DNA from: Pseudoxanthomonas dokdonensis
GTDB lineage: Bacteria; Pseudomonadota; Gammaproteobacteria; Xanthomonadales; Xanthomonadaceae
Direction: 5' to 3'
Length of the DNA stretch: 64,000 nucleotides
Assembly (NCBI RefSeq): GCF_001431405.1
Contig: NZ_LDJL01000007.1
Location: 186,001-250,000 of the forward strand
Part shown: positions 1 to 64,000 of the stretch, piece by piece
Layout of the letters: every line of letters begins with the position of its first letter
Numbering within the stretch: position 1 is the first letter of the stretch
Notes under the pieces: model-generated
Told to the model about the DNA's origin: nothing
The model's input: only the letters and a program-made list of their open reading frames with translations
Databases searched by the model: none
Program-made: the position numbers and the translations under genes

Positions 1-1
1 G

Positions 2-1105
2 CCGATCGATGATGGCCGGATCACCTCCGAGCAGCGCATCAGCGCGTCGCTGCCGACGTTGCGGCTGGCGTTGGAGAAAGGTGCCGCGGTGATGGTCACC
101 TCGCACCTGGGGCGGCCGAAGGAAGGCGTCTGGTCGCAGCAGGAATCACTGGCACCGGTGGCGACGCGCCTGTCGCAGCTGCTGGGCGTCGAGGTGCCGC
201 TGATCAAGGATTGGGTCGACGGCGTCGAGGTGCAGCCGGGCCAGATCGTGCTGCTGGAAAACTGCCGGATGAATCCGGGCGAGGGCAAGGACGACGAGAC
301 GTTGGCGAAGAAGTACGCCGCCCTGTGCGACGTGTTCGTGATGGATGCCTTCGGCACCGCGCACCGCGCCCAGGCATCGACCCACGGCGTGATCCGCTTC
401 GCCCCGGTCGCCGCCGGTGGTCCGCTGCTGATGGCTGAACTGGACGCGCTGGCCAAGGCGCTGGACAAGCCGGCGCGTCCGCTGCTGGCGATCGTCGCCG
501 GCAGCAAGGTCTCGACCAAGCTCGAACTGCTGTCCAACCTGGTCGGCAAGGTCGACCAGTTGATTGTCGGCGGTGGCATCGCCAACACCTTCATCGCCGC
601 GCAGGGCCACGGCGTCGGCAAATCTCTTTATGAAGCCGACCTCATCGATACCGCGAACAAGATTGATGCCGATGCCAAGGCACGGGGCGCCGACATCCCG
701 GTGCCGACCGACGTGGTTGTCGCCAGCGAGTTCAAGGCCGATTCGCCGGCCAGCGTCAAGCCGGTCGATGCGGTGGCCGACGACGATCTGATTCTCGATA
801 TCGGTCCGGACACGGCCGCGCGCTATGCGGCGATGATCAAGGCGGCGGGGACCGTGGTCTGGAATGGACCGGTCGGCGTGTTCGAGTTCGATGCCTTCGG
901 CCAGGGCACCGAAACCCTGGCGCGGGCCATCGCCGACTCGCCTGCGTTCTCCATCGCCGGTGGCGGCGACACCCTGGCCGCGGTCGACAAATACGGCATC
1001 GCCGATGAGGTCAGCTACATCTCCACCGGTGGCGGTGCGTTCCTGGAATTCCTGGAAGGCAAGACCCTGCCGGCGGTGGCGGCGCTGGAGGCACGCGGCA
1101 AGTGA
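2..1105 (+). CDS. pgk: Phosphoglycerate kinase, 5' end missing
   Basis: Cytosolic glycolytic enzyme that transfers phosphate from 1,3-bisphosphoglycerate to ADP. The frame is open from base 2 and reads [13 protein letters not shown], typical of PGK after its NVP motif, so only about 25 N-terminal residues lie outside the window; a TTG at 59 is not the real start. Visible motifs include TSHLGRP (substrate basic patch), [29 protein letters not shown], and the C-terminal nucleotide loop GGGDTLAAV followed by [13 protein letters not shown]. The stop overlaps the next gene by 4 bases (GTGA), so the two are translationally coupled. Identification is secure. Confidence 0.97.
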
Positions 1106-1746
1106 GCACCGATGTGGTGTTCTTCGATCTGGACGGGACGTTGATCGATTCGGCCACCGGCATCACCCGTTGCGTCGCCCATGCGTTGACCCAACTGGGC
1201 GAGCCGGTACCGGAACAGCAGGTGCTGCTGGGCTGGATCGGGCCACCACTGCGGACCAGCTTCGCGCCGTTGCTGCAGGACGAGGAAAAAGTCGTGCGCG
1301 CGGTCGAGCATTACCGGAATCGTTTCGAAAGCCATGGCTGGGCCGAACACGAGATCTATCCAGGCATCGAGGTCTGCGTGCGCGCGCTGCATGATGCCGG
1401 CCACCGGTTGGCGGTGGTGACCGCCAAGAACGAACCGCATGCGCGCAGGATCGTCAGCCATCTGCCATTCGGCGAATGCTTTGAAGATGTCATCGGGGCG
1501 ACCGCCGATGGCAGTCGCAGCCACAAGCCGGAGTTGATCAGCGAAGCGTTGCAGCGATTGTCACTGGCGGCGGAACAGTGCTGGATGATCGGTGACCGGC
1601 GGATGGATATCGAGGGCGCGCGCCACCACCGCATGCGCAACATCGGCGTGCTGTGGGGCTTCGGCGGCGAGCAGGAACTGCGCGATGCCGGTGCCATGCA
1701 GCTGGCGCAGACACCGCAACAACTGCCATCCATCATCGCCGCCTGA
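1102..1746 (+). CDS. HAD-superfamily phosphatase (phosphoglycolate-phosphatase-like)
   Basis: Probable cytosolic small-molecule phosphatase of 214 residues. HAD motif I is DLDGT with nucleophile Asp9 and acid/base Asp11. Motif II is the threonine in VVTAKN, motif III the lysine in SHKPELI, and motif [14 protein letters not shown] helical cap sits between motifs I and II, as in Gph/PgmB-type (C1 cap) enzymes. The GTG start overlaps the pgk stop. The position between pgk and pyk suggests repair or removal of a glycolytic side product such as 2-phosphoglycolate, but the substrate cannot be read from sequence. Confidence 0.9.
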
Positions 1747-1851
1747 ACGCCATCGGCCGGCTGACATTTTGCGCAATCCATGTGCAGACGCAGCAGCGGC
1801 GCGTGCTTTCTCAGACCAAAAAAATACCACTCGCCAATGGTTGCGGATGAG

Positions 1852-1884
1852 GCGGAAAACCGCTGTTTTACAGGGGTTTTCCGC
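1852..1884 (+). promoter_or_regulatory. Long near-perfect hairpin upstream of pyk
   Basis: Arms GCGGAAAACC and GGTTTTCCGC enclose a second arm pair CTGT/ACAG with a TTT loop, so 28 of 33 bases can pair. No T-run follows on either strand, so it is not a standard intrinsic terminator. It lies 106 bases after the HAD gene and 114 bases before pyk. It could be an operator, a leader structure or an mRNA-stabilising stem; function is inferred only. Confidence 0.45.
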
Positions 1885-1925
1885 ACTTCCGAAGTCTTGT
1901 CCCGGGACAGCCGGAGTGACCGGCG

Positions 1926-1956
1926 GACGCATGCGTGCAACGCACGTTGCAGCGTC
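1926..1956 (+). promoter_or_regulatory. Second dyad upstream of pyk
   Basis: TGCAACG-CA-CGTTGCA is a perfect 7+2+7 dyad (1936-1951), and GACGC (1926-1930) and GCGTC (1952-1956) form outer arms. It lies 42 bases before the pyk start, where a repressor or activator site would be expected. I do not recognise the motif. Confidence 0.35.
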
Positions 1957-1997
1957 AAAACGGTGTGATAGCGTTGCTGGTTTAGAAGGACCCTGCC

Positions 1998-3464
1998 ATG
2001 ACCGAACGCCAACGCCGCACCAAGATCCTCGCCACCCTCGGACCGGCCACCGACCCGCCCGGCGTGCTCGACAATCTGTTCCGTGCTGGCGTCAACGTGG
2101 TCCGGCTGAACTTCTCCCACGGCGATCCGTCCGGCCAGGCCAAGCGTGCCGCGGCGGTGCGCGCCGCCGCCGCCCGTGTCGGCGCCGAAGTCGGCATTCT
2201 TGCCGATCTGCCGGGTCCCAAGATCCGCATCGAGAAGTTTGCCGCTGGCAAGGTACAGCTGAAGGCCGGTGATCGTTTTGATCTGGTGGCCAGCGCCGAT
2301 GCGCCGCCCGGTGATACTGCCCAGGTTGGCGTCAGCTATCTCGGCCTGCCCGGCGACGTGCAGCCCGGCGACGTGTTGTTGCTGGATGATGGACTGATGC
2401 AGTTGCAGGTCGAAAAGGTCGAAGGCGATCGCATCATCAACACCGTGCTCAACGATGGCGCGCTGTCGGATCGCAAGGGCCTCAACAAGCAGGGCGGCGG
2501 GCTGTCGCTGGGCGCGCTGACCGAGCGCGACAAGGAACTGATCGGCATCGTCGCCCAGATTGGCGTCGACTTCATCGCGGTGTCGTTCTGCCGCAATGCC
2601 GAGGACATGAATGAAGCGCGCCGGATCGCCCGCGGACACGGCTGCGATGCGGCACTGGTATCGAAGATCGAGCGTACCGAAGCAATCGAGAACCTGGCCG
2701 AGATCGTCGATGCCAGCGACGTGGTGATGGTGGCGCGCGGCGATCTGGGCGTGGAAATCGGCGATGCCGAATTGCCCGGCCTGCAGAAGAAGATCATCCG
2801 CGAGTCACTGGCCCGCAACCGGGTGGTGATCACCGCCACCCAGATGCTGCAGTCAATGGTCGAAAGCCCGATCCCGACCCGCGCTGAAGTGCTGGACGTG
2901 GCCAATGCGGTCATCGATGGTACCGACGCGGTCATGCTGTCGGCCGAAACCGCTGCCGGTGCCTATCCGGTCAAGGCGGTCGAGGCGATGGCCCGGATCT
3001 GCCTGGGCGCGGAAAAGCAGTTCGAGATGGACACCGATTTCGAGAAAGCGCCGCGCAACCTGTCCCGTGCCGACCAGGCCATCGCGATGGCGGCGATGTT
3101 CCTCAGCGAGCATATCGGCGTGCGTGCGATCGTGGCGATGACCGAATCCGGTGGCACTGCCCGCTATCTGTCGCGGTTCCGTGCCAACGCGCCGATTTAT
3201 GCGTTTTCGCGTCACGACGGTGCGCGCCGCAAGATGGCGATGATGCGCGATGTATTCCCGATTGCGTTCGACACCCGTGGCCTGGCGCCGCGCGAGGCCG
3301 CGCGGGAGTCGCTGCGCTGCCTGCGTGATCGCAACCTGATGGAGCCCGGTGACCGGGTGATCTTCACCAGCGGTGACCACATGGAGAAGCACGGCGCCAC
3401 CAACACCATGCGCCTGCTGCAGATCGACTCCGACGGCAACGCCGAGGGCCTGGGCGAGCTCTAA
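1998..3464 (+). CDS. pyk: Pyruvate kinase
   Basis: Final glycolytic step, phosphoenolpyruvate plus ADP to pyruvate and ATP; cytosolic and normally tetrameric. The 488-residue product has the N-terminal RTKILATLGPA strand, NFSHGD, DLPGPKIRIE, the signature around the catalytic lysine (ALVSKIERTEAIEN), MVARGDLGVEIG, ITATQMLQSM and the allosteric C-terminal domain ending in FTSGDHMEKHGATN. The ATG is preceded by AGAAGGA at a good distance. It follows the HAD gene by 251 bases that hold two strong dyads, so it probably has its own promoter or leader control. Confidence 0.98.
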   Translation: MTERQRRTKILATLGPATDPPGVLDNLFRAGVNVVRLNFSHGDPSGQAKRAAAVRAAAARVGAEVGILADLPGPKIRIEKFAAGKVQLKAGDRFDLVASADAPPGDTAQVGVSYLGLPGDVQPGDVLLLDDGLMQLQVEKVEGDRIINTVLNDGALSDRKGLNKQGGGLSLGALTERDKELIGIVAQIGVDFIAVSFCRNAEDMNEARRIARGHGCDAALVSKIERTEAIENLAEIVDASDVVMVARGDLGVEIGDAELPGLQKKIIRESLARNRVVITATQMLQSMVESPIPTRAEVLDVANAVIDGTDAVMLSAETAAGAYPVKAVEAMARICLGAEKQFEMDTDFEKAPRNLSRADQAIAMAAMFLSEHIGVRAIVAMTESGGTARYLSRFRANAPIYAFSRHDGARRKMAMMRDVFPIAFDTRGLAPREAARESLRCLRDRNLMEPGDRVIFTSGDHMEKHGATNTMRLLQIDSDGNAEGLGEL

Positions 3465-3626
3465 TAAAGCGCACTCTAATCAAGCGCGCTGTGTAAGCAG
3501 GCGAGCCGCAGGGCCACGCGCTTGAAGCCGGCCAGCGCCGGCGACAGTGCTGGCCGCCAGTGAGCGCCGGTTGCGATGGTGGGCCGCAGTCATCCAACCG
3601 CGGCATCACCCACGTCCCGGCCCGAC

Positions 3627-3968
3627 TCAGTCAGCCAGTTCGGTGTACTTTTCGATAAGGTCCTGGCGTGCCGGGGTCCAGCTGGAAATCATCTCGCCGG
3701 TCGGGCTCAGGCAGATGGTGTTGTGCTCGACGTTGGCCGCCACCTGGGTCGCATCGCCCGGATACATGAGATGGCGATGCTCGCCGTTGACCGCTTCGAA
3801 ACGGCCGGAAACGATCACGTCGGTTTCCTCGTTCGGATGATGATGGGTGGTCGGGAAGCCGGGTCCGGTGAACCAGAACTTGGCGATCATCAGTTGCTCG
3901 GTATAGGAGATGACCTGCATCGTGATGTGTTCGTTGAGCTGGTACTTCTTGTAGGTTTTCTGCGTCAT
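3627..3968 (-). CDS. Small single-domain cupin protein
   Basis: A 113-residue cupin beta-barrel with the metal-binding first motif HHHPNEE...G (HxH and Glu) and second motif ANVEHN with a histidine, so a bound metal is likely. Start at 3968 (MTQKTYKKYQ) is chosen because AAGGAG lies 6 bases upstream; a longer reading frame to 3995 lacks this. No signal peptide. Substrate unknown; it could be a small dioxygenase, isomerase or binding protein. It stands alone, convergent with pyk. Confidence 0.85.
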   Translation of the reverse strand: MTQKTYKKYQLNEHITMQVISYTEQLMIAKFWFTGPGFPTTHHHPNEETDVIVSGRFEAVNGEHRHLMYPGDATQVAANVEHNTICLSPTGEMISSWTPARQDLIEKYTELAD

Positions 3969-4416
3969 TACTGGCTCCTTGAATGGCTGGGGCATGTGCC
4001 GCGCACGGCGGCGGCCCGGGCGGATCCGCTACCCATGGACCTGTGCCAACCTGGACAGGCCGACCCGCCGGGTCGGGCTGCTGGATGGCTTGCCCACCGG
4101 CGTCAGCATGGCTGGCGTGGCGGACCGGCGCTGAAAGCGCGGCCCAAGTATGGCCATGCCGATACGGACGGGGAATGCTCCGGCTGCATTACTTAGTCAG
4201 GTCACAATTGGCACGGCGCCCGGGCAGTGGCCGCAATCGCCGGATTGACGGGTCATCGATGCCGGGCGCGGTGGCGGACCGATCTTCAGCGCCGGCCCCC
4301 GCTGGCGGCATCGCGTCCCATAATAGGCAGGCATCGTTGCTGTCACCCATGTCGTGCCCGCTGTGAACTGGGCTACAATTGGTATCTTTTCTTCCCTCAG
4401 CCATCCAGGAAACCCC
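3969..4416. other. Non-coding stretch between cupin and aldolase genes
   Basis: These 448 bases contain no reading frame that resembles a protein. The only element I can support is a TACAAT hexamer at 4374-4379, 37 bases before the aldolase ATG, which would serve as a -10 box. No convincing -35 lies at 16-18 bases from it. The rest shows no recognised repeat or RNA. Confidence 0.4.
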
Positions 4417-5421
4417 ATGAGCATCGAACAGCTTGCCGAAACCGCCCAGGCGATGGTCGCCGCGGGCAAGGGCATCATCGCGATTGACGAGTCCACCGCC
4501 ACCATCGCCAAGCGCTTCGCCGGCGTCGGCATCGAGAACACCGAGGAAAACCGCCGTGCCTACCGCGAGCTGCTGCTGACCACGCCCAGGCTGAGCGACT
4601 ACATCTCCGGCGCCATCCTGTATGACGAAACCATCCGCCAGTCGACTCGCGACGGGGTGCCGTTCGCCAAGTACATGGCCGACAACGGCATCATCCCGGG
4701 GATCAAGGTCGACAAGGGCACCCACCCGCTGGCCGGCTGCCCGGGCGAAGTGGTCACCGAAGGCCTGGATGGCCTGCGCGACCGGCTCAAGGAGTACTAC
4801 AAGCTGGGCGCACGCTTCGCCAAGTGGCGCGCGGTGATCAACATCGGCGAGGACATCCCGTCCGGTACCGCCATCGAAGCCAATGCCCACGCGCTGGCCC
4901 GTTATGCCGCGTTGTGCCAGGAATGCGGCCTGGTGCCGATGGTCGAGCCGGAAGTGCTGATGGATGGCGACCACGACATCCAGACCTGCTACGAAGTCAC
5001 CGAAGCCACGCTGCGTTCGCTGTTCGGCGCACTGTACGAGCAGAACATCCTGCTGGAAGGCACCATCCTCAAGGCCTCGATGGTCGTGCCCGGCAAGGAC
5101 TGCGAAGAGCAGGCCAGCATCGAGGAAGTCGCCGAGTCCACCATCATGTGCCTGAAGAGCACGGTGCCGGCGATCCTGCCGGGCGTGGTGTTCCTGTCCG
5201 GTGGCCAGAGCGACGACGATGCCACCGCCCATCTCGACGCCATGAACCGCATCGGCAACCTGCCGTGGCCGCTGTCGTTCTCGTATGGCCGCGCCATGCA
5301 GTCGGCGGCACTGGCGCTGTGGTCGAAGGATCTGAAGGGCAACTTCGCCAAGGCCCAGTCCACCGTCTACGAACGCGCCAAGGCCAATGGCCTGGCCGCA
5401 CTGGGCAAGTGGGAAGGCTGA
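4417..5421 (+). CDS. fba: Fructose-bisphosphate aldolase, class I
   Basis: Reversibly cleaves fructose 1,6-bisphosphate to dihydroxyacetone phosphate and glyceraldehyde 3-phosphate. The 334-residue protein is the animal/plant-like class I type: the Schiff-base lysine is K219 in LLEGTILKASMVVPG, with supporting residues in KGIIAIDEST, GIKVDKG and FAKWRAV. The start at 4417 (MSIEQLAETA) matches the family N-terminus; reading frame upstream of it is not conserved. A terminator follows 43 bases after the stop. It is metal-independent, unlike the class II enzyme common in other gammaproteobacteria. Confidence 0.96.
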   Translation: MSIEQLAETAQAMVAAGKGIIAIDESTATIAKRFAGVGIENTEENRRAYRELLLTTPRLSDYISGAILYDETIRQSTRDGVPFAKYMADNGIIPGIKVDKGTHPLAGCPGEVVTEGLDGLRDRLKEYYKLGARFAKWRAVINIGEDIPSGTAIEANAHALARYAALCQECGLVPMVEPEVLMDGDHDIQTCYEVTEATLRSLFGALYEQNILLEGTILKASMVVPGKDCEEQASIEEVAESTIMCLKSTVPAILPGVVFLSGGQSDDDATAHLDAMNRIGNLPWPLSFSYGRAMQSAALALWSKDLKGNFAKAQSTVYERAKANGLAALGKWEG

Positions 5422-5463
5422 TGGTCGCACCCGGCGGCTGACGTCGAGTGCCCATGGGCGACA

Positions 5464-5491
5464 ACACCGGCTACGTGCCGGTGTTTTTTTT
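5464..5491 (+). terminator. Intrinsic terminator of the aldolase gene
   Basis: Stem ACACCGGC / GCCGGTGT with loop TACGT, followed directly by eight T. It ends 22 bases before the next start codon, so the two genes are separate units unless there is read-through. Confidence 0.9.
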
Positions 5492-5513
5492 ATTACTACA
5501 AGGAGCCGTGCGT

Positions 5514-7790
5514 ATGGAACGCATCCGATTCCGCCGCTTGGCGGTCTACTTTCTTTCGTTCGGGCTGGCTCTGCCGGCATTGACCGGCACCGCCGCAGCT
5601 GCCAGCCATGACGATACCTACTTTGTCCGTCAGGAAGTCGGTCCGGTGGACGGGCCCGCACTGATCACCCAGCAGATGCTGATGCCGGTGACACTGGAAG
5701 CCGACGGTAAAGGCAGCCGCATGCGTGCAAGTACGGTCTGGTTCGAGCTGGATGCCGGCGCCGGTCAGCACGGTAGTTCCTACAAACTGGATGCCAGGTA
5801 TGCGGACGATGCAGCGGTCGCGGCGTTCCTGGCCAGTGGCATCGAGACCCGGGTCGATGGCAAGGGTCGCGTGGTGTCGGTGGGCGCTGCCGACCCGCAG
5901 GCGCTGGAAGCGGTGGCCAGACACCGGCCAGGTGTGCGTGATGCACTGGCCCGTATTGGTGATGCGGTCGGCTTGCGTCCATTCGTGCTTCCACGACGCC
6001 TGCACGTCGGTCAGCGCCTGCACGAGAAGCAGCAGGTGCCGGGGATAGGCGAACTGGCCTGGACGATGCAGGTCATGGCGGTCGGCGCCGAACAGGTGGA
6101 ACTTGAAATGCAGGCAACCGCGTCCGAGGGGACTTCACTGGCCGGCTATCAGATTCTGCGGCGGGATTCCGGCATGCCGGTGGAGGCGTGGTTGCAGATG
6201 TCATTGCCCGACGGGCTGGTGCCAGGCCATAGCGAGCCGATGCAACTGCGGATGCGGGTCATCAGCCAACATCATGCGAAGACGCTGAACGCGGTCCAGC
6301 AGGATGCGGAAACCTGGAAACGTTATGTCAATAACCTGCATGAGCTGGCAGCGTCACCTGAATTCCGTGGCGAAGTGGTGCCGACGGACGAGCTCAAGGA
6401 TCTGGACGGCAACCTGGAACGGGAGTTGATACTTCCACAGCGTTCGGAAGCCGAGTTGGAGCGCTTCCGCAATGGCCTGGTCTTTGCGCTTGATGGAACA
6501 GGAGGCACTCCGCGCCCGGAGATCAGGCTGGGCGGGCAATACGATGTGTCCTTGCCGGGCGAGTGGCCAAAAATGCTCCGCATGCGTTTGAAGCGGGCCC
6601 GTTTGCTGGATGCGAACGGTGAGCAGCTGCCGGGTGTCAAGACGGTCGCCAATCGCCTGTTCGAAAACATGGCCGCCGCGGAGTGGGAATTGAAAGAGCG
6701 CGACGAGGAATTCCCGTTCCGCTTGCCACCGGCGCTGCCGGCCGCGGCACTGGAAGGGCTGGCTGCAATAACACTGGAGCTGGAACTGGGCGAGTACGTA
6801 TTGCAGGACCGGACCGTGGTTGCCAATGGAAAACAGGCCGGATCATCGTCACCCGTTCTGGACTGGTCGACGCACTGGGTGGAGTTGAGGCAGCCCGAAC
6901 CGACTGGTGCCGAGCTCTGGGTCATTGCGCCGATGGACAAGCGGGGCCTTCCTGTCCGACACGGAGTCATTGAATATGACGATAAGCTGCTGCGTCCGGA
7001 ATCGGAAAACATGCGATGGCCACTTTACTCCTCGCAAGAGCATGACTGGCGCTACCGGGTACTGACCGCGGAACCCGTTGGTGCGGTCGAGCTGCGGCGT
7101 TACACGCTGAGGTGGCGGCCGACGACATGGACCTTCCGCAACGGCAAGGACATGCTGGACGGCGGCGCGCTGATAGGCGTCCGCCTTGCCGCTGAGCCGA
7201 CAGGTTTGCCGTCATCAACAGTATCCGGGCAGGCGCTGTTGGATGCTTTCGGCACGCTGGTCGATAAAACCGATAGTGGGGTGCGGATACCGCTGCATGG
7301 GGATCTGCAGGATGTTGCCGTCAGGTTCTGCGAAGTGGGCGCATCGTCGTTGGCGAACGTGCCTGCGGTTGGATGGGACAAACGCAGCCGTGAAGATATT
7401 TTCTGGTCACCCGACCACGAGGATTGGGTTGGCTGGTCCATCAGTCGGTTCGCCTTGGGTGATCAACCGGTAACCGCCCGGGCAAACTGTCCGGAGCGGA
7501 TCGAGCCGGCCGTCGAGCAGCTGCATCGTGGTAGTTGCTTCCAGGATCTCGGTAACGGTTACGTAGGCGTTGCCGCTGCCTGCAAGGCCGATGTGGATCG
7601 CGCACGCGAACAGGAGATGCTGGTGGCCCGCGATGCCCAGGGGCAACGATTGGCTGAACTTCCGGGCCCATCTGAAGAAGAGAATGAAGAGCGGCTACGC
7701 TTCTGGGGTCCGGTGGATACCATCGAGTACCTGCGGGTGGATGCATCGACGGTCCACCGCGACCTGCAGTTGCCGACAGCTGAACACTGA
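5514..7790 (+). CDS. Large secreted protein of unknown function
   Basis: A 758-residue protein I do not recognise. ATG at 5514 is chosen because AAGGAG lies 9 bases upstream and the residues after it form a signal peptide (basic MERIRFRR, hydrophobic VYFLSFGLALPAL, cleavage near TAAAA-SHDD), so it is exported to the periplasm or beyond. The mature part is rich in beta-type sequence with no membrane segment and no obvious catalytic motif. A cysteine-containing C-terminal third holds RFCEVG, ANCPERIE, GSCFQDL and AACKAD. Codon use appears less GC-biased than its neighbours, especially after 6300. It is flanked by the aldolase terminator and a minus-strand gene, so it is monocistronic. Confidence 0.85.
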   Translation: MERIRFRRLAVYFLSFGLALPALTGTAAAASHDDTYFVRQEVGPVDGPALITQQMLMPVTLEADGKGSRMRASTVWFELDAGAGQHGSSYKLDARYADDAAVAAFLASGIETRVDGKGRVVSVGAADPQALEAVARHRPGVRDALARIGDAVGLRPFVLPRRLHVGQRLHEKQQVPGIGELAWTMQVMAVGAEQVELEMQATASEGTSLAGYQILRRDSGMPVEAWLQMSLPDGLVPGHSEPMQLRMRVISQHHAKTLNAVQQDAETWKRYVNNLHELAASPEFRGEVVPTDELKDLDGNLERELILPQRSEAELERFRNGLVFALDGTGGTPRPEIRLGGQYDVSLPGEWPKMLRMRLKRARLLDANGEQLPGVKTVANRLFENMAAAEWELKERDEEFPFRLPPALPAAALEGLAAITLELELGEYVLQDRTVVANGKQAGSSSPVLDWSTHWVELRQPEPTGAELWVIAPMDKRGLPVRHGVIEYDDKLLRPESENMRWPLYSSQEHDWRYRVLTAEPVGAVELRRYTLRWRPTTWTFRNGKDMLDGGALIGVRLAAEPTGLPSSTVSGQALLDAFGTLVDKTDSGVRIPLHGDLQDVAVRFCEVGASSLANVPAVGWDKRSREDIFWSPDHEDWVGWSISRFALGDQPVTARANCPERIEPAVEQLHRGSCFQDLGNGYVGVAAACKADVDRAREQEMLVARDAQGQRLAELPGPSEEENEERLRFWGPVDTIEYLRVDASTVHRDLQLPTAEH

Positions 7791-7913
7791 TGACCGCGGC
7801 GAGCAGGCCTGCGGCAGGCGGACAGCGTGTCATCGCAAAAACCGGGCCTGGACCAGGCCCGACACGCGGCTCATGCCGGCGTAAGTAGCAGATGACAAAC
7901 AGCGCTGACGGCC

Positions 7914-7951
7914 GCTACAAAAACAAAGCGGCGGGCATCATGCCCGCCGCT
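7914..7951 (-). terminator. Intrinsic terminator of the beta-propeller lipoprotein gene
   Basis: An 11-bp perfect stem (AGCGGCGGGCA / TGCCCGCCGCT) with a 3-base loop. On the minus strand it is followed by TTTGTTTTTG, as expected for a Rho-independent terminator after the stop at 7984. It may also stop read-through from the plus strand. Confidence 0.85.
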
Positions 7952-7983
7952 GGTTTGATTCAGGTTGCGGTTGCGCGGTCGAG

Positions 7984-9261
7984 CTAGTAACCGGTGATGC
8001 CAATGCTGCCGTTGTACGGAATGCTGACGCTGTCGACGGCTTCCAGCTCTTCACCGTTCATCCGATAGGCGACCAGTTTGCTGGCATTCGGATACATCTG
8101 GTACAGATAACCATCCTTGCTGGCCCAGGAGTCGACCGGGCCACTGGAAACCTTGCCGTCGGCGATGAAGGTGCCGTCGCCCTCGACCTTGCCAAGGCCA
8201 TCGCGCGCGCCTGCGATGCTGTCGCCGTCGATCCGATAGCTGGTCAGGTCACCACGGACGAAATTGGTCGCGTAGGCAAACTTGTTGTCCGGGCTCAGCG
8301 ATATCCAGCAGACGTCGGCCGGTGCTTCGGTGGTGTCGAGGGTGGCGCTGGCCAGCTTGGAGACGTTGACCGTGCCGTCGGCATGCAGCTTGCCGAGCAC
8401 CACACCGTCGCTCTTGGCCAGGGTGTTGACGAAGGTATCGCTGCTGCCATTGAGGAACACCAGCGCGAACGGTTCGGCGCCGCCGGCGTCGTTGATCACC
8501 GGTGTGCCCAAGGTGCCGTCATCGGCAATCGGGAACACCATCAGCCCGTTGGTGTTGTCTTCGTTGGCCGATACCCGCACCTTCGGGGTCGTGCCCGGCG
8601 GCGAGAAGTCGTTGTACAGCACGTTGACCAGGACGAAGCGACCATCGGGCGAAACCGTGATCTGGACCGGAACGCGGCGTTGCAGTTGCCCGGTGTTGAC
8701 CGTGGTGCTGATGCCGGTGTTGACGAGCTTGCCGGCGTCGACCTTGAATGAGCGGATGTGATTGGGGCCAAAGGTGTGCAGCACATACAACGTGTTGCTG
8801 TGATCGTCGTAGCTCAGCGAGCTGGGCCTGCCGGATTCGCCGGTCGGCTGCCGGTCGATCTGGGTCAGCTTGCCGTCGTCGGCGACGCTGAAACTGCTGA
8901 CACTGTTGTCACCGGCATTGACGATGAACAACTGCCGCCAGTCGCGACTCATGGTGATTGCACCCGCGCTGGCCAGCGTGTCGGGTGCCGAAGCCTGGCC
9001 GCTGAGTGGCTTGAATTCGCCAGTGCCCGCGCCGCCGGTGGCGATTTTCTCGACCTCGACCAGGCTGCCGTCACTGCGCCGGGCGAAATGGATGACGTGA
9101 TTGTTGACCTCGTTCGAACTCACGTAGACGTGCGAATTGAGCAGCGTTGGCGCGCTGGCCTGTTCCGCCGGATCGGAAGATGTGTTCGACGTACCTGGGT
9201 CGGCGCTGCATGCGGCCATCGCGACGGCCATCAGGATGCCGAGTAAACCTGTTCTGTTCAT
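7984..9261 (-). CDS. Beta-propeller (lactonase-like) lipoprotein
   Basis: A 425-residue exported lipoprotein. The signal peptide MNRTGLLGILMAVAMAAC ends in a lipobox with acylated Cys18. The mature protein repeats blades of the type LFIVNAGDNSVSSFSV, LYVLHTFGPNHIRSF, ITVSPDGRFVLVNV and ISLSPDNKFAYATN, the pattern of seven-bladed propellers of the 6-phosphogluconolactonase/YVTN group. The real substrate is unknown, and family members annotated as lactonases often have no proven activity. It is single, with its own terminator and a divergent neighbour. Confidence 0.88.
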   Translation of the reverse strand: MNRTGLLGILMAVAMAACSADPGTSNTSSDPAEQASAPTLLNSHVYVSSNEVNNHVIHFARRSDGSLVEVEKIATGGAGTGEFKPLSGQASAPDTLASAGAITMSRDWRQLFIVNAGDNSVSSFSVADDGKLTQIDRQPTGESGRPSSLSYDDHSNTLYVLHTFGPNHIRSFKVDAGKLVNTGISTTVNTGQLQRRVPVQITVSPDGRFVLVNVLYNDFSPPGTTPKVRVSANEDNTNGLMVFPIADDGTLGTPVINDAGGAEPFALVFLNGSSDTFVNTLAKSDGVVLGKLHADGTVNVSKLASATLDTTEAPADVCWISLSPDNKFAYATNFVRGDLTSYRIDGDSIAGARDGLGKVEGDGTFIADGKVSSGPVDSWASKDGYLYQMYPNASKLVAYRMNGEELEAVDSVSIPYNGSIGITGY

Positions 9262-9518
9262 GTTTGATTCCCGGTGTTGACGCTCGCGCCATGGGGCGAG
9301 CCGGACTCATGAGTCTGCGGGATCAAAAAGCACGGGAACAGACGAATACGTGGAAAAACCTTAAAGACTGACTTGCGTGACATATGAGGTCGTGATGTTC
9401 CGCCGCCGGCAGATCAAGCGAACAGCTGCAAGGCGCGAAAACCGTAGTGAACTGCAGCATCATGCCGTTGCCTTGCGCGGATGTTTCGCCCGGCGGCAAA
9501 CAATGGCATTGTGCGCGA

Positions 9519-9914
9519 ATGAGACTGCAGGGCATCCATCACGTCGCCATCATCGCCGCGGACTACCCGCGCTCGCGGCACTTCTACACGCAGGTGCTGG
9601 GCCTGAAGATCATCGCCGAACACCATCGTGCCGAGCGCGACTCGTGGAAGCTGGATCTGCAGCTGCCCGATGGCAGCCAGATCGAGTTGTTTTCGTTTCC
9701 CTCGCCACCGCCACGGCCCTCGCGCCCGGAAGCCTGTGGCCTGCGTCACCTGAGTTTCGCGGTCGAGGATCTGGACGCGGCGGTGCAGGCACTGCAGGCA
9801 GCCGGGGTGGTCTGCGAGCCGTTGCGGGTGGATGAATATACCGGCGCCAGGTTCACCTTCTTTGCCGATCCGGATGGCCTGCCGCTGGAGTTGTACGAGC
9901 GACGCCCGATCTGA
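9519..9914 (+). CDS. gloA2: VOC-family metalloprotein, YaeR/GloA2 type
   Basis: A 131-residue single-domain vicinal-oxygen-chelate protein close to E. coli YaeR. Matching stretches include IHHVAIIAADY, ERDSWKLDL, IELFSFP, PEACGLRHLSFAV and the C-terminal RFTFFADPDGLPLELYE. Metal ligands expected are the His in HHVAI, the Glu in QIELF, the His in RHLSF and the Glu near LELYE. The start at 9519 fits the family length; the reading frame upstream is not conserved. Likely a glyoxalase-like or isomerase/dioxygenase enzyme of unproven substrate. Confidence 0.92.
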   Translation: MRLQGIHHVAIIAADYPRSRHFYTQVLGLKIIAEHHRAERDSWKLDLQLPDGSQIELFSFPSPPPRPSRPEACGLRHLSFAVEDLDAAVQALQAAGVVCEPLRVDEYTGARFTFFADPDGLPLELYERRPI

Positions 9915-9931
9915 TCCGGCAGCCGAATGGA

Positions 9932-9956
9932 AAAAGGCGGCCGGTGGCCGCCTTTT
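9932..9956. terminator. Bidirectional terminator between gloA2 and cysK
   Basis: Perfect 11-bp stem AAAAGGCGGCC / GGCCGCCTTTT with loop GGT. The A and T runs at the ends of the arms let it serve both converging genes. Confidence 0.88.
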
Positions 9957-9983
9957 CCTGCACGTACAAGACCGTCTGGCCGG

Positions 9984-10943
9984 TCAGCCCAGTGATGCCA
10001 GCCAGTCTTCGTCGGAGCCTTCGTTGACGCCCTCGAACAGCGGCGTGGAGAAATAGCGCTCGCCGGTATCCGGCAGCATCGCCAGCAGCACCGAGCCCTC
10101 GTCGGCACTGGCCGCGACCTGCAGGGCCGCGGCGACGGTGGCGCCGGAGGAAATGCCGACGAAGATGCCTTCTTCCGCCGCCAACCGGCGTGCGGTCGCA
10201 ATCGCCTCGTCGTCGCTGATCGGCAGGATCTGCTGTGCCACGTCGCGGTTGAGCACCTCCGGCACGAAGTCCGGGGTCCAGCCCTGGATCTTGTGCGGTT
10301 TCCATTCGGCACCGGACAACAGCGCCGCGGCGGCAGGCTCGGAAGCAATGATCCGCACCTCCGGTCGTGCCACCTTGAGGACTTCGCCGACGCCGGTCAT
10401 GGTGCCGCCGGTGCCCCAGCCGGAAACGAAGTAATCCAGTCGCAGCCCGGCGAAGTCGCGCAGGATTTCGGCCGCGGTGGTCTGCCGGTGATAGGCCGGG
10501 TTGGCCGGGTTGGTGAACTGGCTGGCGAGGAACCAGCCGTGCTTCTTCGCCAGTTCCTCGGCCTTGCGGACCATGCCGCTGCCGCGCTCGGCGGCCGGGG
10601 TCAGGATGACCTTGGCACCGTAGGCGCGCATCAGCTTGCGGCGCTCGACCGAGAAGGTTTCGGTCATGGTGGCGACGAACCTGTAGCCGCGTGCGGCGGC
10701 GACCATCGCCAGGGCGATGCCGGTGTTGCCGGAGGTCGCCTCGATGATGGTGTCGCCGGGTTTCAGCAACCCCTTGGCTTCGGCATCGAGGATGATCGCC
10801 AACGCCAGCCGGTCCTTGACCGAACCGCCCGGGTTGAAGGATTCAACCTTGGCATAGACGCTGACGTGGGCCGGCGCGATGCGGGCGAGCTTGACCACCG
10901 GCGTGCGGCCGATGGTGTCCAGGATGTTGTCGTAGATGGCCAT
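9984..10943 (-). CDS. cysK: Cysteine synthase A (O-acetylserine sulfhydrylase)
   Basis: PLP enzyme that makes cysteine from O-acetylserine and sulfide, the last step of sulfate assimilation. The 319-residue protein has the PLP lysine in FNPGGSVKDRLA, the substrate loop EATSGNTGIALA, the phosphate-binding loop GWGTGGTMTG and the C-terminal GISSGA serine motif that contacts the PLP pyridine nitrogen. CysK rather than CysM is supported by length and by the C-terminal TGERYFSTPLF. It lies 67 bases downstream of cysG on the same strand, likely one operon, and ends at a bidirectional terminator. Confidence 0.95.
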   Translation of the reverse strand: MAIYDNILDTIGRTPVVKLARIAPAHVSVYAKVESFNPGGSVKDRLALAIILDAEAKGLLKPGDTIIEATSGNTGIALAMVAAARGYRFVATMTETFSVERRKLMRAYGAKVILTPAAERGSGMVRKAEELAKKHGWFLASQFTNPANPAYHRQTTAAEILRDFAGLRLDYFVSGWGTGGTMTGVGEVLKVARPEVRIIASEPAAAALLSGAEWKPHKIQGWTPDFVPEVLNRDVAQQILPISDDEAIATARRLAAEEGIFVGISSGATVAAALQVAASADEGSVLLAMLPDTGERYFSTPLFEGVNEGSDEDWLASLG

Positions 10944-11010
10944 GCAGTTCTCCGGAAAACCATAGGGTGAGGAAGTCGGCCTGAAGGCGGTCGAGCGCCA
11001 TCAGCAACGA

Positions 11011-12192
11011 TCACGCCGCCCGCGACAGTATGCTCGCGTCGACGTTGCCAGAAGGTTGCGCCAGATCGGCCGCGCGCAACGGCGGGCTACCGAACCAGTG
11101 CAGGGATTCGGCCAGCGCGGTCACCTCTCCCAGCAGCAGCAGGGCCGGGGACTTCACTTGGTAGGCACGTGCTGTGCCGGGCAGATCGGCCAGGGTGCCG
11201 GTGATCACGCGCTGCTCCGGTCGCGAGCCGTTTTCGACCAGCGCGAACGGGGTCGCCGCGGCGCGGCCGGCATCGAGCATGCGGGTGCGGAAGTCCTCCA
11301 GCCCGGCCACCCCCATGTATACCGCCAGGGTCTGCCGCTCCTGCGCCAGCGCCTGCCAGTCGAGCGTGTCCAGCGAGTCCTTGCAGTGGGCGGTGACCAG
11401 TCGTACCGACTGGGCGTGGTCGCGATGGGTCAGCGGAATCCCGGCGTAGGCGGCGCAGGCCAGCGCGGCAGTGATGCCGGGGACCACATCGAAGGCAATG
11501 CCATGCTGGCGCAGGAACTCGAGTTCTTCGCCGCCACGGCCAAACACGAAGGCGTCGCCGCCCTTCAGCCGGACCACGCGCGCGCCATCACGGGCGTGCT
11601 GCAGCATCAGTGCGTGGATCGCCTGCTGCGACATGCTGTGCTGGCCGGCCGATTTGCCGACTTCGATGCGGCGGACATGGCGCGGCACCAGTTGCAGCAC
11701 CGCCTCGCTGACCAGGCGGTCGTGCAGGACCACGTCGGCCTGCTGCAACGTGCGCAAGGCAGCCAGGGTCAGCAGGCCGGGATCACCGGAGCCGGCGCCG
11801 ACCAGGGTCACGCGGCCAGCCCCGCTGCCATGCTGGGCATCAGCGGCCGGCGACCGCGGCGGCTGTCGCGCGGGGTCGACGGCATCGGTCAGGATGCGTC
11901 GCTCGGTGGCGGCAGTGGTGACCTCGCGGACCAGCCTGGGGTCGTCGCTGGCGAGCACCGCCAGCCAGGTTCCCTCCAGTGCCTCGGGCTGGAACCGGCG
12001 GGCTGTCCACGCAATCAATCCCTGCTGCAGCAACTGCTGCAGATACGGCGTCAGCTGTTCGGCGACCAGCCGGGGCAGGGCACCGGCCTGCAGCAGTGCA
12101 TCGACCTTGCGTTCGGCCAGCGCGCCACCACCGACCACCAGCACCGGACGCTGGTCCAGATGGGCGAACAGAGCGAATGGCGGGGTGTCCAC
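11011..12192 (-). CDS. cysG: Siroheme synthase, shortened (lacks central dimerisation region)
   Basis: Makes siroheme, the cofactor of sulfite reductase. The N-terminal precorrin-2 dehydrogenase/ferrochelatase Rossmann domain is present ([19 protein letters not shown], residues about 14-32), and the C-terminal uroporphyrinogen III methyltransferase domain is intact ([65 protein letters not shown]). Between them only about 20 residues of Pro/Ala/Gln linker replace the roughly 90-residue middle and dimerisation segments of E. coli CysG. The GTG at 12192 (VDTPPFALF) is preferred because the family starts here; the frame stays open to a GTG at 12267. The methyltransferase is probably active, the dehydrogenase half uncertain. 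Upstream of cysK, same strand. Confidence 0.88.
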
Positions 12193-12265
12193 GGCAGGCG
12201 ATGACCGGCAGCAAAGGGATGCTGACCGTAGCGCCCGCCCACAGCCGGCGGAAATGATTTGCCGC

Positions 12266-12295
12266 ACAAGGCATATGCCTTGTAGTTATAAGCGC
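12266..12295. promoter_or_regulatory. 18-bp palindrome and candidate CysB site between cysG and cysB
   Basis: ACAAGGCATATGCCTTGT (12266-12283) is a perfect palindrome in the divergent promoter region. The adjoining CTTGTAGTTATAAGCGC (12279-12295) resembles CATGTGGTTATGCGC in the cysJ/cysD divergent region (9 of the first 12 positions agree). Position suits control of cysG-cysK and autoregulation of cysB; assignment to CysB is inference. Confidence 0.45.
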
Positions 12296-12398
12296 AGGCA
12301 GCTAACGTCTGGCGGATTGTTCTACAGTCTTGACCCGCATTGCGCGCCGCCCGCCGGCCGGGCTCCGGGCTGTCGCCGTCTCCAACAACCGAGTTGCC

Positions 12399-13385
12399 AT
12401 GACCCTGATCCAGCTGCGCTATCTGGTGGCCATCGCCGACGCCGAGCTCAACATCACTCTGGCCGCGGCGCGCGTCCACGCGACCCAGCCCGGCCTGTCG
12501 AAACAGCTCAAGCAGCTGGAGGACGAGCTCGGCTTCCTGTTGTTCATGCGCAAGGGCCGCAGCCTGGAAGCGATCACCCCGGCCGGCGAGGAAGTCATCC
12601 AGCGCGCCCGCGCGGTGCTGGCGCAGGCCAACAACATCCGTACCTACGCTGCCAACCAGCGCCGCGAGAGCCAGGGCCAACTGGTGCTGGCGACCACCCA
12701 TACCCAGGCGCGCTTCGTGCTGCCGCCGGCCATCGCCCGTATCAAGCAGGCCTATCCGCAGGTCAGCGTGCACCTGCAGCACGCCGCCGAAAGCCAGGCC
12801 CTGGACCTGCTGAGTGCCGGCGACGCCGACATCGCCATCATCAGCACCGCCGGTGATGCCCCGCAGGCCGGCATTGCGGTACCGCTGTACCGCTGGCGGC
12901 GGCTGGTGCTGGTGCAGCGCGGCCATCCACTTGACCGCGCCAACGGCGAGCGGCCGAAACTGGAGGATCTGGTCGGGCTGCCACTGATCAGCTACGAATC
13001 CTCGACCCGGCCCGAATCATCCCTGCAACGCGCCTTTGCCGGCGCCGGGCTGGAGGCGACCATCGCCCTGACCGCGCTGGATGCGGACTTGATCAAGACC
13101 TATGTACGCACCGGCATGGGCGTCGGCCTGCTGGCGGAAATGGCGGTCAACGCCAACGATGTCGATCTGCGCGCCTGGCCGGCACCGGTGGAAGTGCGCG
13201 AATGCATTGCCTGGGCCGTGTTGCCACGCGAACGGGTGCTGCGCGACTACGCGCTGGAACTGGTCCACGTGCTGGCGCCGCAGATTGATCGTCGTGACCT
13301 GCGGCGGGTGCTTGAGGGCAACCAGCAGGCCGACTGGCCATCGCCGCCAACGTGGGAAACCCTGACCCAGACCATTACCAGTTGA
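12399..13385 (+). CDS. cysB: CysB, LysR-type regulator of sulfur assimilation
   Basis: Cytosolic DNA-binding activator of cys genes that responds to acetylserine and sulfur limitation in known relatives. The 328-residue protein begins MTLIQLRYLVAIADAELNIT and carries the winged helix-turn-helix through residue 60 (HATQPGLSKQLKQLEDELG). The effector domain has the CysB-specific TTHTQARFVLPPAI and ISTAGD segments and GLPLISYESS. The start at 12399 matches CysB proteins; a longer upstream frame is not conserved. It is divergent from cysG-cysK, with the intergenic palindrome positioned for shared control. Confidence 0.94.
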   Translation: MTLIQLRYLVAIADAELNITLAAARVHATQPGLSKQLKQLEDELGFLLFMRKGRSLEAITPAGEEVIQRARAVLAQANNIRTYAANQRRESQGQLVLATTHTQARFVLPPAIARIKQAYPQVSVHLQHAAESQALDLLSAGDADIAIISTAGDAPQAGIAVPLYRWRRLVLVQRGHPLDRANGERPKLEDLVGLPLISYESSTRPESSLQRAFAGAGLEATIALTALDADLIKTYVRTGMGVGLLAEMAVNANDVDLRAWPAPVEVRECIAWAVLPRERVLRDYALELVHVLAPQIDRRDLRRVLEGNQQADWPSPPTWETLTQTITS

Positions 13386-13404
13386 GCCGATAGCAGGGAC
13401 AAGG

Positions 13405-14115
13405 ATGGAGACGAATACGAAGTTGAAGACGCTCGGGCTGATCGGCGGGATGAGCTGGCAGTCGACGCTGCCGTACTACCGCATCATCAACCAGACCGTG
13501 GCCGACCGCCTGGGTGGCCTGCATTCGGCACGGCTGCTGCTGTACAGCGTAGATTTCCATGACATCGAACAATTGCAGCAACGGGGCGACTGGGTCGCCG
13601 CCGGGCATCTGCTGGCCGAGGCCGCGCGCTCGTTGCAACTGGCCGGCGCCCAGTCGATCGTGGTCTGCACCAACACCATGCACAAGGTGGCCGATGCCAT
13701 CGAGGCCGCGATCGACATCCCGCTGCTGCATGTCGCTGACGCCACCGCGCTGGCACTGCGTGGCGATGGCCGCCGCAGGGTCGGTCTGCTTGGTACCCGT
13801 TTCACCATGGAGCAGGCGTTCTACCGCCAGCGCCTGGAACAGGGCCACGGCTTGCAGGTGATCGTCCCGGATGCGCAGGACCGCGACACGGTGCACCGGA
13901 TCATCTACGACGAACTGTGTGTCGGCGTGGTCAAGGCTGACTCGCGGGCGGCGCTGCAGGCGGTGGCCGGGCAGCTGCTGGATGCGGGTGCCGAGGCGAT
14001 CATCCTCGGCTGCACCGAGCTGTCATTGCTGCTGGGGCCGGAGGACACCGTCGCGCCGTTGTACGACACCACGCTCATTCACGCCCGTCACGCGGCCGAC
14101 TGGTCGCTGGCCTGA
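13405..14115 (+). CDS. Aspartate/glutamate-racemase-family enzyme (YgeA-like)
   Basis: PLP-independent amino-acid racemase of 236 residues. Both catalytic cysteines are present: Cys88 in VVCTNTMHK and Cys203 in LGCTELSLL. The N-terminus LGLIGGMSWQST is typical of the YgeA/RacX group. AGGGACAAGG precedes the ATG. It lies 19 bases after cysB and may be co-transcribed, though no sulfur-related role is obvious. Substrate (Asp, Glu, homoserine or broad) cannot be fixed. Confidence 0.9.
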   Translation: METNTKLKTLGLIGGMSWQSTLPYYRIINQTVADRLGGLHSARLLLYSVDFHDIEQLQQRGDWVAAGHLLAEAARSLQLAGAQSIVVCTNTMHKVADAIEAAIDIPLLHVADATALALRGDGRRRVGLLGTRFTMEQAFYRQRLEQGHGLQVIVPDAQDRDTVHRIIYDELCVGVVKADSRAALQAVAGQLLDAGAEAIILGCTELSLLLGPEDTVAPLYDTTLIHARHAADWSLA

Positions 14116-14195
14116 GTGCTCCACGCGTGGTGGCCGCTTGACGATTGCCGCGTGCGAACGGCTACCATGGGCCCATCGATGGGGAGCACCGTGAT

Positions 14196-14525
14196 ATGCA
14201 GTTGATTACCAAGATTCTGCTGCGCCTGTACACGCCGGCCGCGCTGGTGGCGGTATCCGGCGTGGTCGTGGCCGAAGGCCTGGATCGGGCCGCCGATGGC
14301 ATGGGCATGGTCAGTGCCGCGCACCTGGCATCGCTGTCGTTGTTGCTGGCGATTTTGATCAGCCTGGCGCTGGCCAGCTACTCGACCTGGCGTCTGTGGC
14401 GGTGGTTGAAGGGCATCGAGCAACGCTGTGATTGTGGCGGACTGCTGTCGCGACCACGCACCGACCACAACGGTCAGCGCTATCGCACCTGCGTGGTCTG
14501 CGGTGGCCGTGCCGAAATAGGCTGA
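14196..14525 (+). CDS. Small membrane protein with C-terminal zinc-ribbon-like cysteines
   Basis: A 109-residue protein I cannot name. Two membrane segments (about residues 11-27 and 44-66) are followed by a cytosolic tail with Cys78, Cys80, Cys99 and Cys102 (CDCGG ... CVVCGG), spaced like a zinc knuckle. GGGGAG precedes the ATG at 14196 by 10 bases, which decides this start over one 51 bases upstream. It stands between the racemase and a REP cluster. Confidence 0.7.
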   Translation: MQLITKILLRLYTPAALVAVSGVVVAEGLDRAADGMGMVSAAHLASLSLLLAILISLALASYSTWRLWRWLKGIEQRCDCGGLLSRPRTDHNGQRYRTCVVCGGRAEIG

Positions 14526-14594
14526 GTAGAGCGGAGCCTGCTCCGCTGCGCGACAGCAAACGATGGAAGTGCGTAGAGCGGAGCTTGCTCCGCT
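14526..14594 (+). repeat. Two GTAG-headed REP palindromes
   Basis: Copies at 14526-14547 and 14573-14594. Each is GTAG followed by AGCGGAGC-(CT or TT)-GCTCCGCT, an 8-bp stem with a two-base loop. A third decayed half-copy starts near 14622. The same unit recurs at 33092, 47872 and 55084. The GTAG head is typical of REPs mobilised by TnpA-REP transposases in Stenotrophomonas and relatives; none is encoded here. Confidence 0.85.
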
Positions 14595-14632
14595 ACGCGA
14601 TCGCAAAAGATGGATGGTGCGTAGAACGGAAC

Positions 14633-14851
14633 TCAGGCTCTGGCCGGGTGCGCCGCGCCGCCCAGCAGCCGCGCAGGCAACATCAGCACCGCCGCCAGCA
14701 AGGCGAACAGCGCCGAAAAGGTGACGCCGACCAGCCGGAATGGCAACGACAGCAGCCATACCAGCGGCCACAACAACAACGCCAGCAGCGCCAGTGGCCA
14801 GCACAGCACAAACAGCAGGCACCAGATCAGCAGTACGCTCAGGGTTTTCAT
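14633..14851 (-). CDS. Very hydrophobic small membrane protein
   Basis: Seventy-two residues, starting MKTLSVLLIW at 14851, where AGGAG sits 7 bases upstream. Nearly the whole chain is hydrophobic, with two tryptophan-rich membrane segments (about 4-35 and 40-60) and a short basic tail. Function unknown. Same strand as the following lipoprotein gene and possibly co-expressed. Confidence 0.6.
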   Translation of the reverse strand: MKTLSVLLIWCLLFVLCWPLALLALLLWPLVWLLSLPFRLVGVTFSALFALLAAVLMLPARLLGGAAHPARA

Positions 14852-14914
14852 CAGGCTACTCCTCGCAATTCGGACATTGGAATCAGCGGCGATGTCGATG
14901 ACGTGCACGGCCGC

Positions 14915-15295
14915 TCAGGTGGCACACGGTTGCGCCGCGCGTATTGGCTTGCGTTGCACGCAGACCTGGCTGTCGCGCTGCACCCGCGGCAGCCGCAAAT
15001 GCTTGCCGGCGGCGACCGAAAACTGCTGTTGGCGTACCAGCGGACATTTCTGTCCCAGCACTTTCCGCAGCGGGTGATCGCATTGGCGGGCGAATACCGC
15101 GTAATGGCACTGGCCGCTGGCACTGGCCAGGCACTCGAAGTTGCCACCGTCGCTGGCCAGGGTGACCTTGCTGTACAGCAGATCGATGCCGTTGGCGCTG
15201 GACCGCGAGATGCTGGTGACCTTGCTTTCATCGCACCCGGCCAGCGCCAGCAACGTGGTCAGTGCGGAAGTAAATAAAGTCGTGAGCACACGCAT
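14915..15295 (-). CDS. Small cysteine-rich lipoprotein
   Basis: A 126-residue product with a lipoprotein signal peptide ending LLALAGC (acylated Cys21). The mature part has six further cysteines (ECLAS, GQCHY, RQCDH, QKCPL, QVCVQ, QPCAT), suggesting disulfides in the periplasm. No family recognised. It precedes the small membrane protein on the same strand and follows the LytTR regulator gene. Confidence 0.65.
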   Translation of the reverse strand: MRVLTTLFTSALTTLLALAGCDESKVTSISRSSANGIDLLYSKVTLASDGGNFECLASASGQCHYAVFARQCDHPLRKVLGQKCPLVRQQQFSVAAGKHLRLPRVQRDSQVCVQRKPIRAAQPCAT

Positions 15296-15343
15296 GACGA
15301 TTCCTTGTAGTGCAGAGTTGGATGCGGCAGGGGCAAAAAAGGT

Positions 15344-16114
15344 TTACATGCCGCGGAACAGACTCATGAAGGCCTGGCTGACGGTCAGGGTTTCCGGGCG
15401 GTTGCGCAGCCGGACCACGCCCTTGCCGCTGTCATCGCGGGTGATGCCGGCGATGGCCTTGAGATTGACGATGGTGGAACGATGGATCTGCTTGAACACG
15501 TTGCCGTCCAGTGACTGCAGCAGCTCGCGCAGCGGCGTGCGCAGCAGCGCTTCGCCTTCGGCGGTCAGCACCGCGGTGTACTTGTTGTCGGCGCGGAAGT
15601 AGGCCACATCCTCGACCGGTATCAGCCGGGTTTCCTTGCCGGTGCTGGCGGTGATCCATGCCAGTGGCTCATGCGATGGCGCCGGCATGTGCCGGGCCAG
15701 TCGCTTGGCCAGCGCATCCAGGGTCGACAGATCCGGATGGTTGCCACCGGCGACGCGCGATTGCAGGCGGCGGATGGTCGCGTCCAGTCGTTCACGGGTG
15801 ATCGGCTTGAGCAGGTAGTCGATGGCGCCCTGCTCGAAGGCATCGACGGCGTACTGGTCGTAGGCGGTGACGAAAACGATCTGGGTATGCGGGCTGATGT
15901 CGGCGACCGCGGCTGCCACTTCCAGGCCGGTCAGGCCGGGCATGCGGATGTCCAGGAACGCCACGTCCGGTTGCTGTCCGGCGATCGCTTCGACCGCGCT
16001 GGCGCCGTCCTCGCATTCGGCGACGATGCGCAGCTCCGGCCAGCCGTCACGCAGCAGCGACGCCAGTGCGGTGCGCAGCAGTTCTTCGTCTTCGGCAATC
16101 ACGCACTCAAGCAC
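15344..16114 (-). CDS. LytTR-family response regulator
   Basis: Cytosolic two-component regulator of 256 residues. The receiver domain (about 1-120) has the acidic pair in IAEDEE, phospho-acceptor Asp55 in VAFLDIRMPG, the Thr in FVTAYD and the Lys in YLLKPI. The C-terminal half is a LytTR DNA-binding domain (VEDVAYFRADNKYTAVLT ... QIHRSTIVNL). The GTG at 16114 overlaps the kinase stop by 8 bases, which decides this start. The AlgR/LytR-type architecture points to control of envelope or surface functions, but targets are not visible. Confidence 0.92.
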   Translation of the reverse strand: MLECVIAEDEELLRTALASLLRDGWPELRIVAECEDGASAVEAIAGQQPDVAFLDIRMPGLTGLEVAAAVADISPHTQIVFVTAYDQYAVDAFEQGAIDYLLKPITRERLDATIRRLQSRVAGGNHPDLSTLDALAKRLARHMPAPSHEPLAWITASTGKETRLIPVEDVAYFRADNKYTAVLTAEGEALLRTPLRELLQSLDGNVFKQIHRSTIVNLKAIAGITRDDSGKGVVRLRNRPETLTVSQAFMSLFRGM

Positions 16115-17471
16115 GGGCCTGCTCCTGCGGCGGTGGCGGTGGCGGTGTCGTTGCGGCGGCGGGCTGGCGCGGCAGGTTGATGGTGGCGGCCACGCCATGC
16201 GGGAAGTTGGAGACAATCGCGAACGAAGCCCGCTGGCCATAGGTCAGCCGCAAGCGCTCACGGACATTGTTGAGGCCGATGCCGGTGCCGGCGGTCTGGG
16301 TGTTGAAACCCATGCCGTCATCGGCGACGGTCACCGCGACCTGGTCGTCGTGGGTCCGCGCCAGCAGCCAGATGGTGCCACCGCCGGGCTTCGGTTCCAG
16401 GCCATGTTTGATCGCATTCTCGACCAGTGTCTGCAGCATCATCGACGGCATCGGCAGGTCCAGCAGTTCGGCCGGCACATTGACGTGGGTGGTCAGGCGG
16501 TTGCCCATCCGGATCTTGAGGATTTCCAGATAGGCCTGCGCGCGCTCCAGTTCTTCGCCCAGGGTCGATTGCGCATCGACGCTGCGCGGCAGCGAGCGCC
16601 GCAGATAGTCGATCAGATGTCCCAGCATCAGATCCGCGCGCGCCGGATCGGTGCGGGTCAGCACCTGTGCGCTGGCCAGGGTGTTGTACAGGAAGTGCGG
16701 TTCGACCTGCGCGTGCAGCATGTTGAGCTTGGCAACGGTCAGTTCCTTTTCGGTGACCGTCTGCTGCACGCTGTCGCGCTCGCCACGACGCAGCTCGCCG
16801 ACCCGGCGGGTGATCGCGCGGCTGACCGCTTCAATGATTTCATGGTTGCTGCCGTCGTCGAGCAGCAGCAGGTCGGTCCACACCGGTGCGTTGGGGCCGC
16901 AGATAAGCATCACGCTGCTGCTGCTGCCACCGGGGCTGACCGTGGCCAGGATCTGGTCGTGCTTGACCGCCAGTCGTGCAAACACGTTGAAGCGCGACGG
17001 TGGCGCGTCACCGGCGATGTCGCGGCGGCGCACCAGTGCCCGTGCCTGCAGGCTGTCGCGGGCGCTCTCCAGCGCGGTGCTGCGCGGCAGTTCGCGCAGC
17101 GCGGCATCCAGCAGGTCGAAGGTCTGGCCGGCTTCCAGCGGTACTTCGATCTGGCGCCGCTGGCGGCTGGACAGGCTGGCGTGGTCCAGGCGCCCGGTCA
17201 GCAGCCATACTCGTCGCAGGTGCGAGACCAGACCGACCAGTACCGACACCATCAACAGCATCGCCAGCAGGCCGAACAACCAGCCCGGCCCTTCGTTCAT
17301 CCCATAGAAGAAGCCGCTCCAGACAAAGCCGGCGACGAAGATCGCGGCCGCCCAGGCGGCAAGGGTACGGAGTATGAGGAACAGGCTGGCGAACACGGGA
17401 AGGGCCGGCAGGAAGGGATTGCCGGGCAGCATACCGACACATTCGGCGAGGGTGTGGATGCAGGCGACCAA
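16107..17471 (-). CDS. LytS/YehU-type membrane sensor histidine kinase
   Basis: A 454-residue inner-membrane kinase with two membrane segments (about 28-52 and 64-84), a cytosolic linker, a His_kinase domain with phospho-accepting His259 in VEPHFLYNTLA, and an ATPase domain with N-box LVENAIKHGLE and G-box GTGIGLNNVRERL. A proline run near the C-terminus is low complexity. It is translationally coupled to the LytTR regulator, its obvious partner. The upstream region is the repeat-rich gap, so a promoter probably lies close to 17480. Confidence 0.9.
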   Translation of the reverse strand: MVACIHTLAECVGMLPGNPFLPALPVFASLFLILRTLAAWAAAIFVAGFVWSGFFYGMNEGPGWLFGLLAMLLMVSVLVGLVSHLRRVWLLTGRLDHASLSSRQRRQIEVPLEAGQTFDLLDAALRELPRSTALESARDSLQARALVRRRDIAGDAPPSRFNVFARLAVKHDQILATVSPGGSSSSVMLICGPNAPVWTDLLLLDDGSNHEIIEAVSRAITRRVGELRRGERDSVQQTVTEKELTVAKLNMLHAQVEPHFLYNTLASAQVLTRTDPARADLMLGHLIDYLRRSLPRSVDAQSTLGEELERAQAYLEILKIRMGNRLTTHVNVPAELLDLPMPSMMLQTLVENAIKHGLEPKPGGGTIWLLARTHDDQVAVTVADDGMGFNTQTAGTGIGLNNVRERLRLTYGQRASFAIVSNFPHGVAATINLPRQPAAATTPPPPPPQEQARA

Positions 17472-17572
17472 ACCCCGGATGACGCGATGAAACCGGTCTC
17501 CGCGGGGATGAAATCAGCTGTGCTGGAGTCTGTGGAAGGCCAGAACAAGCGTACAAGCAAAAAACTACCCAT

Positions 17573-17776
17573 CGTCATCCCGGCGAGCGCCGGGCTTTTA
17601 GCCGACGGATGTTGGGTCATCCAGCCGCTTGGTCTCGGTGCCAGGCAACGGGCTGGATGACTGGAGATGGTCAGTTGAAAGCCCAGCGTTGGCTGCAATG
17701 ACGGGTGTTTCGAGGGCGGAGGACTGACCTGCGGAGGTTACGCAAAGGCTGGATCCCGGCGTTCGCCGGGATGACG
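17573..17776. repeat. Inverted pair of GTCAT-headed REP palindromes enclosing an inverted repeat
   Basis: Left copy CGTCAT-CCCGGCG-AG-CGCCGGG (17573-17594), right copy CCCGGCG-TT-CGCCGGG-ATGACG (about 17755-17776), in opposite orientation. Between them GTCATCCAGCC (17616-17626) and GGCTGGATGAC (17651-17661) form an 11-bp perfect stem. No protein reading frame is credible here. This is a second REP family, distinct from the GTAG type, and resembles a bacterial interspersed mosaic element. Confidence 0.8.
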
Positions 17777-18032
17777 AGTATTTATCGGGCTGACGAGTAT
17801 CTATCGGGATGACGAGCGTTTACCGGGATGACGAGCGTTTATCAGGATGACGAGTGTTTATCGGGATGACGAGCGTTTATCGGGATGACGAGTGTTTATC
17901 GGGATGACGAGTGTTTATCGGGATGACGAGTGTTTATCGGGATGACGAGTGTTTATCGGGATGACGAGCGTTTATCGGGATGACGAGTATCTATCGGGAT
18001 GACGAGTGCTTATCGGGATGATGAGGATTTAC
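17767..18032. repeat. 19-bp tandem array, 14 copies
   Basis: Consensus CGGGATGACGAGTGTTTAT repeats at exactly 19-base steps from 17767 to about 18032 with substitutions but no length change. The first copy is the tail of the REP at 17755-17776, so the array appears to have grown from it. Degenerate remnants continue to about 18070. The interval 18070-18166 up to cysH shows nothing else. Confidence 0.95.
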
Positions 18033-18166
18033 AGGGAGGAGTGCTCGCCGGGATGACGAGTGCTCAACGGCGTTGGCGGGCAGAGAAGCTGAAAGCACTC
18101 ATCCGCTGTCCGCTGTCGATGGTTGACCTCCGGTAGCGGGTGCGGAACAGATTCTCCGGCAGCTGG

Positions 18167-18889
18167 TCAGATCTCGGTGTGCAGGCCGCATTCGCGCTTG
18201 AGGCCGAAGAAGCGGGTGTCTTCTTCGCTCATGCCCGGTTCCCAGCGGGCGGTGGTGTGGATGTCGCCGATCGAGACGTAGCCCTGTTCCCACAATGGGT
18301 GATAGGGCAGCTCATGCGCTTTCAGGTACTGCCACACGTCGCGGTCGGTCCAGTCGGCGATCGGGTTGACCTTCAGGCGACCGTCGCGCTGCTGCAGGAT
18401 CGGGGTGTTGGCACGGCTGCTGGCCTGGCTGCGGCGCAGCCCGGTGAACCAGGTGCCGACCTGCAGTTCCTGCAGGGCGCGTTTCATCGGTTCGACCTTG
18501 CGCAGGTTGTTGTACTGCTCGATGCCGACCAGACCCTGTTCCCACAGCCGGCCGTGGCGTGCTTCCATCCAGGCGCGGCTGACCAGTGGCCGGTACACCT
18601 GCAGGTTGAGCTTCAGGCGCTCGCTCAGCTGATCGGCAAAGCGATAGGTTTCCGGGAACAGGTAGCCGGTGTCGATCAGAATCACCGGGATGTCCGGCTG
18701 CTGCTCGGTCAGCATGTGCAGCAACACCGCCGCCTGCGCGCCGAAGCTGGAAGACAGCGCCGGCTTGCCGTGGCCATGTTGCAGCGCCCAGCGCACGCGT
18801 TCGGGCGCACTGGCGGCTTCCAGCATCTGGTTGTGGCTGGCGATGCTGTCCTGGAATGGCAGTATTGCAGCGCGGGACGGGGCATTCAT
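18167..18889 (-). CDS. cysH: Phosphoadenylyl-sulfate reductase
   Basis: Reduces PAPS to sulfite with thioredoxin as donor. The 240-residue protein has the modified P-loop region [45 protein letters not shown] and the catalytic C-terminal ECGLH. It lacks the CC...CxxC iron-sulfur motif of APS reductases, consistent with a PAPS-using enzyme and with the CysC domain encoded in the divergent operon. Start overlaps the cysI stop by 4 bases (ATGA). Last gene of the cysJIH operon. Confidence 0.95.
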
Positions 18890-20604
18890 GAGTGCAGCTC
18901 CAGGGAAATTTCCCGGTGTGTGGGGTAGCCGGGCAGGGTGATCACGCCACTGCGGTGGAGGAAATCGCCGAACGCTTCGCCGGCATGGCGCTGGGCGGCG
19001 TAACGTGCGAACAGCGCGTCCAGTTCGGCCAGGATCTCGGCTTCAGTGATGTTTTCGCGGTACAGCGTGTTCAGGCGCTGGCCGCGCAGGTCGCCGCCGA
19101 GCATCAGGTTGTAGCGGCCCGGTGCCTTGCCGACCAGAGCGATCTCGGCCAGGTAAGGGCGCGAGCAGCCATTCGGACAGCCACTGATGCGCAGCACCAT
19201 GGGTTGTTCCTGCAGGCCATGCTGTTGCAGCAGCGGCTGCAGCGTGGCGATGAAATCCGGCAGGTAGCGCTCGGCCTCGGCCATCGCCAGGCCACAGGTT
19301 GGCAGTGCCACGCAGGCCATCGCCGCGCGTGCCAATGCGGTTTCCAGCTGCTGGCCGGTATCCAGGCCGTGCTCGCGGGCCAGTGCGTCGATGCTGGCCC
19401 GCTGCGCCGCTGGCACACCGGCGATGACCAGGTTCTGGTTGGCGGTCATCCGGAACTGCTGGCTGTCGCCATTCTGCTCCAGCAGTGCGGCAATCCGGCG
19501 CAGCCCGGTCAGGTGGCGCGCTGCGCCGCGATCGGCGATGCGGCCGGCGTACAGGTGCAGGGTCAGGTGCCAGCGTCCGTCTTCGCCCTCGACCCAGCCA
19601 AAGCGGTCGCCGTTGTGGTCGAAGGTGAAAGCACGCGCCGGTGAGAGAGTGAAGCCGGCGCGGCTTTCGATTTCACGGACAATGGTGTCCAGACCGTGAT
19701 CGTCAATGGTGTATTTGAAGCGGGCGCGCTTGCGTTGTTCGCGATTGCCGAAATCGCGCTGGGTGGTGACCACTGCCGTGCCCAGGTCCAGCAGCTGCTC
19801 GGGGCGGATGAAGCCGATCACGTTGGCCACCCGCGGGTAGGTTTCGGCGTCGCCATGGGTCGCGCCCATGCCGCCGCCGATGCTGACGTTGAAGCCGGCC
19901 AGCACGCCGTCCTCGATCACCGCGATCAGGCCGAGGTCGTTGGCGAACACATCGACATCGTTGACCGGCGGCACCGCGAAGCCGATCTTGAACTTGCGCG
20001 GCAGATAGGTGTTGCCGTAGATCGGCTCCTGCTCCTGGCCACTGCCGGCCACCTGTTCTTCGTCCAGCCAGATTTCGTAATAGGCGCGGGTGTTGGGCAG
20101 CAGGTGCGCGGACAGCATTTCCGCCCACCCCTGCACCTGGGCGTGGGCGCGCGATTCCAGTGGGTTGGCTGCCACCAGCACGTTGCGGTTGACGTCGCCA
20201 CAGGCAGCCAGGGTGTCGATCAGGGCGGCGTTGATCGCCTGCATGGTGGCCTTCAGCTCACGCTTGATCACGCCGTGGAACTGGAATGCCTGGCGGGTAG
20301 TGATGCGCAGCGAATGGTTGGCATAACGGCTGGCAATGGCATCCAGCTGCAGCCACTGGCGTGGACTGACCACGCCGCCCGGAGTGCGGGTGCGGATCAT
20401 GAACTGGTAGGCCGGCTCCAGCTTCTGCCGGCGCCGCTCATCGCGCAGATCGCGATCGTCCTGCTGGTAGCTGCCGTGGTACTTGATCAGGGTCTGGTCC
20501 GATTCGCGCAGGGCGCCGGTGACCGGATCGGCCAGGCTGTCGAGCAGGCTGCCGCGAAGGCGCTTGCTGTCGGACTTGATGTCTTCTACTGAATGCGTGC
20601 TCAT
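18886..20604 (-). CDS. cysI: Sulfite reductase (NADPH) hemoprotein beta subunit
   Basis: Reduces sulfite to sulfide using siroheme and a 4Fe-4S cluster. The 572-residue length fits the family. The cluster cysteines appear as [16 protein letters not shown] and [14 protein letters not shown] near the C-terminus, and the substrate/siroheme basic residues lie in [12 protein letters not shown] and GRFGWVE-like segments. N-terminal LRGSLLDSL and [13 protein letters not shown] are characteristic. It lies 36 bases downstream of cysJ and overlaps cysH. Confidence 0.96.
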
Positions 20605-20640
20605 GGTCTTCCGTTGGCTGGATGCGCTGGCCGCCGTGGC

Positions 20641-22509
20641 TCAGTACACATCGCGGCTGTAGCGACCGCCGGTCTGCAGGCGGGTCAGGTAGTCGTTGGC
20701 GGCGTCGGCATCGACGCCGGCGTGTTCGATGACGATGTCGAGCAACGCGGCGTGCACGTCCTTGCCCATGCCGATTGCACCGCAGACGTACAGGTGAGCG
20801 CCGTTTTCCAGCCAGTCGTAGACGGCACGGCCGCTTTCGCGCAGCCGTTGCTGCACGTAGACCTTGTCGGCCTGATCACGCGAGAACGCCAGATCCAGCC
20901 GATGCAGTTCGCCATTGCGCAGCGCTTCCTGCCATTCGCTCTGGTAGAGGAAGTCCTGGTTGAAGTGCTGGGCACCGAAGAACAGCCAGTTACGGCCGCT
21001 GGCAGCGGTTTCGGCGCGCTCCTGGACAAAACCGCGGAACGGCGCCACGCCGGTGCCGGGGCCGATCATCAGGACGTCGCGCGCGCCGTCGGCCGGCAGC
21101 CGGAAGCGTTCGTTGGCTTCGATGTAGACCGGTGCGCTGTCGCCGTCCTGCAGCGATGACAGGAAGCCGCTGGCGGCGCCGAGATGGGCGTAGCCAAAGG
21201 CTTCGTAGTTCAGCACGTCGACGGTCAGATGCACTTCCTCGCCGACCCGCTTGCGACTGGAAGCGATGGAATACAAGCGTGGTGCTAATGGCCGCAATGC
21301 CGCGACCAGTTCTTGCGCGTCCCAATGCGCCGGCCAGCGCCGCAGCACATCGATCAATTGATGGGTGTTGAGCAACTCGGCCAGCGCCGCGTTGCGCCCC
21401 GGCGCCAGCAGGTCGTTGAGTTCGTCGCTGCGTGATTGCGCGGCATGCAGCGCCAGCAGCGGTCGCGCCAGCTTGTTGAGTTCGCGCTTGCCAGCCAGCC
21501 ATTCACGCAGTGGCAGGGTCTGGCCGTCATGTGACACCGCTTGCTCGCCATCCAGTTGCAAGGTGCGCAGCACGCCTTCGACCAGTGGCGCCGGATTGCG
21601 CTGCCAGATGCCGAGTGCATCACCGGGTTCGTAATGCAGACCGCTGCCCTGCAACGACAGCTCGATATGGCGCACGTCCTTGCCGGCGGCACCGTACTGC
21701 AGGAAACCCGGGCCCTTGAAATTGCGACCACTCAGCGGCTGGTTGAGCAGCAGTTCGGCGGCGAATGGCCGGTCATGCGAATAGGCCGGCACGTTGGCCG
21801 GGCGCAGCGGGGTCACGGTCGCGCTGGGTACGGCAGCATGCTCGGAGGTGAGCAGCTCGCGCGCCTGCGCCAGTGCCTGTTCGCGCCACGGGGTGGCGAC
21901 GGTGTCGATGTCCAGGTCGGCTTCGCCGACCGCGAACAGGCGGTTGGCGCCGAGCTCGGCCAGGCGCGCATCCAGTCGCCGGCTGATGCCGCAGAAATCG
22001 GCATAGCTGGAATCGCCGAGACCGAGCACCGCATATCTGAGTTCCGGCAGCCGTGGTGCGCGCTTGCCGCTGATGAATTCAACCAGGCCAATGGCGTCGT
22101 CGGGCGGGTCGCCTTCGCCCTGGGTGCTGATGACCACGTACAGCAGCCGCTCCCTGGCCAGCTCGCGGGTCGGATAGGCGTCGGCGCGCAGCAGTCGCAC
22201 CCCCAGCCCGGCGGCTTCGGCGGCGGCAGCCAGCTGTTCGGCCTGGCGCTTGGCATTGCCGGTCTGGCTGCCATAGACGATGGTCAGGGTGCTGGTGGTG
22301 GCGCCAGCGGGCGCGGCCGATACGACCGCCGCGGGCGGCAGCAGGGCCAGCTGTGGGCTGGCTGGTCCGTGGGCCTGGGCCAGCCCAGCCGCATAGCCGG
22401 ATACCCACCACAGGCTGGCGCCATCCAGGCCATCCACGACCTGGGCCAGCAGCCGCTTGCGCTCGTCGGGCAACGGGCTGGGGGCCAATGCAGGGGAGGT
22501 GGCGCTCAT
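20641..22509 (-). CDS. cysJ: Sulfite reductase (NADPH) flavoprotein alpha subunit
   Basis: Carries electrons from NADPH through FAD and FMN to CysI. The 622-residue protein has an N-terminal flavodoxin domain (about 72-210: VYGSQTGNAKRQAEQL, STQGEGDPPDD, LGLGDSSYADFC), an FAD-binding domain (RLYSIASS, GAASGFLSSL) and a C-terminal NADPH domain (MIGPGTGVAPFRGFVQER, YVCGAIGMGKDVH, ending GRYSRDVY). First gene of cysJIH, divergent from cysD. Confidence 0.96.
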   Translation of the reverse strand: MSATSPALAPSPLPDERKRLLAQVVDGLDGASLWWVSGYAAGLAQAHGPASPQLALLPPAAVVSAAPAGATTSTLTIVYGSQTGNAKRQAEQLAAAAEAAGLGVRLLRADAYPTRELARERLLYVVISTQGEGDPPDDAIGLVEFISGKRAPRLPELRYAVLGLGDSSYADFCGISRRLDARLAELGANRLFAVGEADLDIDTVATPWREQALAQARELLTSEHAAVPSATVTPLRPANVPAYSHDRPFAAELLLNQPLSGRNFKGPGFLQYGAAGKDVRHIELSLQGSGLHYEPGDALGIWQRNPAPLVEGVLRTLQLDGEQAVSHDGQTLPLREWLAGKRELNKLARPLLALHAAQSRSDELNDLLAPGRNAALAELLNTHQLIDVLRRWPAHWDAQELVAALRPLAPRLYSIASSRKRVGEEVHLTVDVLNYEAFGYAHLGAASGFLSSLQDGDSAPVYIEANERFRLPADGARDVLMIGPGTGVAPFRGFVQERAETAASGRNWLFFGAQHFNQDFLYQSEWQEALRNGELHRLDLAFSRDQADKVYVQQRLRESGRAVYDWLENGAHLYVCGAIGMGKDVHAALLDIVIEHAGVDADAANDYLTRLQTGGRYSRDVY

Positions 22510-22589
22510 CGGCGGGACCTTGCAGGACGATCAGGCGTGCCCGATCAGGAGCACCGATGCTAGGGACATCCTGATCGCAGCAGAAAGGA

Positions 22590-22624
22590 CATGTGGTTAT
22601 GCGCTTATCGCTTTGGCTTATTTC
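22590..22624. promoter_or_regulatory. Candidate CysB-binding region between cysJ and cysD
   Basis: CATGTGGTTATGCGC (22590-22604) resembles CTTGTAGTTATAAGCGC near cysB/cysG, and is followed by repeated GCTTAT / GCTTTG / GCTTAT to about 22624. It lies about 80 bases from cysJ and 130 from cysD, suitable for bidirectional activation. Assignment to CysB is inference from gene content. Confidence 0.4.
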
Positions 22625-22733
22625 ACCGCGGTGGCGGCACGGCCAATACTGGGCGCCCTGGCCAGCCACGGTGGCGGGTAGCTGCTACCCTTCGCCGGTG
22701 TCCTGACCACCGCCTTTCATACCGCAGACCCTG

Positions 22734-23645
22734 ATGACCGTCGCCCCGCGTTTGTCCCACCTGGATCGCCTGGAAGCCGAAAGCCTGCACATCCTGCGCG
22801 AGGTCGCGGCCGAGTTCCGCAACCCGGTCCTGCTGTACTCGGTGGGCAAGGACAGCTCGGTGCTGATGCACCTGCTGCTGAAGGCATTCGCCCCCGGCAA
22901 ACCGCCGATCCCGCTGCTGCATGTCGATACCCGCTGGAAGTTCCGCGAGATGATCGCCTTCCGCGACCGGCGGGTGGCCGAGACCGGGCTGGAGCTGCGG
23001 GTGCACATCAATCCCGATGGCGTGGCCCAGGACATCGGACCGATCAGCCACGGTGCCACCGTGCACACCGACATCATGAAAACCCAGGGCCTCAAGCAGG
23101 CGCTGGATCAGCATGGTTTTGACGCCGCCATTGGCGGCGCCCGCCGCGACGAGGAGAAGTCGCGCGCCAAGGAACGTATTTTCTCGTTCCGCAACGAGCG
23201 TCACCGCTGGGATCCGAAAGCACAGCGGCCCGAGCTGTGGAACCTGTACAACGCCCGCATCCGCAAAGGCGAGAGCGTGCGCGTGTTCCCGTTGTCGAAC
23301 TGGACCGAGCTGGATATCTGGCTGTACATCTATCGCGAGAACATTCCGGTGGTGCCGCTGTATTTCGCCGCGCCGCGACCGGTGGTCGAGCGCGATGGCG
23401 CGCTGATCATGGTCGATGACGAGCGCTTGCCACTGGCTGCTGGCGAAGAGCCGCGACAACGCCAGGTCCGGTTCCGCACGCTGGGCTGCTATCCGCTGAC
23501 CGGCGCGATTGAATCCAACGCCGACTCGCTGGAGGCGATCATCCAGGAAATGCTGGTCACCCGCAGCTCGGAGCGGCAGGGACGGGTGATCGATCACGAC
23601 CCCGGTGCATCGATGGAGAAAAAGAAGCTGGAGGGATACTTCTGA
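22734..23645 (+). CDS. cysD: Sulfate adenylyltransferase subunit 2
   Basis: The ATP-pyrophosphatase subunit of ATP sulfurylase; with CysN it makes adenosine 5'-phosphosulfate. The 303-residue protein has the PP-loop [42 protein letters not shown] and [10 protein letters not shown], ending with the conserved [10 protein letters not shown]. It shares one base with the next start codon (TGATG), so translation is coupled. Confidence 0.96.
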
Positions 23646-25600
23646 TGCAGCAGGAAACAGATGCGGGATCGAAAAGCCGGGACGCGAAACCTGGTCATTC
23701 GAGTGTGGCGGCTGCCCGGTCCCCGGTCCCCGGTCCCCGGTCCCTGGACAGCTACCTCAAACAGCATGAGGAAAAACCGCTGCTGCGCTTTATCACCTGC
23801 GGCAGCGTCGATGACGGCAAGAGCACGCTGATCGGGCGGTTGCTGTTCGACAGCAAGCGCTTGTTCGACGATCAACTGGCGGCGCTGGCCAATGACAGTC
23901 GCCGTCACGGCACCCAGGGCGATAACATCGACTACGCGTTGTTGCTGGACGGCTTGGCCGCCGAACGCGAACAGGGCATCACCATCGATGTCGCCTATCG
24001 TTATTTCGATACCGAAAAGCGCAAGTTCATCGTCGCCGACTGCCCCGGCCACGAGCAGTACACCCGCAATATGGCGACCGGTGCCTCGACTGCGGACCTG
24101 GCGGTGGTACTGGTCGATGCGCGCAAGGGGCTGCTGACCCAGACCCACCGGCACAGCTATATCGTTTCGTTGCTGGGCATCCGCCAGGTGGTGCTGGCGG
24201 TCAACAAGATGGATCTGGTCGATTACGACCACGCCGTGTTCGAGCGCATTGCCGATGAATACCGGGCGCTGGCGCAACAGCTGGGGATTGCCCAGGTCAG
24301 CTGCATTCCGCTGTCGGCACTGAACGGCGACAATTTGTCGCAGCGTTCCGAGCGTATGCCCTGGTACGACTGCACCAGCCTGCTGCAGCATCTGGAAAGC
24401 GTGCCGTTGCTCGATAGCGACCAGCAAACCGGTTTGCGCCTGCCGGTGCAATGGGTCAATCGTCCGCACCAGAATTTCCGCGGCTTTGTCGGTACCATCG
24501 CCGCCGGCAGCGTCAAGCCTGGCGATGCGGTGGTGGTGTTGCCTTCCGGGCGCCGCTCGACCGTGGCGACGGTGCTGGATGGCAATGGTGAAGTGGCACA
24601 GGCGCATAGCGGCCAGGCGGTCACCCTGACCCTTGCCGATGAAATCGACATCAGCCGCGGTGACGTGATTGCCGCCGCCGATGATCCGGCCGAGGTTGCC
24701 GATCAGTTCGCCGCGCACCTGCTGTGGATGGACGAGGCCGCGTTGTTGCCAGGTCGCCCCTACCTGCTGAAGATCGGCACCCGCACCGTGTCGGCGACGA
24801 TCAGCGAGATCAAGCACCGGGTCGACGTCAATACGCGCGAGCATCTGGCGGCCAAGCGGCTGGAGCTCAACGAAGTCGGTTACTGCAACCTGAGCCTGGA
24901 TGAGCCGGTCGCGTTCGCCGCCTATGCAAGCAACCGGGTGCTGGGTGGTTTCATTCTGATTGACCGGCAAAGCAACGCCACGGTGGCGGCCGGCACGCTG
25001 GATTTCGCCTTGCGCCGCGCCGGCAACGTGCACTGGCAGCATCTGGACGTGGACAAGGCGGCGCGCGCGCGGGCCAAGGGCCAGCAGCCCAAGGTGCTGT
25101 GGTTCACCGGCCTGTCCGGTGCCGGCAAGTCGACGATTGCCAATCTGGTCGACAAGCGCCTGCATGCACTGGGCTATCACAGCTTCATCCTCGATGGCGA
25201 CAACGTCCGCCACGGCCTCAACCGCGACCTCGGTTTCACCGACGAGGACCGGGTCGAGAACATCCGTCGCGTCGCCGAGGTCGCCAGGCTGATGACCGAC
25301 GCCGGATTGATCGTGCTGGTCAGCTTCATCTCGCCGTTCAGGGCCGAGCGGCAGATGGCGCGCGAGCGTTTCGAGGACGGCGAGTTCATCGAGATCTTCG
25401 TCGACGTGCCGCTGGCACTGGCTGAACAGCGCGACGTCAAGGGCCTGTATCGCAAGGCCCGGGCCGGCCAGATCCCCAATTTCACCGGCATCGACTCGCC
25501 TTACGAGGCACCGACGGCAGCCGAACTGCATCTGCCGGCTGGCGAACAGTCGCCTGAACAGCTGGCCCAGCAGGTACTGAAGGCGCTGCGGCTGGATTGA
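23645..25600 (+). CDS. cysNC: Fused sulfate adenylyltransferase GTPase / APS kinase
   Basis: Bifunctional 651-residue protein. The N-terminal part is CysN, an EF-Tu-like GTPase that powers APS synthesis: G1 GSVDDGKS (53-60), G3 DCPGHEQY, G4 NKMD, then two beta-barrel domains. The part from about residue 482 is CysC, which phosphorylates APS to PAPS: P-loop GLSGAGKS (489-496), the phospho-acceptor serine in FISPFRAER (about 563) and FTGIDSPYE. The ATG overlaps the cysD stop. Residues 1-35 are a poorly conserved extension that contains a 7-bp DNA repeat, and no alternative in-frame ATG exists before the GTPase core. Confidence 0.95.
23715..23741 (+). repeat. 7-bp tandem repeat inside cysNC
   Basis: CCCCGGT repeated 3.9 times, encoding residues about 24-33 (RSPVPGPRS). 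The unit is not a multiple of three, so gain or loss of one copy would shift the frame upstream of both enzyme domains. Confidence 0.9.
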
Positions 25601-25789
25601 GCCAGGCGGTGCTCGCCATGCAAAGGCCAGCGTGGCGAGCTTCGCCATGCGCTTGTTTCCGGCCAGCATGCAGCCTGCACCGGTAACCCGTGCAAGGGTC
25701 ATCAGTCATGCTGTATCGGCGCTTTCGGCGGCCCTTTCGTTGATGGCCTGACTGTAAACTTCAAGGTGGTTTCAGGCCTTGGGATAAAC

Positions 25790-26923
25790 ATGTTGAACCG
25801 GTTTCCGGCGCGGGTGGACACAGAGTCCACCTCCCTCACGCGTACGGCACTGATCCGGCTGGCGATGCTGGCCGGCGTGGTGGTGCTGGTCGGCTGTGGT
25901 CGCGACGCGGCGGTCGATGGCGGCCACGACAAACCGGTGCCGGTGACCACCCAGGTCATCAAGTCGCGTGAGTGGAACGATTCGCTGAAGGCCTTGGGCA
26001 CCGCCAAGGCGCATGAATCGGTGACCCTGACCGCCAAGGTCAGCGACATCATCGAAGGCGTGCATTTCGAAAGTGGCCAGCGCGTGGTTGCCGGCCAGCC
26101 GCTGGTGACGCTCAAGGAAGACGCCCAGCAGGCGGCACTGGCGCAGGCCGAGGCGACCTTCAACGAAGCCGACCAGTTGTACAAGCGGCAGCAGGAGCTG
26201 GCCGACCAGCAATTGATCGCGCGCTCGGCGATCGATGCGCAGCGGGCGTTACGCAATGCGGCGCAGGGGCGGGTGCGGCAGATGCGTTCGGACATCAGCG
26301 ACCGCACCATCCGCGCACCGTTCTCAGGCGTGCTCGGCATCCGCCAGGTCAGCCCCGGTGCGCTGACCACGCCGACCACGGTCATCGCCACCCTCGACGA
26401 CATCGAAAGCATGTACGTCGATTTCCAGGTGCCGGAAGTGGACCTGGCCTCGTTGCAGGTCGGTGACAAGGTGGTCGGCAGCACCTCGGCCTGGCCGGCG
26501 CTGAAGTTCGAAGGCCAGGTCGAGACCATCGACGCGCGGATCGACGCGCAGACCCGCGCGGTCACCGTGCGCGCGGTATTCGCCAACGCCGATCACAAGC
26601 TGCGCCCCGGCATGTTGATCGACGTCGAGCTGTACCAGCCGTCGCGACAGGCACTGGTGGTGCCGGAAATCGCCGTGGTCCAGGTCGGCCGCGAGTCGCA
26701 TGTGTACCGGGTCAAGGCCGATGACACGGTCGAGCAGGTGCCGGTCGAACTGGGTGTCCGCCGCGATGGCGATGTCGAGGTGCGCGAAGGACTGGCCAGT
26801 GGCGATCGCATCGTGGTCGATGGCGTCGGCAAACTACGCAGCGGCCTGAAGATCGACGATGGCGCCAGCGCCGATGCCAAGCCGGGCGCCGCGGTACCGG
26901 CGGCACGGGCGGCCGCGCAATGA
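25790..26923 (+). CDS. RND efflux periplasmic adaptor lipoprotein
   Basis: Membrane-fusion subunit of an AcrAB/MexAB-type pump, linking the inner-membrane transporter to an outer-membrane channel. The protein of about 377 residues has a lipoprotein signal ending VVVLVGC, then the barrel-sandwich half-motifs (VSDIIEGVHFESGQRVVAGQPLVTL; TIRAPFSGVLGIRQVSPGA), a helical hairpin, and membrane-proximal domains. ATG at 25790 gives a plausible signal; a GTG 24 bases upstream is less likely. It overlaps the transporter gene by 4 bases. No outer-membrane factor is adjacent. Confidence 0.9.
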   Translation: MLNRFPARVDTESTSLTRTALIRLAMLAGVVVLVGCGRDAAVDGGHDKPVPVTTQVIKSREWNDSLKALGTAKAHESVTLTAKVSDIIEGVHFESGQRVVAGQPLVTLKEDAQQAALAQAEATFNEADQLYKRQQELADQQLIARSAIDAQRALRNAAQGRVRQMRSDISDRTIRAPFSGVLGIRQVSPGALTTPTTVIATLDDIESMYVDFQVPEVDLASLQVGDKVVGSTSAWPALKFEGQVETIDARIDAQTRAVTVRAVFANADHKLRPGMLIDVELYQPSRQALVVPEIAVVQVGRESHVYRVKADDTVEQVPVELGVRRDGDVEVREGLASGDRIVVDGVGKLRSGLKIDDGASADAKPGAAVPAARAAAQ

Positions 26924-29900
26924 AACTCTCCAACATCTCGATTACCCGGCCGGTGTTTGCCGTGGTCATGAGCCTGTTGTTGATCGTGCTGGGGGTGATG
27001 TCGTTCACCCGCCTGACCCTGCGTGAACTGCCTGCCATCGATCCACCGATTGTCTCGGTGGAAGTGGAATACACCGGCGCCTCGGCGGCGGTGATCGAAA
27101 CCCGCATCACCCAGGTGCTGGAAGACGCGTTGTCGGGCATCGAAGGCATCGAGACCATCAACGCGCGCAGCACCAACGGCGAGTCCGACGTCAGCATCGA
27201 GTTCAACGCCAAGCGCGATGTCGAGGCCGCCGCCAACGATGTCCGCGACGCGGTCAGCCGGGTCGCCGATCGCATGCCCGACGAGGCGCGGCCGCCGGAG
27301 ATCTCCAAGGTCGAAAGCGACGCCGACGCGATCATCTGGTTCAACATGACCTCGTCGAGCATGGACACGCTGCAGCTCAGCGATTATGCCGACCGCTACG
27401 TCAAGGACCGTTTCTCGGCCATCGACGGCGTGGCCACCATCCGCATCGGCGGCAACCAGCGCTACGCGATGCGGATCTGGCTTGACCGCGATCAGCTGGC
27501 CGCGCGCAATCTGGTGGTCAGTGACGTCGAGGACGCGCTGCAGCGCGAGAACGTCGAGTTGCCGGCGGGGCGGCTGGAATCCGACACCCGCGATTTCACC
27601 CTGCGGGTCGAACGCAGTTACCTGAAACCGGAGGACTTCGCCCGCATCCCGCTCGGCAAGGGTCCGGATGGCTATGTGGTGCGATTGGGCGACGTGGCCC
27701 AGGTCGAGCTGGCCTCGGCCGAACGCCGCGCCTATTACCACAGCAATGGCGAGCCGGGCATCGGCCTGGGCATCGTCAAGACCTCCACCGCCAATGCGCT
27801 GGACGTGGCCCGCGCCGCGCGCGAGGTGGCCAAGAAGATCGAGACCACGCTGCCGAAGGGCACCCACATATTCGTCGCGTTCGACAACACCACCTTCATC
27901 GAGGCCTCGGTCGAGCGCGTGTACCACACCCTGGCCGAGGCCATCGTGCTGGTGCTGATCGTCATCTGGCTGTTCCTGGGCAGCGTGCGCGCGGCGTTGA
28001 TTCCCGCGGTCACCGTGCCGGTCTGTCTGATCGCTTCGTTCATCGCGTTGTATGCATTCGGCTTTTCGATCAACCTGCTGACCCTGCTGGCACTGGTGCT
28101 GTCGATCGGCCTGGTGGTGGATGACGCCATCGTGGTGGTCGAGAACATCCAGCGCCGCGTTGATCTGGGCGAGCCGGCGCTGGTGGCGGCCAAGCGGGGA
28201 TCGGCGCAGGTCGCGTTCGCGGTGATCGCGACCACCGCGGTGCTGGTGGCGGTGTTCCTGCCGGTCGGCTTCCTGGAAGGCAACACCGGCCGCCTGTTCC
28301 GCGAACTGGCGGTGGCACTGGCCGCGGCGGTGGCGATCTCGGCCTTCGTGGCGCTGTCGCTGACTCCGATGATGTCGTCCAAGCTGCTCAAACCGCACGC
28401 CAGGGAAAAACCCAACCGCATCCACGGCTGGGTCAACCGGCGGCTGGACTGGGTGACCGCCCGCTATCGAGGAACGCTGGACCGCAACGTCGATCGCACC
28501 TGGCTGTTCGGTGGCCTGATGGTATTGGCGCTGGCGGCCATCGGCGTACTGTTCCACTACCTGCCGTCAGAGTTGGCGCCGGCGGAGGATCGCGGCGTGT
28601 TCAACATCATCATCGATGGCCCTGAGGGCGCCGGTTTCGACTACACCGTGGCGCAAGTGAAGAAAGCCGAAGCGATCGTCAACGGCTTCGTCGGTCCGGA
28701 CAAACCGCTGCAGCGGGCCAATCCGCGCGTTCCTGGCAGCTACGGATCCAGCGAGGAAATGCATACCGGCCGTATCAGCATCTTCCTGCAGGACTGGGAC
28801 AAGCGCACCGTCACCACGCCGGAAGTAGCCGACCAGATGCAGCACGCGCTGGATGGCCTGCAGGGCGTGCGCGCGCGTACCCAGGTCGGCGGTGGGCTGG
28901 TGCGCAGTCGTGGCCAGCAGTTCCAGATGGTGCTGGGTGGGCCGGAGTACAGCGAGATCGCGCAGTGGCGTGATCGCATGCTGCGACGGATGGAACAGAA
29001 TCCCGGCCTGGTGGGCCCGGATTCGGACTACAAGGAAACCCGGCCGCAGATGCGGGTCGACATCGACCACCAGCGCGCCGCTGATCTGGGCGTCGGCGTG
29101 ACCGACATTGGTCGCGCGCTGGAAACGCTGATGGGTTCGCGCCGGGTCACCACCTTTGTCGACAACGGCGAGGAGTACGACGTCATCGTGCAGGCCAAGA
29201 AGCAGCTGCGGGCCTCGCCAGCCGATCTCGACGCGATCCGGGTCCGTTCGCGTTCGGGCGAACTGATTCCGCTGTCCAACCTGGTTACTCTGAGCGAGGT
29301 CGCCGAGCCGGGCACCTTGAACCGCTTCAACCGTTTGCGTTCGATCACCATCAGCGCCGGCCTGGCACCGGGCTACCGGCTGGGCGATGCGATTGCCTGG
29401 GCGCAGCAGACCGCGCGCGAGGAGTTGCCCGAGTACGCGCAGATCGACTGGAAGGGCGAGTCGCGCGAATACCAGCAATCCGGCGGTGCGGTACTGCTGA
29501 CCTTCGCGATGGCGCTGTTGATCGTCTATCTGGTGCTGGCCGCGCAGTTCGAGAGTTTCCTGCATCCGCTGGTGATCATGCTGACCGTGCCACTGGGCGT
29601 GCTCGGCGCGCTGCTGGGCTTGTGGATCAGCGGCGGCACGTTGAATCTGTTCAGCCAGATCGGCATCGTCATGCTGGTCGGGCTGGCGGCCAAGAACGGC
29701 ATCCTGATCGTCGAGTTCGCCAACCAGCTGCGTGACGAAGGCCGGGCCGTGCACGCGGCCATCGTCGAATCGGCCTCGGTGCGCCTGCGGCCGATCCTGA
29801 TGACCTCGATCGCCACCGTGGTCGGCGCCATCCCGCTGGTGGTCGCCGGTGGCCCCGGTTCGGCCAGCCGCGCCACGATTGGCGTGGTGGTCATTGCCGG

Positions 29901-30045
29901 TGTTTCGTTCTCGACCCTGCTGTCACTGTTCGTGGTGCCGGCGTTCTATGCCCGTCTGGCGCCATACACCAGGTCGCCGGACTCGGTGGCGCACACGCTG
30001 CAGGATCTGGAACAGAAAACTCCTTCGGTCGGTGGCCATGCCTGA
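26920..30045 (+). CDS. RND (HAE1) multidrug efflux transporter
   Basis: Proton-driven inner-membrane exporter of 1041 residues, the usual length. The first helix and porter-domain start (SITRPVFAVVMSLLLIVLG) are typical. The proton-relay aspartates are in LSIGLVVDDAIVVVEN, and the relay lysine of helix 10 in GLAAKNGILIVEFAN. Twelve membrane segments and two large periplasmic loops are evident. Substrate range is not readable. It overlaps the adaptor upstream and the acetyltransferase downstream by 8 bases, so three genes form one unit. Confidence 0.95.
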   Translation: MKLSNISITRPVFAVVMSLLLIVLGVMSFTRLTLRELPAIDPPIVSVEVEYTGASAAVIETRITQVLEDALSGIEGIETINARSTNGESDVSIEFNAKRDVEAAANDVRDAVSRVADRMPDEARPPEISKVESDADAIIWFNMTSSSMDTLQLSDYADRYVKDRFSAIDGVATIRIGGNQRYAMRIWLDRDQLAARNLVVSDVEDALQRENVELPAGRLESDTRDFTLRVERSYLKPEDFARIPLGKGPDGYVVRLGDVAQVELASAERRAYYHSNGEPGIGLGIVKTSTANALDVARAAREVAKKIETTLPKGTHIFVAFDNTTFIEASVERVYHTLAEAIVLVLIVIWLFLGSVRAALIPAVTVPVCLIASFIALYAFGFSINLLTLLALVLSIGLVVDDAIVVVENIQRRVDLGEPALVAAKRGSAQVAFAVIATTAVLVAVFLPVGFLEGNTGRLFRELAVALAAAVAISAFVALSLTPMMSSKLLKPHAREKPNRIHGWVNRRLDWVTARYRGTLDRNVDRTWLFGGLMVLALAAIGVLFHYLPSELAPAEDRGVFNIIIDGPEGAGFDYTVAQVKKAEAIVNGFVGPDKPLQRANPRVPGSYGSSEEMHTGRISIFLQDWDKRTVTTPEVADQMQHALDGLQGVRARTQVGGGLVRSRGQQFQMVLGGPEYSEIAQWRDRMLRRMEQNPGLVGPDSDYKETRPQMRVDIDHQRAADLGVGVTDIGRALETLMGSRRVTTFVDNGEEYDVIVQAKKQLRASPADLDAIRVRSRSGELIPLSNLVTLSEVAEPGTLNRFNRLRSITISAGLAPGYRLGDAIAWAQQTAREELPEYAQIDWKGESREYQQSGGAVLLTFAMALLIVYLVLAAQFESFLHPLVIMLTVPLGVLGALLGLWISGGTLNLFSQIGIVMLVGLAAKNGILIVEFANQLRDEGRAVHAAIVESASVRLRPILMTSIATVVGAIPLVVAGGPGSASRATIGVVVIAGVSFSTLLSLFVVPAFYARLAPYTRSPDSVAHTLQDLEQKTPSVGGHA

Positions 30046-30634
30046 GTCCGATCCACTGCGACTGCAAGGGCAGGGATTCGTGCTGCGGCGCTGGTCGCCG
30101 CATGACCTGCGTTCGCTGGTCCGGCATGCCAACGATGCCGAGGTCGCCCGCGGGCTGAGTTCGCGCTTTCCACATCCGTACCGGCGCCTGGACGGGGTGC
30201 GTTTCCTGGCTGGCGAAGTGGTGGATCTGCGCGATCCGGTGTTGGCCATCGAGATTGACGGCGTTGCCTGTGGCGGTATCGGTGCGCATCCGGCCAGCGG
30301 CGAGCGCGCCGGCGTCGCCGAGCTGGGCTATTGGCTGGGACGTCGCTACTGGGGCCAGGGCATCATGACCCGGGTACTGGACTGCTACGTGCCGTGGGTC
30401 ATGCGCGAGCTGTCCCTGCATCGCCTGCAGGCACAGGTGCTGGTGTCCAATCCGGCCTCGGCGGCGGTGCTGGCCAAGTGCGGCTTCGAGCAGGAAGGCA
30501 TCCAGCGCCAGGCGGTGCTGCGCGCCGGCAAGCCGCAGGATCTGCGGCTGTTTTCGCTGATCCTGCCGCTGCCCGACGCCATCGCTGCCAACGCTCTGCC
30601 GGCAGTTTCATCCATGGCCATCGACCATGAGTGA
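30038..30634 (+). CDS. GNAT acetyltransferase (RimJ/RimL-like)
   Basis: A 198-residue acetyl-CoA-dependent N-acetyltransferase. N-terminal LRLQGQGFVLRRWSPHD, the acetyl-CoA loop in GYWLGRRYWGQGIMTR and the C-terminal VLVSNPASAAVLAKCGFEQEG are typical of RimJ/RimL-type enzymes acting on protein N-termini or small amines. The start (MPESDPLRL) overlaps the transporter stop. Co-transcription with an efflux pump hints at modification of a toxic compound, but that is speculative. Confidence 0.88.
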   Translation: MPESDPLRLQGQGFVLRRWSPHDLRSLVRHANDAEVARGLSSRFPHPYRRLDGVRFLAGEVVDLRDPVLAIEIDGVACGGIGAHPASGERAGVAELGYWLGRRYWGQGIMTRVLDCYVPWVMRELSLHRLQAQVLVSNPASAAVLAKCGFEQEGIQRQAVLRAGKPQDLRLFSLILPLPDAIAANALPAVSSMAIDHE

Positions 30635-30741
30635 TTGACCGCCAGCGGCTTGTTTCGCCAAATGGGGCGCGATCGTGGACAATCGAACGCGTCGCGCGTC
30701 CTTGCCCCGTGATTACGCCCACCTCATTCCAGGAGTTTTGA

Positions 30742-32190
30742 ATGGAAGCATTTTTCAGCAGCATCAACGACATTGTCTGGAGTACGCCGCTGATCGTGCT
30801 GTGCCTGGGGGCCGGCCTGTATTTCTCCATCCGTACCCGCTTCATGCAGCTGCGCGGCGTGCCGGAGATGATCCGGCTGATGCTGCGCGGCGAGAAGTCC
30901 GACGCCGGCGTGTCCTCGTTCCAGGCACTGGCGATTTCGCTGTCGGGGCGGGTCGGGGTCGGCAACATCGCTGGTGTCGCCACCGCCATCTATTACGGTG
31001 GCCCGGGCGCGGTGTTCTGGATGTGGGTGATGGCGTTCCTGGGCGCGTCCACCGCCTATGTCGAATCGACGCTGGCGCAGATCTACAAGGAGAAAGACGA
31101 CGAAGGCCGTTACCGCGGTGGCCCGGCGTACTTCATCGAAAAAGCGATGGGCCAGCAGTGGTATGCATGGCTGTTCGCGATCGTCACCATCATCGCCTGC
31201 GGTTTCCTGCTGCCGGGCGTGCAGGCCAGCGAGATTTCCAAGGGCATGACCGGCGCCTGGGGCGTGGCACCGTGGATCACCGCCACCGGTCTGGTGGTGG
31301 CGCTGGCCTTCATCATCTTCGGTGGCGTCACCCGCATCGCCAGCTTCGCCCAGGTGGTGGTGCCGTTCATGGCGTTGGGTTATCTGCTGATGGCGCTGAC
31401 CATCATGGTCATCGAAATCGATCAGGTGCCGGCGATGTTCGGCCTGATTTTCAAGAGTGCGTTCGGCGCCGAGGCGATATTCGGCGGGCTGATCGGCCTG
31501 GCCATCGAATGGGGCGTCAAGCGCGGCATCTATTCCAACGAGGCCGGCCAGGGCACCGGGCCGCATGCCGCCGCCGCTGCCGAAGTCTCGCACCCGGCCA
31601 AGCAGGGTTACGTGCAGGCGTTCTCGGTCTATGTCGATACCCTGCTGGTGTGCTCGGCCACCGCCTTCATGATTTTGTCGACCGGCATGTACAACGTGCA
31701 GGGCGCCGATCCCGCTGCCGGCCTGCTGGTCGAACACCTGCCGGGAGTGGCGACCGGTGCCAACTATGCACAGCAATCGGTGGAATCCCTGCTGCCCGGT
31801 TTCGGCGCTGCCTTCGTCGCCATCGCGCTGCTGTTCTTTGCCTTCACCACCATCATGGCCTACTACTACATGGCCGAAACCAACGTTGCCTACATCAACC
31901 GCAGGGTGCACCGGCCATGGCTGGTGCTGCTGCTGCGGGTGGCGATCCTGGCGGCGATCGGGGTGGGAATCCTGCGTGCCGGCGGCTCGGCCTGGACCCT
32001 GGGTGATATCGGCGTCGGCCTGATGGCATGGCTCAACATCATTGCCATCCTGATCCTGCAGCGGCCAGCGCTGCGCGCGTTGAAGGATTACGAGCAGCAG
32101 AAGAAAGCGGGCAAGGATCCGGTGTTCGATCCGGATGCGTTGGGCATCAAGCACGCCGATCTGTGGCGCGACATCAACAAACTGCCGTGA
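30742..32190 (+). CDS. AGCS-family sodium:amino-acid (alanine/glycine) symporter
   Basis: Inner-membrane carrier of 482 residues importing small neutral amino acids with sodium. Family signatures include SFQALAISLSGRVGVGNIAGVATAIYYGGPGAVFWMW (cited in part), YRGGPAYFIEKAMG, GIYSNEAGQGTGPHAAAAAEVSHPAKQG and AYYYMAETN. About ten membrane segments. CCAGGAG precedes the ATG. It is separated from the acetyltransferase by 107 bases and followed closely by the methyltransferase gene. Confidence 0.93.
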   Translation: MEAFFSSINDIVWSTPLIVLCLGAGLYFSIRTRFMQLRGVPEMIRLMLRGEKSDAGVSSFQALAISLSGRVGVGNIAGVATAIYYGGPGAVFWMWVMAFLGASTAYVESTLAQIYKEKDDEGRYRGGPAYFIEKAMGQQWYAWLFAIVTIIACGFLLPGVQASEISKGMTGAWGVAPWITATGLVVALAFIIFGGVTRIASFAQVVVPFMALGYLLMALTIMVIEIDQVPAMFGLIFKSAFGAEAIFGGLIGLAIEWGVKRGIYSNEAGQGTGPHAAAAAEVSHPAKQGYVQAFSVYVDTLLVCSATAFMILSTGMYNVQGADPAAGLLVEHLPGVATGANYAQQSVESLLPGFGAAFVAIALLFFAFTTIMAYYYMAETNVAYINRRVHRPWLVLLLRVAILAAIGVGILRAGGSAWTLGDIGVGLMAWLNIIAILILQRPALRALKDYEQQKKAGKDPVFDPDALGIKHADLWRDINKLP

Positions 32191-32214
32191 CCGGCCCCTG
32201 ATGAGCCTGTTTCG

Positions 32215-33087
32215 ATGAATTCGCCCTGGAAGCCACACCCGCCGCGATCCGGCCGCAAGCCTGGTGGTCAGGAGCGTCCGCGCGCTTCGCAGCCGCGCGA
32301 TGATCGCAGCGATCGCCAGCCAATGGACAATGACGCAATGCCGCCGGTACGGCCAGCCAATGAGCTGCGCCTCTACGGCTTCAACGCGGTGCAGGCGGTG
32401 TTCGCAAGGCAACCGCAGCGGATCCGCAAGCTATACCTGGCCGAGGCACGCATCCCGCAGTTGCAACCGCTGCTGGCCTGGTGCGTGAAGCATCGGGTCG
32501 GTTACCGGGTGGTGGCCGATGCCGACCTCAACAAGCTGGCGTCAAGCTCGCACCATGAGGGCGTGGTGGTCGATGTACTGAAAGCCGAACCGCTGTCGCT
32601 GGAGGCATGGCTGGGCCAGCTGCCAGCGGGTCCGGCGCTGGCGATCTGGCTGGATGGCGTCGGCAATCCGCACAACTTCGGCGCGATCCTGCGCTCGGCC
32701 GCGCACTTCGGCGTGGCCGGCATCCTGCAACCCGCCGATACCAGCCTGGCTCTGTCCGGCGCCGCGGCCCGGGTCGCCGAAGGCGGTGCCGAATCGGTGG
32801 CGCTGGTGCGGATGGGCGAGGCGGGTGATGCCATGACGCAACTGCGCGCCGCCGGGTTCCAGCTGGCCGCCACGGTGGTGCGTGGTGGCGCTGATGTGTT
32901 CACCAGGGAACTGCCACAACGGTTGATCTACGTGATGGGCGCTGAAGGCGAAGGCATGGCCCGGAACCTGGCCAAGGACTGCGACATGCAGTTGTCGATC
33001 CCCGGCAGCGGCGCGGTGGAAAGTCTGAACGTTGCCGCGGCCACCGCGGTGCTGCTGGCGCAGTGGCGGCTCAAGCACCGCCTCTAA
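32215..33087 (+). CDS. SpoU/TrmH-family RNA 2'-O-methyltransferase
   Basis: SAM-dependent methyltransferase with the SPOUT trefoil-knot fold, 290 residues. A basic disordered N-terminus (1-45) precedes a substrate-binding domain (LYGFNAVQAVFARQPQRIRKLYL) and the SpoU catalytic domain: motif 1 GNPHNFGAILRSA, motif 2 YVMGAEGEGM and motif 3 SIPGSGAVESLNVAAATAV. Related to E. coli YfiF and RlmB; the target nucleotide is unknown. It lies 24 bases after the symporter gene. Confidence 0.92.
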   Translation: MNSPWKPHPPRSGRKPGGQERPRASQPRDDRSDRQPMDNDAMPPVRPANELRLYGFNAVQAVFARQPQRIRKLYLAEARIPQLQPLLAWCVKHRVGYRVVADADLNKLASSSHHEGVVVDVLKAEPLSLEAWLGQLPAGPALAIWLDGVGNPHNFGAILRSAAHFGVAGILQPADTSLALSGAAARVAEGGAESVALVRMGEAGDAMTQLRAAGFQLAATVVRGGADVFTRELPQRLIYVMGAEGEGMARNLAKDCDMQLSIPGSGAVESLNVAAATAVLLAQWRLKHRL

Positions 33088-33091
33088 TCCC

Positions 33092-33264
33092 GTAGAGCGG
33101 AGCTCGCTCCGCTGACCAACCGATCAGCCGCCGACACGCAGATGCCGCACAGCGTAGAGCGGAGCTTGCTCCGCTGAACAAATCGATCACTCGCCGACAC
33201 GCAGATGCCGCACAGCGTAGAGCGGAGCTTGCTCCGCTGCACAACTCGCCGACACGCAGATGTC
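33092..33264 (+). repeat. Tandem array of REP-containing 61-64-bp units
   Basis: Three GTAG-type REPs at 33092-33113, 33153-33174 and 33217-33238, each followed by a similar spacer containing CGCCGACACGCAGATG. Spacing is 61 then 64 bases. A fourth decayed unit begins near 33276. It fills the gap between the methyltransferase and the converging minus-strand gene. Confidence 0.9.
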
Positions 33265-33312
33265 GCTCGATGCAAAGCGGAGTCCCCGAAAGGGGATGCA
33301 AGCAACTCCGAT

Positions 33313-33735
33313 CTACCGGGCAACCTCACCGGTTTCAAAGACAAAGCAATGACGGCCGGCCTGCGCGGGGCGCTGCTGGCCGTTGATCTCATCCCAACCG
33401 CCTTTGCGCCGCAACGGTGCGGTGAAGCTGGCGCACAGCCGGAAGCTGGCTGGATTGGTGGACGACGGCAGATATTCGTAGGGCTGGCCGGTGACCGGGT
33501 CGCGGAGAACGTCTTCGACCAGGTCCGATTGCGAGGTCGGCAGCCTGCCGTGCACTGTCTGGTACTTTTCCAGCTGGATCGACAAGCGATGCAGATCCTG
33601 CAGGCGCTGCTGGTCCTCGCGCTGCTGGCGCAGCAGTTGCGGTGAACCAATCGTCGCGAAGTAAATCGTCAGCGCCGCCACCACCACCAGTACCGCCGCG
33701 CCGAGCAGCCAGCTACCGGCACCCGGGCGCGTCAT
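33313..33735 (-). CDS. Small membrane-anchored protein
   Basis: A 140-residue protein with one N-terminal membrane anchor (about 9-29) and a soluble, probably periplasmic, domain containing LEKYQTVHGRLPTSQSDL and DPVTGQPYEYL. That pattern resembles the C-terminal part of type II pseudopilins (repeat of sampling text like DPWG.PY), but the pilin cleavage motif is absent. It overlaps the upstream DUF5671 gene by 4 bases. Function unknown. Confidence 0.75.
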   Translation of the reverse strand: MTRPGAGSWLLGAAVLVVVAALTIYFATIGSPQLLRQQREDQQRLQDLHRLSIQLEKYQTVHGRLPTSQSDLVEDVLRDPVTGQPYEYLPSSTNPASFRLCASFTAPLRRKGGWDEINGQQRPAQAGRHCFVFETGEVAR

Positions 33736-34370
33736 GGTTCCTGCTCCTCATGTCGCAGATCCCACAGATACCAGCCGAATATCGGCCCGGCGATGGCCAG
33801 GACCACAGCGCATTTCAACAGCAACGGCGTGGTCATGTCGCCATTGAGCACGCGGCTGATCAGGATGATCAGATCGGCCAGCACCACCATCGCGGCAATG
33901 AACAGGGTCAGGTAGGTCAGCCAGCGTCGTACCGGCGACAGTCGCTTGATTGGATGCCTGTGCAGATCCGCCGACAGCCGGTGGCTCAGCCAGATAAATA
34001 CCGGCAGCGCGATCAGGATCGAGGCGACCGAGTTGGTCATGTCGCGCGACGAGCGCCGGTACAACGCGTTGTCAGTGGCGGGAGCGATGAACTGCTCGAT
34101 CAGCTCGAACAACAGATCCGCCAGGTGATAGGCCCACAGATACAGGGTGGCGAACAGCACCAGGTAGAGGAAGGCTTCGCGTGCCGACAACTGCGCGCGT
34201 GGCCGTGGCACCGGCAGCGGGAAGTCGACTTCCGCATAGCGGTGCATGGCAACGGCCACGTGTTCCGGCGGCCAGCCTGCCTCGGCCAGTACCGCGGCGA
34301 TATCGGCACGCGACTGGCCCTGGGCCAGCGCACGGCCGACAAACTGCTCGAGTTCCTGCTGCTCACTCAT
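33732..34370 (-). CDS. DUF5671-domain membrane protein
   Basis: A 212-residue protein. The N-terminal 45 residues form a small helical domain (LEQFVGRALAQGQSRADIAAVLAEAGW), and the remainder has four or five membrane segments beginning AREAFLYLVLFATLYLWAYHL, the DUF5671 pattern. Start at MSEQQELEQF (34370) is taken because upstream residues look non-coding. Translationally coupled to the small anchored protein. Function unknown. Confidence 0.8.
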   Translation of the reverse strand: MSEQQELEQFVGRALAQGQSRADIAAVLAEAGWPPEHVAVAMHRYAEVDFPLPVPRPRAQLSAREAFLYLVLFATLYLWAYHLADLLFELIEQFIAPATDNALYRRSSRDMTNSVASILIALPVFIWLSHRLSADLHRHPIKRLSPVRRWLTYLTLFIAAMVVLADLIILISRVLNGDMTTPLLLKCAVVLAIAGPIFGWYLWDLRHEEQEP

Positions 34371-34475
34371 CACTGCGTCCTGGCTGTCCGGTCCACGCAC
34401 TGTAGTGCATGGACCTTGCGGCTGCACAACGCATGTGATGCATCACGAGGCAGCGGTTCGAGTGAGTGGCGGGTA

Positions 34476-35912
34476 CTACTCGGACGGCGGCGTCACTTCC
34501 TTCTTCTCGCTGCCAAAGCTGCCATCGGCGTCCGCGGCCAGATAGGCGAACACGGCATAGGCGGCGACGTTCTGCGCCAGTGCCTTGGGATCGATCTTGT
34601 CCAGCGTGTCGTCAGGCGTGTGATGCAGGTTGAAGTAGTCGGTACCGTCCTGCGCCAGCCAGGCCCAGGCCATGCCGTGGGCGGCAGAAGGGCCGATATC
34701 CGGACCGGGGCCGCCCTTGTCGGGCGCGTATTCGATGCCCAGCGGGGCCAGTACCTCGGCGATTTTCGCGGTAGCCGCGCGCGATGCCTCCGCTGCCGGC
34801 GAGCCGGTATTGAAGGCGTAGATGCGGCCGGCGCCAAAGTCGCTTTCGGCACCGATCTGGTGCAGTCGCACCTGATCCTTGTGCGCTTCGGCATAGGCCT
34901 TGCCGCCGTACAGACCCTGTTCTTCGTTGGCGAACGCGATCACCCGGATGCTGCGCTTGGGTGCGTGCTTGAGCTGGCCAATCAGATGGCCGGCGGCCAT
35001 GGTGATGCCGACACCGGCGCCATCGTCGATGGCACCAGTACCCTGATCCCAGGAGTCCAGGTGGCCACCGATCACCACCACTTCATCCGGCAGGCTGCTG
35101 CCGGTGATTTCGCCGATGACGTTGTACGAGGTCGCCGTGCCGTCCCAGCCGCAGTCCAGATCCAGTTGCACCCGCACCGGCTTGCCCAGCGCCAGCAGCC
35201 GCGCCAGCTGATTGGCATCGGGCACGCTCAACGCCGCCGACGGCACGGGGGTCAGGCCCTCGTCGAAACGGGTGATGCCGGTGTGGGCGACGCGGTGGCT
35301 GTCGGTGCCGGCCGAGCGCATCAGGTACCCGATCGCGCCCTTGCGGATGGCCGCCGACGGTCCGCGCGAACGGATCCGGCTGCCGTTGCCGTAATCGCGG
35401 CCGTCGCGGGCGGCCACCATCTGGTAATCGACGAATGCAATCTTGCCCTTCAATGAACCTTCCGGCGCAGCCTCGAGCGCGGCCAGGTCGGCAAAGCGCA
35501 CCACCTCGCCCTGTACGTTGCCGGCCGGGCTGCCGCCGAGGGCGGTCAGCGTCAGCGGCTGTGCATGCTCGCCGAGCACGGCGGCATGCTCGCTGCGGCG
35601 TTGCCACTTCGGAAACGTCACCGGTTCGGTCCAGACCTTGTCGAAGCCCAGCGCCTTGAACTTGGCCTGTGCCCAGGCGACGGCTTTCGGATCGGCTTCG
35701 CTGCCGGCCATGCGCGGACCGATTTCAGTGGTCAGCGATTCGACCACCTTCCAGCCGGTGTCATCGGCCAGCGCCTGCTCGCGCAACTGCGCGGCGGCAT
35801 CCAGCGATTGCGCGGACAGACCAGTCGCCGCCGGCTGTGCGGCATGGGACAACGAGGGACAGGCCACGGCAAGGGCCAACACCAGGGGAGCTAGACGCAT
35901 CAATCTGACCAT
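34476..35912 (-). CDS. Secreted M28-family zinc aminopeptidase
   Basis: Exported metallopeptidase of about 478 residues with a signal peptide (MVRLMRLAPLVLALAVACPSLSHA). A PA-insert domain (about 130-250) lies before the peptidase domain. Zinc ligands and catalytic residues are visible: His/Asp in GGHLDSWDQGTGAIDDGAG, catalytic Glu and ligand in AFANEEQGLYGG, Asp in GAESDFGA, and the final His in NLHHTPDDTLD. It likely trims peptides in the periplasm or outside the cell. The start at 35912 is preferred to 35966; 35900 is also possible. Confidence 0.92.
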   Translation of the reverse strand: MVRLMRLAPLVLALAVACPSLSHAAQPAATGLSAQSLDAAAQLREQALADDTGWKVVESLTTEIGPRMAGSEADPKAVAWAQAKFKALGFDKVWTEPVTFPKWQRRSEHAAVLGEHAQPLTLTALGGSPAGNVQGEVVRFADLAALEAAPEGSLKGKIAFVDYQMVAARDGRDYGNGSRIRSRGPSAAIRKGAIGYLMRSAGTDSHRVAHTGITRFDEGLTPVPSAALSVPDANQLARLLALGKPVRVQLDLDCGWDGTATSYNVIGEITGSSLPDEVVVIGGHLDSWDQGTGAIDDGAGVGITMAAGHLIGQLKHAPKRSIRVIAFANEEQGLYGGKAYAEAHKDQVRLHQIGAESDFGAGRIYAFNTGSPAAEASRAATAKIAEVLAPLGIEYAPDKGGPGPDIGPSAAHGMAWAWLAQDGTDYFNLHHTPDDTLDKIDPKALAQNVAAYAVFAYLAADADGSFGSEKKEVTPPSE

Positions 35913-35968
35913 AGGCAAAAGAGCCACGAGCGTAGCAGCCGGCGGCTCTTCCGGCATGTGAAACAAGT

Positions 35969-35988
35969 CCCGGGCCGGAGGCCGGGCG
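35969..35988 (-). terminator. Weak hairpin after mscL
   Basis: CCCGG(G)CC-GGA-GGCCGGG forms a short GC stem with one bulge just past the mscL stop. On the minus strand ACTTGTTT follows, so the T-run is poor. Confidence 0.35.
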
Positions 35989-35993
35989 TGCTG

Positions 35994-36401
35994 TTATTTC
36001 TTCAACGAATCGCGTATTTCACGCAGCAGCAGCACGTCTTCAGGGACCGCGGCAGGAGCTTCATCCTTCGGCGCCTGCAGCCGGTTGTAGGCTTTCAGGA
36101 ACAGGAAGATGACGAAGGCGATCAGCAGGAAATCAATGATGGTCTGGATGAAGCTGCCGTAGTTGAGCATCAATGCCGGGGTGATTTCCTTGCCGGCCGC
36201 GTCCATCTGCGCCTCGCGCAGGGTGATGGCCAGGCTGCCGAACTTCTGTCCGCCCAGCAGCAGACCCACCACCGGCATGATGATGCCGTCGACCAGGGCA
36301 CTGACAATCTTGCCGAATGCAGCGCCGATGACCACACCCACCGCCAGGTCGACCACGTTGCCGCGGGCGATGAAGGCCTTGAACTCGCTGATCATTCCCA
36401 T
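35994..36401 (-). CDS. mscL: Large-conductance mechanosensitive channel
   Basis: Inner-membrane homopentameric emergency valve opened by membrane tension during osmotic downshock. The 135-residue protein has the N-terminal amphipathic helix ([15 protein letters not shown]), pore helix TM1 ([22 protein letters not shown]), TM2 ([15 protein letters not shown]) and a charged C-terminal helix. Start at 36401 gives the normal family length with AGGACA upstream; a longer frame to 36473 is not conserved. Confidence 0.96.
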
Positions 36402-36495
36402 TCGCTGTCCTCGCAGAGATGACGCCAAGGCGTCCATTTGGCAGACACTACAACGCAGTGACCGAGGCGACAACCTCGGCCATCGCGTTTGATGT

Positions 36496-37206
36496 TCAGG
36501 ATGCGACGATGCGGCCGGTCAGCTGCACCAGGTCAACCAGCTCGGCGACAAATTCATCGTCCGGTTGCAGCGCGGCCACACCCGCCGGCGTGCCCATGAA
36601 GACCAGATCGCCAGCGCGCAGCTGGTACAGCAACGACAGCTCGTGCAGGATGTCGGCCACGTCCCAGATCAGATCGGTCAGTGCACCGTGCTGGCGCAGC
36701 TGGCCGTTGACGGTCAGCCGCAGCTGGCGGTGTTCGAGATCGCCGGCCTCACTGGCCAGGACCAGCTCGCTGATCGGCGCCGAATGGTCGAAGCCCTTGC
36801 CGGTATCCCACGGCAGGCCCTTGGCCTTGGCTGCGGCCTGCAGGTCACGGCGGGTCAGGTCCAGGCCCACGCCGTAGGCCAGCACCAGCGCTGCGGCGTC
36901 CTCACGCGACAGCGCCCCGGCCGGCGCGTCCCTGCCCAGTGCCACCACCAGTTCCACTTCATGATGCAGATCGCTGGTGGCGGGTGGGTAGGGGACGTCG
37001 GCGTTGCCGGTGACGATGGCATCGGCCGGTTTATGGAAGAACACCGGCTGTCCGCGCTCGGCCCTGGAAGCAGGCGCGCTGGCGCCCATTTCCCTGGCGT
37101 GGTCGGCAAAATTGCGGCCGACGCAGAAAATGCGGCGGACCGGGAACGTCTGTCCGCCGCGGACGGGTACGCGCGGCAGTTCGGCGGCGGGAATGATGTC
37201 GGTCAT
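36496..37206 (-). CDS. Fumarylacetoacetate-hydrolase-family enzyme
   Basis: A 236-residue FAH-fold hydrolase or isomerase. It has the early [13 protein letters not shown] strand, the metal-binding [11 protein letters not shown] (Glu-x-Glu), the loop Asp in TRRDLQ and the C-terminal [15 protein letters not shown]. The compact length and sequence fit fumarylpyruvate hydrolase/YcgM-like acylpyruvases acting on C-C bonds of diketo acids. No aromatic-degradation genes are nearby. It lies 94 bases upstream of mscL on the same strand. Confidence 0.9.
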
Positions 37207-37281
37207 GGCGTGCGGCCGAGCCGCTGGCGTCGTCGAGGGGACGCGTAGTTTAGAGCAGTACGCTGGTGGCCCGCATGCGGA

Positions 37282-37575
37282 TCAGCGTGACAGCGGCAAC
37301 ACCGGTTTGCTGACCACGCGATATTCGCCATCCAGGGTCTGGCCACGACCATTGGCTTGCGGCTTGCCGCTCTGGCGCAGCAGTTTGTAGACGATGCCGA
37401 CCGCGATCATGGCAGCGCCGACAAATACGCTGAAGAACACCAGCACGCACAACACGGCCAGGCCCAACAGGCCCAATGCCACCCGCAACAGCGGATGACG
37501 CGGCTTGCGCGGGGCAAAGGCGGCACGTGAAAGGCCGCCGCGGAACATATTGAATTGGAAGCTTCGTGCGAACAT
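37282..37575 (-). CDS. Small membrane protein
   Basis: A 97-residue protein with one long hydrophobic stretch (about 30-62, LLRVALGLLGLAVLCVLVFF and following), a basic N-terminus and a polar tail ending GEYRVVSKPVLPLSR. No family recognised. Another frame (37250-37588) also reads open but gives an arginine/cysteine-rich product typical of antisense frames, so this one is preferred. Confidence 0.6.
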   Translation of the reverse strand: MFARSFQFNMFRGGLSRAAFAPRKPRHPLLRVALGLLGLAVLCVLVFFSVFVGAAMIAVGIVYKLLRQSGKPQANGRGQTLDGEYRVVSKPVLPLSR

Positions 37576-37666
37576 CTACCAGGGTCATGCATAGTGGCCG
37601 CGGACGGCCGATGCGTGCAGTATCGGATGACAGAAACGTGACTGTGTGAGGACTTCGTTAAACGCT

Positions 37667-37999
37667 ATGGAACCGGATTCACTGATTGCGCTGGAAGCCT
37701 TGCCCGACGGGGAGTTCGTTGAACTCGAAGCCAGCCTGAATGGCGATGCCGAATCGTTGCTGCTCTATCGCCAGGGCGAGCAGGTGCGCGCCTGGCTCAA
37801 CGTCTGCCCGCACGCGGGCCGGCGGCTGGACTGGGCGCCGGGCAAGTTCCTGAAAAGCAAGGATGGATTGCTGGTCTGTGCCGCCCATGGCGCCAGTTTC
37901 CAGCCGACCGACGGGCTCTGCGTGGCCGGCCCGTGCAAGGGTGATTCGCTGCGCGCGGTGGCACTGCGGATCGTCGACGGACAGGTGCAGCTGGGCTAG
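37667..37999 (+). CDS. Rieske [2Fe-2S] protein
   Basis: A 110-residue soluble Rieske domain. The cluster ligands are C-x-H in NVCPHAGRRL and C-x2-H in VCAAHGASFQ, and the remaining loops (DGLCVAGPCKGDSL) are typical of small stand-alone Rieske ferredoxins such as NirD-like proteins. It may pass electrons to an unidentified oxygenase or reductase. ATG 37667 is chosen; a GTG at 37646 is possible. It converges on the SLC13 permease gene with only 4 bases between stops. Confidence 0.88.
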   Translation: MEPDSLIALEALPDGEFVELEASLNGDAESLLLYRQGEQVRAWLNVCPHAGRRLDWAPGKFLKSKDGLLVCAAHGASFQPTDGLCVAGPCKGDSLRAVALRIVDGQVQLG

Positions 38000-38003
38000 G
38001 GCG

Positions 38004-39857
38004 TCAGCTGCCCGAGACCCAGAACATGATGTTGATCACCAGCACGATGACCGCGGTGTAGATCAGCGACATCGGGCCGCCGACGCGCCACAGCTGGCGT
38101 GAGCTGTAGTTGGCCGGGCCGGTGATCATCGAGATCACCGGATTGGAGGCTGACATCAGGTTGTTGGATGCCGACAGCGCAACAATCAGTGCGAATGCGG
38201 TCGGGTTGCCACCGGCAGCCAGGGCCAGGTTGATCGCGATCGGCACCATCACGATGGTCGCGCCGACATGACTGATGACCAGTGAAAATGCAGTCGTCAG
38301 CAGGGCGATGGCGATTTCCAGCAGCCATACCGGGATGCCGTCGGGCAGCCGCTGTACGGTGTGCCCGGCGACCCAGGCCGCGGCGCCACTGCTGTCCATC
38401 GCCCAGCCCATCGGTATCAGCCCGGCCATCAGGAACACCGTCTTCCAGTTGATCGCCGCGTAGGCCTCGTCCATCCGCAGCACCCCGGTCAGCAGCATGC
38501 CGGCGACGCCGGTCATCAGGGTCAGTGCGACCGGCAGACGCGAGGTCAGTGCAATCAGGATGGTGATGGCGAAGATGCTCATCGCAATCTTGAACTTGTG
38601 CGGTCGCTGCTCGCTTTTGGGATAGTCGGTCACGACCACGAAGTCGCGACTCTCCGATGCCTGCTTGAGGTCCTGCCAGATGCTATGGAACACCAGCATG
38701 TCGCCGGCGCGCATCGGGATCCTGCGCACGTCCTCGCGCATCACCTTCTTGTCGCGGTTGATCGCCAGCAGGCTGATGCCTTCCTGTTTGCGCAGGCGCA
38801 GATCGGCGGCGGTCTTGCCGATGAACTTCGACGTCGGCGGCACCACCGCCTCGGAAATGCCGGCGCGGCTGGGATTGAACAGATCGCCAAAGTGGCGCAG
38901 CCGCGATGACATGCGCAGGAAATGGTTCTGGGCGAAGTCGGCAACTTCCTGCCGCGGCCCCATCACCCCGAGTACGCTGCCAACCCAGATGCGCATGTCG
39001 CCGGGCGGGGCCAGGCGGGTGTCGTTGGCGGTCTGCAGCGCCAGCATCAGCGGTGCCGCATGCATCGCCTCGGCTTCGCTCAACGACATCCCGACCAGCG
39101 GGCTTTCGGCGGTGACCAGCAACTCGAACACATCGCCTTCGATGCCGTAGCTCTGGGCGAAATAGCTTTCGGTGCGGGCCGGGGTGACGTTGCTTTCGGT
39201 CTCGGCCTTGAGCTTTTTGTCGCCGTAGAAATGGAAATACAGCAGCGCCGCGGCCAGCAACGACAGGCCAATCGGCAGCGGCGCGAACATCCGCAATGGT
39301 TCCAGCGTGGCCATGCCCGAAGGCAGGTTGTTGTTGGCCGAGACCAGCAGATCGTTGAGCAGGATCAGTGGCGAGTTGCCGACCATGGTCAGCGCCCCGC
39401 CCATCACGATCGCCGCTGCAATCGGCAGCAGCAGCCGTTGCAGCGACAGCCCGGTACGCGAGGACAGGCGCGAGGCGACCGGCATGAACAACGCCATCAC
39501 CGAAGGGTTCTGCATGAACGAGGAATTGAGCCCGGCGATGGCCATGGTCATCATCAGCAGCCGTTGCTCGATGCCGTGGCCGCGTCGCAGCAGCCACGAG
39601 GCCAGCCGGTTGAGCGCACCGGTGCGGTCGAGGCCGGCGCCCAGGATCATGGTGGCGATGATGCTCATCACCGCGTTGCCGGAGAAGCCGCCGAAGATTT
39701 CTTCCGGTGCAATCAGTCCGGTCAGGCCCAGCACCACCAGCACCACCAGTGCGACCAGATCGGCGCGGATGCGTTCGAACAGGAACATCGCCATCGTGAA
39801 CCCGACCAGCCCGAGGACGAGCTTCATGTCGTTGGTCAGCGTCAGCGCGTTTTCCAT
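38004..39857 (-). CDS. SLC13/DASS-type permease with two RCK_C domains
   Basis: A 617-residue inner-membrane transporter. The membrane halves (about 12-220 and 430-617) have motifs such as NPSVMALFMPVASRL, GNSPLILLNDLL and ISHVGATIVMVPIAIN, as in the SLC13/ArsB superfamily. Between them are two TrkA-C (RCK_C) regulatory domains (GDVFELLVTAESPLVGMSL... and ISEAVVPPTSKFIGKTAADL...), a layout common in putative dicarboxylate or sulfate importers. Substrate unknown; sulfate is worth considering because this window encodes sulfate assimilation but no obvious sulfate uptake gene. Confidence 0.9.
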   Translation of the reverse strand: MENALTLTNDMKLVLGLVGFTMAMFLFERIRADLVALVVLVVLGLTGLIAPEEIFGGFSGNAVMSIIATMILGAGLDRTGALNRLASWLLRRGHGIEQRLLMMTMAIAGLNSSFMQNPSVMALFMPVASRLSSRTGLSLQRLLLPIAAAIVMGGALTMVGNSPLILLNDLLVSANNNLPSGMATLEPLRMFAPLPIGLSLLAAALLYFHFYGDKKLKAETESNVTPARTESYFAQSYGIEGDVFELLVTAESPLVGMSLSEAEAMHAAPLMLALQTANDTRLAPPGDMRIWVGSVLGVMGPRQEVADFAQNHFLRMSSRLRHFGDLFNPSRAGISEAVVPPTSKFIGKTAADLRLRKQEGISLLAINRDKKVMREDVRRIPMRAGDMLVFHSIWQDLKQASESRDFVVVTDYPKSEQRPHKFKIAMSIFAITILIALTSRLPVALTLMTGVAGMLLTGVLRMDEAYAAINWKTVFLMAGLIPMGWAMDSSGAAAWVAGHTVQRLPDGIPVWLLEIAIALLTTAFSLVISHVGATIVMVPIAINLALAAGGNPTAFALIVALSASNNLMSASNPVISMITGPANYSSRQLWRVGGPMSLIYTAVIVLVINIMFWVSGS

Positions 39858-39899
39858 GGGTGTGCGGGGTTCCTTCGTTCTCGGGTTGCCGGCGACGGA

Positions 39900-40634
39900 T
39901 CAGCCGCGCTCGTACAGCAGGTCCCAGACGCCGTGGCCGAGTTTCTGGCCGCGGGTCTCGAAATGGGTCTGTGGACGCCATGGCGGGCGTGGCACCTGTC
40001 CACGCGGACCAGCGCTGTTGTGCAGGCCGGGGGTGGCGTCGAGTACGTCCCACATCTGCTCGGCGTAGTCCTGCCAGTCGGTGGCGCAATGCAGGCGGCC
40101 ACCGATGCGCAGTTTGCGCGCCAGTAGCTGTGCGAACGCCGGTTGTACCAGCCGGCGCTTGTTGTGGCGCTTCTTGTGCCACGGGTCGGGGAAATAGATG
40201 CGGACTTCGTCCAGCCCACCATCGGCGACCTCGTGCATCAGCACTTCAACCGCGTCGTGGTGATACAGGCGCACGTTGTCGGCGCTGTCTTCGGCCAGCG
40301 CATTGAGCAGGCGGCCGACGCCGGGCGCGTGCACTTCCAGGCCGATGTAGTTGCGGCTCGGATCCTGCTGAGCGGCGAAGCGCAGGGCCTGGCCATTGCC
40401 GAAACCGATTTCCATGACCAGCGGCGCGGCGCGACCGAAGGCGGCATCGAAATCACGTGGCTGGCCCAGGTAGTCCAGACCGAAACGCGGCCATTGCTGG
40501 TCGAACGCGCGTTGCTGCGCTTCGGTGAAGCGGCCCTGGCGCAGCACGAAACTGCGTACCTCACGGCGACCTTCGGTCACGGTGAAGGGTTTGGGCGGGG
40601 TCTTGGCACCGGGACTGGCGAAGGGGTCGGTCAT
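39900..40634 (-). CDS. trmB: tRNA (guanine-N7-)-methyltransferase
   Basis: Uses SAM to methylate G46 in the tRNA variable loop. The 244-residue protein has the SAM motif [12 protein letters not shown], the conserved [12 protein letters not shown], and the TrmB signature [17 protein letters not shown], followed by [17 protein letters not shown]. It is 76 bases downstream of thiG and 42 bases upstream of the permease gene, all on the minus strand. Confidence 0.96.
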
Positions 40635-40710
40635 GCTGTTTCCCGCTGCGACATCATCATCGCCGAACGGGGCCGGCAGCCGTCATCCCGACATGGGCGT
40701 GCGTGTCTGC

Positions 40711-41505
40711 TCACCCGATCAGCCCGTCAATCGGGCTGGACGCCGACGCATTGCGCTTGCGCGGGATGCGCCCGGCCAGAAAGGCCTCGCGCCCGGCCTC
40801 GACCGCTTTTCTCATCGCGCTGGCCATCAGCACCGGGTTGCGTGCACCGGCAATGGCGGTGTTCATCAGCACGCCGTCGCAGCCCAGTTCCATGGCGATG
40901 GCCGCGTCTGACGCGGTGCCGACGCCGGCATCGACCAGCACCGGGACCTTGGCGCTTTCAATGATTTCCAGCAGGTTGTACTTGTTCTGGATACCCAGGC
41001 CTGAGCCGATCGGCGCCGCCAGCGGCATCACCGCCACGCAGCCGATTTCCTCCAGCCGGCGCGCCAGGATCGGGTCGTCGCTGGTGTAGACCATGACCTG
41101 GAAGCCGTCGGCGACCAGTTGTTCGGCGGCGGTCAGGGTCTGCACCACGTCCGGATACAGGGTCTTCTGGTCGCCCAGCACTTCCAGCTTGACCAGGGTA
41201 TGGCCGTCCAGCAGTTCGCGGGCCAGCCGGCAGGTGCGCACCGCGTCGGCGGCGGTATAGCAGCCAGCGGTGTTGGGCAGGATGGTGTAACGGTCCGGCG
41301 GCAGCACGTCGAGCAGGTTGGGCTCGTTGGGTGACTGGCCGAGGTTGGTGCGGCGGATGGCCACGGTGACGATTTCGGCGCCGGCCGCATCGGTGGCGAT
41401 GCGGGTCTCTTCGAAATCCTTGAACTTGCCGGTGCCGGTCAACAGGCGCGAGCGATAGGTTTTTCCCGCAATCACCAGCGGGTCGGGCGTGGGGGATGCA
41501 TTCAT
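40711..41505 (-). CDS. thiG: Thiazole synthase
   Basis: Builds the thiazole ring of thiamin from 1-deoxy-xylulose 5-phosphate, dehydroglycine/iminoglycine and ThiS-thiocarboxylate. The 264-residue TIM barrel starts [19 protein letters not shown]; the Schiff-base lysine lies in [13 protein letters not shown]; the phosphate site is in [18 protein letters not shown]. Downstream of thiS by 101 bases on the same strand. No TPP riboswitch is visible upstream of the pair. Confidence 0.96.
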
Positions 41506-41606
41506 CGGTGAATTATGGCGCGTTGCGCCCTCGCCGTGTAGAGCGGCGCATGACTTATGACTGCCGCAGGCAGGCTGATGCCATGACAGGCGCTCGCGGG
41601 CAGCGC

Positions 41607-41807
41607 TCAGCCACCGCCCAATGCGTGGACGATCTCGACCCGGTCGCTGGCCTGCAGCGGCTGTTGCGCATGCTGGCTGCGGGGGATGATTTCGCCATTG
41701 ATTTCCACCGCCACCCGGCGCTGGGCCAGGCCTTCGAGCTGCAGCAGCTCGGCCAGGGTGGCGTGGTCGGGCAGGGTGCGGGGCTGGCCGTTCAACAGAA
41801 TATCCAT
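41607..41807 (-). CDS. thiS: Sulfur-carrier protein ThiS
   Basis: Ubiquitin-fold sulfur carrier for thiamin thiazole synthesis. Sixty-six residues from MDILLNGQ, with core [16 protein letters not shown] and the essential C-terminal Gly-Gly (IVHALGGG), where sulfur is bound as thiocarboxylate. The second ATG (41807) matches the family start; an ATG two codons upstream (41813) is also possible. Neighbour of thiG. Confidence 0.93.
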
Positions 41808-41985
41808 GCGCATATTGTGGCCGCTCGCAGCGACGTATGCACGGCCGTCGGCCCTGCCTGCGCGCTTTGCCGCGTTGCAGCGTGAACCGCTTGGGGGTTG
41901 GTGGAACGATGCCTACCGTGCGTAACCGTACGGCAGAGCCGGTACGCAGGATGTTCCTCTATTGTTTAGCCCCGGAGAAAGACCC

Positions 41986-43806
41986 ATGAAGATGCAGAAA
42001 CGGCCCATGCGCCATGTCCTGGCGCTGGCCCTGGCGGTTGCCGCCGCGCCGGCGGTGGCCCAGAGCAGCCCCTTTTCGAACACGGTGTTTTTTGGCGACA
42101 GCCTGACCGATGCCGGTGCCTTCCGCCCCGGCCTGATCCAGGTCGGCGGACCGGGCGCGGCCATCGTCGGCCGCTTCAGCACCAACCCGGGACTGGTGTG
42201 GGCCGAATTCCTGGCTGACCAGTACGGTACCAATGCCACGCCGGTGAACCAGGGCGGCGACAACTACGCCGTCGGCGGCGCCCGCCTCGACGTCGATCGC
42301 AGCAGTCCGTTCGGCACGGTGCCGTCAGTGGCCAGCCAGGTCGGCAACTATCTGGCCGCCAATGGCGGCAGCGCCGACCCCAATGCCCTGTACACCGTCT
42401 GGGGCGGCGCCAATGATCTGTTCGCGGTGGCCGCTGGCGAGGAAACCCCGGCCACCATCGTCAATGCGGTGACCACCGAGATTGGCGTGGTTGCCGGCCT
42501 GCAACAGGCTGGCGCCCGCTACGTGCTGGTGCCGAATATCCCCAACCTCGGCATCACTCCGCAGTTCCGTGCCCAGGGTGCGGCCGGGATGGCCGGTGGT
42601 ACCCAGTTGGCGACCGCCTACAACGACGCCCTGTACGGCGGCCTGGCCCAGGCCGGCTTGCGGGTGATTCCGCTGGATACCTTCGGTTTCCTGGGCGAAA
42701 TCATCGCCTCGCCGGCCGAGTACGGTTTCAGCAACGTCACCGGTACCGCCTGCAACATCGAATCCTCGCTGACCTGCAGCCCGGCCGATTACGTCACCCC
42801 GGACGCGGCCGAGAGCTATGTGTTCGCCGACGGCGTGCACCCGACCACCGCCGCCCACCGGATGCTGGCCGAGTACGCGCAGTCGATCCTGGAAGCGCCA
42901 CGCCAGAATGCGGTGCTGGCCTATACCGCGACCCTGGTCGGCCGTGCCCGCGCCGATCGCGTCGCCGCGCATGTCGGCCAGGCACCGGAGGCCGATGGCA
43001 TGCGCTGGTGGGGCGACCTGCGCGCTGACACGCCGCGCTATGACGAAGGCGACTTCGATGGCACCAGCCCGGCCGGCACCTTCGGCATCGATTGGGCGCG
43101 CGGTGCCTGGGTGTTTGGCGGCTTCGGCGGTTATGGCAAGGCCAACATGGATTTCGGCGGGCGCGGCGGCAGCTTCGATGAAAGCGATGCCACCCTCGGT
43201 GGCTTTGCCGGCTGGTATGGCGAGCGCGCATGGGTCAATGGCCAGCTCAGCTACACCTGGTTGTCGTATGACGTCGACCGCAACGTCCACCTCGGCCCGG
43301 CCACCCGCACCCACAGCGGTTCGGCCGATGGCAGCAACCTGACCGCGGCGCTGAATGCCGGCTACGAATTCGGCGAAGGCAGCTTCCGCCATGGGCCGGT
43401 CGCCAGCGTCGTCTCGCAGACGGTGGAACTGGACGGTTACAGCGAAAACAACAGCAGCGCGACCGCACTGAGCTATCCGGATCAGGACTGGGATTCGCTG
43501 ATTGGCAGCATCGGCTGGCAGATGTCGATCCAGGCCAACGACCATGTGCGTCCGTATGCACGCTTCACCTTCGATCATGAGTTCGAAGACGCCCCGGCCG
43601 AAGCCTTCGCGCAGTTGCAGAGCGTGCCCGGGCTGGTGCCGTACGCGGTCCCCGGCCTGCAGGTCGATCAGGACTTCGGCACCATGATGGTCGGCGTGCG
43701 CACCCGCTTGTTCGGCCTCGACGCCGACATCGGCGCCACCGCCACCGTCGAGCAGAAGGGCGGCAACAACGCCACCCTGTTCGCGACCCTGAGCGGCGGC
43801 TTCTGA
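41986..43806 (+). CDS. GDSL autotransporter esterase/lipase
   Basis: Type Va secreted esterase of 606 residues. A signal peptide (cleavage near AVA-QSS, residue 25) precedes a GDSL passenger with catalytic Ser39 in FFGDSLTDAG, the Gly/Asn blocks in VWGGANDLF, and the Asp-His pair in FADGVHPTTAAHRM. From about residue 330 an autotransporter beta-barrel follows (alternating aromatic strands, ending ATLSGGF with a C-terminal Phe). It resembles EstA/ApeE. CGGAGAAAG precedes the ATG at 41986. Monocistronic, ending at a strong hairpin. Confidence 0.94.
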   Translation: MKMQKRPMRHVLALALAVAAAPAVAQSSPFSNTVFFGDSLTDAGAFRPGLIQVGGPGAAIVGRFSTNPGLVWAEFLADQYGTNATPVNQGGDNYAVGGARLDVDRSSPFGTVPSVASQVGNYLAANGGSADPNALYTVWGGANDLFAVAAGEETPATIVNAVTTEIGVVAGLQQAGARYVLVPNIPNLGITPQFRAQGAAGMAGGTQLATAYNDALYGGLAQAGLRVIPLDTFGFLGEIIASPAEYGFSNVTGTACNIESSLTCSPADYVTPDAAESYVFADGVHPTTAAHRMLAEYAQSILEAPRQNAVLAYTATLVGRARADRVAAHVGQAPEADGMRWWGDLRADTPRYDEGDFDGTSPAGTFGIDWARGAWVFGGFGGYGKANMDFGGRGGSFDESDATLGGFAGWYGERAWVNGQLSYTWLSYDVDRNVHLGPATRTHSGSADGSNLTAALNAGYEFGEGSFRHGPVASVVSQTVELDGYSENNSSATALSYPDQDWDSLIGSIGWQMSIQANDHVRPYARFTFDHEFEDAPAEAFAQLQSVPGLVPYAVPGLQVDQDFGTMMVGVRTRLFGLDADIGATATVEQKGGNNATLFATLSGGF

Positions 43807-43826
43807 GCGATGCGGCCGGCTTGAGC

Positions 43827-43860
43827 GGATGCGGCGCCTGCAATGGCGCCGCATCCTTCT
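43827..43860 (+). terminator. Hairpin terminator of the autotransporter gene
   Basis: Perfect 12-bp stem GGATGCGGCGCC / GGCGCCGCATCC with a 6-base loop, 20 bases after the stop, followed by TTCT. The T-run is short but the stem is very strong. Confidence 0.65.
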
Positions 43861-43910
43861 GCCCGCGATTGCGCTGCCGCCACGCGCCGGCATAGACTTC
43901 CTCCACCGCA

Positions 43911-43984
43911 GCGGGTGTAGCTCAATGGTAGAGCTGTAGCTTCCCAAGCTACTGACGAGGGTTCGATTCCCTTCACCCGCTCCA
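43911..43984 (+). tRNA. tRNA-Gly (anticodon CCC)
   Basis: Complete cloverleaf of 74 bases: acceptor GCGGGTG pairs with CACCCGC, D-arm GCTC/GAGC, anticodon stem GTAGC/GCTAC around loop TTCCCAA (anticodon CCC, reads GGG), T-arm with loop TTCGATT, and an encoded CCA end. It lies after the autotransporter terminator and before rimK. Confidence 0.97.
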
Positions 43985-44107
43985 TCAATGCCCTTGGTTC
44001 CCCTAGAGTACTTCTAGGATGCGGCCACGACCGCGCGGCGCTCCGGCGCATACATGGACAAAACACCGGTCCGTGTCATGCTTTGCGCACTTTCCCCGGT
44101 CGTTGCC

Positions 44108-45019
44108 ATGAAGCTCGCCATCCTGTCCCGCAACAGCAAGTTGTATTCGACCCGGCGGCTGGCCGAGGCGGCACGCCAGCGCGGCCACAGTGTGCGCGTG
44201 CTGGACCCGCTGCGCTGCTACATGCGGATTGCCTCGCAGGCGTTCGACATGCATTACCAGGGCAAGCCGATTGCCGGCTACCACGCGGTCATCCCGCGCA
44301 TCGGCGCTTCGGTGACCCGTTACGGCACCGCGGTGCTGCGCCAGTTCGAGTTGATGGGCAGCTATTGCCCCAACCCTTCCGATGCCATCCTGCGCGCGCG
44401 CGACAAGCTGCGCGCGCACCAGTTGCTGGCTGCGCAGGGGATTGATTTCCCGGTCACGGTATTTGGCGACAACCCCGACGACACCACCGATCTGCTGTCG
44501 ATGCTGGGGCCGCCGCCGCATGTCATCAAGCTCAACGAAGGCGCCCAGGGTGCCGGGGTGATGCTGACCGAGAAGCCGGCGGCTTCGCGCAGCGTGGTCG
44601 AGGCGCTGCGTGGCCTGTATGCCAATTTCGTGGTCCAGGAATTCATCGCCGAAGCCGAAGGCGCCGACCTGCGCTGTTTCGTGGTCGGTGATCGGGTGGT
44701 CGCGGCGATGCGCCGGCAGGCGCCGGAGGGCGACTTCCGCTCCAACCTGCACCGCGGCGGCAGCGCACTGGCGGCCGAGGCCAATGCCGGGGAGCAGGCG
44801 GTGGCGGTCCGCGCCGCGCAGGTGCTGGGGCTGGGCGTGGCCGGGGTCGACCTGATCCGCTCGCAGCGCGGGCCGCTGGTACTGGAAGTCAATTCGACCC
44901 CGGGCCTGGAGGGCATCGAGTCTGTCTGCGGGGTCGATATCGCCGGCGCCATCGTCGATCACGTGGCCGCCCACTGCCATCAGCCACGGACCGGGCAGGG
45001 CCGGCGCCGCCCAAGCTGA
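44108..45019 (+). CDS. rimK: RimK-type ATP-grasp glutamate ligase
   Basis: ATP-grasp ligase that adds glutamate residues to the C-terminus of ribosomal protein S6 in E. coli, and can make poly-glutamate. The 303-residue protein begins [18 protein letters not shown]; other landmarks are [53 protein letters not shown] and the metal-binding [13 protein letters not shown]. The start at 44108 matches the family; an upstream frame to 44054 is unlikely. Confidence 0.93.
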
Positions 45020-45030
45020 ATTTACGAAAA

Positions 45031-45062
45031 TTTAACGCTGGTTTTTAACGATGGTTTAATCG
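45031..45062 (+). promoter_or_regulatory. Direct repeats TTTAACG downstream of rimK
   Basis: TTTAACG at 45031-45037 and 45044-45050 and TTTAATCG at 45055-45062, spaced 13 and 11 bases, in an AT-rich patch that contrasts with the surroundings. This phased layout resembles binding sites of OmpR-family regulators, one of which is encoded at 45835. Downstream DNA to 45159 shows no coding. Confidence 0.4.
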
Positions 45063-45159
45063 CCACCCGCGTAGCCTTCCCCGAACCGCAGCTCTGCGTT
45101 CCTCTCTGTGGAATGGATTCTGGAAGCACAGAATTACGGTAATCGGGGCAATCCTTTGG

Positions 45160-45193
45160 CCCAGGCCGGCAAGCAGTCGGCCTGGGTTTTTTT
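45160..45193 (+). terminator. Intrinsic terminator in the rimK to secreted-protein gap
   Basis: Stem CCCAGGCCG / CGGCCTGGG with a 9-base loop and seven T. It lies 140 bases beyond rimK and 136 bases before the next gene, so it may end a short separate transcript, end rimK mRNA late, or act as an attenuator. The remaining 45194-45329 shows no gene. Confidence 0.88.
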
Positions 45194-45329
45194 GTGGCCC
45201 GGCCCATGCTGTGGCTATCACGGCGAGTTATGTAAGAATCGCGAGGCAACTTTCATGCCGTCCCGGGGTCATATGTGGACCGACCCGCCGGACACTTCAA
45301 CGATTACCACAAAAAACGGGGAATACAGG

Positions 45330-45821
45330 ATGTACAGGAATTTCCATGCATTGGCTCTGGCTCTGGCTCTGGCTCTGGCAATGGTGGCGGGCAGTGCCCA
45401 TGCCAGTAGCGGATCGACGGTGCTCGACGTGAAAGGCCAGGCCAGCTTCCAGCAGCAGCGTGTGCAGATCGAGAAGGATTTTGCCAGCGGCAACTACAGC
45501 GAACTGGCCAGCGAGGACCGGCTCAAGGTCAATGCCGCGCTCGACCGCATTTCTTCCAGCGTGCAGGGCGTCGATGACGTCAGGCAGTTGTCGACCCAGA
45601 AAAGCACCGAGGTATTCAACGATCAGGAACTGGTCAACGAGCTGCTGACCCAGGCTGCCGTCGACAGCCGCCTGGTCTGCAAGCGCGAAGCGAAAATAGG
45701 CAGCAACATGAAAACCACTACCTGCCTGACCGCGGCCGAGCGTCGCCGGCAGAAGGAAGATGCAGCGTCGCAGTTCACCGAAAATCGCCCCAATCGCGGC
45801 CAAGTAGAACTTCTCAATTGA
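45330..45821 (+). CDS. Secreted protein upstream of a ColR-like system
   Basis: A 163-residue exported protein, start MYRNFHALAL at 45330. The signal peptide hydrophobic core is a run of Leu-Ala pairs and cleavage is expected after GSAHA. The mature part is mainly helical and polar (FQQQRVQIEKDFASGNYSEL, VNAALDRISSSVQGVDDVRQ) with two cysteines (LVCKRE, TTCLTA) that may form a disulfide. No family name recognised. It lies 13 bases before the response regulator, so it is probably the first gene of that operon and could be a sensory accessory or target. Confidence 0.8.
   Translation: MYRNFHALALALALALAMVAGSAHASSGSTVLDVKGQASFQQQRVQIEKDFASGNYSELASEDRLKVNAALDRISSSVQGVDDVRQLSTQKSTEVFNDQELVNELLTQAAVDSRLVCKREAKIGSNMKTTTCLTAAERRRQKEDAASQFTENRPNRGQVELLN
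45351..45379 (+). repeat. 6-bp repeat in a signal-peptide coding region
   Basis: TGGCTC repeated four times plus a partial fifth, encoding alternating Leu-Ala in the signal peptide core. The unit keeps frame, so copy changes would lengthen or shorten the hydrophobic core by two residues. Confidence 0.9.
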
Positions 45822-45834
45822 ACAAGGCTCCCTG

Positions 45835-46518
45835 ATGCGAATTCTGGTCATAGAAGACAACAGCGACATTGCCGCCAACCTCGGCGACTATCTTGAAGAA
45901 CGCGGGCATACCGTCGACTTCGCCGCCGACGGCGTCACCGGCCTGCACCTGGCGGTGGTGCATGATTTCGATGCCATCGTGCTGGACCTCAACCTGCCCG
46001 GCATGGATGGGCTGGAGGTCTGTCGCAAGCTGCGCAATGAAGCCCGCAAGCAGACGCCGGTGTTGATGCTGACCGCGCGCGATACCCTGGACAACAAGCT
46101 GGCCGGGTTTGATTCGGGGGCCGACGACTACCTGATCAAGCCGTTTGCCTTGCAGGAAGTGGAAGTGCGTTTGAACGCACTGTCGCGACGTGGCAAGGGC
46201 GTGCAGACCCGGGTGCTGGAAGTCGGCGACATGGAATACAACCTGGATACGCTCGAGGTCCGCCGCGAAGGCAACCTGCTGCAACTCAATCCGACCGCGC
46301 TGAAGATCCTGCAGGCGTTGATGGAAGCCTCGCCGGCGGTGGTGACCCGCCAGGAACTGGAAACCCGGGTCTGGGGCGAGGAACTGCCGGACTCCGATTC
46401 GCTGCGCGTGCATATCCATGGTCTGCGCGCGGTCGTCGACAAGCCGTTCCCGACCCCGTATATCCAGACCCGCCACGGCATCGGATACCGGATCGCCGCG
46501 CCAGATGCCTCCAGCTGA
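45835..46518 (+). CDS. OmpR-family response regulator, ColR-like
   Basis: A 227-residue transcription regulator. The receiver has acidic residues in VIEDNSD, phospho-acceptor Asp51 in IVLDLNLPGMDG, Thr80 in LMLTARD and Lys102 in YLIKPFAL. The winged-helix output domain includes LLQLNPTALKILQAL, VWGEELPDSDSLRVHIHGLR and TRHGIGYRI. Sequence character is close to ColR of Pseudomonas and Xanthomonas, which governs envelope and metal-stress responses; that name is tentative. It overlaps the kinase gene by 14 bases. Confidence 0.93.
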   Translation: MRILVIEDNSDIAANLGDYLEERGHTVDFAADGVTGLHLAVVHDFDAIVLDLNLPGMDGLEVCRKLRNEARKQTPVLMLTARDTLDNKLAGFDSGADDYLIKPFALQEVEVRLNALSRRGKGVQTRVLEVGDMEYNLDTLEVRREGNLLQLNPTALKILQALMEASPAVVTRQELETRVWGEELPDSDSLRVHIHGLRAVVDKPFPTPYIQTRHGIGYRIAAPDASS

Positions 46519-47863
46519 ACCGATTCGCCGCACGTCGCGCGCCGTCAAGGTGCGCCGACGCCTGCGCAGCCGCATCATCCTGTCGTTTGCATTGCTCGGC
46601 TTCGTGTTGACGCTGCTGCTAGCGTTTTCCGCCAATTGGGTCCGCAACCGGGTTGAAGAAGACATCGTGATAGACGCGATGTCGCGCAACATCAATGAAT
46701 ACCAGCGTCGTTTTTTCGAGTCCAACGGCAAGCAGCGGGACCTGCCGATCCAGCAATGGCGCGCCTTCGTATTCACCCCTGACAAGTTTGACCAGCTGAA
46801 AGTCGAAGAACCGGATTGGTGGGATTTGCCGGACGGCCTGCATCGCCTCAACGGTATCGATGAGGATGGAGAACCGTTCAACTACGCACTGACCGTGCGT
46901 AAAACGCCGCAAGCCTGGTTCTTCCTTGCATACAACACAACCGAGTCCGCACGCGGCAAGGAAAAGTTCAATAATTCCTTGATCGCGGTGGTGGTGGTCT
47001 TCACTGCGCTGTCATTGCTGATCGGCTGGTGGTCGGCCTCGAAAGTCATGAGCCCGGTGTCCGAACTGGCATCACGGCTGCGCGCCTATCGCGGCAGCAG
47101 TGATCCACAGCCGCTGGCGCCGCATTTTCCCGAGGACGAAGTGGGTGAGCTGGCGCAGGCGCTGGATGACTACTCCGATCGGCTGACCGATGTGGTCCAG
47201 CGCGACCGCGAATTCAATGCCGACGTCAGCCATGAACTGCGCACGCCGCTGGCGGTGATTCGCGGCTCGGTCGAACTGATGCTGTCACGCTCGGATCTGG
47301 ACGAGAAAACCAAGGCCCGCCTGCAGCGCATCCAGCGTGCCGAGCAGCAGGGTACCGATCTGATCAGCGCGCTGCTGCTGCTGTCGCGCAGCGAACGCGG
47401 ACATGGCAATACCGACGTCGCCAGGGTAGTTGAACAACTGCTCGAATCGCACCGCGCCCAGCTCGGCAGCAAGGCGCTGGTACTACGGATGGAAGGCAAG
47501 TGTGGTCGCGTGGTCGATGCGCCCGAGGCGGCATTGTCAGTGGCACTGGGCAATCTGATCGGCAACGCGGTCAAATACACCAAGCAGGGTGAGGTGGTGG
47601 TGCGCCTGCTGGCCGACGGGGTGGAGGTGATCGACTCTGGTCCGGGGCTCAGCGCCGAAGATGCCGCGCGTCTGTTCGAGCGGGGCTACCGTGGCAGCCA
47701 TGCCGGCCATTCGCAGGGCGGTGGCATCGGCCTGTCAATCGTCAGCCGCCTGTGTGCGCTGTATGGCTGGCAGGTCAACGTCCGGCCCGGCGAGGTCACC
47801 GGCGTTATCGCCACGCTCAGTTTCCTGCCGCGCGCGGACACCGACACCGACAGCAGTACGTGA
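46505..47863 (+). CDS. Membrane sensor histidine kinase, partner of the ColR-like regulator
   Basis: A 452-residue inner-membrane kinase with TM1 (about 23-43), a periplasmic sensor of about 115 residues rich in Trp and acids (EEPDWWDLPDG), TM2 (about 159-176), a HAMP-like linker, phospho-accepting His243 in DVSHELRTPLA, N-box LGNLIGNAVKYT and G-box GGGIGLSIVSRL. ATG at 46505 is chosen by the overlap with the regulator gene. The acidic periplasmic domain would suit metal sensing as in ColS, which is inference. Confidence 0.92.
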   Translation: MPPAEPIRRTSRAVKVRRRLRSRIILSFALLGFVLTLLLAFSANWVRNRVEEDIVIDAMSRNINEYQRRFFESNGKQRDLPIQQWRAFVFTPDKFDQLKVEEPDWWDLPDGLHRLNGIDEDGEPFNYALTVRKTPQAWFFLAYNTTESARGKEKFNNSLIAVVVVFTALSLLIGWWSASKVMSPVSELASRLRAYRGSSDPQPLAPHFPEDEVGELAQALDDYSDRLTDVVQRDREFNADVSHELRTPLAVIRGSVELMLSRSDLDEKTKARLQRIQRAEQQGTDLISALLLLSRSERGHGNTDVARVVEQLLESHRAQLGSKALVLRMEGKCGRVVDAPEAALSVALGNLIGNAVKYTKQGEVVVRLLADGVEVIDSGPGLSAEDAARLFERGYRGSHAGHSQGGGIGLSIVSRLCALYGWQVNVRPGEVTGVIATLSFLPRADTDTDSST

Positions 47864-47871
47864 TACCTCGC

Positions 47872-47893
47872 GTAGAGCGGAGCTTGCTCCGCT
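47872..47893 (+). repeat. Single GTAG-type REP
   Basis: GTAG followed by AGCGGAGC-TT-GCTCCGCT, immediately after the kinase stop. It may act as a transcript end stabiliser or weak terminator. Confidence 0.85.
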
Positions 47894-48025
47894 AAGCCTG
47901 GTGCACCTCGTCGCCCCGCGCTGAAAGGCCTCCGTTACATCGCAATCATGGCCAGGCCACAGCGCCGGCTACAGGCACAGCCACGGCCACAGCCAAAGCT
48001 TTTCCACAGCGTGCCTGCAAGGTGC

Positions 48026-48622
48026 CTACAACGTGATCCAGAAGCACTTGTAGCTGCGCCGCAGCTGCAGCACCGTGCTCGACGGGGTCGCGCTGTTGCG
48101 CAGGGTCTGCTGCAGGCGCAGCGCCACCGGCCGGTCTCTCTGTGAACTCTGTGGGTAGTAGCCGTCGGCATTGTCGTCGACCACATTGCCGGATGCGTCC
48201 AGTATTGGTGGCGGCGCCGGGCGTATCGGGTCGATGCTGATCAACGGTCGTTCCACCACCGCCTCCAGTCGATCCAGGATGCGGTTGGCCGAGGCATTGG
48301 AGACACCGCTCCACCAGTAGATGCTGGCCAGCCGGTTGACGTCGCGCGCGTCCGCCGCGGCGGTGATCTGGCGGACCAGATCGCTCAGCGTGCGCGAGCA
48401 GCTGTCGCGATACAGGCTGTTGCGCGTCGCGCCGACGGTTGCCGACGGATCCGGCAGGCGATCCATCGCACCCACATCTTCGCAGCGTTTGTCGGTGTAG
48501 ACCGTCTTGCCGTCCATGCCGGTGCACCGCTGCACGGTCTGTGCCGACAACGGCCAGACGGTGGCGGCGAACGACACGATGGCCAGCAGGGCCAGGCACG
48601 ACAGGAAAGACAATCGGGGCAT
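48026..48622 (-). CDS. Exported protein with DUF4124-like N-terminus
   Basis: A 198-residue protein with a signal peptide (MPRLSFLSCLALLAIVSFAA, cleavage near SAQ). The start of the mature chain, VQRCTGMDGKTVYTDKRCED, resembles the short DUF4124 motif of periplasmic proteins (C...DG...Y.D..C). The rest (SIYWWSGVSNASANRILDRL) is unrecognised. Start at 48622 gives the signal peptide directly; an upstream frame to 48658 adds unlikely residues. Function unknown. Confidence 0.75.
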   Translation of the reverse strand: MPRLSFLSCLALLAIVSFAATVWPLSAQTVQRCTGMDGKTVYTDKRCEDVGAMDRLPDPSATVGATRNSLYRDSCSRTLSDLVRQITAAADARDVNRLASIYWWSGVSNASANRILDRLEAVVERPLISIDPIRPAPPPILDASGNVVDDNADGYYPQSSQRDRPVALRLQQTLRNSATPSSTVLQLRRSYKCFWITL

Positions 48623-48671
48623 CCGCTCAGGGTAGCGGTGAACCGCCGCGCATACCATCGGCGGCGGCGCT

Positions 48672-49499
48672 TCAGCTGGTCAGGCGAGAGAGGACGTTCT
48701 GGGTCGGTCTGGCCAGGTTGAGGGTGTAGAAATGCAGCGCTGGCGCGCCGCCTTCAAGCAGGCGCCGGCACAGCCCAGCGACCACGTCGGCACCGAACTC
48801 ACGCACGCTCTGGGCGTCGTCGCCGTAGGCCTGCATGCGTTTGCTGATCCAGCGTGGAATCTCGGCGCCGCAGGCCTCGGAAAAGCGCCGCAGCTGGGTG
48901 AAGTTGGAGATCGGCATGATCCCCGGGATGATCGGAATGTCGACGCCCAGCCCGCGCACCTCGTCGACGAAGTGGAAATAGGCATCGGCGTTGTAGAAAT
49001 ACTGCGTGATCGCCGCGTCGGCGCCAGCATCGACCTTGGCCTTGAAATAGCGCAGGTCGCGCAGGGCGTCGTCAGCCTGCGGATGGGTTTCCGGATAGGC
49101 ACCGACTTCAATGCGGAAATGATCGCCATGCTCGGCACGGATGAACTCGATCAGCTCGGAGGCATAGCGCAGGTCGCCAGGATGGCCCATGCCCGAAGGC
49201 AGGTCGCCACGCAGGGCGACAATCCGGCGGCAGCCGATGGCGCGGTACAGCTTGAGCAGCTCGCGGATTTCCTCGCGGCTGCCGCCGACACAGGAAAGAT
49301 GCGGGGCGGCGGCAAAGCCATGTTTCTGGCCCAGATGGCGCACCGTCTCGGAGGTATAACTGAGGGTCGAACCACCGGCACCGAACGTGCACGACACGTA
49401 CTCCGGCGCATGCACCTTGAGCTTCTCGGCAGTGCGGTCCAGCTGCGCGCGCTGGTCGTCGGTCTTGGGCGGATAGAACTCGAAACTGAGGCTGATCAT
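48672..49499 (-). CDS. metF: 5,10-methylenetetrahydrofolate reductase
   Basis: Flavoenzyme that makes 5-methyl-THF for methionine synthesis. The 275-residue TIM barrel starts SLSFEFYPPK (with the catalytic Glu), then VSCTFGAGGST, VALRGDLPSG, EVGAYPETHP, AAITQYFYNADAYF, IPIIPGIMPISNF and ends HFYTLNLA. ATG at 49499 fits other MetF proteins; a longer frame to 49742 includes the putative operator and is rejected. Part of the methyl cycle with ahcY and metK nearby. Confidence 0.95.
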   Translation of the reverse strand: MISLSFEFYPPKTDDQRAQLDRTAEKLKVHAPEYVSCTFGAGGSTLSYTSETVRHLGQKHGFAAAPHLSCVGGSREEIRELLKLYRAIGCRRIVALRGDLPSGMGHPGDLRYASELIEFIRAEHGDHFRIEVGAYPETHPQADDALRDLRYFKAKVDAGADAAITQYFYNADAYFHFVDEVRGLGVDIPIIPGIMPISNFTQLRRFSEACGAEIPRWISKRMQAYGDDAQSVREFGADVVAGLCRRLLEGGAPALHFYTLNLARPTQNVLSRLTS

Positions 49500-49529
49500 G
49501 GGCGGGCTGCGGGCGGGCGAGTGGTCATC

Positions 49530-49554
49530 ATATCTCTTCATCGCGATGAAATAG
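49530..49554 (-). promoter_or_regulatory. Candidate operator upstream of metF
   Basis: Perfect palindrome TTCATCGCGATGAA (49537-49550). On the minus strand the surrounding 22 bases agree at 16 positions with a dyad upstream of metK (58535-58561), including TTTCATC and a GATAT end. It lies about 31 bases from the metF start, a good place for a repressor. SahR-like ArsR regulators control these genes in other proteobacteria; the link here is inference. Confidence 0.5.
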
Positions 49555-49635
49555 AAGTCCTTTGTTCCCGAACTGCGCTGGCCGGCGCCAGCTGGCCCGG
49601 CTACGCTGTGGCCAAACGCCCAGCCCGCAGGTTCC

Positions 49636-50193
49636 ATGTCGATCGTCCTCACCCCGTTTGCCCGTACCCGCCTGTTCCCACGCACACCGCGCGGCAACAC
49701 CATCCAGGACTGCAGCGCCGAGCAGTTTGAAGCCCACCTCAATAGCCACGCCCCGCTACGGGTGCTGGAGGGTTACGCGCCGTTCTGCAAGCTGCATGTG
49801 CACCGCAACTGGACCTCGACCCGCTGCCTGACCGTGCCGATTCGTGACGATAACCGGCACCTGCTGCGCAGTGCCTATGAGGCGCGAAGTCGCGAGGAAC
49901 TGCCGGTGCTGGTGCGCTGGTTCGAAGGCGTGGAGTCCCCGATTGCCGATTACCTGATCGTGATCCTGTACAGCGCCGCGCAGCTGGCGCTCGAAGGCGC
50001 ACCCATCGACGCCGACTGGGGCGTGGTCGGTTGTCTGTATACCGCCGAGCCGGAAGAGCTGCCGATGGCGCCGATTACGATGATGCGCAATGCGTTGGGA
50101 GTGGAGGAGGGTGGTTCCGGCGTGGCCCTGGACCGTGATGCTTATCTGCGTGCGGTGGCATTCTGGGACAACAATGCCAACTGGCGGCCGTGA
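49636..50193 (+). CDS. DUF3228 family protein
   Basis: A 185-residue cytosolic protein matching the DUF3228 pattern: RGNTIQDCSAEQFEAHLN, APFCKLHVHRNWTSTRCLTV, DWGVVGCLYTAEPEE, PMAPITMMRNALGVEEGGSG and C-terminal ANWRP. Conserved His and Cys residues (FCKLHVHRN) suggest a binding or catalytic site, but no function is known to me. It sits between metF and ahcY on the opposite strand, which looks like insertion of an independent gene into an ahcY-metF arrangement. Confidence 0.88.
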   Translation: MSIVLTPFARTRLFPRTPRGNTIQDCSAEQFEAHLNSHAPLRVLEGYAPFCKLHVHRNWTSTRCLTVPIRDDNRHLLRSAYEARSREELPVLVRWFEGVESPIADYLIVILYSAAQLALEGAPIDADWGVVGCLYTAEPEELPMAPITMMRNALGVEEGGSGVALDRDAYLRAVAFWDNNANWRP

Positions 50194-50220
50194 GGTGACA
50201 GCTCAACGCTGAATGCTGGA

Positions 50221-50306
50221 CCCCGGCGTTCGCCGGGGTGACGAATCAAAAAGGGCTGGTTACTCAAAGAGGGCTGGTTACTCAAAGAGGGTTGGCTACA
50301 AGAAGA
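50221..50306 (+). repeat. REP followed by an 18-bp tandem repeat
   Basis: CCCCGGCG-TT-CGCCGGGG (50221-50238) followed by TGACGA, the same family as at 17573-17776. It is followed by GGGCTGGTTACTCAAAGA at 50253, 50271 and, diverged, 50289. The unit differs from the 19-bp array elsewhere, but the arrangement is the same. Confidence 0.85.
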
Positions 50307-50335
50307 CGGCTGTCGTCAGAAGAAGTGTTTTCCAC

Positions 50336-50369
50336 AAAAAAACGGGCACCATTCGGTGCCCGTTTTTTT
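50336..50369. terminator. Bidirectional terminator between DUF3228 gene and ahcY
   Basis: Stem ACGGGCACC / GGTGCCCGT with loop ATTC, flanked by seven A on the left and seven T on the right, so it works on both strands. Confidence 0.92.
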
Positions 50370-50438
50370 GCGGTAAGGCTGCCGCGATATAACGTGGCGA
50401 GCTTGACGATTAGACGTTGCCGAAAAATGCAGGCCTGA

Positions 50439-51884
50439 TCAATAGCGGTAATGATCCGGCTTGTACGGACCTTCGACCTTGACCCCGAGGTAGTCGGCTT
50501 GGGCCGGGGTCAGCCTGGTCAGCTTGACGCCGATCTTTTCCAGATGCAGGCGCGCGACTTCCTCGTCCAGTGCCTTCGGCAGGATGTAGACCTTTTTCTC
50601 GTAGCTGTCCTTGTTGGCCCACAGATCAATCTGGGCCAGGGTCTGGTTGGCGAACGAGTTGGACATCACGAAGCTCGGATGGCCGGTGGCGCAGCCGAGG
50701 TTGACCAGACGGCCTTCGGCCAGCAGGAAGATCGCATTGCCGTTGGCGAACACGAACTTGTCCACCTGCGGCTTGATGTTGATCCGCTCCACGCCCTTCA
50801 GCGCGTACAGCGCATCGACCTGGATCTCGTTGTCGAAGTGGCCGATGTTGCAGACGATGGCCTGATCCTTCATCGCCTGCATATGCTCGACGGTGATGAT
50901 GTCCTTGTTGCCGGTGGTGGTGACGTAGATGTCGGCGATGCCGAGGCTGTCTTCGACCGTGCCGACCTGGAAACCTTCCATCGCCGCCTGCAACGCGCAG
51001 ATCGGATCGATTTCGGTGACGATGACGCGGGCGCCATAGGCACGCAGCGAATGCGCCGAACCCTTGCCGACGTCGCCGTAACCGCAGACCACGGCAACCT
51101 TGCCGGCCAGCATCACGTCCATCGCCCGCTTCAGGCCATCGGCCAGCGATTCACGGCAGCCGTACAGGTTGTCGAACTTGGACTTGGTCACCGAATCATT
51201 GACGTTGATAGCCGGGATCAGCAGCTTGCCGGCCTCGGCGATCTGGTACAGGCGGTGCACACCGGTAGTGGTTTCCTCGGACACGCCCTTCCAGTCCTTG
51301 ACCACGGTGCCCCAGTAACCGGGACGCTCCTTGGCTACCCGCTTGAGCAGGTTCTTGATCACCTGTTCCTCGTGCGAGGACGCCGGTTCGTCGACCCAGG
51401 TCGAACCGTTTTCCAGTTCGTAGCCCTTGTGGATCAGCAGGGTCACGTCACCGCCATCGTCGACCACCAGCTGCGGGCCGAGATAGCCGCCCTTGCCGTC
51501 GGGGAAGCTCAGCGCATCCAGCGTGCAGTCCCAGTATTCCTCCAGGGTTTCGCCCTTCCAGGCAAACACCGGGGTGCCGGTGGCGGCGATCGCGGCGGCG
51601 GCGTGGTCCTGGGTGCTGAAGATGTTGCACGACGCCCAGCGCACGTCGGCGCCGATGTCCTTCAGGGTTTCGATCAGCACCGCGGTCTGGATGGTCATGT
51701 GCAGCGAGCCGGTGACGCGGACGCCATCCAGCGGCCGGTTGGCGGCGTGCTTCTTGCGGATCGACATCAGGCCAGGCATTTCATGCTCGGCGATGTCGAT
51801 TTCCTTGCGACCCCAGTCGGCCAGGCTGATGTCGGCGATCTTGTAGTCGCCGTCGGTGGAAAAAGTACGGACTTGTGCGTTCAT
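50439..51884 (-). CDS. ahcY: S-adenosylhomocysteine hydrolase
   Basis: NAD-dependent cytosolic enzyme that splits SAH into adenosine and homocysteine, removing the inhibitor of methyltransferases. The 481-residue protein has [27 protein letters not shown], the substrate site [11 protein letters not shown], catalytic [13 protein letters not shown], the NAD motif [28 protein letters not shown] and C-terminal [15 protein letters not shown]. Control is by the SAH riboswitch in its leader. Confidence 0.97.
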
Positions 51885-51940
51885 TCGATAGAGCTCCGGT
51901 GGTTGGGCGGCAGGCCGGTACAGGCCGCGCGCGAACTTGA

Positions 51941-52033
51941 CCGGGCGCCGTTACACGGAACGTTTCGTCGAGCCTGGCCCGAAAACCGCGATGCAACGCA
52001 CCGGCGGCCAAGGTCGCAGCGCCCCTCGACGAA
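51941..52033 (-). ncRNA. SAH riboswitch in the ahcY leader
   Basis: On the minus strand: P1 arms CGTCGAG (52033-52027) and CTCGACG; conserved core GAGGGGCGCTGCGACC; an internal stem TGGCC/GGCCA; CCAGGCTCGACG; and the 3' segment TAACGGCGCCC, whose GCGCCC pairs with GGGCGC of the core to form the pseudoknot. These match the known S-adenosylhomocysteine riboswitch consensus, and the gene downstream degrades the ligand. Binding of SAH is expected to turn ahcY on. Confidence 0.9.
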
Positions 52034-52038
52034 CAGCC

Positions 52039-52044
52039 ATTATA
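52039..52044 (-). promoter_or_regulatory. -10 box of the ahcY promoter
   Basis: Exact TATAAT on the minus strand, which places transcription start at about 52031-52033, right at the 5' end of the riboswitch. No clear -35 at standard spacing. Confidence 0.65.
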
Positions 52045-52316
52045 TCGCTTGCTCCGGATACAGCGATAGCTTGTCCAGGCAACGCGGGCGGGGCATTCAG
52101 GCGGCTGGCGCGATGGCGCCGGCCACCCGGCCGGTGCTCGCCGGCAGCCGCGATGACGAGGCAATCGTTGCAGATGAAATCAGCGTTTTCACGGTGTTTC
52201 CGCGGCTTTTCGCGATCCCGGAGGCGTTGAATTGGTCTTGTGTCGCGTCGCACAAAATCGACGCGAAGTGAGTTAGTGTTCGACGCTGGGTTCAGAAACC
52301 GGAATTGCTTCAGCTC

Positions 52317-55040
52317 ATGAATCATCCCCACAGTCTGGAATTCGCCGCACCCGATGTACCGCTGCGCGAGGACGTGCGCCATCTTGGCGCGGTCGTCGGC
52401 GAGATGTTGTCCGAACAGGTATCGCCGGCCTTCCTGGCCGAGGTCGAACGCGTCCGCACCACCGCCATTGCCCGCCGCCAGAGCGAACAGCCGCCGCAGT
52501 CGTTGGCGGCACTGGTCGGTGGCCTGCAACCGCATGACGCCGAGTCGCTGATCCGTGCTTTCAGCACTTATTTCCAAGTCGTCAACATTGCCGAACGGGT
52601 CCACCGCATCCGCCGCCGTCGCGACTACCAGCGCACGGGTGGTGGCACCCCGCAACCGGACGGGTTGCTGGATGCACTGACCCGGTTGAAGGCGCAAGGC
52701 GTGGAACTGGATGAACTGGCGCAGTGGCTGCCGCGCATCGACATCGAGCCGGTGTTCACCGCCCATCCGACCGAAGCGGTACGCCGCGCGTTGCTGGAAA
52801 AAGAACAGCTGATGGTCGCCAGCCTCATCAGCGGACTGGACGGGCAGCGCACGCCGGGCGAACAGGCATCGGATCAGGCCCGCTTCCGGATGGCGCTGAC
52901 CTCGGCCTGGCAGACCTCGGATTCATCGCCGGTGCGACCGGGCGTGGATGACGAGCGCGAGCATGTCGGGTTCTATCTGACCGAAGTGCTGTACCGGGTG
53001 ATGCCGGTGCTCTACGAGACCCTGGAAAGCGCGATCACCGAAGTCTACGGCCCGGCCCCGGAGGTCACCGGCAATCTGCCGCGGCTGCTGCGCTTCGGTA
53101 CCTGGGTCGGCGGCGACATGGATGGCAATCCGAATGTCGATGCCAACACGATCCGCGAAACCCTGCGTGCGCAGCGCAAGGCGATCCTGTTGCGTTATCT
53201 GAAGGAACTGCGCCAGCTGACCACCCTGCTCAGCCAGTCGACCGAAGTGGTCGGCGTGTCCGACGAGGTGCTGGCGCGGGTCGAGGAGTATCGCGCGCTG
53301 TTGCCGGAAGCCGCGGCGCGTTCGCGGCCGCGACATGGCGACATGCCGTACCGGCTGTTGAATGACCTGATGCGTGCGCGCTTGCAGGCCACCCTCGATG
53401 ATCAGCCGCAGGGCTACCAGGGGCCTGATGAATTCTCGCGTGACGTGGCGATGATCCTGCACAGCCTGGAAGCCAACAAGGGCATCCATGCCGGCTGGTT
53501 CGCGGTGCGCCGGCTGGCGTTGCGGCTGCGCAGTTTTGGTTTCCACCTGGCGCGGCTGGATGTGCGCCAGGAGTCCAGTGTGCATGCGCGGGCAGTGGCC
53601 GAGGCGCTGGGCGACGACGATTGGGAAGGCCATGATGTCGCCGGCCAGGCCGCGATCCTGGCGCCGTTCGCCGGCGGTGAACAAGTCCTGCCCAGCCATG
53701 CCGGCGATGCCAACACGCGGCTGGATGCGGTGTTCGCGGCGCTGGCGCAGGCGCGCCAGCAACATGGCACCGATGCACTCGGCGCCTACATCATCAGCAT
53801 GGCCCACAACCGTGCCGACGTACTGACCGTGCTGGCCCTGGCGCGGCGCGGCGGCCTGGTTGACGCCGATGGCAACGTGCCGCTGGATATCTCGCCGCTG
53901 TTCGAAACCGTCGACGACTTGCAGCATGGTCCGGACACCCTGCGCGATCTAATGGCCGACCCGGTCTATCGCCGCCATCTGGCCGCGCGCGGCAACGTGC
54001 AGATGGTGATGCTGGGCTACTCGGACAGCGGCAAGGATGGTGGCATTGCCGCATCGCGCTGGGGACTGCAGCGTGGCCAGGTCGAGTTGATGCAGGCGGC
54101 CAGCGAGCTGGGCATCAAGCTGACCTTCTTCCACGGCCGTGGCGGTTCGATCAGCCGGGGTGGCGGCAAGACCACGCGTGCGGTCGATGCCTCGCCGCGT
54201 GGCAGTGTCGACGGCCGGCTGCGGGTCACCGAGCAGGGCGAAGTCATCCATCGTCGCTATGGCATCCGCGCGCTGGCTTTGCGTTCGCTGGAACAGGCGG
54301 TGGGCGCGGTGCTGGTGTCGAGTCTGCGTCCGCGTCCGGCCGAGCCACGCGAAGCGAAGTGGCGGGCGGTGATGGATATCGTCGCCAGCGCCAGCAGCCA
54401 GGCCTATCGCGAATTCGTCCAGTCACCACGCTTCATGGATTATTTCCGCAGCGCCACGCCGATCGACGTGATCGAGCGGATGACCTTGGGCTCGCGGCCA
54501 TCGCGTCGTCTGGGCCAGGACGCGGCGCTGAGCAATCTGCGGGCGATTCCGTGGGTGTTCGCCTGGAGCCAGGCGCGCGCGGTGATCCCCGGCTGGTATG
54601 GCGTCGGCACCGGACTGAAGGCGGCGATCGATGCCGGTAAACATGAAACTCTCAAGGAGATGGCCCGCGACTGGGCATTCTTCCGCACCTTCCTCGATGA
54701 CATTTCGATGGTGCTGGCCAAGGGTGATCTGAGCATCGCCGAGATGTTCTCGCGCGAGTCCGGCGATCTGCATGGATCATTCTTTCCGCGAATCCAGGCC
54801 GAACACGCGTTGACCAGGCAGTGGGTGATGCAATTGACCGGTGACGAGTGGCTGCTGCAGCACGATCAGCGGCTGGCGTTGTCGATCCGGCTGCGCAATC
54901 CGTACATCGATCCGATCAGCGTGATGCAGCTGGATCTGTTGAAACGCTGGCGTGCCAGCGGCCGTGAGGACGAAAACCTGTTGCGGGTACTGGTCGCCAG
55001 CATCAACGGCGTTTCGCAGGGCGTGCAGAACACCGGTTAG
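52317..55040 (+). CDS. ppc: Phosphoenolpyruvate carboxylase
   Basis: Cytosolic anaplerotic enzyme, PEP plus bicarbonate to oxaloacetate. The 907-residue length is normal. Active-site blocks include [12 protein letters not shown] (catalytic His), [67 protein letters not shown] and the C-terminal NTG, which is conserved in the family. ATG at 52317 is chosen; a TTG at 52305 is in frame. It is divergent from ahcY and uses the PEP that pyk would otherwise consume. Confidence 0.97.
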
Positions 55041-55083
55041 GGAGAGTAGCAGTGGGTGAAGGCCGGAAACAGGCATGCCCCCT

Positions 55084-55266
55084 GTAGAGCGGAGCTTGCT
55101 CCGCTGCACGGCATTCCTATTCATCTCCGCTGCACGGCATAGCCATCGATGTCGTTATTGCAGCAAGCTGCACGGTTCAGCGGAGCAGGGTGCGTGATTC
55201 AGCGGAGCAGGGTGCATGGTTCAGCGGAGAAAGCTGCGTGATTCAGCGGAGCAAGCTCCGCTCTAC
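55084..55266. repeat. REP cluster with a 22-bp tandem repeat
   Basis: A GTAG-type REP at 55084-55105 (plus strand) and an inverted copy at 55245-55266 bound the cluster. CAGCGGAGC starts at 55178, 55200, 55222 and 55244, exactly 22 bases apart, forming four tandem units whose last runs into the inverted REP. It fills the gap between the converging ppc and uup genes; no separate terminator is visible. Confidence 0.9.
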
Positions 55267-55278
55267 GATGGGGATCGC

Positions 55279-57162
55279 TCAGGCGTCCAGCTCGCTCCAG
55301 CGTGCGTAGGCTTGATCCAGTTCGGCCTGCAACGCCGCCAGCTTTTCGTTGGCGGCCAGGATTGCGGCGGCATCCTGCTGATAGAACGCGGGGTCGTTGA
55401 TCGCCGCGGTGCGTTCGCCAAGCTCGCTCTCCAAGGCCTCGATACGCGCCGGCAGTTGCTCCAGTTCGCGACTTTCCTTGTAGCTCAGCTTGCGCCGGGT
55501 TTCGCTCGGCTTGGCTGGCGGCGCGGCAGCGGCGGGTTTGGCCGCGCTGGCTTTGCTGGCGGGTTCCGGTTCGGTGGCGAACAACGCCGCCGGTCGCTGC
55601 CGGATCCAGTCGCTGTAGCCACCGACGTAATCGGCCAGGCGGCCGTTGCCTTCCAGGACCAGGGTGCTGGTGACCACGTTGTCAATGAATTCGCGGTCAT
55701 GGCTGACCAGCAGCAGCGTGCCCTTGTAGTCGGCCAGCAGTTCTTCCAGCAGTTCCAGCGTTTCTACGTCCAGATCGTTGGTCGGTTCGTCCATCACCAG
55801 CAGATTGGACGGCTGCGCGAACAACTTGGCCAGCAGCAGCCGGTTGCGTTCACCGCCGGACAGCTTGGTGATCGGCGCGCGCGCTCGCTCGGGTGAGAAC
55901 AGGAAGTCCTGCAGGTAGCCGACCAGATGCTTGCGGCTGCCATTGATCTCGACGAAATCACTGCCTTCGCCGACGTTTTCCAATGCGGTCAGGCGATCAT
56001 CCAGGACGCTGCGGTGCTGGTCGAAGTAGGCGATCTGCAGTCCGGTACCCAATTGCACTTCGCCGCTTTGCGGAGCGTTCTCGCCGAGCAGGATCTTGAG
56101 CAGGGTGGATTTGCCGGAGCCGTTGGGACCGATGATGCCGACCCGGTCACCGCGCATGATCGTCGCCGACACATTGTCCAGCAGCACGCGGCCGTCGTAG
56201 GCTTGGCTGACGTCGGTCATCTCGATGACCTTCTTGCCCGAATTCTGCGCGCTGGAGACTTCCATCCGCACGTTGCCGGTGAGATCGCGGCGCTGGGCAC
56301 GTTCACGACGCATTGCCTTGAGTGCGGTCACCCGGCCTTCGTTACGGGTGCGGCGCGCCTTGATGCCTTGCCGGATCCATACTTCTTCCTGTGCCAGCAG
56401 CTTGTCGAAGCGGGCGTTTTCCTGCGCTTCGGCATGCAGCCGTTCTTCGCGACGGCGCAGATAGTTTTCGTAGTCGCCGGGCCAGCTGCTGACCTGGCCG
56501 CGATCGATCTCGACAATCCGGGTCGCCAGCGAACGCAGGAAACTGCGGTCATGGGTGATGAACACGATGCTGCCCTCGAACTGCTTGAGGAAGCCCTCGA
56601 GCCAGGCGATTGCATCGATGTCCAGGTGGTTGGTCGGCTCGTCCAGCAGCAGGATGTCCGGCTTGCGCACCAGCGCCTGGGCCAGCAGCACGCGGCGCTT
56701 CATGCCGCCGGACAAGGCGGCGAAGTCGGCGTCTTCCGGCAGCTCCAGCTTGGTCAGCACCTGTTGCACGCGCAGATCGAGATCCCAGCCGTGGCGGGCT
56801 TCGATCTGTTCCTGGGCCCTGCCCATCGCGTCCATGTCGCCCTCGTGCAGGGCATGGTGGTACTGGGCCAGCAGATGACCCAGATCGCCCAGGCCTTCGG
56901 CGACCACGTCGAACACGGTGCCGGTGGTGTCCTGCGGTACTTCCTGCGCCATGCGGGCGATGACCGCGCCGTTCTGCAGGCGGATTTCGCCATCGTCCGG
57001 CTTCAGCTCGCCGGCCAGCAGCCGCATCAGGGTGGATTTGCCCGCGCCATTGCGACCGACGATGCAGATGCGCTCGTTGGTTTCAATGGACAGGTCGACG
57101 TGTTCGAGTAGCAGCGGGCCGCCGACGCTGAAGTCGACGCGCTGTAATTGCATGAGGGACAT
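55279..57162 (-). CDS. uup: ABC-F ATPase Uup
   Basis: Cytosolic tandem ABC ATPase without membrane domains; Uup acts on ribosomes and limits precise transposon excision in E. coli. The 627-residue protein has Walker A GRNGAGKST and GPNGSGKST, signatures ALSGGMKRR and LSGGERNRL, two LLDEPTNHLD/VMDEPTNDLD Walker B blocks, the arm-linker EEVWIRQGIKARRTRNEGR, and the C-terminal coiled coil (residues about 560-627) typical of Uup. Start at MSLMQLQRVDF (57162). Confidence 0.94.
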   Translation of the reverse strand: MSLMQLQRVDFSVGGPLLLEHVDLSIETNERICIVGRNGAGKSTLMRLLAGELKPDDGEIRLQNGAVIARMAQEVPQDTTGTVFDVVAEGLGDLGHLLAQYHHALHEGDMDAMGRAQEQIEARHGWDLDLRVQQVLTKLELPEDADFAALSGGMKRRVLLAQALVRKPDILLLDEPTNHLDIDAIAWLEGFLKQFEGSIVFITHDRSFLRSLATRIVEIDRGQVSSWPGDYENYLRRREERLHAEAQENARFDKLLAQEEVWIRQGIKARRTRNEGRVTALKAMRRERAQRRDLTGNVRMEVSSAQNSGKKVIEMTDVSQAYDGRVLLDNVSATIMRGDRVGIIGPNGSGKSTLLKILLGENAPQSGEVQLGTGLQIAYFDQHRSVLDDRLTALENVGEGSDFVEINGSRKHLVGYLQDFLFSPERARAPITKLSGGERNRLLLAKLFAQPSNLLVMDEPTNDLDVETLELLEELLADYKGTLLLVSHDREFIDNVVTSTLVLEGNGRLADYVGGYSDWIRQRPAALFATEPEPASKASAAKPAAAAPPAKPSETRRKLSYKESRELEQLPARIEALESELGERTAAINDPAFYQQDAAAILAANEKLAALQAELDQAYARWSELDA

Positions 57163-57237
57163 ATGGCTATTGTAAGCGGGAACATGGCCGGCCAACGGCA
57201 CCGCCGGTGATCGGCGCGGCTGCGGCTCAGGAAACGC

Positions 57238-57263
57238 AAACGGGCCGCTTGCGCGACCCGTTT
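57238..57263 (-). terminator. Hairpin after metK
   Basis: AAACGGG / CCCGTTT with an inner CGC/GCG pair, 53 bases past the metK stop. The minus-strand tail TTTGCGTTTCC is only moderately T-rich. It separates metK from uup. Confidence 0.6.
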
Positions 57264-57315
57264 GTACGGCGTGCCGGCAGCCTCGCCCGCGGGCAGGGCT
57301 GCGTGGCGCTGGTGC

Positions 57316-58527
<1,212 letters not shown>

Positions 58528-58534
58528 TCGGCTT

Positions 58535-58561
58535 ATATCCTTTGATTCGGATGAAAAGATG
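58535..58561 (-). promoter_or_regulatory. Candidate operator upstream of metK
   Basis: Imperfect dyad: on the minus strand ATCTTTTCAT-CCGA-ATCAAAGGAT, arms matching at 8 of 10 positions, followed by AT. It shares TTTCATC, AT.AA and GATAT at the same spacing with the metF site. It overlaps the leader just before the ribosome site, fitting a repressor. Confidence 0.5.
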
Positions 58562-58771
58562 GGTCGGCATGATACACGGCTGCAGCCGTATGTGCATTGT
58601 GCCGGCGCGCGGATTGCGGCGGCGTTAAGCGTCCGTGGCCCTGCCACCGCACCGTTTGCCGGCTAGGTCGGGCAGTCACGCAACTGCCATCCGGCTGCCA
58701 TGTCCCGGTTGTATTGCCGCGGCAGACTGCGCAGCAGCCGATTCATTCCCCGTGACCCACGGAGCGCATGC

Positions 58772-59620
58772 ATGAACGGACCCCTGAGCGATACCGGCGG
58801 CGGCACCAGCATCCGCCGATTGCCCCCGCGGCGACGCGCGGTGTTCATCTCCGACACCCACCTGGGTTCACGTCACTGCCATGCCGCCGAGCTGGCCGAT
58901 TTCCTGGCTTCGCTGCGCTGCGACCGGCTGTATCTGGTCGGCGATATCGTCGATCTTTGGTGGATGGCCCAGCGTCGCGCGGTCTGGCGCGCGCACCAGC
59001 AACGGGTGGTCGAGGCCCTGCACCAGCTGGCGCGTGATGGCACCGCGATCATCTACGTGCCCGGCAACCACGACCGACCGGCGCGCCGCTTCTGCGGACT
59101 GGCGCTGCCACGCATGCAGGTACGCCGGCGCGCCATCCACCGGCTGCTGGACGGGCGCCGCCTGCTGGTGACCCATGGCGACGACTACGACGCCATCACC
59201 CATTTCGGCGGTCTGAAGGAAAAGCTCGGCGACTGGCTGTATTACCGCATCCTCACCGGCAACCAGTGGTTCAACCATGCCCGGCGCCGGCTGGGACTGC
59301 GCTACTGGTCGCTGGCCGAGCACCTGAAAAAGCGCAGCGAAGCGGCCGAACGGTTCATCCAGCGCTTCGTCGATGCCGGTCTGGACGACGCGCGAAGACG
59401 CGGGCTGGACGGCATCATCTGCGGCCATATACACCGTCCCGGTCTGTTGCAACGTGATGGCTTGATCTACGCCAATGACGGTGACTGGGTCGAAAGCCTG
59501 ACCGCGCTGTGCGAAACCGCCGACGGCCGGCTGCAGTTGCTGGCCCACGATGGCCAGTTGCTCAGCGAACTGCCGGCGCTGCCGGTGGCCTGCGCGCCGG
59601 GGCTGCCGAAAGTGGCGTGA
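58772..59620 (+). CDS. UDP-2,3-diacylglucosamine-diphosphatase-like metallophosphatase
   Basis: Calcineurin-like phosphoesterase of 282 residues with all metal motifs: ISDTHLGSRH, VGDIVDLWW, VPGNHDRP, THGDDYD and GHIHRP. The DLWW and THGDDYD segments resemble the LpxH2-type group. It might hydrolyse a lipid A intermediate or another nucleotide-lipid at the inner membrane. GGAG precedes the ATG at 58772. Divergent from metK. Confidence 0.88.
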   Translation: MNGPLSDTGGGTSIRRLPPRRRAVFISDTHLGSRHCHAAELADFLASLRCDRLYLVGDIVDLWWMAQRRAVWRAHQQRVVEALHQLARDGTAIIYVPGNHDRPARRFCGLALPRMQVRRRAIHRLLDGRRLLVTHGDDYDAITHFGGLKEKLGDWLYYRILTGNQWFNHARRRLGLRYWSLAEHLKKRSEAAERFIQRFVDAGLDDARRRGLDGIICGHIHRPGLLQRDGLIYANDGDWVESLTALCETADGRLQLLAHDGQLLSELPALPVACAPGLPKVA

Positions 59621-59642
59621 GGTCCGGGCGGGGCGGCAGCGC

Positions 59643-59687
59643 GGCGCGACGTTCCAGGGCGCGACCTTCTAGGGCGTGACCTTCTAG
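59643..59687 (+). repeat. 15-bp tandem repeat, three copies
   Basis: GGCGCGACCTTCTAG in three units (59643, 59658, 59673), the first with two changes. It ends 9 bases before the next start codon, so it overlaps the ribosome-binding region of that gene. Confidence 0.85.
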
Positions 59688-59696
59688 AATCGCCGC

Positions 59697-60806
59697 ATGG
59701 ACTCGATTACCCAGATTGTATTGGGCGCCGCCATTGCTGGCGCCATCGCTCCCCGCCAACATCGTCGCGCCGCGTTGCTGGCCGGCGCCGCACTGGGCAC
59801 GCTGCCGGATCTGGACAGCCTGCCGCTGGCGCTGCTGACCGACAATCCGGTGGATCTGATGACCCTGCACCGCAGTGCCAGTCACTCGCTGTTCGTGCTG
59901 CCGCTGGTCGGGGCGCTGCTGTGGTGGCTGTTCAAGCGCCGGGGCGGGCGGGTGGCGCAGGCGCCGGCGCGCTGGTTCTGGGCGATCCAGCTGGCGCTGA
60001 TCACGCACCCGCTGCTGGATGGGTTTACCGTCTATGGCACCCAGTTGTGGTGGCCGCTGCAACCACATCCGGCAATGTGGTCGAGCGTCTTCATCATCGA
60101 TCCCGCCTATACGCTGGGCTTGCTGCTGGCCTGCGTCGTGGCCTGGTGGCTGCCGCAGTCACCGCGTGCGCAGCAGGCATTGCTGGCCGGCCTGTTGGTC
60201 AGCAGTGGTTATCTGGGCTGGTCGCTGTGGGCCAAGCATCTGGTCGATGCGCAGGCGGACCGGGATCTGGCGGCGCTTGGCCTGGCGCAGGCGCCGCGAT
60301 TCTCGGTACCCACGCCGTTCAATACGTTGCTGTGGAAAGTGGTGGCGATGACCCCGCAGGGGTATGTCATCGGCGAGCGCAGTCTGGTGGCCGACCATGG
60401 ACCGATGCATTTCCGGGGTTACCCATCCAATACCCAGGCACTGGCGGAAGTGTCGGGCTATCCGGCGGTGCGGCAGCTGCGCTGGTTCAATCGCGGTTTC
60501 ATGCGCGCGCAGGTGGACGACGGCCAACTGGTACTGAGTGACCTGCGGATGGGCATCGAGCCGGATTACAACTTCAGCTTCGTCGTCGCCGAAGGCCGCG
60601 ATGGCCAGTGGCGGGCGGTCACGCCACGGCAGCCGCAATCAGGCTATCGCGCACCCGTGGCCGAGGGTGACATCGGAAAAGCGCTGGCCGGGATGTGGCA
60701 ACGGATCTGGCACCAGCCACCGCCGCCGCGCGCCGTTCCGTTGGCTGCCGATCAGGCCGCCGCGGCGACGTCGGGAATCACGCCGGCGATCAGTGCATCG
60801 AAGTAG
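59697..60806 (+). CDS. Inner-membrane metal-dependent hydrolase (YdjM/DUF457 type)
   Basis: A 369-residue membrane protein. The N-terminus [45 protein letters not shown] and [19 protein letters not shown] carry the Asp and His residues conserved in the LexA-binding/membrane-bound metal-dependent hydrolase family. Four or five membrane segments are followed by a soluble C-terminal region (about 200-350). Substrate unknown. Its 3' end overlaps the converging dusB gene by 55 bases. Confidence 0.88.
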
Positions 60807-61765
60807 TCGCGGGTCAGCTGCAGTTGCGCCTCGGCGCTTTCGGCGCGGTTGACCACCGCGCGGAATGCGGCCCGCTGTTCTTCCGAATGCTCCGGCCGGT
60901 CCTTGGCGTACCAGCCCAGGTGCTTGCGGGCGATGCGTACGCCGGAGGTTTCTCCGTAAAACACGTGCAGATGGCGCAGGTGGCCCAGCAACACGTCACG
61001 CACTTCGGCCAGCGACGGCGGCGGCAGCAGTTCGCCGGTCGCCAGGTAATGCGCGACTTCGCGGAAAATCCACGGCCGGCCCTGGGCGGCGCGGCCAATC
61101 ATCACCGCATCGGCGCCGGTGGCGCGCAGCACCTGTGCGGCCTTCTGCGGTGAGTCGATGTCGCCGTTGGCGATCACCGGAATCGACAGCGCGGCCTTGA
61201 TGCGGGCAATGGTGTCGTACTCGGCCAGGCCGGTGTAATGCTGGTCGCGGGTGCGCCCATGTACTGCCAGTGCGGCGATGCCGCTGTCCTGCGCGATATC
61301 GGCAATCCGTGGTCCGTTGCGATGATCGCCATCCCAGCCGGTGCGGATCTTCAGGGTGACCGGCACGTCCACCGCGCTGACCACCGCCCGCAGGATGCGC
61401 GCGACCAGCGCTTCGTCGCGCATCAGCGCCGATCCGGCCCAGGCATTGCAGACTTTCTTGGCCGGGCAGCCCATGTTGATGTCGATGATCTGGGCACCGT
61501 GGTCGACGTTGTAACGCGCCGCGTCGGCAAGCTGCGCTGGCTCGGTACCGGCGATCTGTACGCTGATCGGCGCCGGTTCGCCGGCATGGTCCATGCGTCG
61601 ACGCGATTTTTCGGTAGTCCAGAAGCGCGGGTCGCTGATGGTCATTTCCGATGCGGCAAGGCCGGCCCCCAGTTGCTTGCACAACTGCCGGAACGGCTTG
61701 TCGGTGACCCCGGCCATCGGGGCCAGCAGAACCGGCGGATCAATACGGTAGCGACCAATCAACAT
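60752..61765 (-). CDS. dusB: tRNA-dihydrouridine synthase B
   Basis: FMN enzyme that reduces uridine in the tRNA D-loop. The 337-residue protein begins [22 protein letters not shown], with catalytic Cys in [44 protein letters not shown] and [11 protein letters not shown], all characteristic of the DusB group. Start at 61765 fits the family; the frame to 61813 is not conserved. No fis gene follows, unlike in enterobacteria. Confidence 0.94.
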
Positions 61766-61883
61766 GTGGCTATTGTAGCGCCGGGCATGGGCGCGGTCGG
61801 CGCGGGCTGGCACTATGCGCCGTGGCCCGCGATTTGTCCGGTTGCTGGTGCCCCCCGAACCACTTCAGCCTACGGAGACGCGC

Positions 61884-64000
61884 GTGCCGGTCATGCACAG
61901 CCCATCATTCGGATTCAACCGCTGGACCCTGTTACGTACCTGTGTGCTGGTGCTGGCCGGCTGCGTGGCCCTGCCGGCGCCGGCCCAGCCGCGGGTGGCT
62001 GGGCCCGGTGGCGATGCGCCACGTCCACGCACCTGTCTGGTGCTGGGCGGCGGTGGTGCCCGCGGCGCCGCCCATGTCGGCCTGCTGAAGGTGCTCGACC
62101 GCGAACACATTGCGGTCGACTGCATCGTCGGAACCTCGATGGGCGCGGTGGTCGGCGGCCTTTACGCGGCTGGCTACAGCGCCGATCAGATTGAGGACAT
62201 CCTCGACAGCATCGACTGGAACCAGGTGCTGCGCGATCAGTCGCCACGCGACGAGCAGAGCATGCGCCGCAAACAGGAACAGCTTGAGCTGCTGGGCGGG
62301 GTGGAACTGGGCATCCACGACGGCAAGATCGCTTTCCCGCGCGGCATCCTGCAGGGCCAGCGGATGGAACTGTTGTTGCGGCGGCTGCTGTTGCCGGCCA
62401 GTGGCATCGAGGATTTCGACGATCTGCCGATTCCGTTCCGCGCAGTGGCCACCGATATCGTCAATGGCCAGAAGGTGGTGTTCGAGCGCGGCGACCTGGC
62501 CCTGGCGATCCGCGCCAGCATGTCGGTGCCGGCGGCGTTTTCGCCGATCCGGGTCGATGGCCGGCTGCTGGTCGATGGCGGCGTCGTCGACAACGTGCCG
62601 ATCGATGAAGCCCGCAAGCTCGGTGCGCAGCGGATGATTGTCTCGCAGGTCGGCTCACCGTTGCTGCAGGAAGACCAGTTGACCTCGCCATTGGCGGTCA
62701 GCCAGCAGATGGCCAATATCCTGATGCAGGGAAACATCCGCGCCCAGATCGACAGCCTGGGTGCCGACGATCTGTTGATCGTGCCGCAGCTCGGCGATAT
62801 CGGCAGCCAGGAATTCCAGCGCAGCGACGAGGCCAGGCAGGCCGGCCAGGCGGCCGCCGAACAGGCAGTGGCCAGTCTGCGCCGCTATGCGGGGGATCCG
62901 GCGGAGTACGCAAGTTTCCAGCAACGGCACCGGCTGCCCGGCAACGATGTCGAACTGATTTCATTCGTGCGGGTGCTGGATGATCGCACCGGCACCGCCA
63001 CCTATGTCGAGCAGCGCCTGCAGGACAACGTCGGCAAACCGCTGGACGTGGAGCGTCTGGAAAGCGACATCGCCACCGTGTATGGCGAGGGGCGCTACGA
63101 GAAAGTGCAATGGGAGCTTGCCAGCCAGGACGGACGGCAGGGCCTGCAGGTGACTCCGGTCGACAAGGACTGGGGACCGGATTTCCTGCATTTCGGCCTG
63201 CGCCTTTCCGATGACTTCGATGGCGGCAGCAACTACCAGTTGCTGGCGCAGTACACCCGGACCGGGCTGGACGAGAAAGGCAGTGAGTTCAAGGCCGGTC
63301 TCGGCATCGGCGAAGTGGTCAGTCTGTACGGTCAGTACTTCCGGCCATTCGGCGCGACCGCGCGCCACGGTGTGGTCGCCGGTCTGGACTACCGCGCCAC
63401 CGAGTTCCCGATTTACGCCACCGACGCCGATGAGCCAATCGCCGAGTTCCGTTATGCGCTCAGCCAGGCATCACTGGCCTGGCGTTTTTCACCCGACCGC
63501 AACTGGGCATTCGCATTGGGCGGTGAACTGGGCAAGGAACACATTTCGCAGCAGGTTGGCGACCTCGGAGGCATCGGCGCGCTGCACAACCAGCTCACCA
63601 GTGTTTCGCTGTCGGTGAATTACGACTCGCTGGACAGCGTCGGCTTTCCGACCCGCGGCCAGCGCCTGAGCTTCAGCAACACCAATTATTTCGAAGCGTT
63701 GGGTGGCGACGCCAACGCGCAGTCGTATCGATTGCAGTGGGACGGCGCCTGGAGCCATGGCCAGAATCACTGGCTGGCGGGCGTCCGCGGTTCTTCTTCA
63801 GAAGGCGGCGAAACCCTGCTGGCGACCTATGGCTTCCTGGGCGGACTGGGCAATCTGTCCGGCTATCCTGAGCAGGCGATATTCGCCAGCCAGATCGGCC
63901 TGGCCCGGCTGGCGTATTACCATCGGCTGGTCAACAGCACGTCGCTGGTGTCGATGCCGGTGTACTGGGGCGGCACGCTGGAAATGGGCGGCTTCTGGGA
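61884..64000 (+). CDS. Patatin-like phospholipase with probable outer-membrane barrel, 3' end missing
   Basis: Exported serine lipase, about 705 residues visible and continuing past the window. A signal peptide (with VLVLAGC, so possibly a lipoprotein) leads to a patatin domain (about 45-330): oxyanion loop LGGGGARGAAHVG, nucleophile GTSMGA, and catalytic Asp in DGGVVDN. A POTRA-like link (about 350-420) is followed by repeated beta-strands (LLAQYTRTGLDE, VSLSVNYDSLDSVGFPTRGQRL) typical of an Omp85-type barrel. This resembles PlpD-type (type Vd) proteins. GTG 61884 is chosen for its GGAG spacing; ATG 61893 is the alternative. Confidence 0.88.
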   Translation, partial: MPVMHSPSFGFNRWTLLRTCVLVLAGCVALPAPAQPRVAGPGGDAPRPRTCLVLGGGGARGAAHVGLLKVLDREHIAVDCIVGTSMGAVVGGLYAAGYSADQIEDILDSIDWNQVLRDQSPRDEQSMRRKQEQLELLGGVELGIHDGKIAFPRGILQGQRMELLLRRLLLPASGIEDFDDLPIPFRAVATDIVNGQKVVFERGDLALAIRASMSVPAAFSPIRVDGRLLVDGGVVDNVPIDEARKLGAQRMIVSQVGSPLLQEDQLTSPLAVSQQMANILMQGNIRAQIDSLGADDLLIVPQLGDIGSQEFQRSDEARQAGQAAAEQAVASLRRYAGDPAEYASFQQRHRLPGNDVELISFVRVLDDRTGTATYVEQRLQDNVGKPLDVERLESDIATVYGEGRYEKVQWELASQDGRQGLQVTPVDKDWGPDFLHFGLRLSDDFDGGSNYQLLAQYTRTGLDEKGSEFKAGLGIGEVVSLYGQYFRPFGATARHGVVAGLDYRATEFPIYATDADEPIAEFRYALSQASLAWRFSPDRNWAFALGGELGKEHISQQVGDLGGIGALHNQLTSVSLSVNYDSLDSVGFPTRGQRLSFSNTNYFEALGGDANAQSYRLQWDGAWSHGQNHWLAGVRGSSSEGGETLLATYGFLGGLGNLSGYPEQAIFASQIGLARLAYYHRLVNSTSLVSMPVYWGGTLEMGGFW

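Follow-up and report, generated by a model that had tools for sequence, protein, structure and literature searches.

REPs rank with the most common repeats in bacteria, and we know of no enzyme that mobilises the CGTC superfamily. The locus described here raises the question of how a REP of this superfamily came to carry, against one of its two ends, a long tandem array built in part from its own sequence. The window, that is the whole stretch of DNA analysed (64,000 nucleotides of Pseudoxanthomonas dokdonensis, assembly GCF_001431405.1, contig NZ_LDJL01000007.1, positions 186,001 to 250,000), contains the cysH gene coding for PAPS reductase (18167-18889, minus strand), for which the best-ranked named match is Pseudoxanthomonas, at 79%. 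The next gene downstream on the minus strand is an ORF for a sensor histidine kinase (16107-17471, minus strand, His_kinase and HATPase_c). Between the two, the 3' end of cysH borders the array region, and two CGTC REPs are present: a left one on the plus strand (17573-17599), with its CGTC tag at 17573 and a decayed tail-side end, and a right one on the minus strand (17750-17776), which has the perfect consensus. These partners are inverted with their tails facing, so that the array extends outward from a head, the tagged end of the right REP.

The right REP exhibits CGTC at one foot, an 8-bp stem starting with AT, a 4-nt loop and a CCA tail, and it folds as 8/4/8 into a hairpin of -9 kcal/mol as single-stranded DNA. 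Its tag, stem length, loop and tail are marks of the CGTC-1 family. The element is also dispersed, with 40 sites in the genome, and its family flanks no transposase gene as far as Y1 transposases are concerned, both such genes lying among GTAG-type repeats. A RAYT-REPtron of the GTAG type was considered for the array-bearing REP and rejected: the tag is CGTC and not GTAG, and no RAYT gene stands beside the cognate REPs.

The array itself is composed of 14 units at exact 19-base steps (17767-18032, no strand assigned), which differ from one another by substitutions and by no indel; TRF reported 13.6 copies with 91% matches, 0% indels and a score of 420. Each unit holds 10 bp of REP stem and tag and 9 bp of flank. 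The consensus opens with the ten bases CGGGATGACG, corresponding to the outer stem and tag of the REP, with the nine flank bases after them, and unit one consists of the outer portion of the right arm, the tag and the flank of the right REP (17750-17776). The original prediction, made on this DNA from the sequence alone, had described fourteen 19-base steps with substitutions only and had derived the first unit from the right-hand REP end; the TRF result and a unit-by-unit reading agree with the former, and the latter is also correct, the REP being that at 17750-17776. Beyond 18032, a decayed unit and a half-REP, CGCCGGGATGACG (18046-18058), make up a decayed array end (18033-18067, no strand), which places the true end of the array near 18067. 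Its tandem units are longer than 6 bp, as in a minisatellite. A CRISPR array was rejected, as the units run head to tail, the 9-bp flank is repeated too and there are no unique spacers. An iteron array was rejected as well, the neighbours being cysH and the histidine kinase gene, with no replication initiator gene. The array stretch 17786-17900 folded no better than its shuffles on either strand, and nothing matching 17560-18100 was found in the plasmid and phage collections.

We compared 109 cysH loci (80 + 29, from overlapping sets), in 31 of which the kinase gene adjoins cysH. The gap between the two genes is 102-340 bp in 29 of these 31 loci and 1074 bp in the two others, which are probably one genome present in both sets, versus 695 bp here. 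No CGTC-REP motif was found within 700 bp beside cysH in the 31 loci except in two, where it lies near 690 bp and the gap measures only 105 bp. When 17472-18889 was searched at the DNA level against 61 genomes, the cysH part was matched in 33 of 36 congeners and, among the matches listed, no cysH match extends into the array. As relatives carry neither the REP pair nor the array at this locus, both are derived in this lineage.

In this genome, arrays at CGTC REPs are confined to the head side. Allowing up to 3 mismatches and merging both-strand duplicates gave the 40 CGTC REP sites, and a REP was scored as bearing an array when 2.5 or more tandem copies lay within 40 bp of it. Head-side arrays were found at 6/40 REPs and tail-side arrays at 0/40, with the same counts at a second TRF cut-off. 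In a 400-kb sample of each of two other genomes, arrays were present at 3/42 heads (G208) and 3/40 heads (G546), and at no tail. Pooling the three genomes gives 12/122 heads versus 0/122 tails (Fisher p = 0.0004). As background, 31, 7 and 15 of 1500 random intergenic points lie near arrays in this genome, G208 and G546, respectively (53/4500 pooled); the points come from a crude gene caller, by which 15/16, 28/42 and 39/40 of the REPs are noncoding, and a small number of the 1500 that fell close to block ends were passed over yet kept in the denominator. The excess of heads over these points is significant in each genome (binomial p = 0.00016, 0.0010 and 0.0075, respectively) and in the pool (12/122 versus 53/4500, p = 8e-8).

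These counts bear on coincidence, the explanation under which REPs are common, tandem repeats are common and the two meet by chance. No array stands at 34 of the 40 CGTC REPs of this genome, and the 1.217 Mb examined (a third of the genome) yielded 127 tandem-repeat rows, only a few of them at CGTC REPs. The original prediction would have been given up if most REPs lacked arrays and most arrays lacked REPs, and this is literally what was found; the excess of arrays at CGTC heads nevertheless means that the link between REP and array is not coincidental. With this excess over random points in three genomes, and with units that contain REP stem and tag, we consider coincidence hardly credible. 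The general claim that REP ends seed tandem duplication therefore holds for CGTC REPs and for one of their ends (6/40 heads versus 31/1500 random points, p = 0.00016, with an excess in the two other genomes); it had pooled two superfamilies and left the one-sidedness unmentioned.

The six head arrays of this genome have periods of 6, 12, 18, 19, 28 and 34, and in three of the six the unit is free of REP sequence and starts 2, 21 or 30 bp outside the tag. Within the window, the CGTC REP variant CGTCACCCCGGCGAACGCCGGGGTCCA (50217-50243, minus strand) is accompanied by three 18-bp units (50246-50299, no strand), which begin 2 bp outside its head and contain no REP sequence. Elsewhere, a 12-bp array of about 13 copies of GAGCACTTGCTT, also with a REP-free unit, lies about 30 bp outside a CGTC REP head (L036, C33:44105, locus positions about 1555-1700). 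A head-side array of 34-bp half-REP units (L042/L265, C9:171443-171703) and one of 28-bp units containing CGTC (L034, C32:86462-86782) were also observed. Three CGTC REPs in direct orientation stand about 278 bp apart with their surroundings repeated, which makes them a longer tandem repeat (C12:11748-12328, L026-L028).

Layouts similar to that of the 19-bp array had been proposed at 33092, 50221 and 55178, and they turned out to be of three kinds. The site at 50217-50299 is a CGTC REP with an array in the same kind of place, built of the REP-free unit described above. At 55178, the array (55162-55257) is of a similar kind, with 22-bp partial-REP units, but it belongs to the other superfamily, GTAG, and to the other end, the tail. 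The site at 33092 is not a REP-end array: 33091-33248 holds 2.5 copies of a 63-bp unit with a whole GTAG REP and is a cluster of such elements. The stretch 14526-14630 is likewise a cluster of whole GTAG REPs.

The arrangement recurs in many genomes. Three close-spaced copies of the head half (CGGGATGACG) were found in 4/297 genomes of the family. A head-half pattern one base shorter gave 24/397 genomes in the order and 11/369 in the class, both counts including this genome. Among the 24, the match in G588 is a simple repeat of 8 bp, and G588 was excluded from the set of 33 genomes used below. The tail-half pattern was matched in 2/297 genomes of the family and 1/397 of the order, and a shorter tail pattern in 1/24 and 1/10 array-bearing genomes; every tail-half match listed is a tandem of whole REPs. 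We read 66 arrays from the 33 genomes, some matches of the order and class scans lying outside this set. Six are at contig ends. Of the other 60, 47 have a full hairpin at the innermost copy, none has one at the outermost copy alone, and in 13 no hairpin was seen; only innermost and outermost results were used, as the hairpin test on later copies also catches a neighbouring full REP. Five of the 47 arrays with an innermost hairpin have a hairpin in every copy. The unit retains most of the hairpin in G129 and G510, and G105 has one whole-REP site and one half-REP site.

As the pattern requires three intact cores, the scans undercount arrays. Head-side arrays are present in G306 and G298, which were outside the pattern scans, and in G317, which was scanned and gave no match; the three loci were chosen from array-like matches of the 17472-18889 DNA search and stand outside the counts. 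The array of the congener G306 (L366, G306:C276) has units of about 15 bp whose cores are mostly decayed, that of G317 (L367, G317:C50) is a CGTC array of decayed or irregular units, and that of G298 is short. The congener G298 also holds a dense cluster of CGTC REPs, many of them oriented alike and spaced at roughly 100-200 bp (L368, G298:C111:900-2600). The 1.5-Mb genome G643 (L342, L357, L362-L365) gave 51 head-half matches, the most in the class scan, with four whole-REP tandems. At one further locus (L336), an 18-bp half-REP array lies between two REPs facing head to head.

Across the 33 genomes, unit lengths span 16-41 bp and peak at 18-19 bp, lengths found in 12 of the 33; counted per genome-period combination, this peak was not attained by a uniform draw over the allowed range in 20000 trials. 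The start of the unit coincides with the border between loop and head arm, or lies close to it, in several arrays, whose copies carry the whole head arm and the tag and not the tail arm. In other arrays a smaller portion of the arm is shared, and at some long-loop REPs a portion of the loop is. An overlap measure at the outer array border, used as a microhomology check, was negative in 42/54 arrays, where the sequence past the last unit has mutated or was never like the unit flank, so that a simple duplication of arm and flank is not demonstrable there.

The preferred 18-19 bp length is one of the points that could speak for a function maintaining the arrays, with selection acting on the repeated GGGATGACG as a putative binding site or feature of a transcript. 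Within the units of the 19-bp array, the core derived from the REP is also less changed than the flank (mismatches to the consensus at 3/140 versus 14/126 positions, p = 0.004, a value overstated by the shared ancestry of the units), and several arrays elsewhere combine strongly diverged flanks with intact cores. Over 30 arrays the core and flank counts are 45/1188 versus 213/1580, but nearly all of these arrays were selected by their core, and arrays found by an intact core are unable to test selection on it. The G306 array, found without the core pattern, has decayed cores in most units. Moreover, the array is missing from this locus in relatives, three of the six head arrays here have no core, and the Rfam matches (sR7, CsrB and sR23) are all below the gathering score and were taken as chance. 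We regard a maintained function as unlikely.

The GTAG REPs of this genome, which we take to be SMAG-like, offer a second superfamily for comparison. Among 130 that were sampled, an array lies within 40 bp of the head in 38 and of the tail in 47; most of these arrays hold the whole element, and the whole-element ones lie on both sides (36 head, 41 tail). This whole-element test, which allowed three mismatches, passed the 55162 array, and the units were then tested more strictly for the presence of a hairpin. No hairpin was present in the unit of 2/38 head arrays and 6/47 tail arrays. Both head rows are one 7-bp REP-free array touching two REPs. The six tail rows are four partial-unit arrays (55162-55257, L204 at about 6906-6985, L216 at about 108-196 and L231 at about 4710-4809), and those of L216 and L231 are enclosed by a pair whose tails face each other. 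REP-derived partial-unit arrays were seen at one end in each superfamily, the head for CGTC and the tail for GTAG, the GTAG numbers being small (6/130 versus 2/130 sides).

For the cause of the duplication, the original prediction had named replication slippage or nicking by a REP transposase, and it had proposed looking for a RAYT gene. Two Y1_Tnp genes were found in the genome, both flanked by GTAG-type repeats and not by CGTC REPs. The first (L052, C3:472742-473029) lies between two blocks of alternating GTAG REPs, as in a typical RAYT cluster, and the second (L053, C12:138578-138841) is flanked by a different GTAG-led repeat (GTAGCCCGGGTAAGGCC...). Besides the presence of these genes, the activity of TnpA-REP, which according to the part of the source available cuts single-stranded DNA 5' and 3' of the REP with the 5' tetranucleotide helping site choice (PMC8266576), would fit a nicking origin of the CGTC arrays. 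Both genes are however embedded in GTAG-type repeats, and the survey of Di Nocera et al. 2013 (PMC3733652), in its available portion, describes CGTC REPs as not associated with transposase genes. RAYT nicking is thus not supported and appears very unlikely for the CGTC arrays.

We tentatively favour, with somewhat less than even confidence, the reading that the array is a minisatellite specific to this lineage, which a CGTC REP seeded through end-specific, directed copying. The REP pair would have come to sit between cysH and the sensor kinase gene, and the head half of the right REP (stem arm and GACG, i.e. the CGTC tag), with a few outside flank bases, would then have been duplicated outward, the later growth of the array proceeding by ordinary slippage or unequal exchange. 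Most probably, copying of the CGTC strand would start in the head flank, pass the tag and the first stem arm, halt at the hairpin and restart in the flank. The start or restart would be directed by a factor recognising the asymmetric foot of the hairpin, which would account for the one-sidedness, and the array would have no function of its own. No candidate enzyme for such directed copying was found.

The main rival, which we hold to be quite possible, is passive replication slippage at the hairpin with neither foot recognised, where a REP pair would form a long hairpin with the heads at its base and the polymerase would slip there. The strong hairpin of the right REP, the inverted partner present on the tail side of many array-bearing CGTC REPs and the partial-unit arrays at GTAG hairpins are all consistent with it, and slippage is the ordinary way for arrays to grow. 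It meets a difficulty in the symmetry of the element: the two arms of one REP are alike in sequence, and slippage at one hairpin would thus be expected on both sides. Where no tail-side partner was detected within 200 bp, CGTC REPs are nonetheless one-sided, with arrays at 5 heads versus 0 tails of 45, as are the paired ones, with 7 heads versus 0 tails of 77. Single REPs may, on the other hand, be former pairs, and the head would then be the outer side of a large hairpin. Of the four GTAG arrays, two (L216 and L231) lie between facing tails, the opposite of what slippage at the base of a pair predicts. Hairpins that are neither CGTC nor GTAG REPs exhibit no such excess, with arrays at 6/360 sides, a count in which two of this genome's three matches are the CGTCAC REP at 50219 and the opposite side of its 18-bp array. 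The replication strand showed no bias, nine arrays dividing into 5 lagging and 4 leading, a small number drawn from five complete genomes with the terminus assumed opposite dnaA and some genome lengths rounded. Slippage, one of the two causes originally named, is therefore a possible one, and alone it does not explain why one end is affected.

Directed copying could also be framed more broadly. The GTAG partial-unit arrays on tails (six tails, four arrays, 130 REPs) indicate that the effect extends beyond the CGTC tag. An activity might read the polarity of the REP hairpin and cut the DNA, or restart its synthesis, a few bases beyond a single foot, which would be the CGTC foot for CGTC REPs and the tail foot for GTAG REPs. 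We hold this extension to be doubtful, although by analogy with TnpA-REP, which uses the 5' tetranucleotide as a cutting guide, a polarity-reading enzyme would be a natural idea. If it were true, one-sided half-REP arrays, many of whose units measure 18-19 bp, would be scars of this activity and could be used to find it. The scar left on one side, at the tagged end, offers a testable way into the question of what acts on CGTC REPs, and the heads of these REPs are a possible source of new bacterial minisatellites.

Half-REP arrays, or one-sided arrays at CGTC REPs, had no account in the open literature searched, subscription journals being mostly outside the search. Four known systems come close to the present case. 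The nearest within the same genome are the GTAG REPs with their RAYT genes, which resemble the CGTC case in being abundant and in bearing tandem arrays, four partial-unit ones included; they differ from it in that most of their arrays are of whole elements and lie on both sides, and in that the partial-unit ones are tail-side. The CGTC-1 elements, as described in the available part of Di Nocera et al. 2013 (PMC3733652), have the same CGTC at one foot, AT-starting 8-bp stem, 4-nt loop and CCA tail, and also occur in pairs. What that part of the survey reports is rare clusters or dimers of whole elements, and the words 'half' and 'slippage' are absent from its main text. The tandem REPIN clusters of Pseudomonas fluorescens SBW25 (Bertels and Rainey 2011, PMC3116915), as presented in the portion of that paper available, are likewise REP-based tandem repeats that include flank; their units are however whole REPINs, the clusters lie also beside RAYT genes, and they are not one-sided half-REPs. 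Finally, the BrickBuilt MITE minisatellite of Porphyromonas gingivalis, according to the accessible part of its description (PMC4596501), is a 23-bp minisatellite within an intergenic element with inverted-repeat ends. BrickBuilt is one dispersed element with a fixed plan, whereas in the arrays described here unit length and flank differ at each locus.
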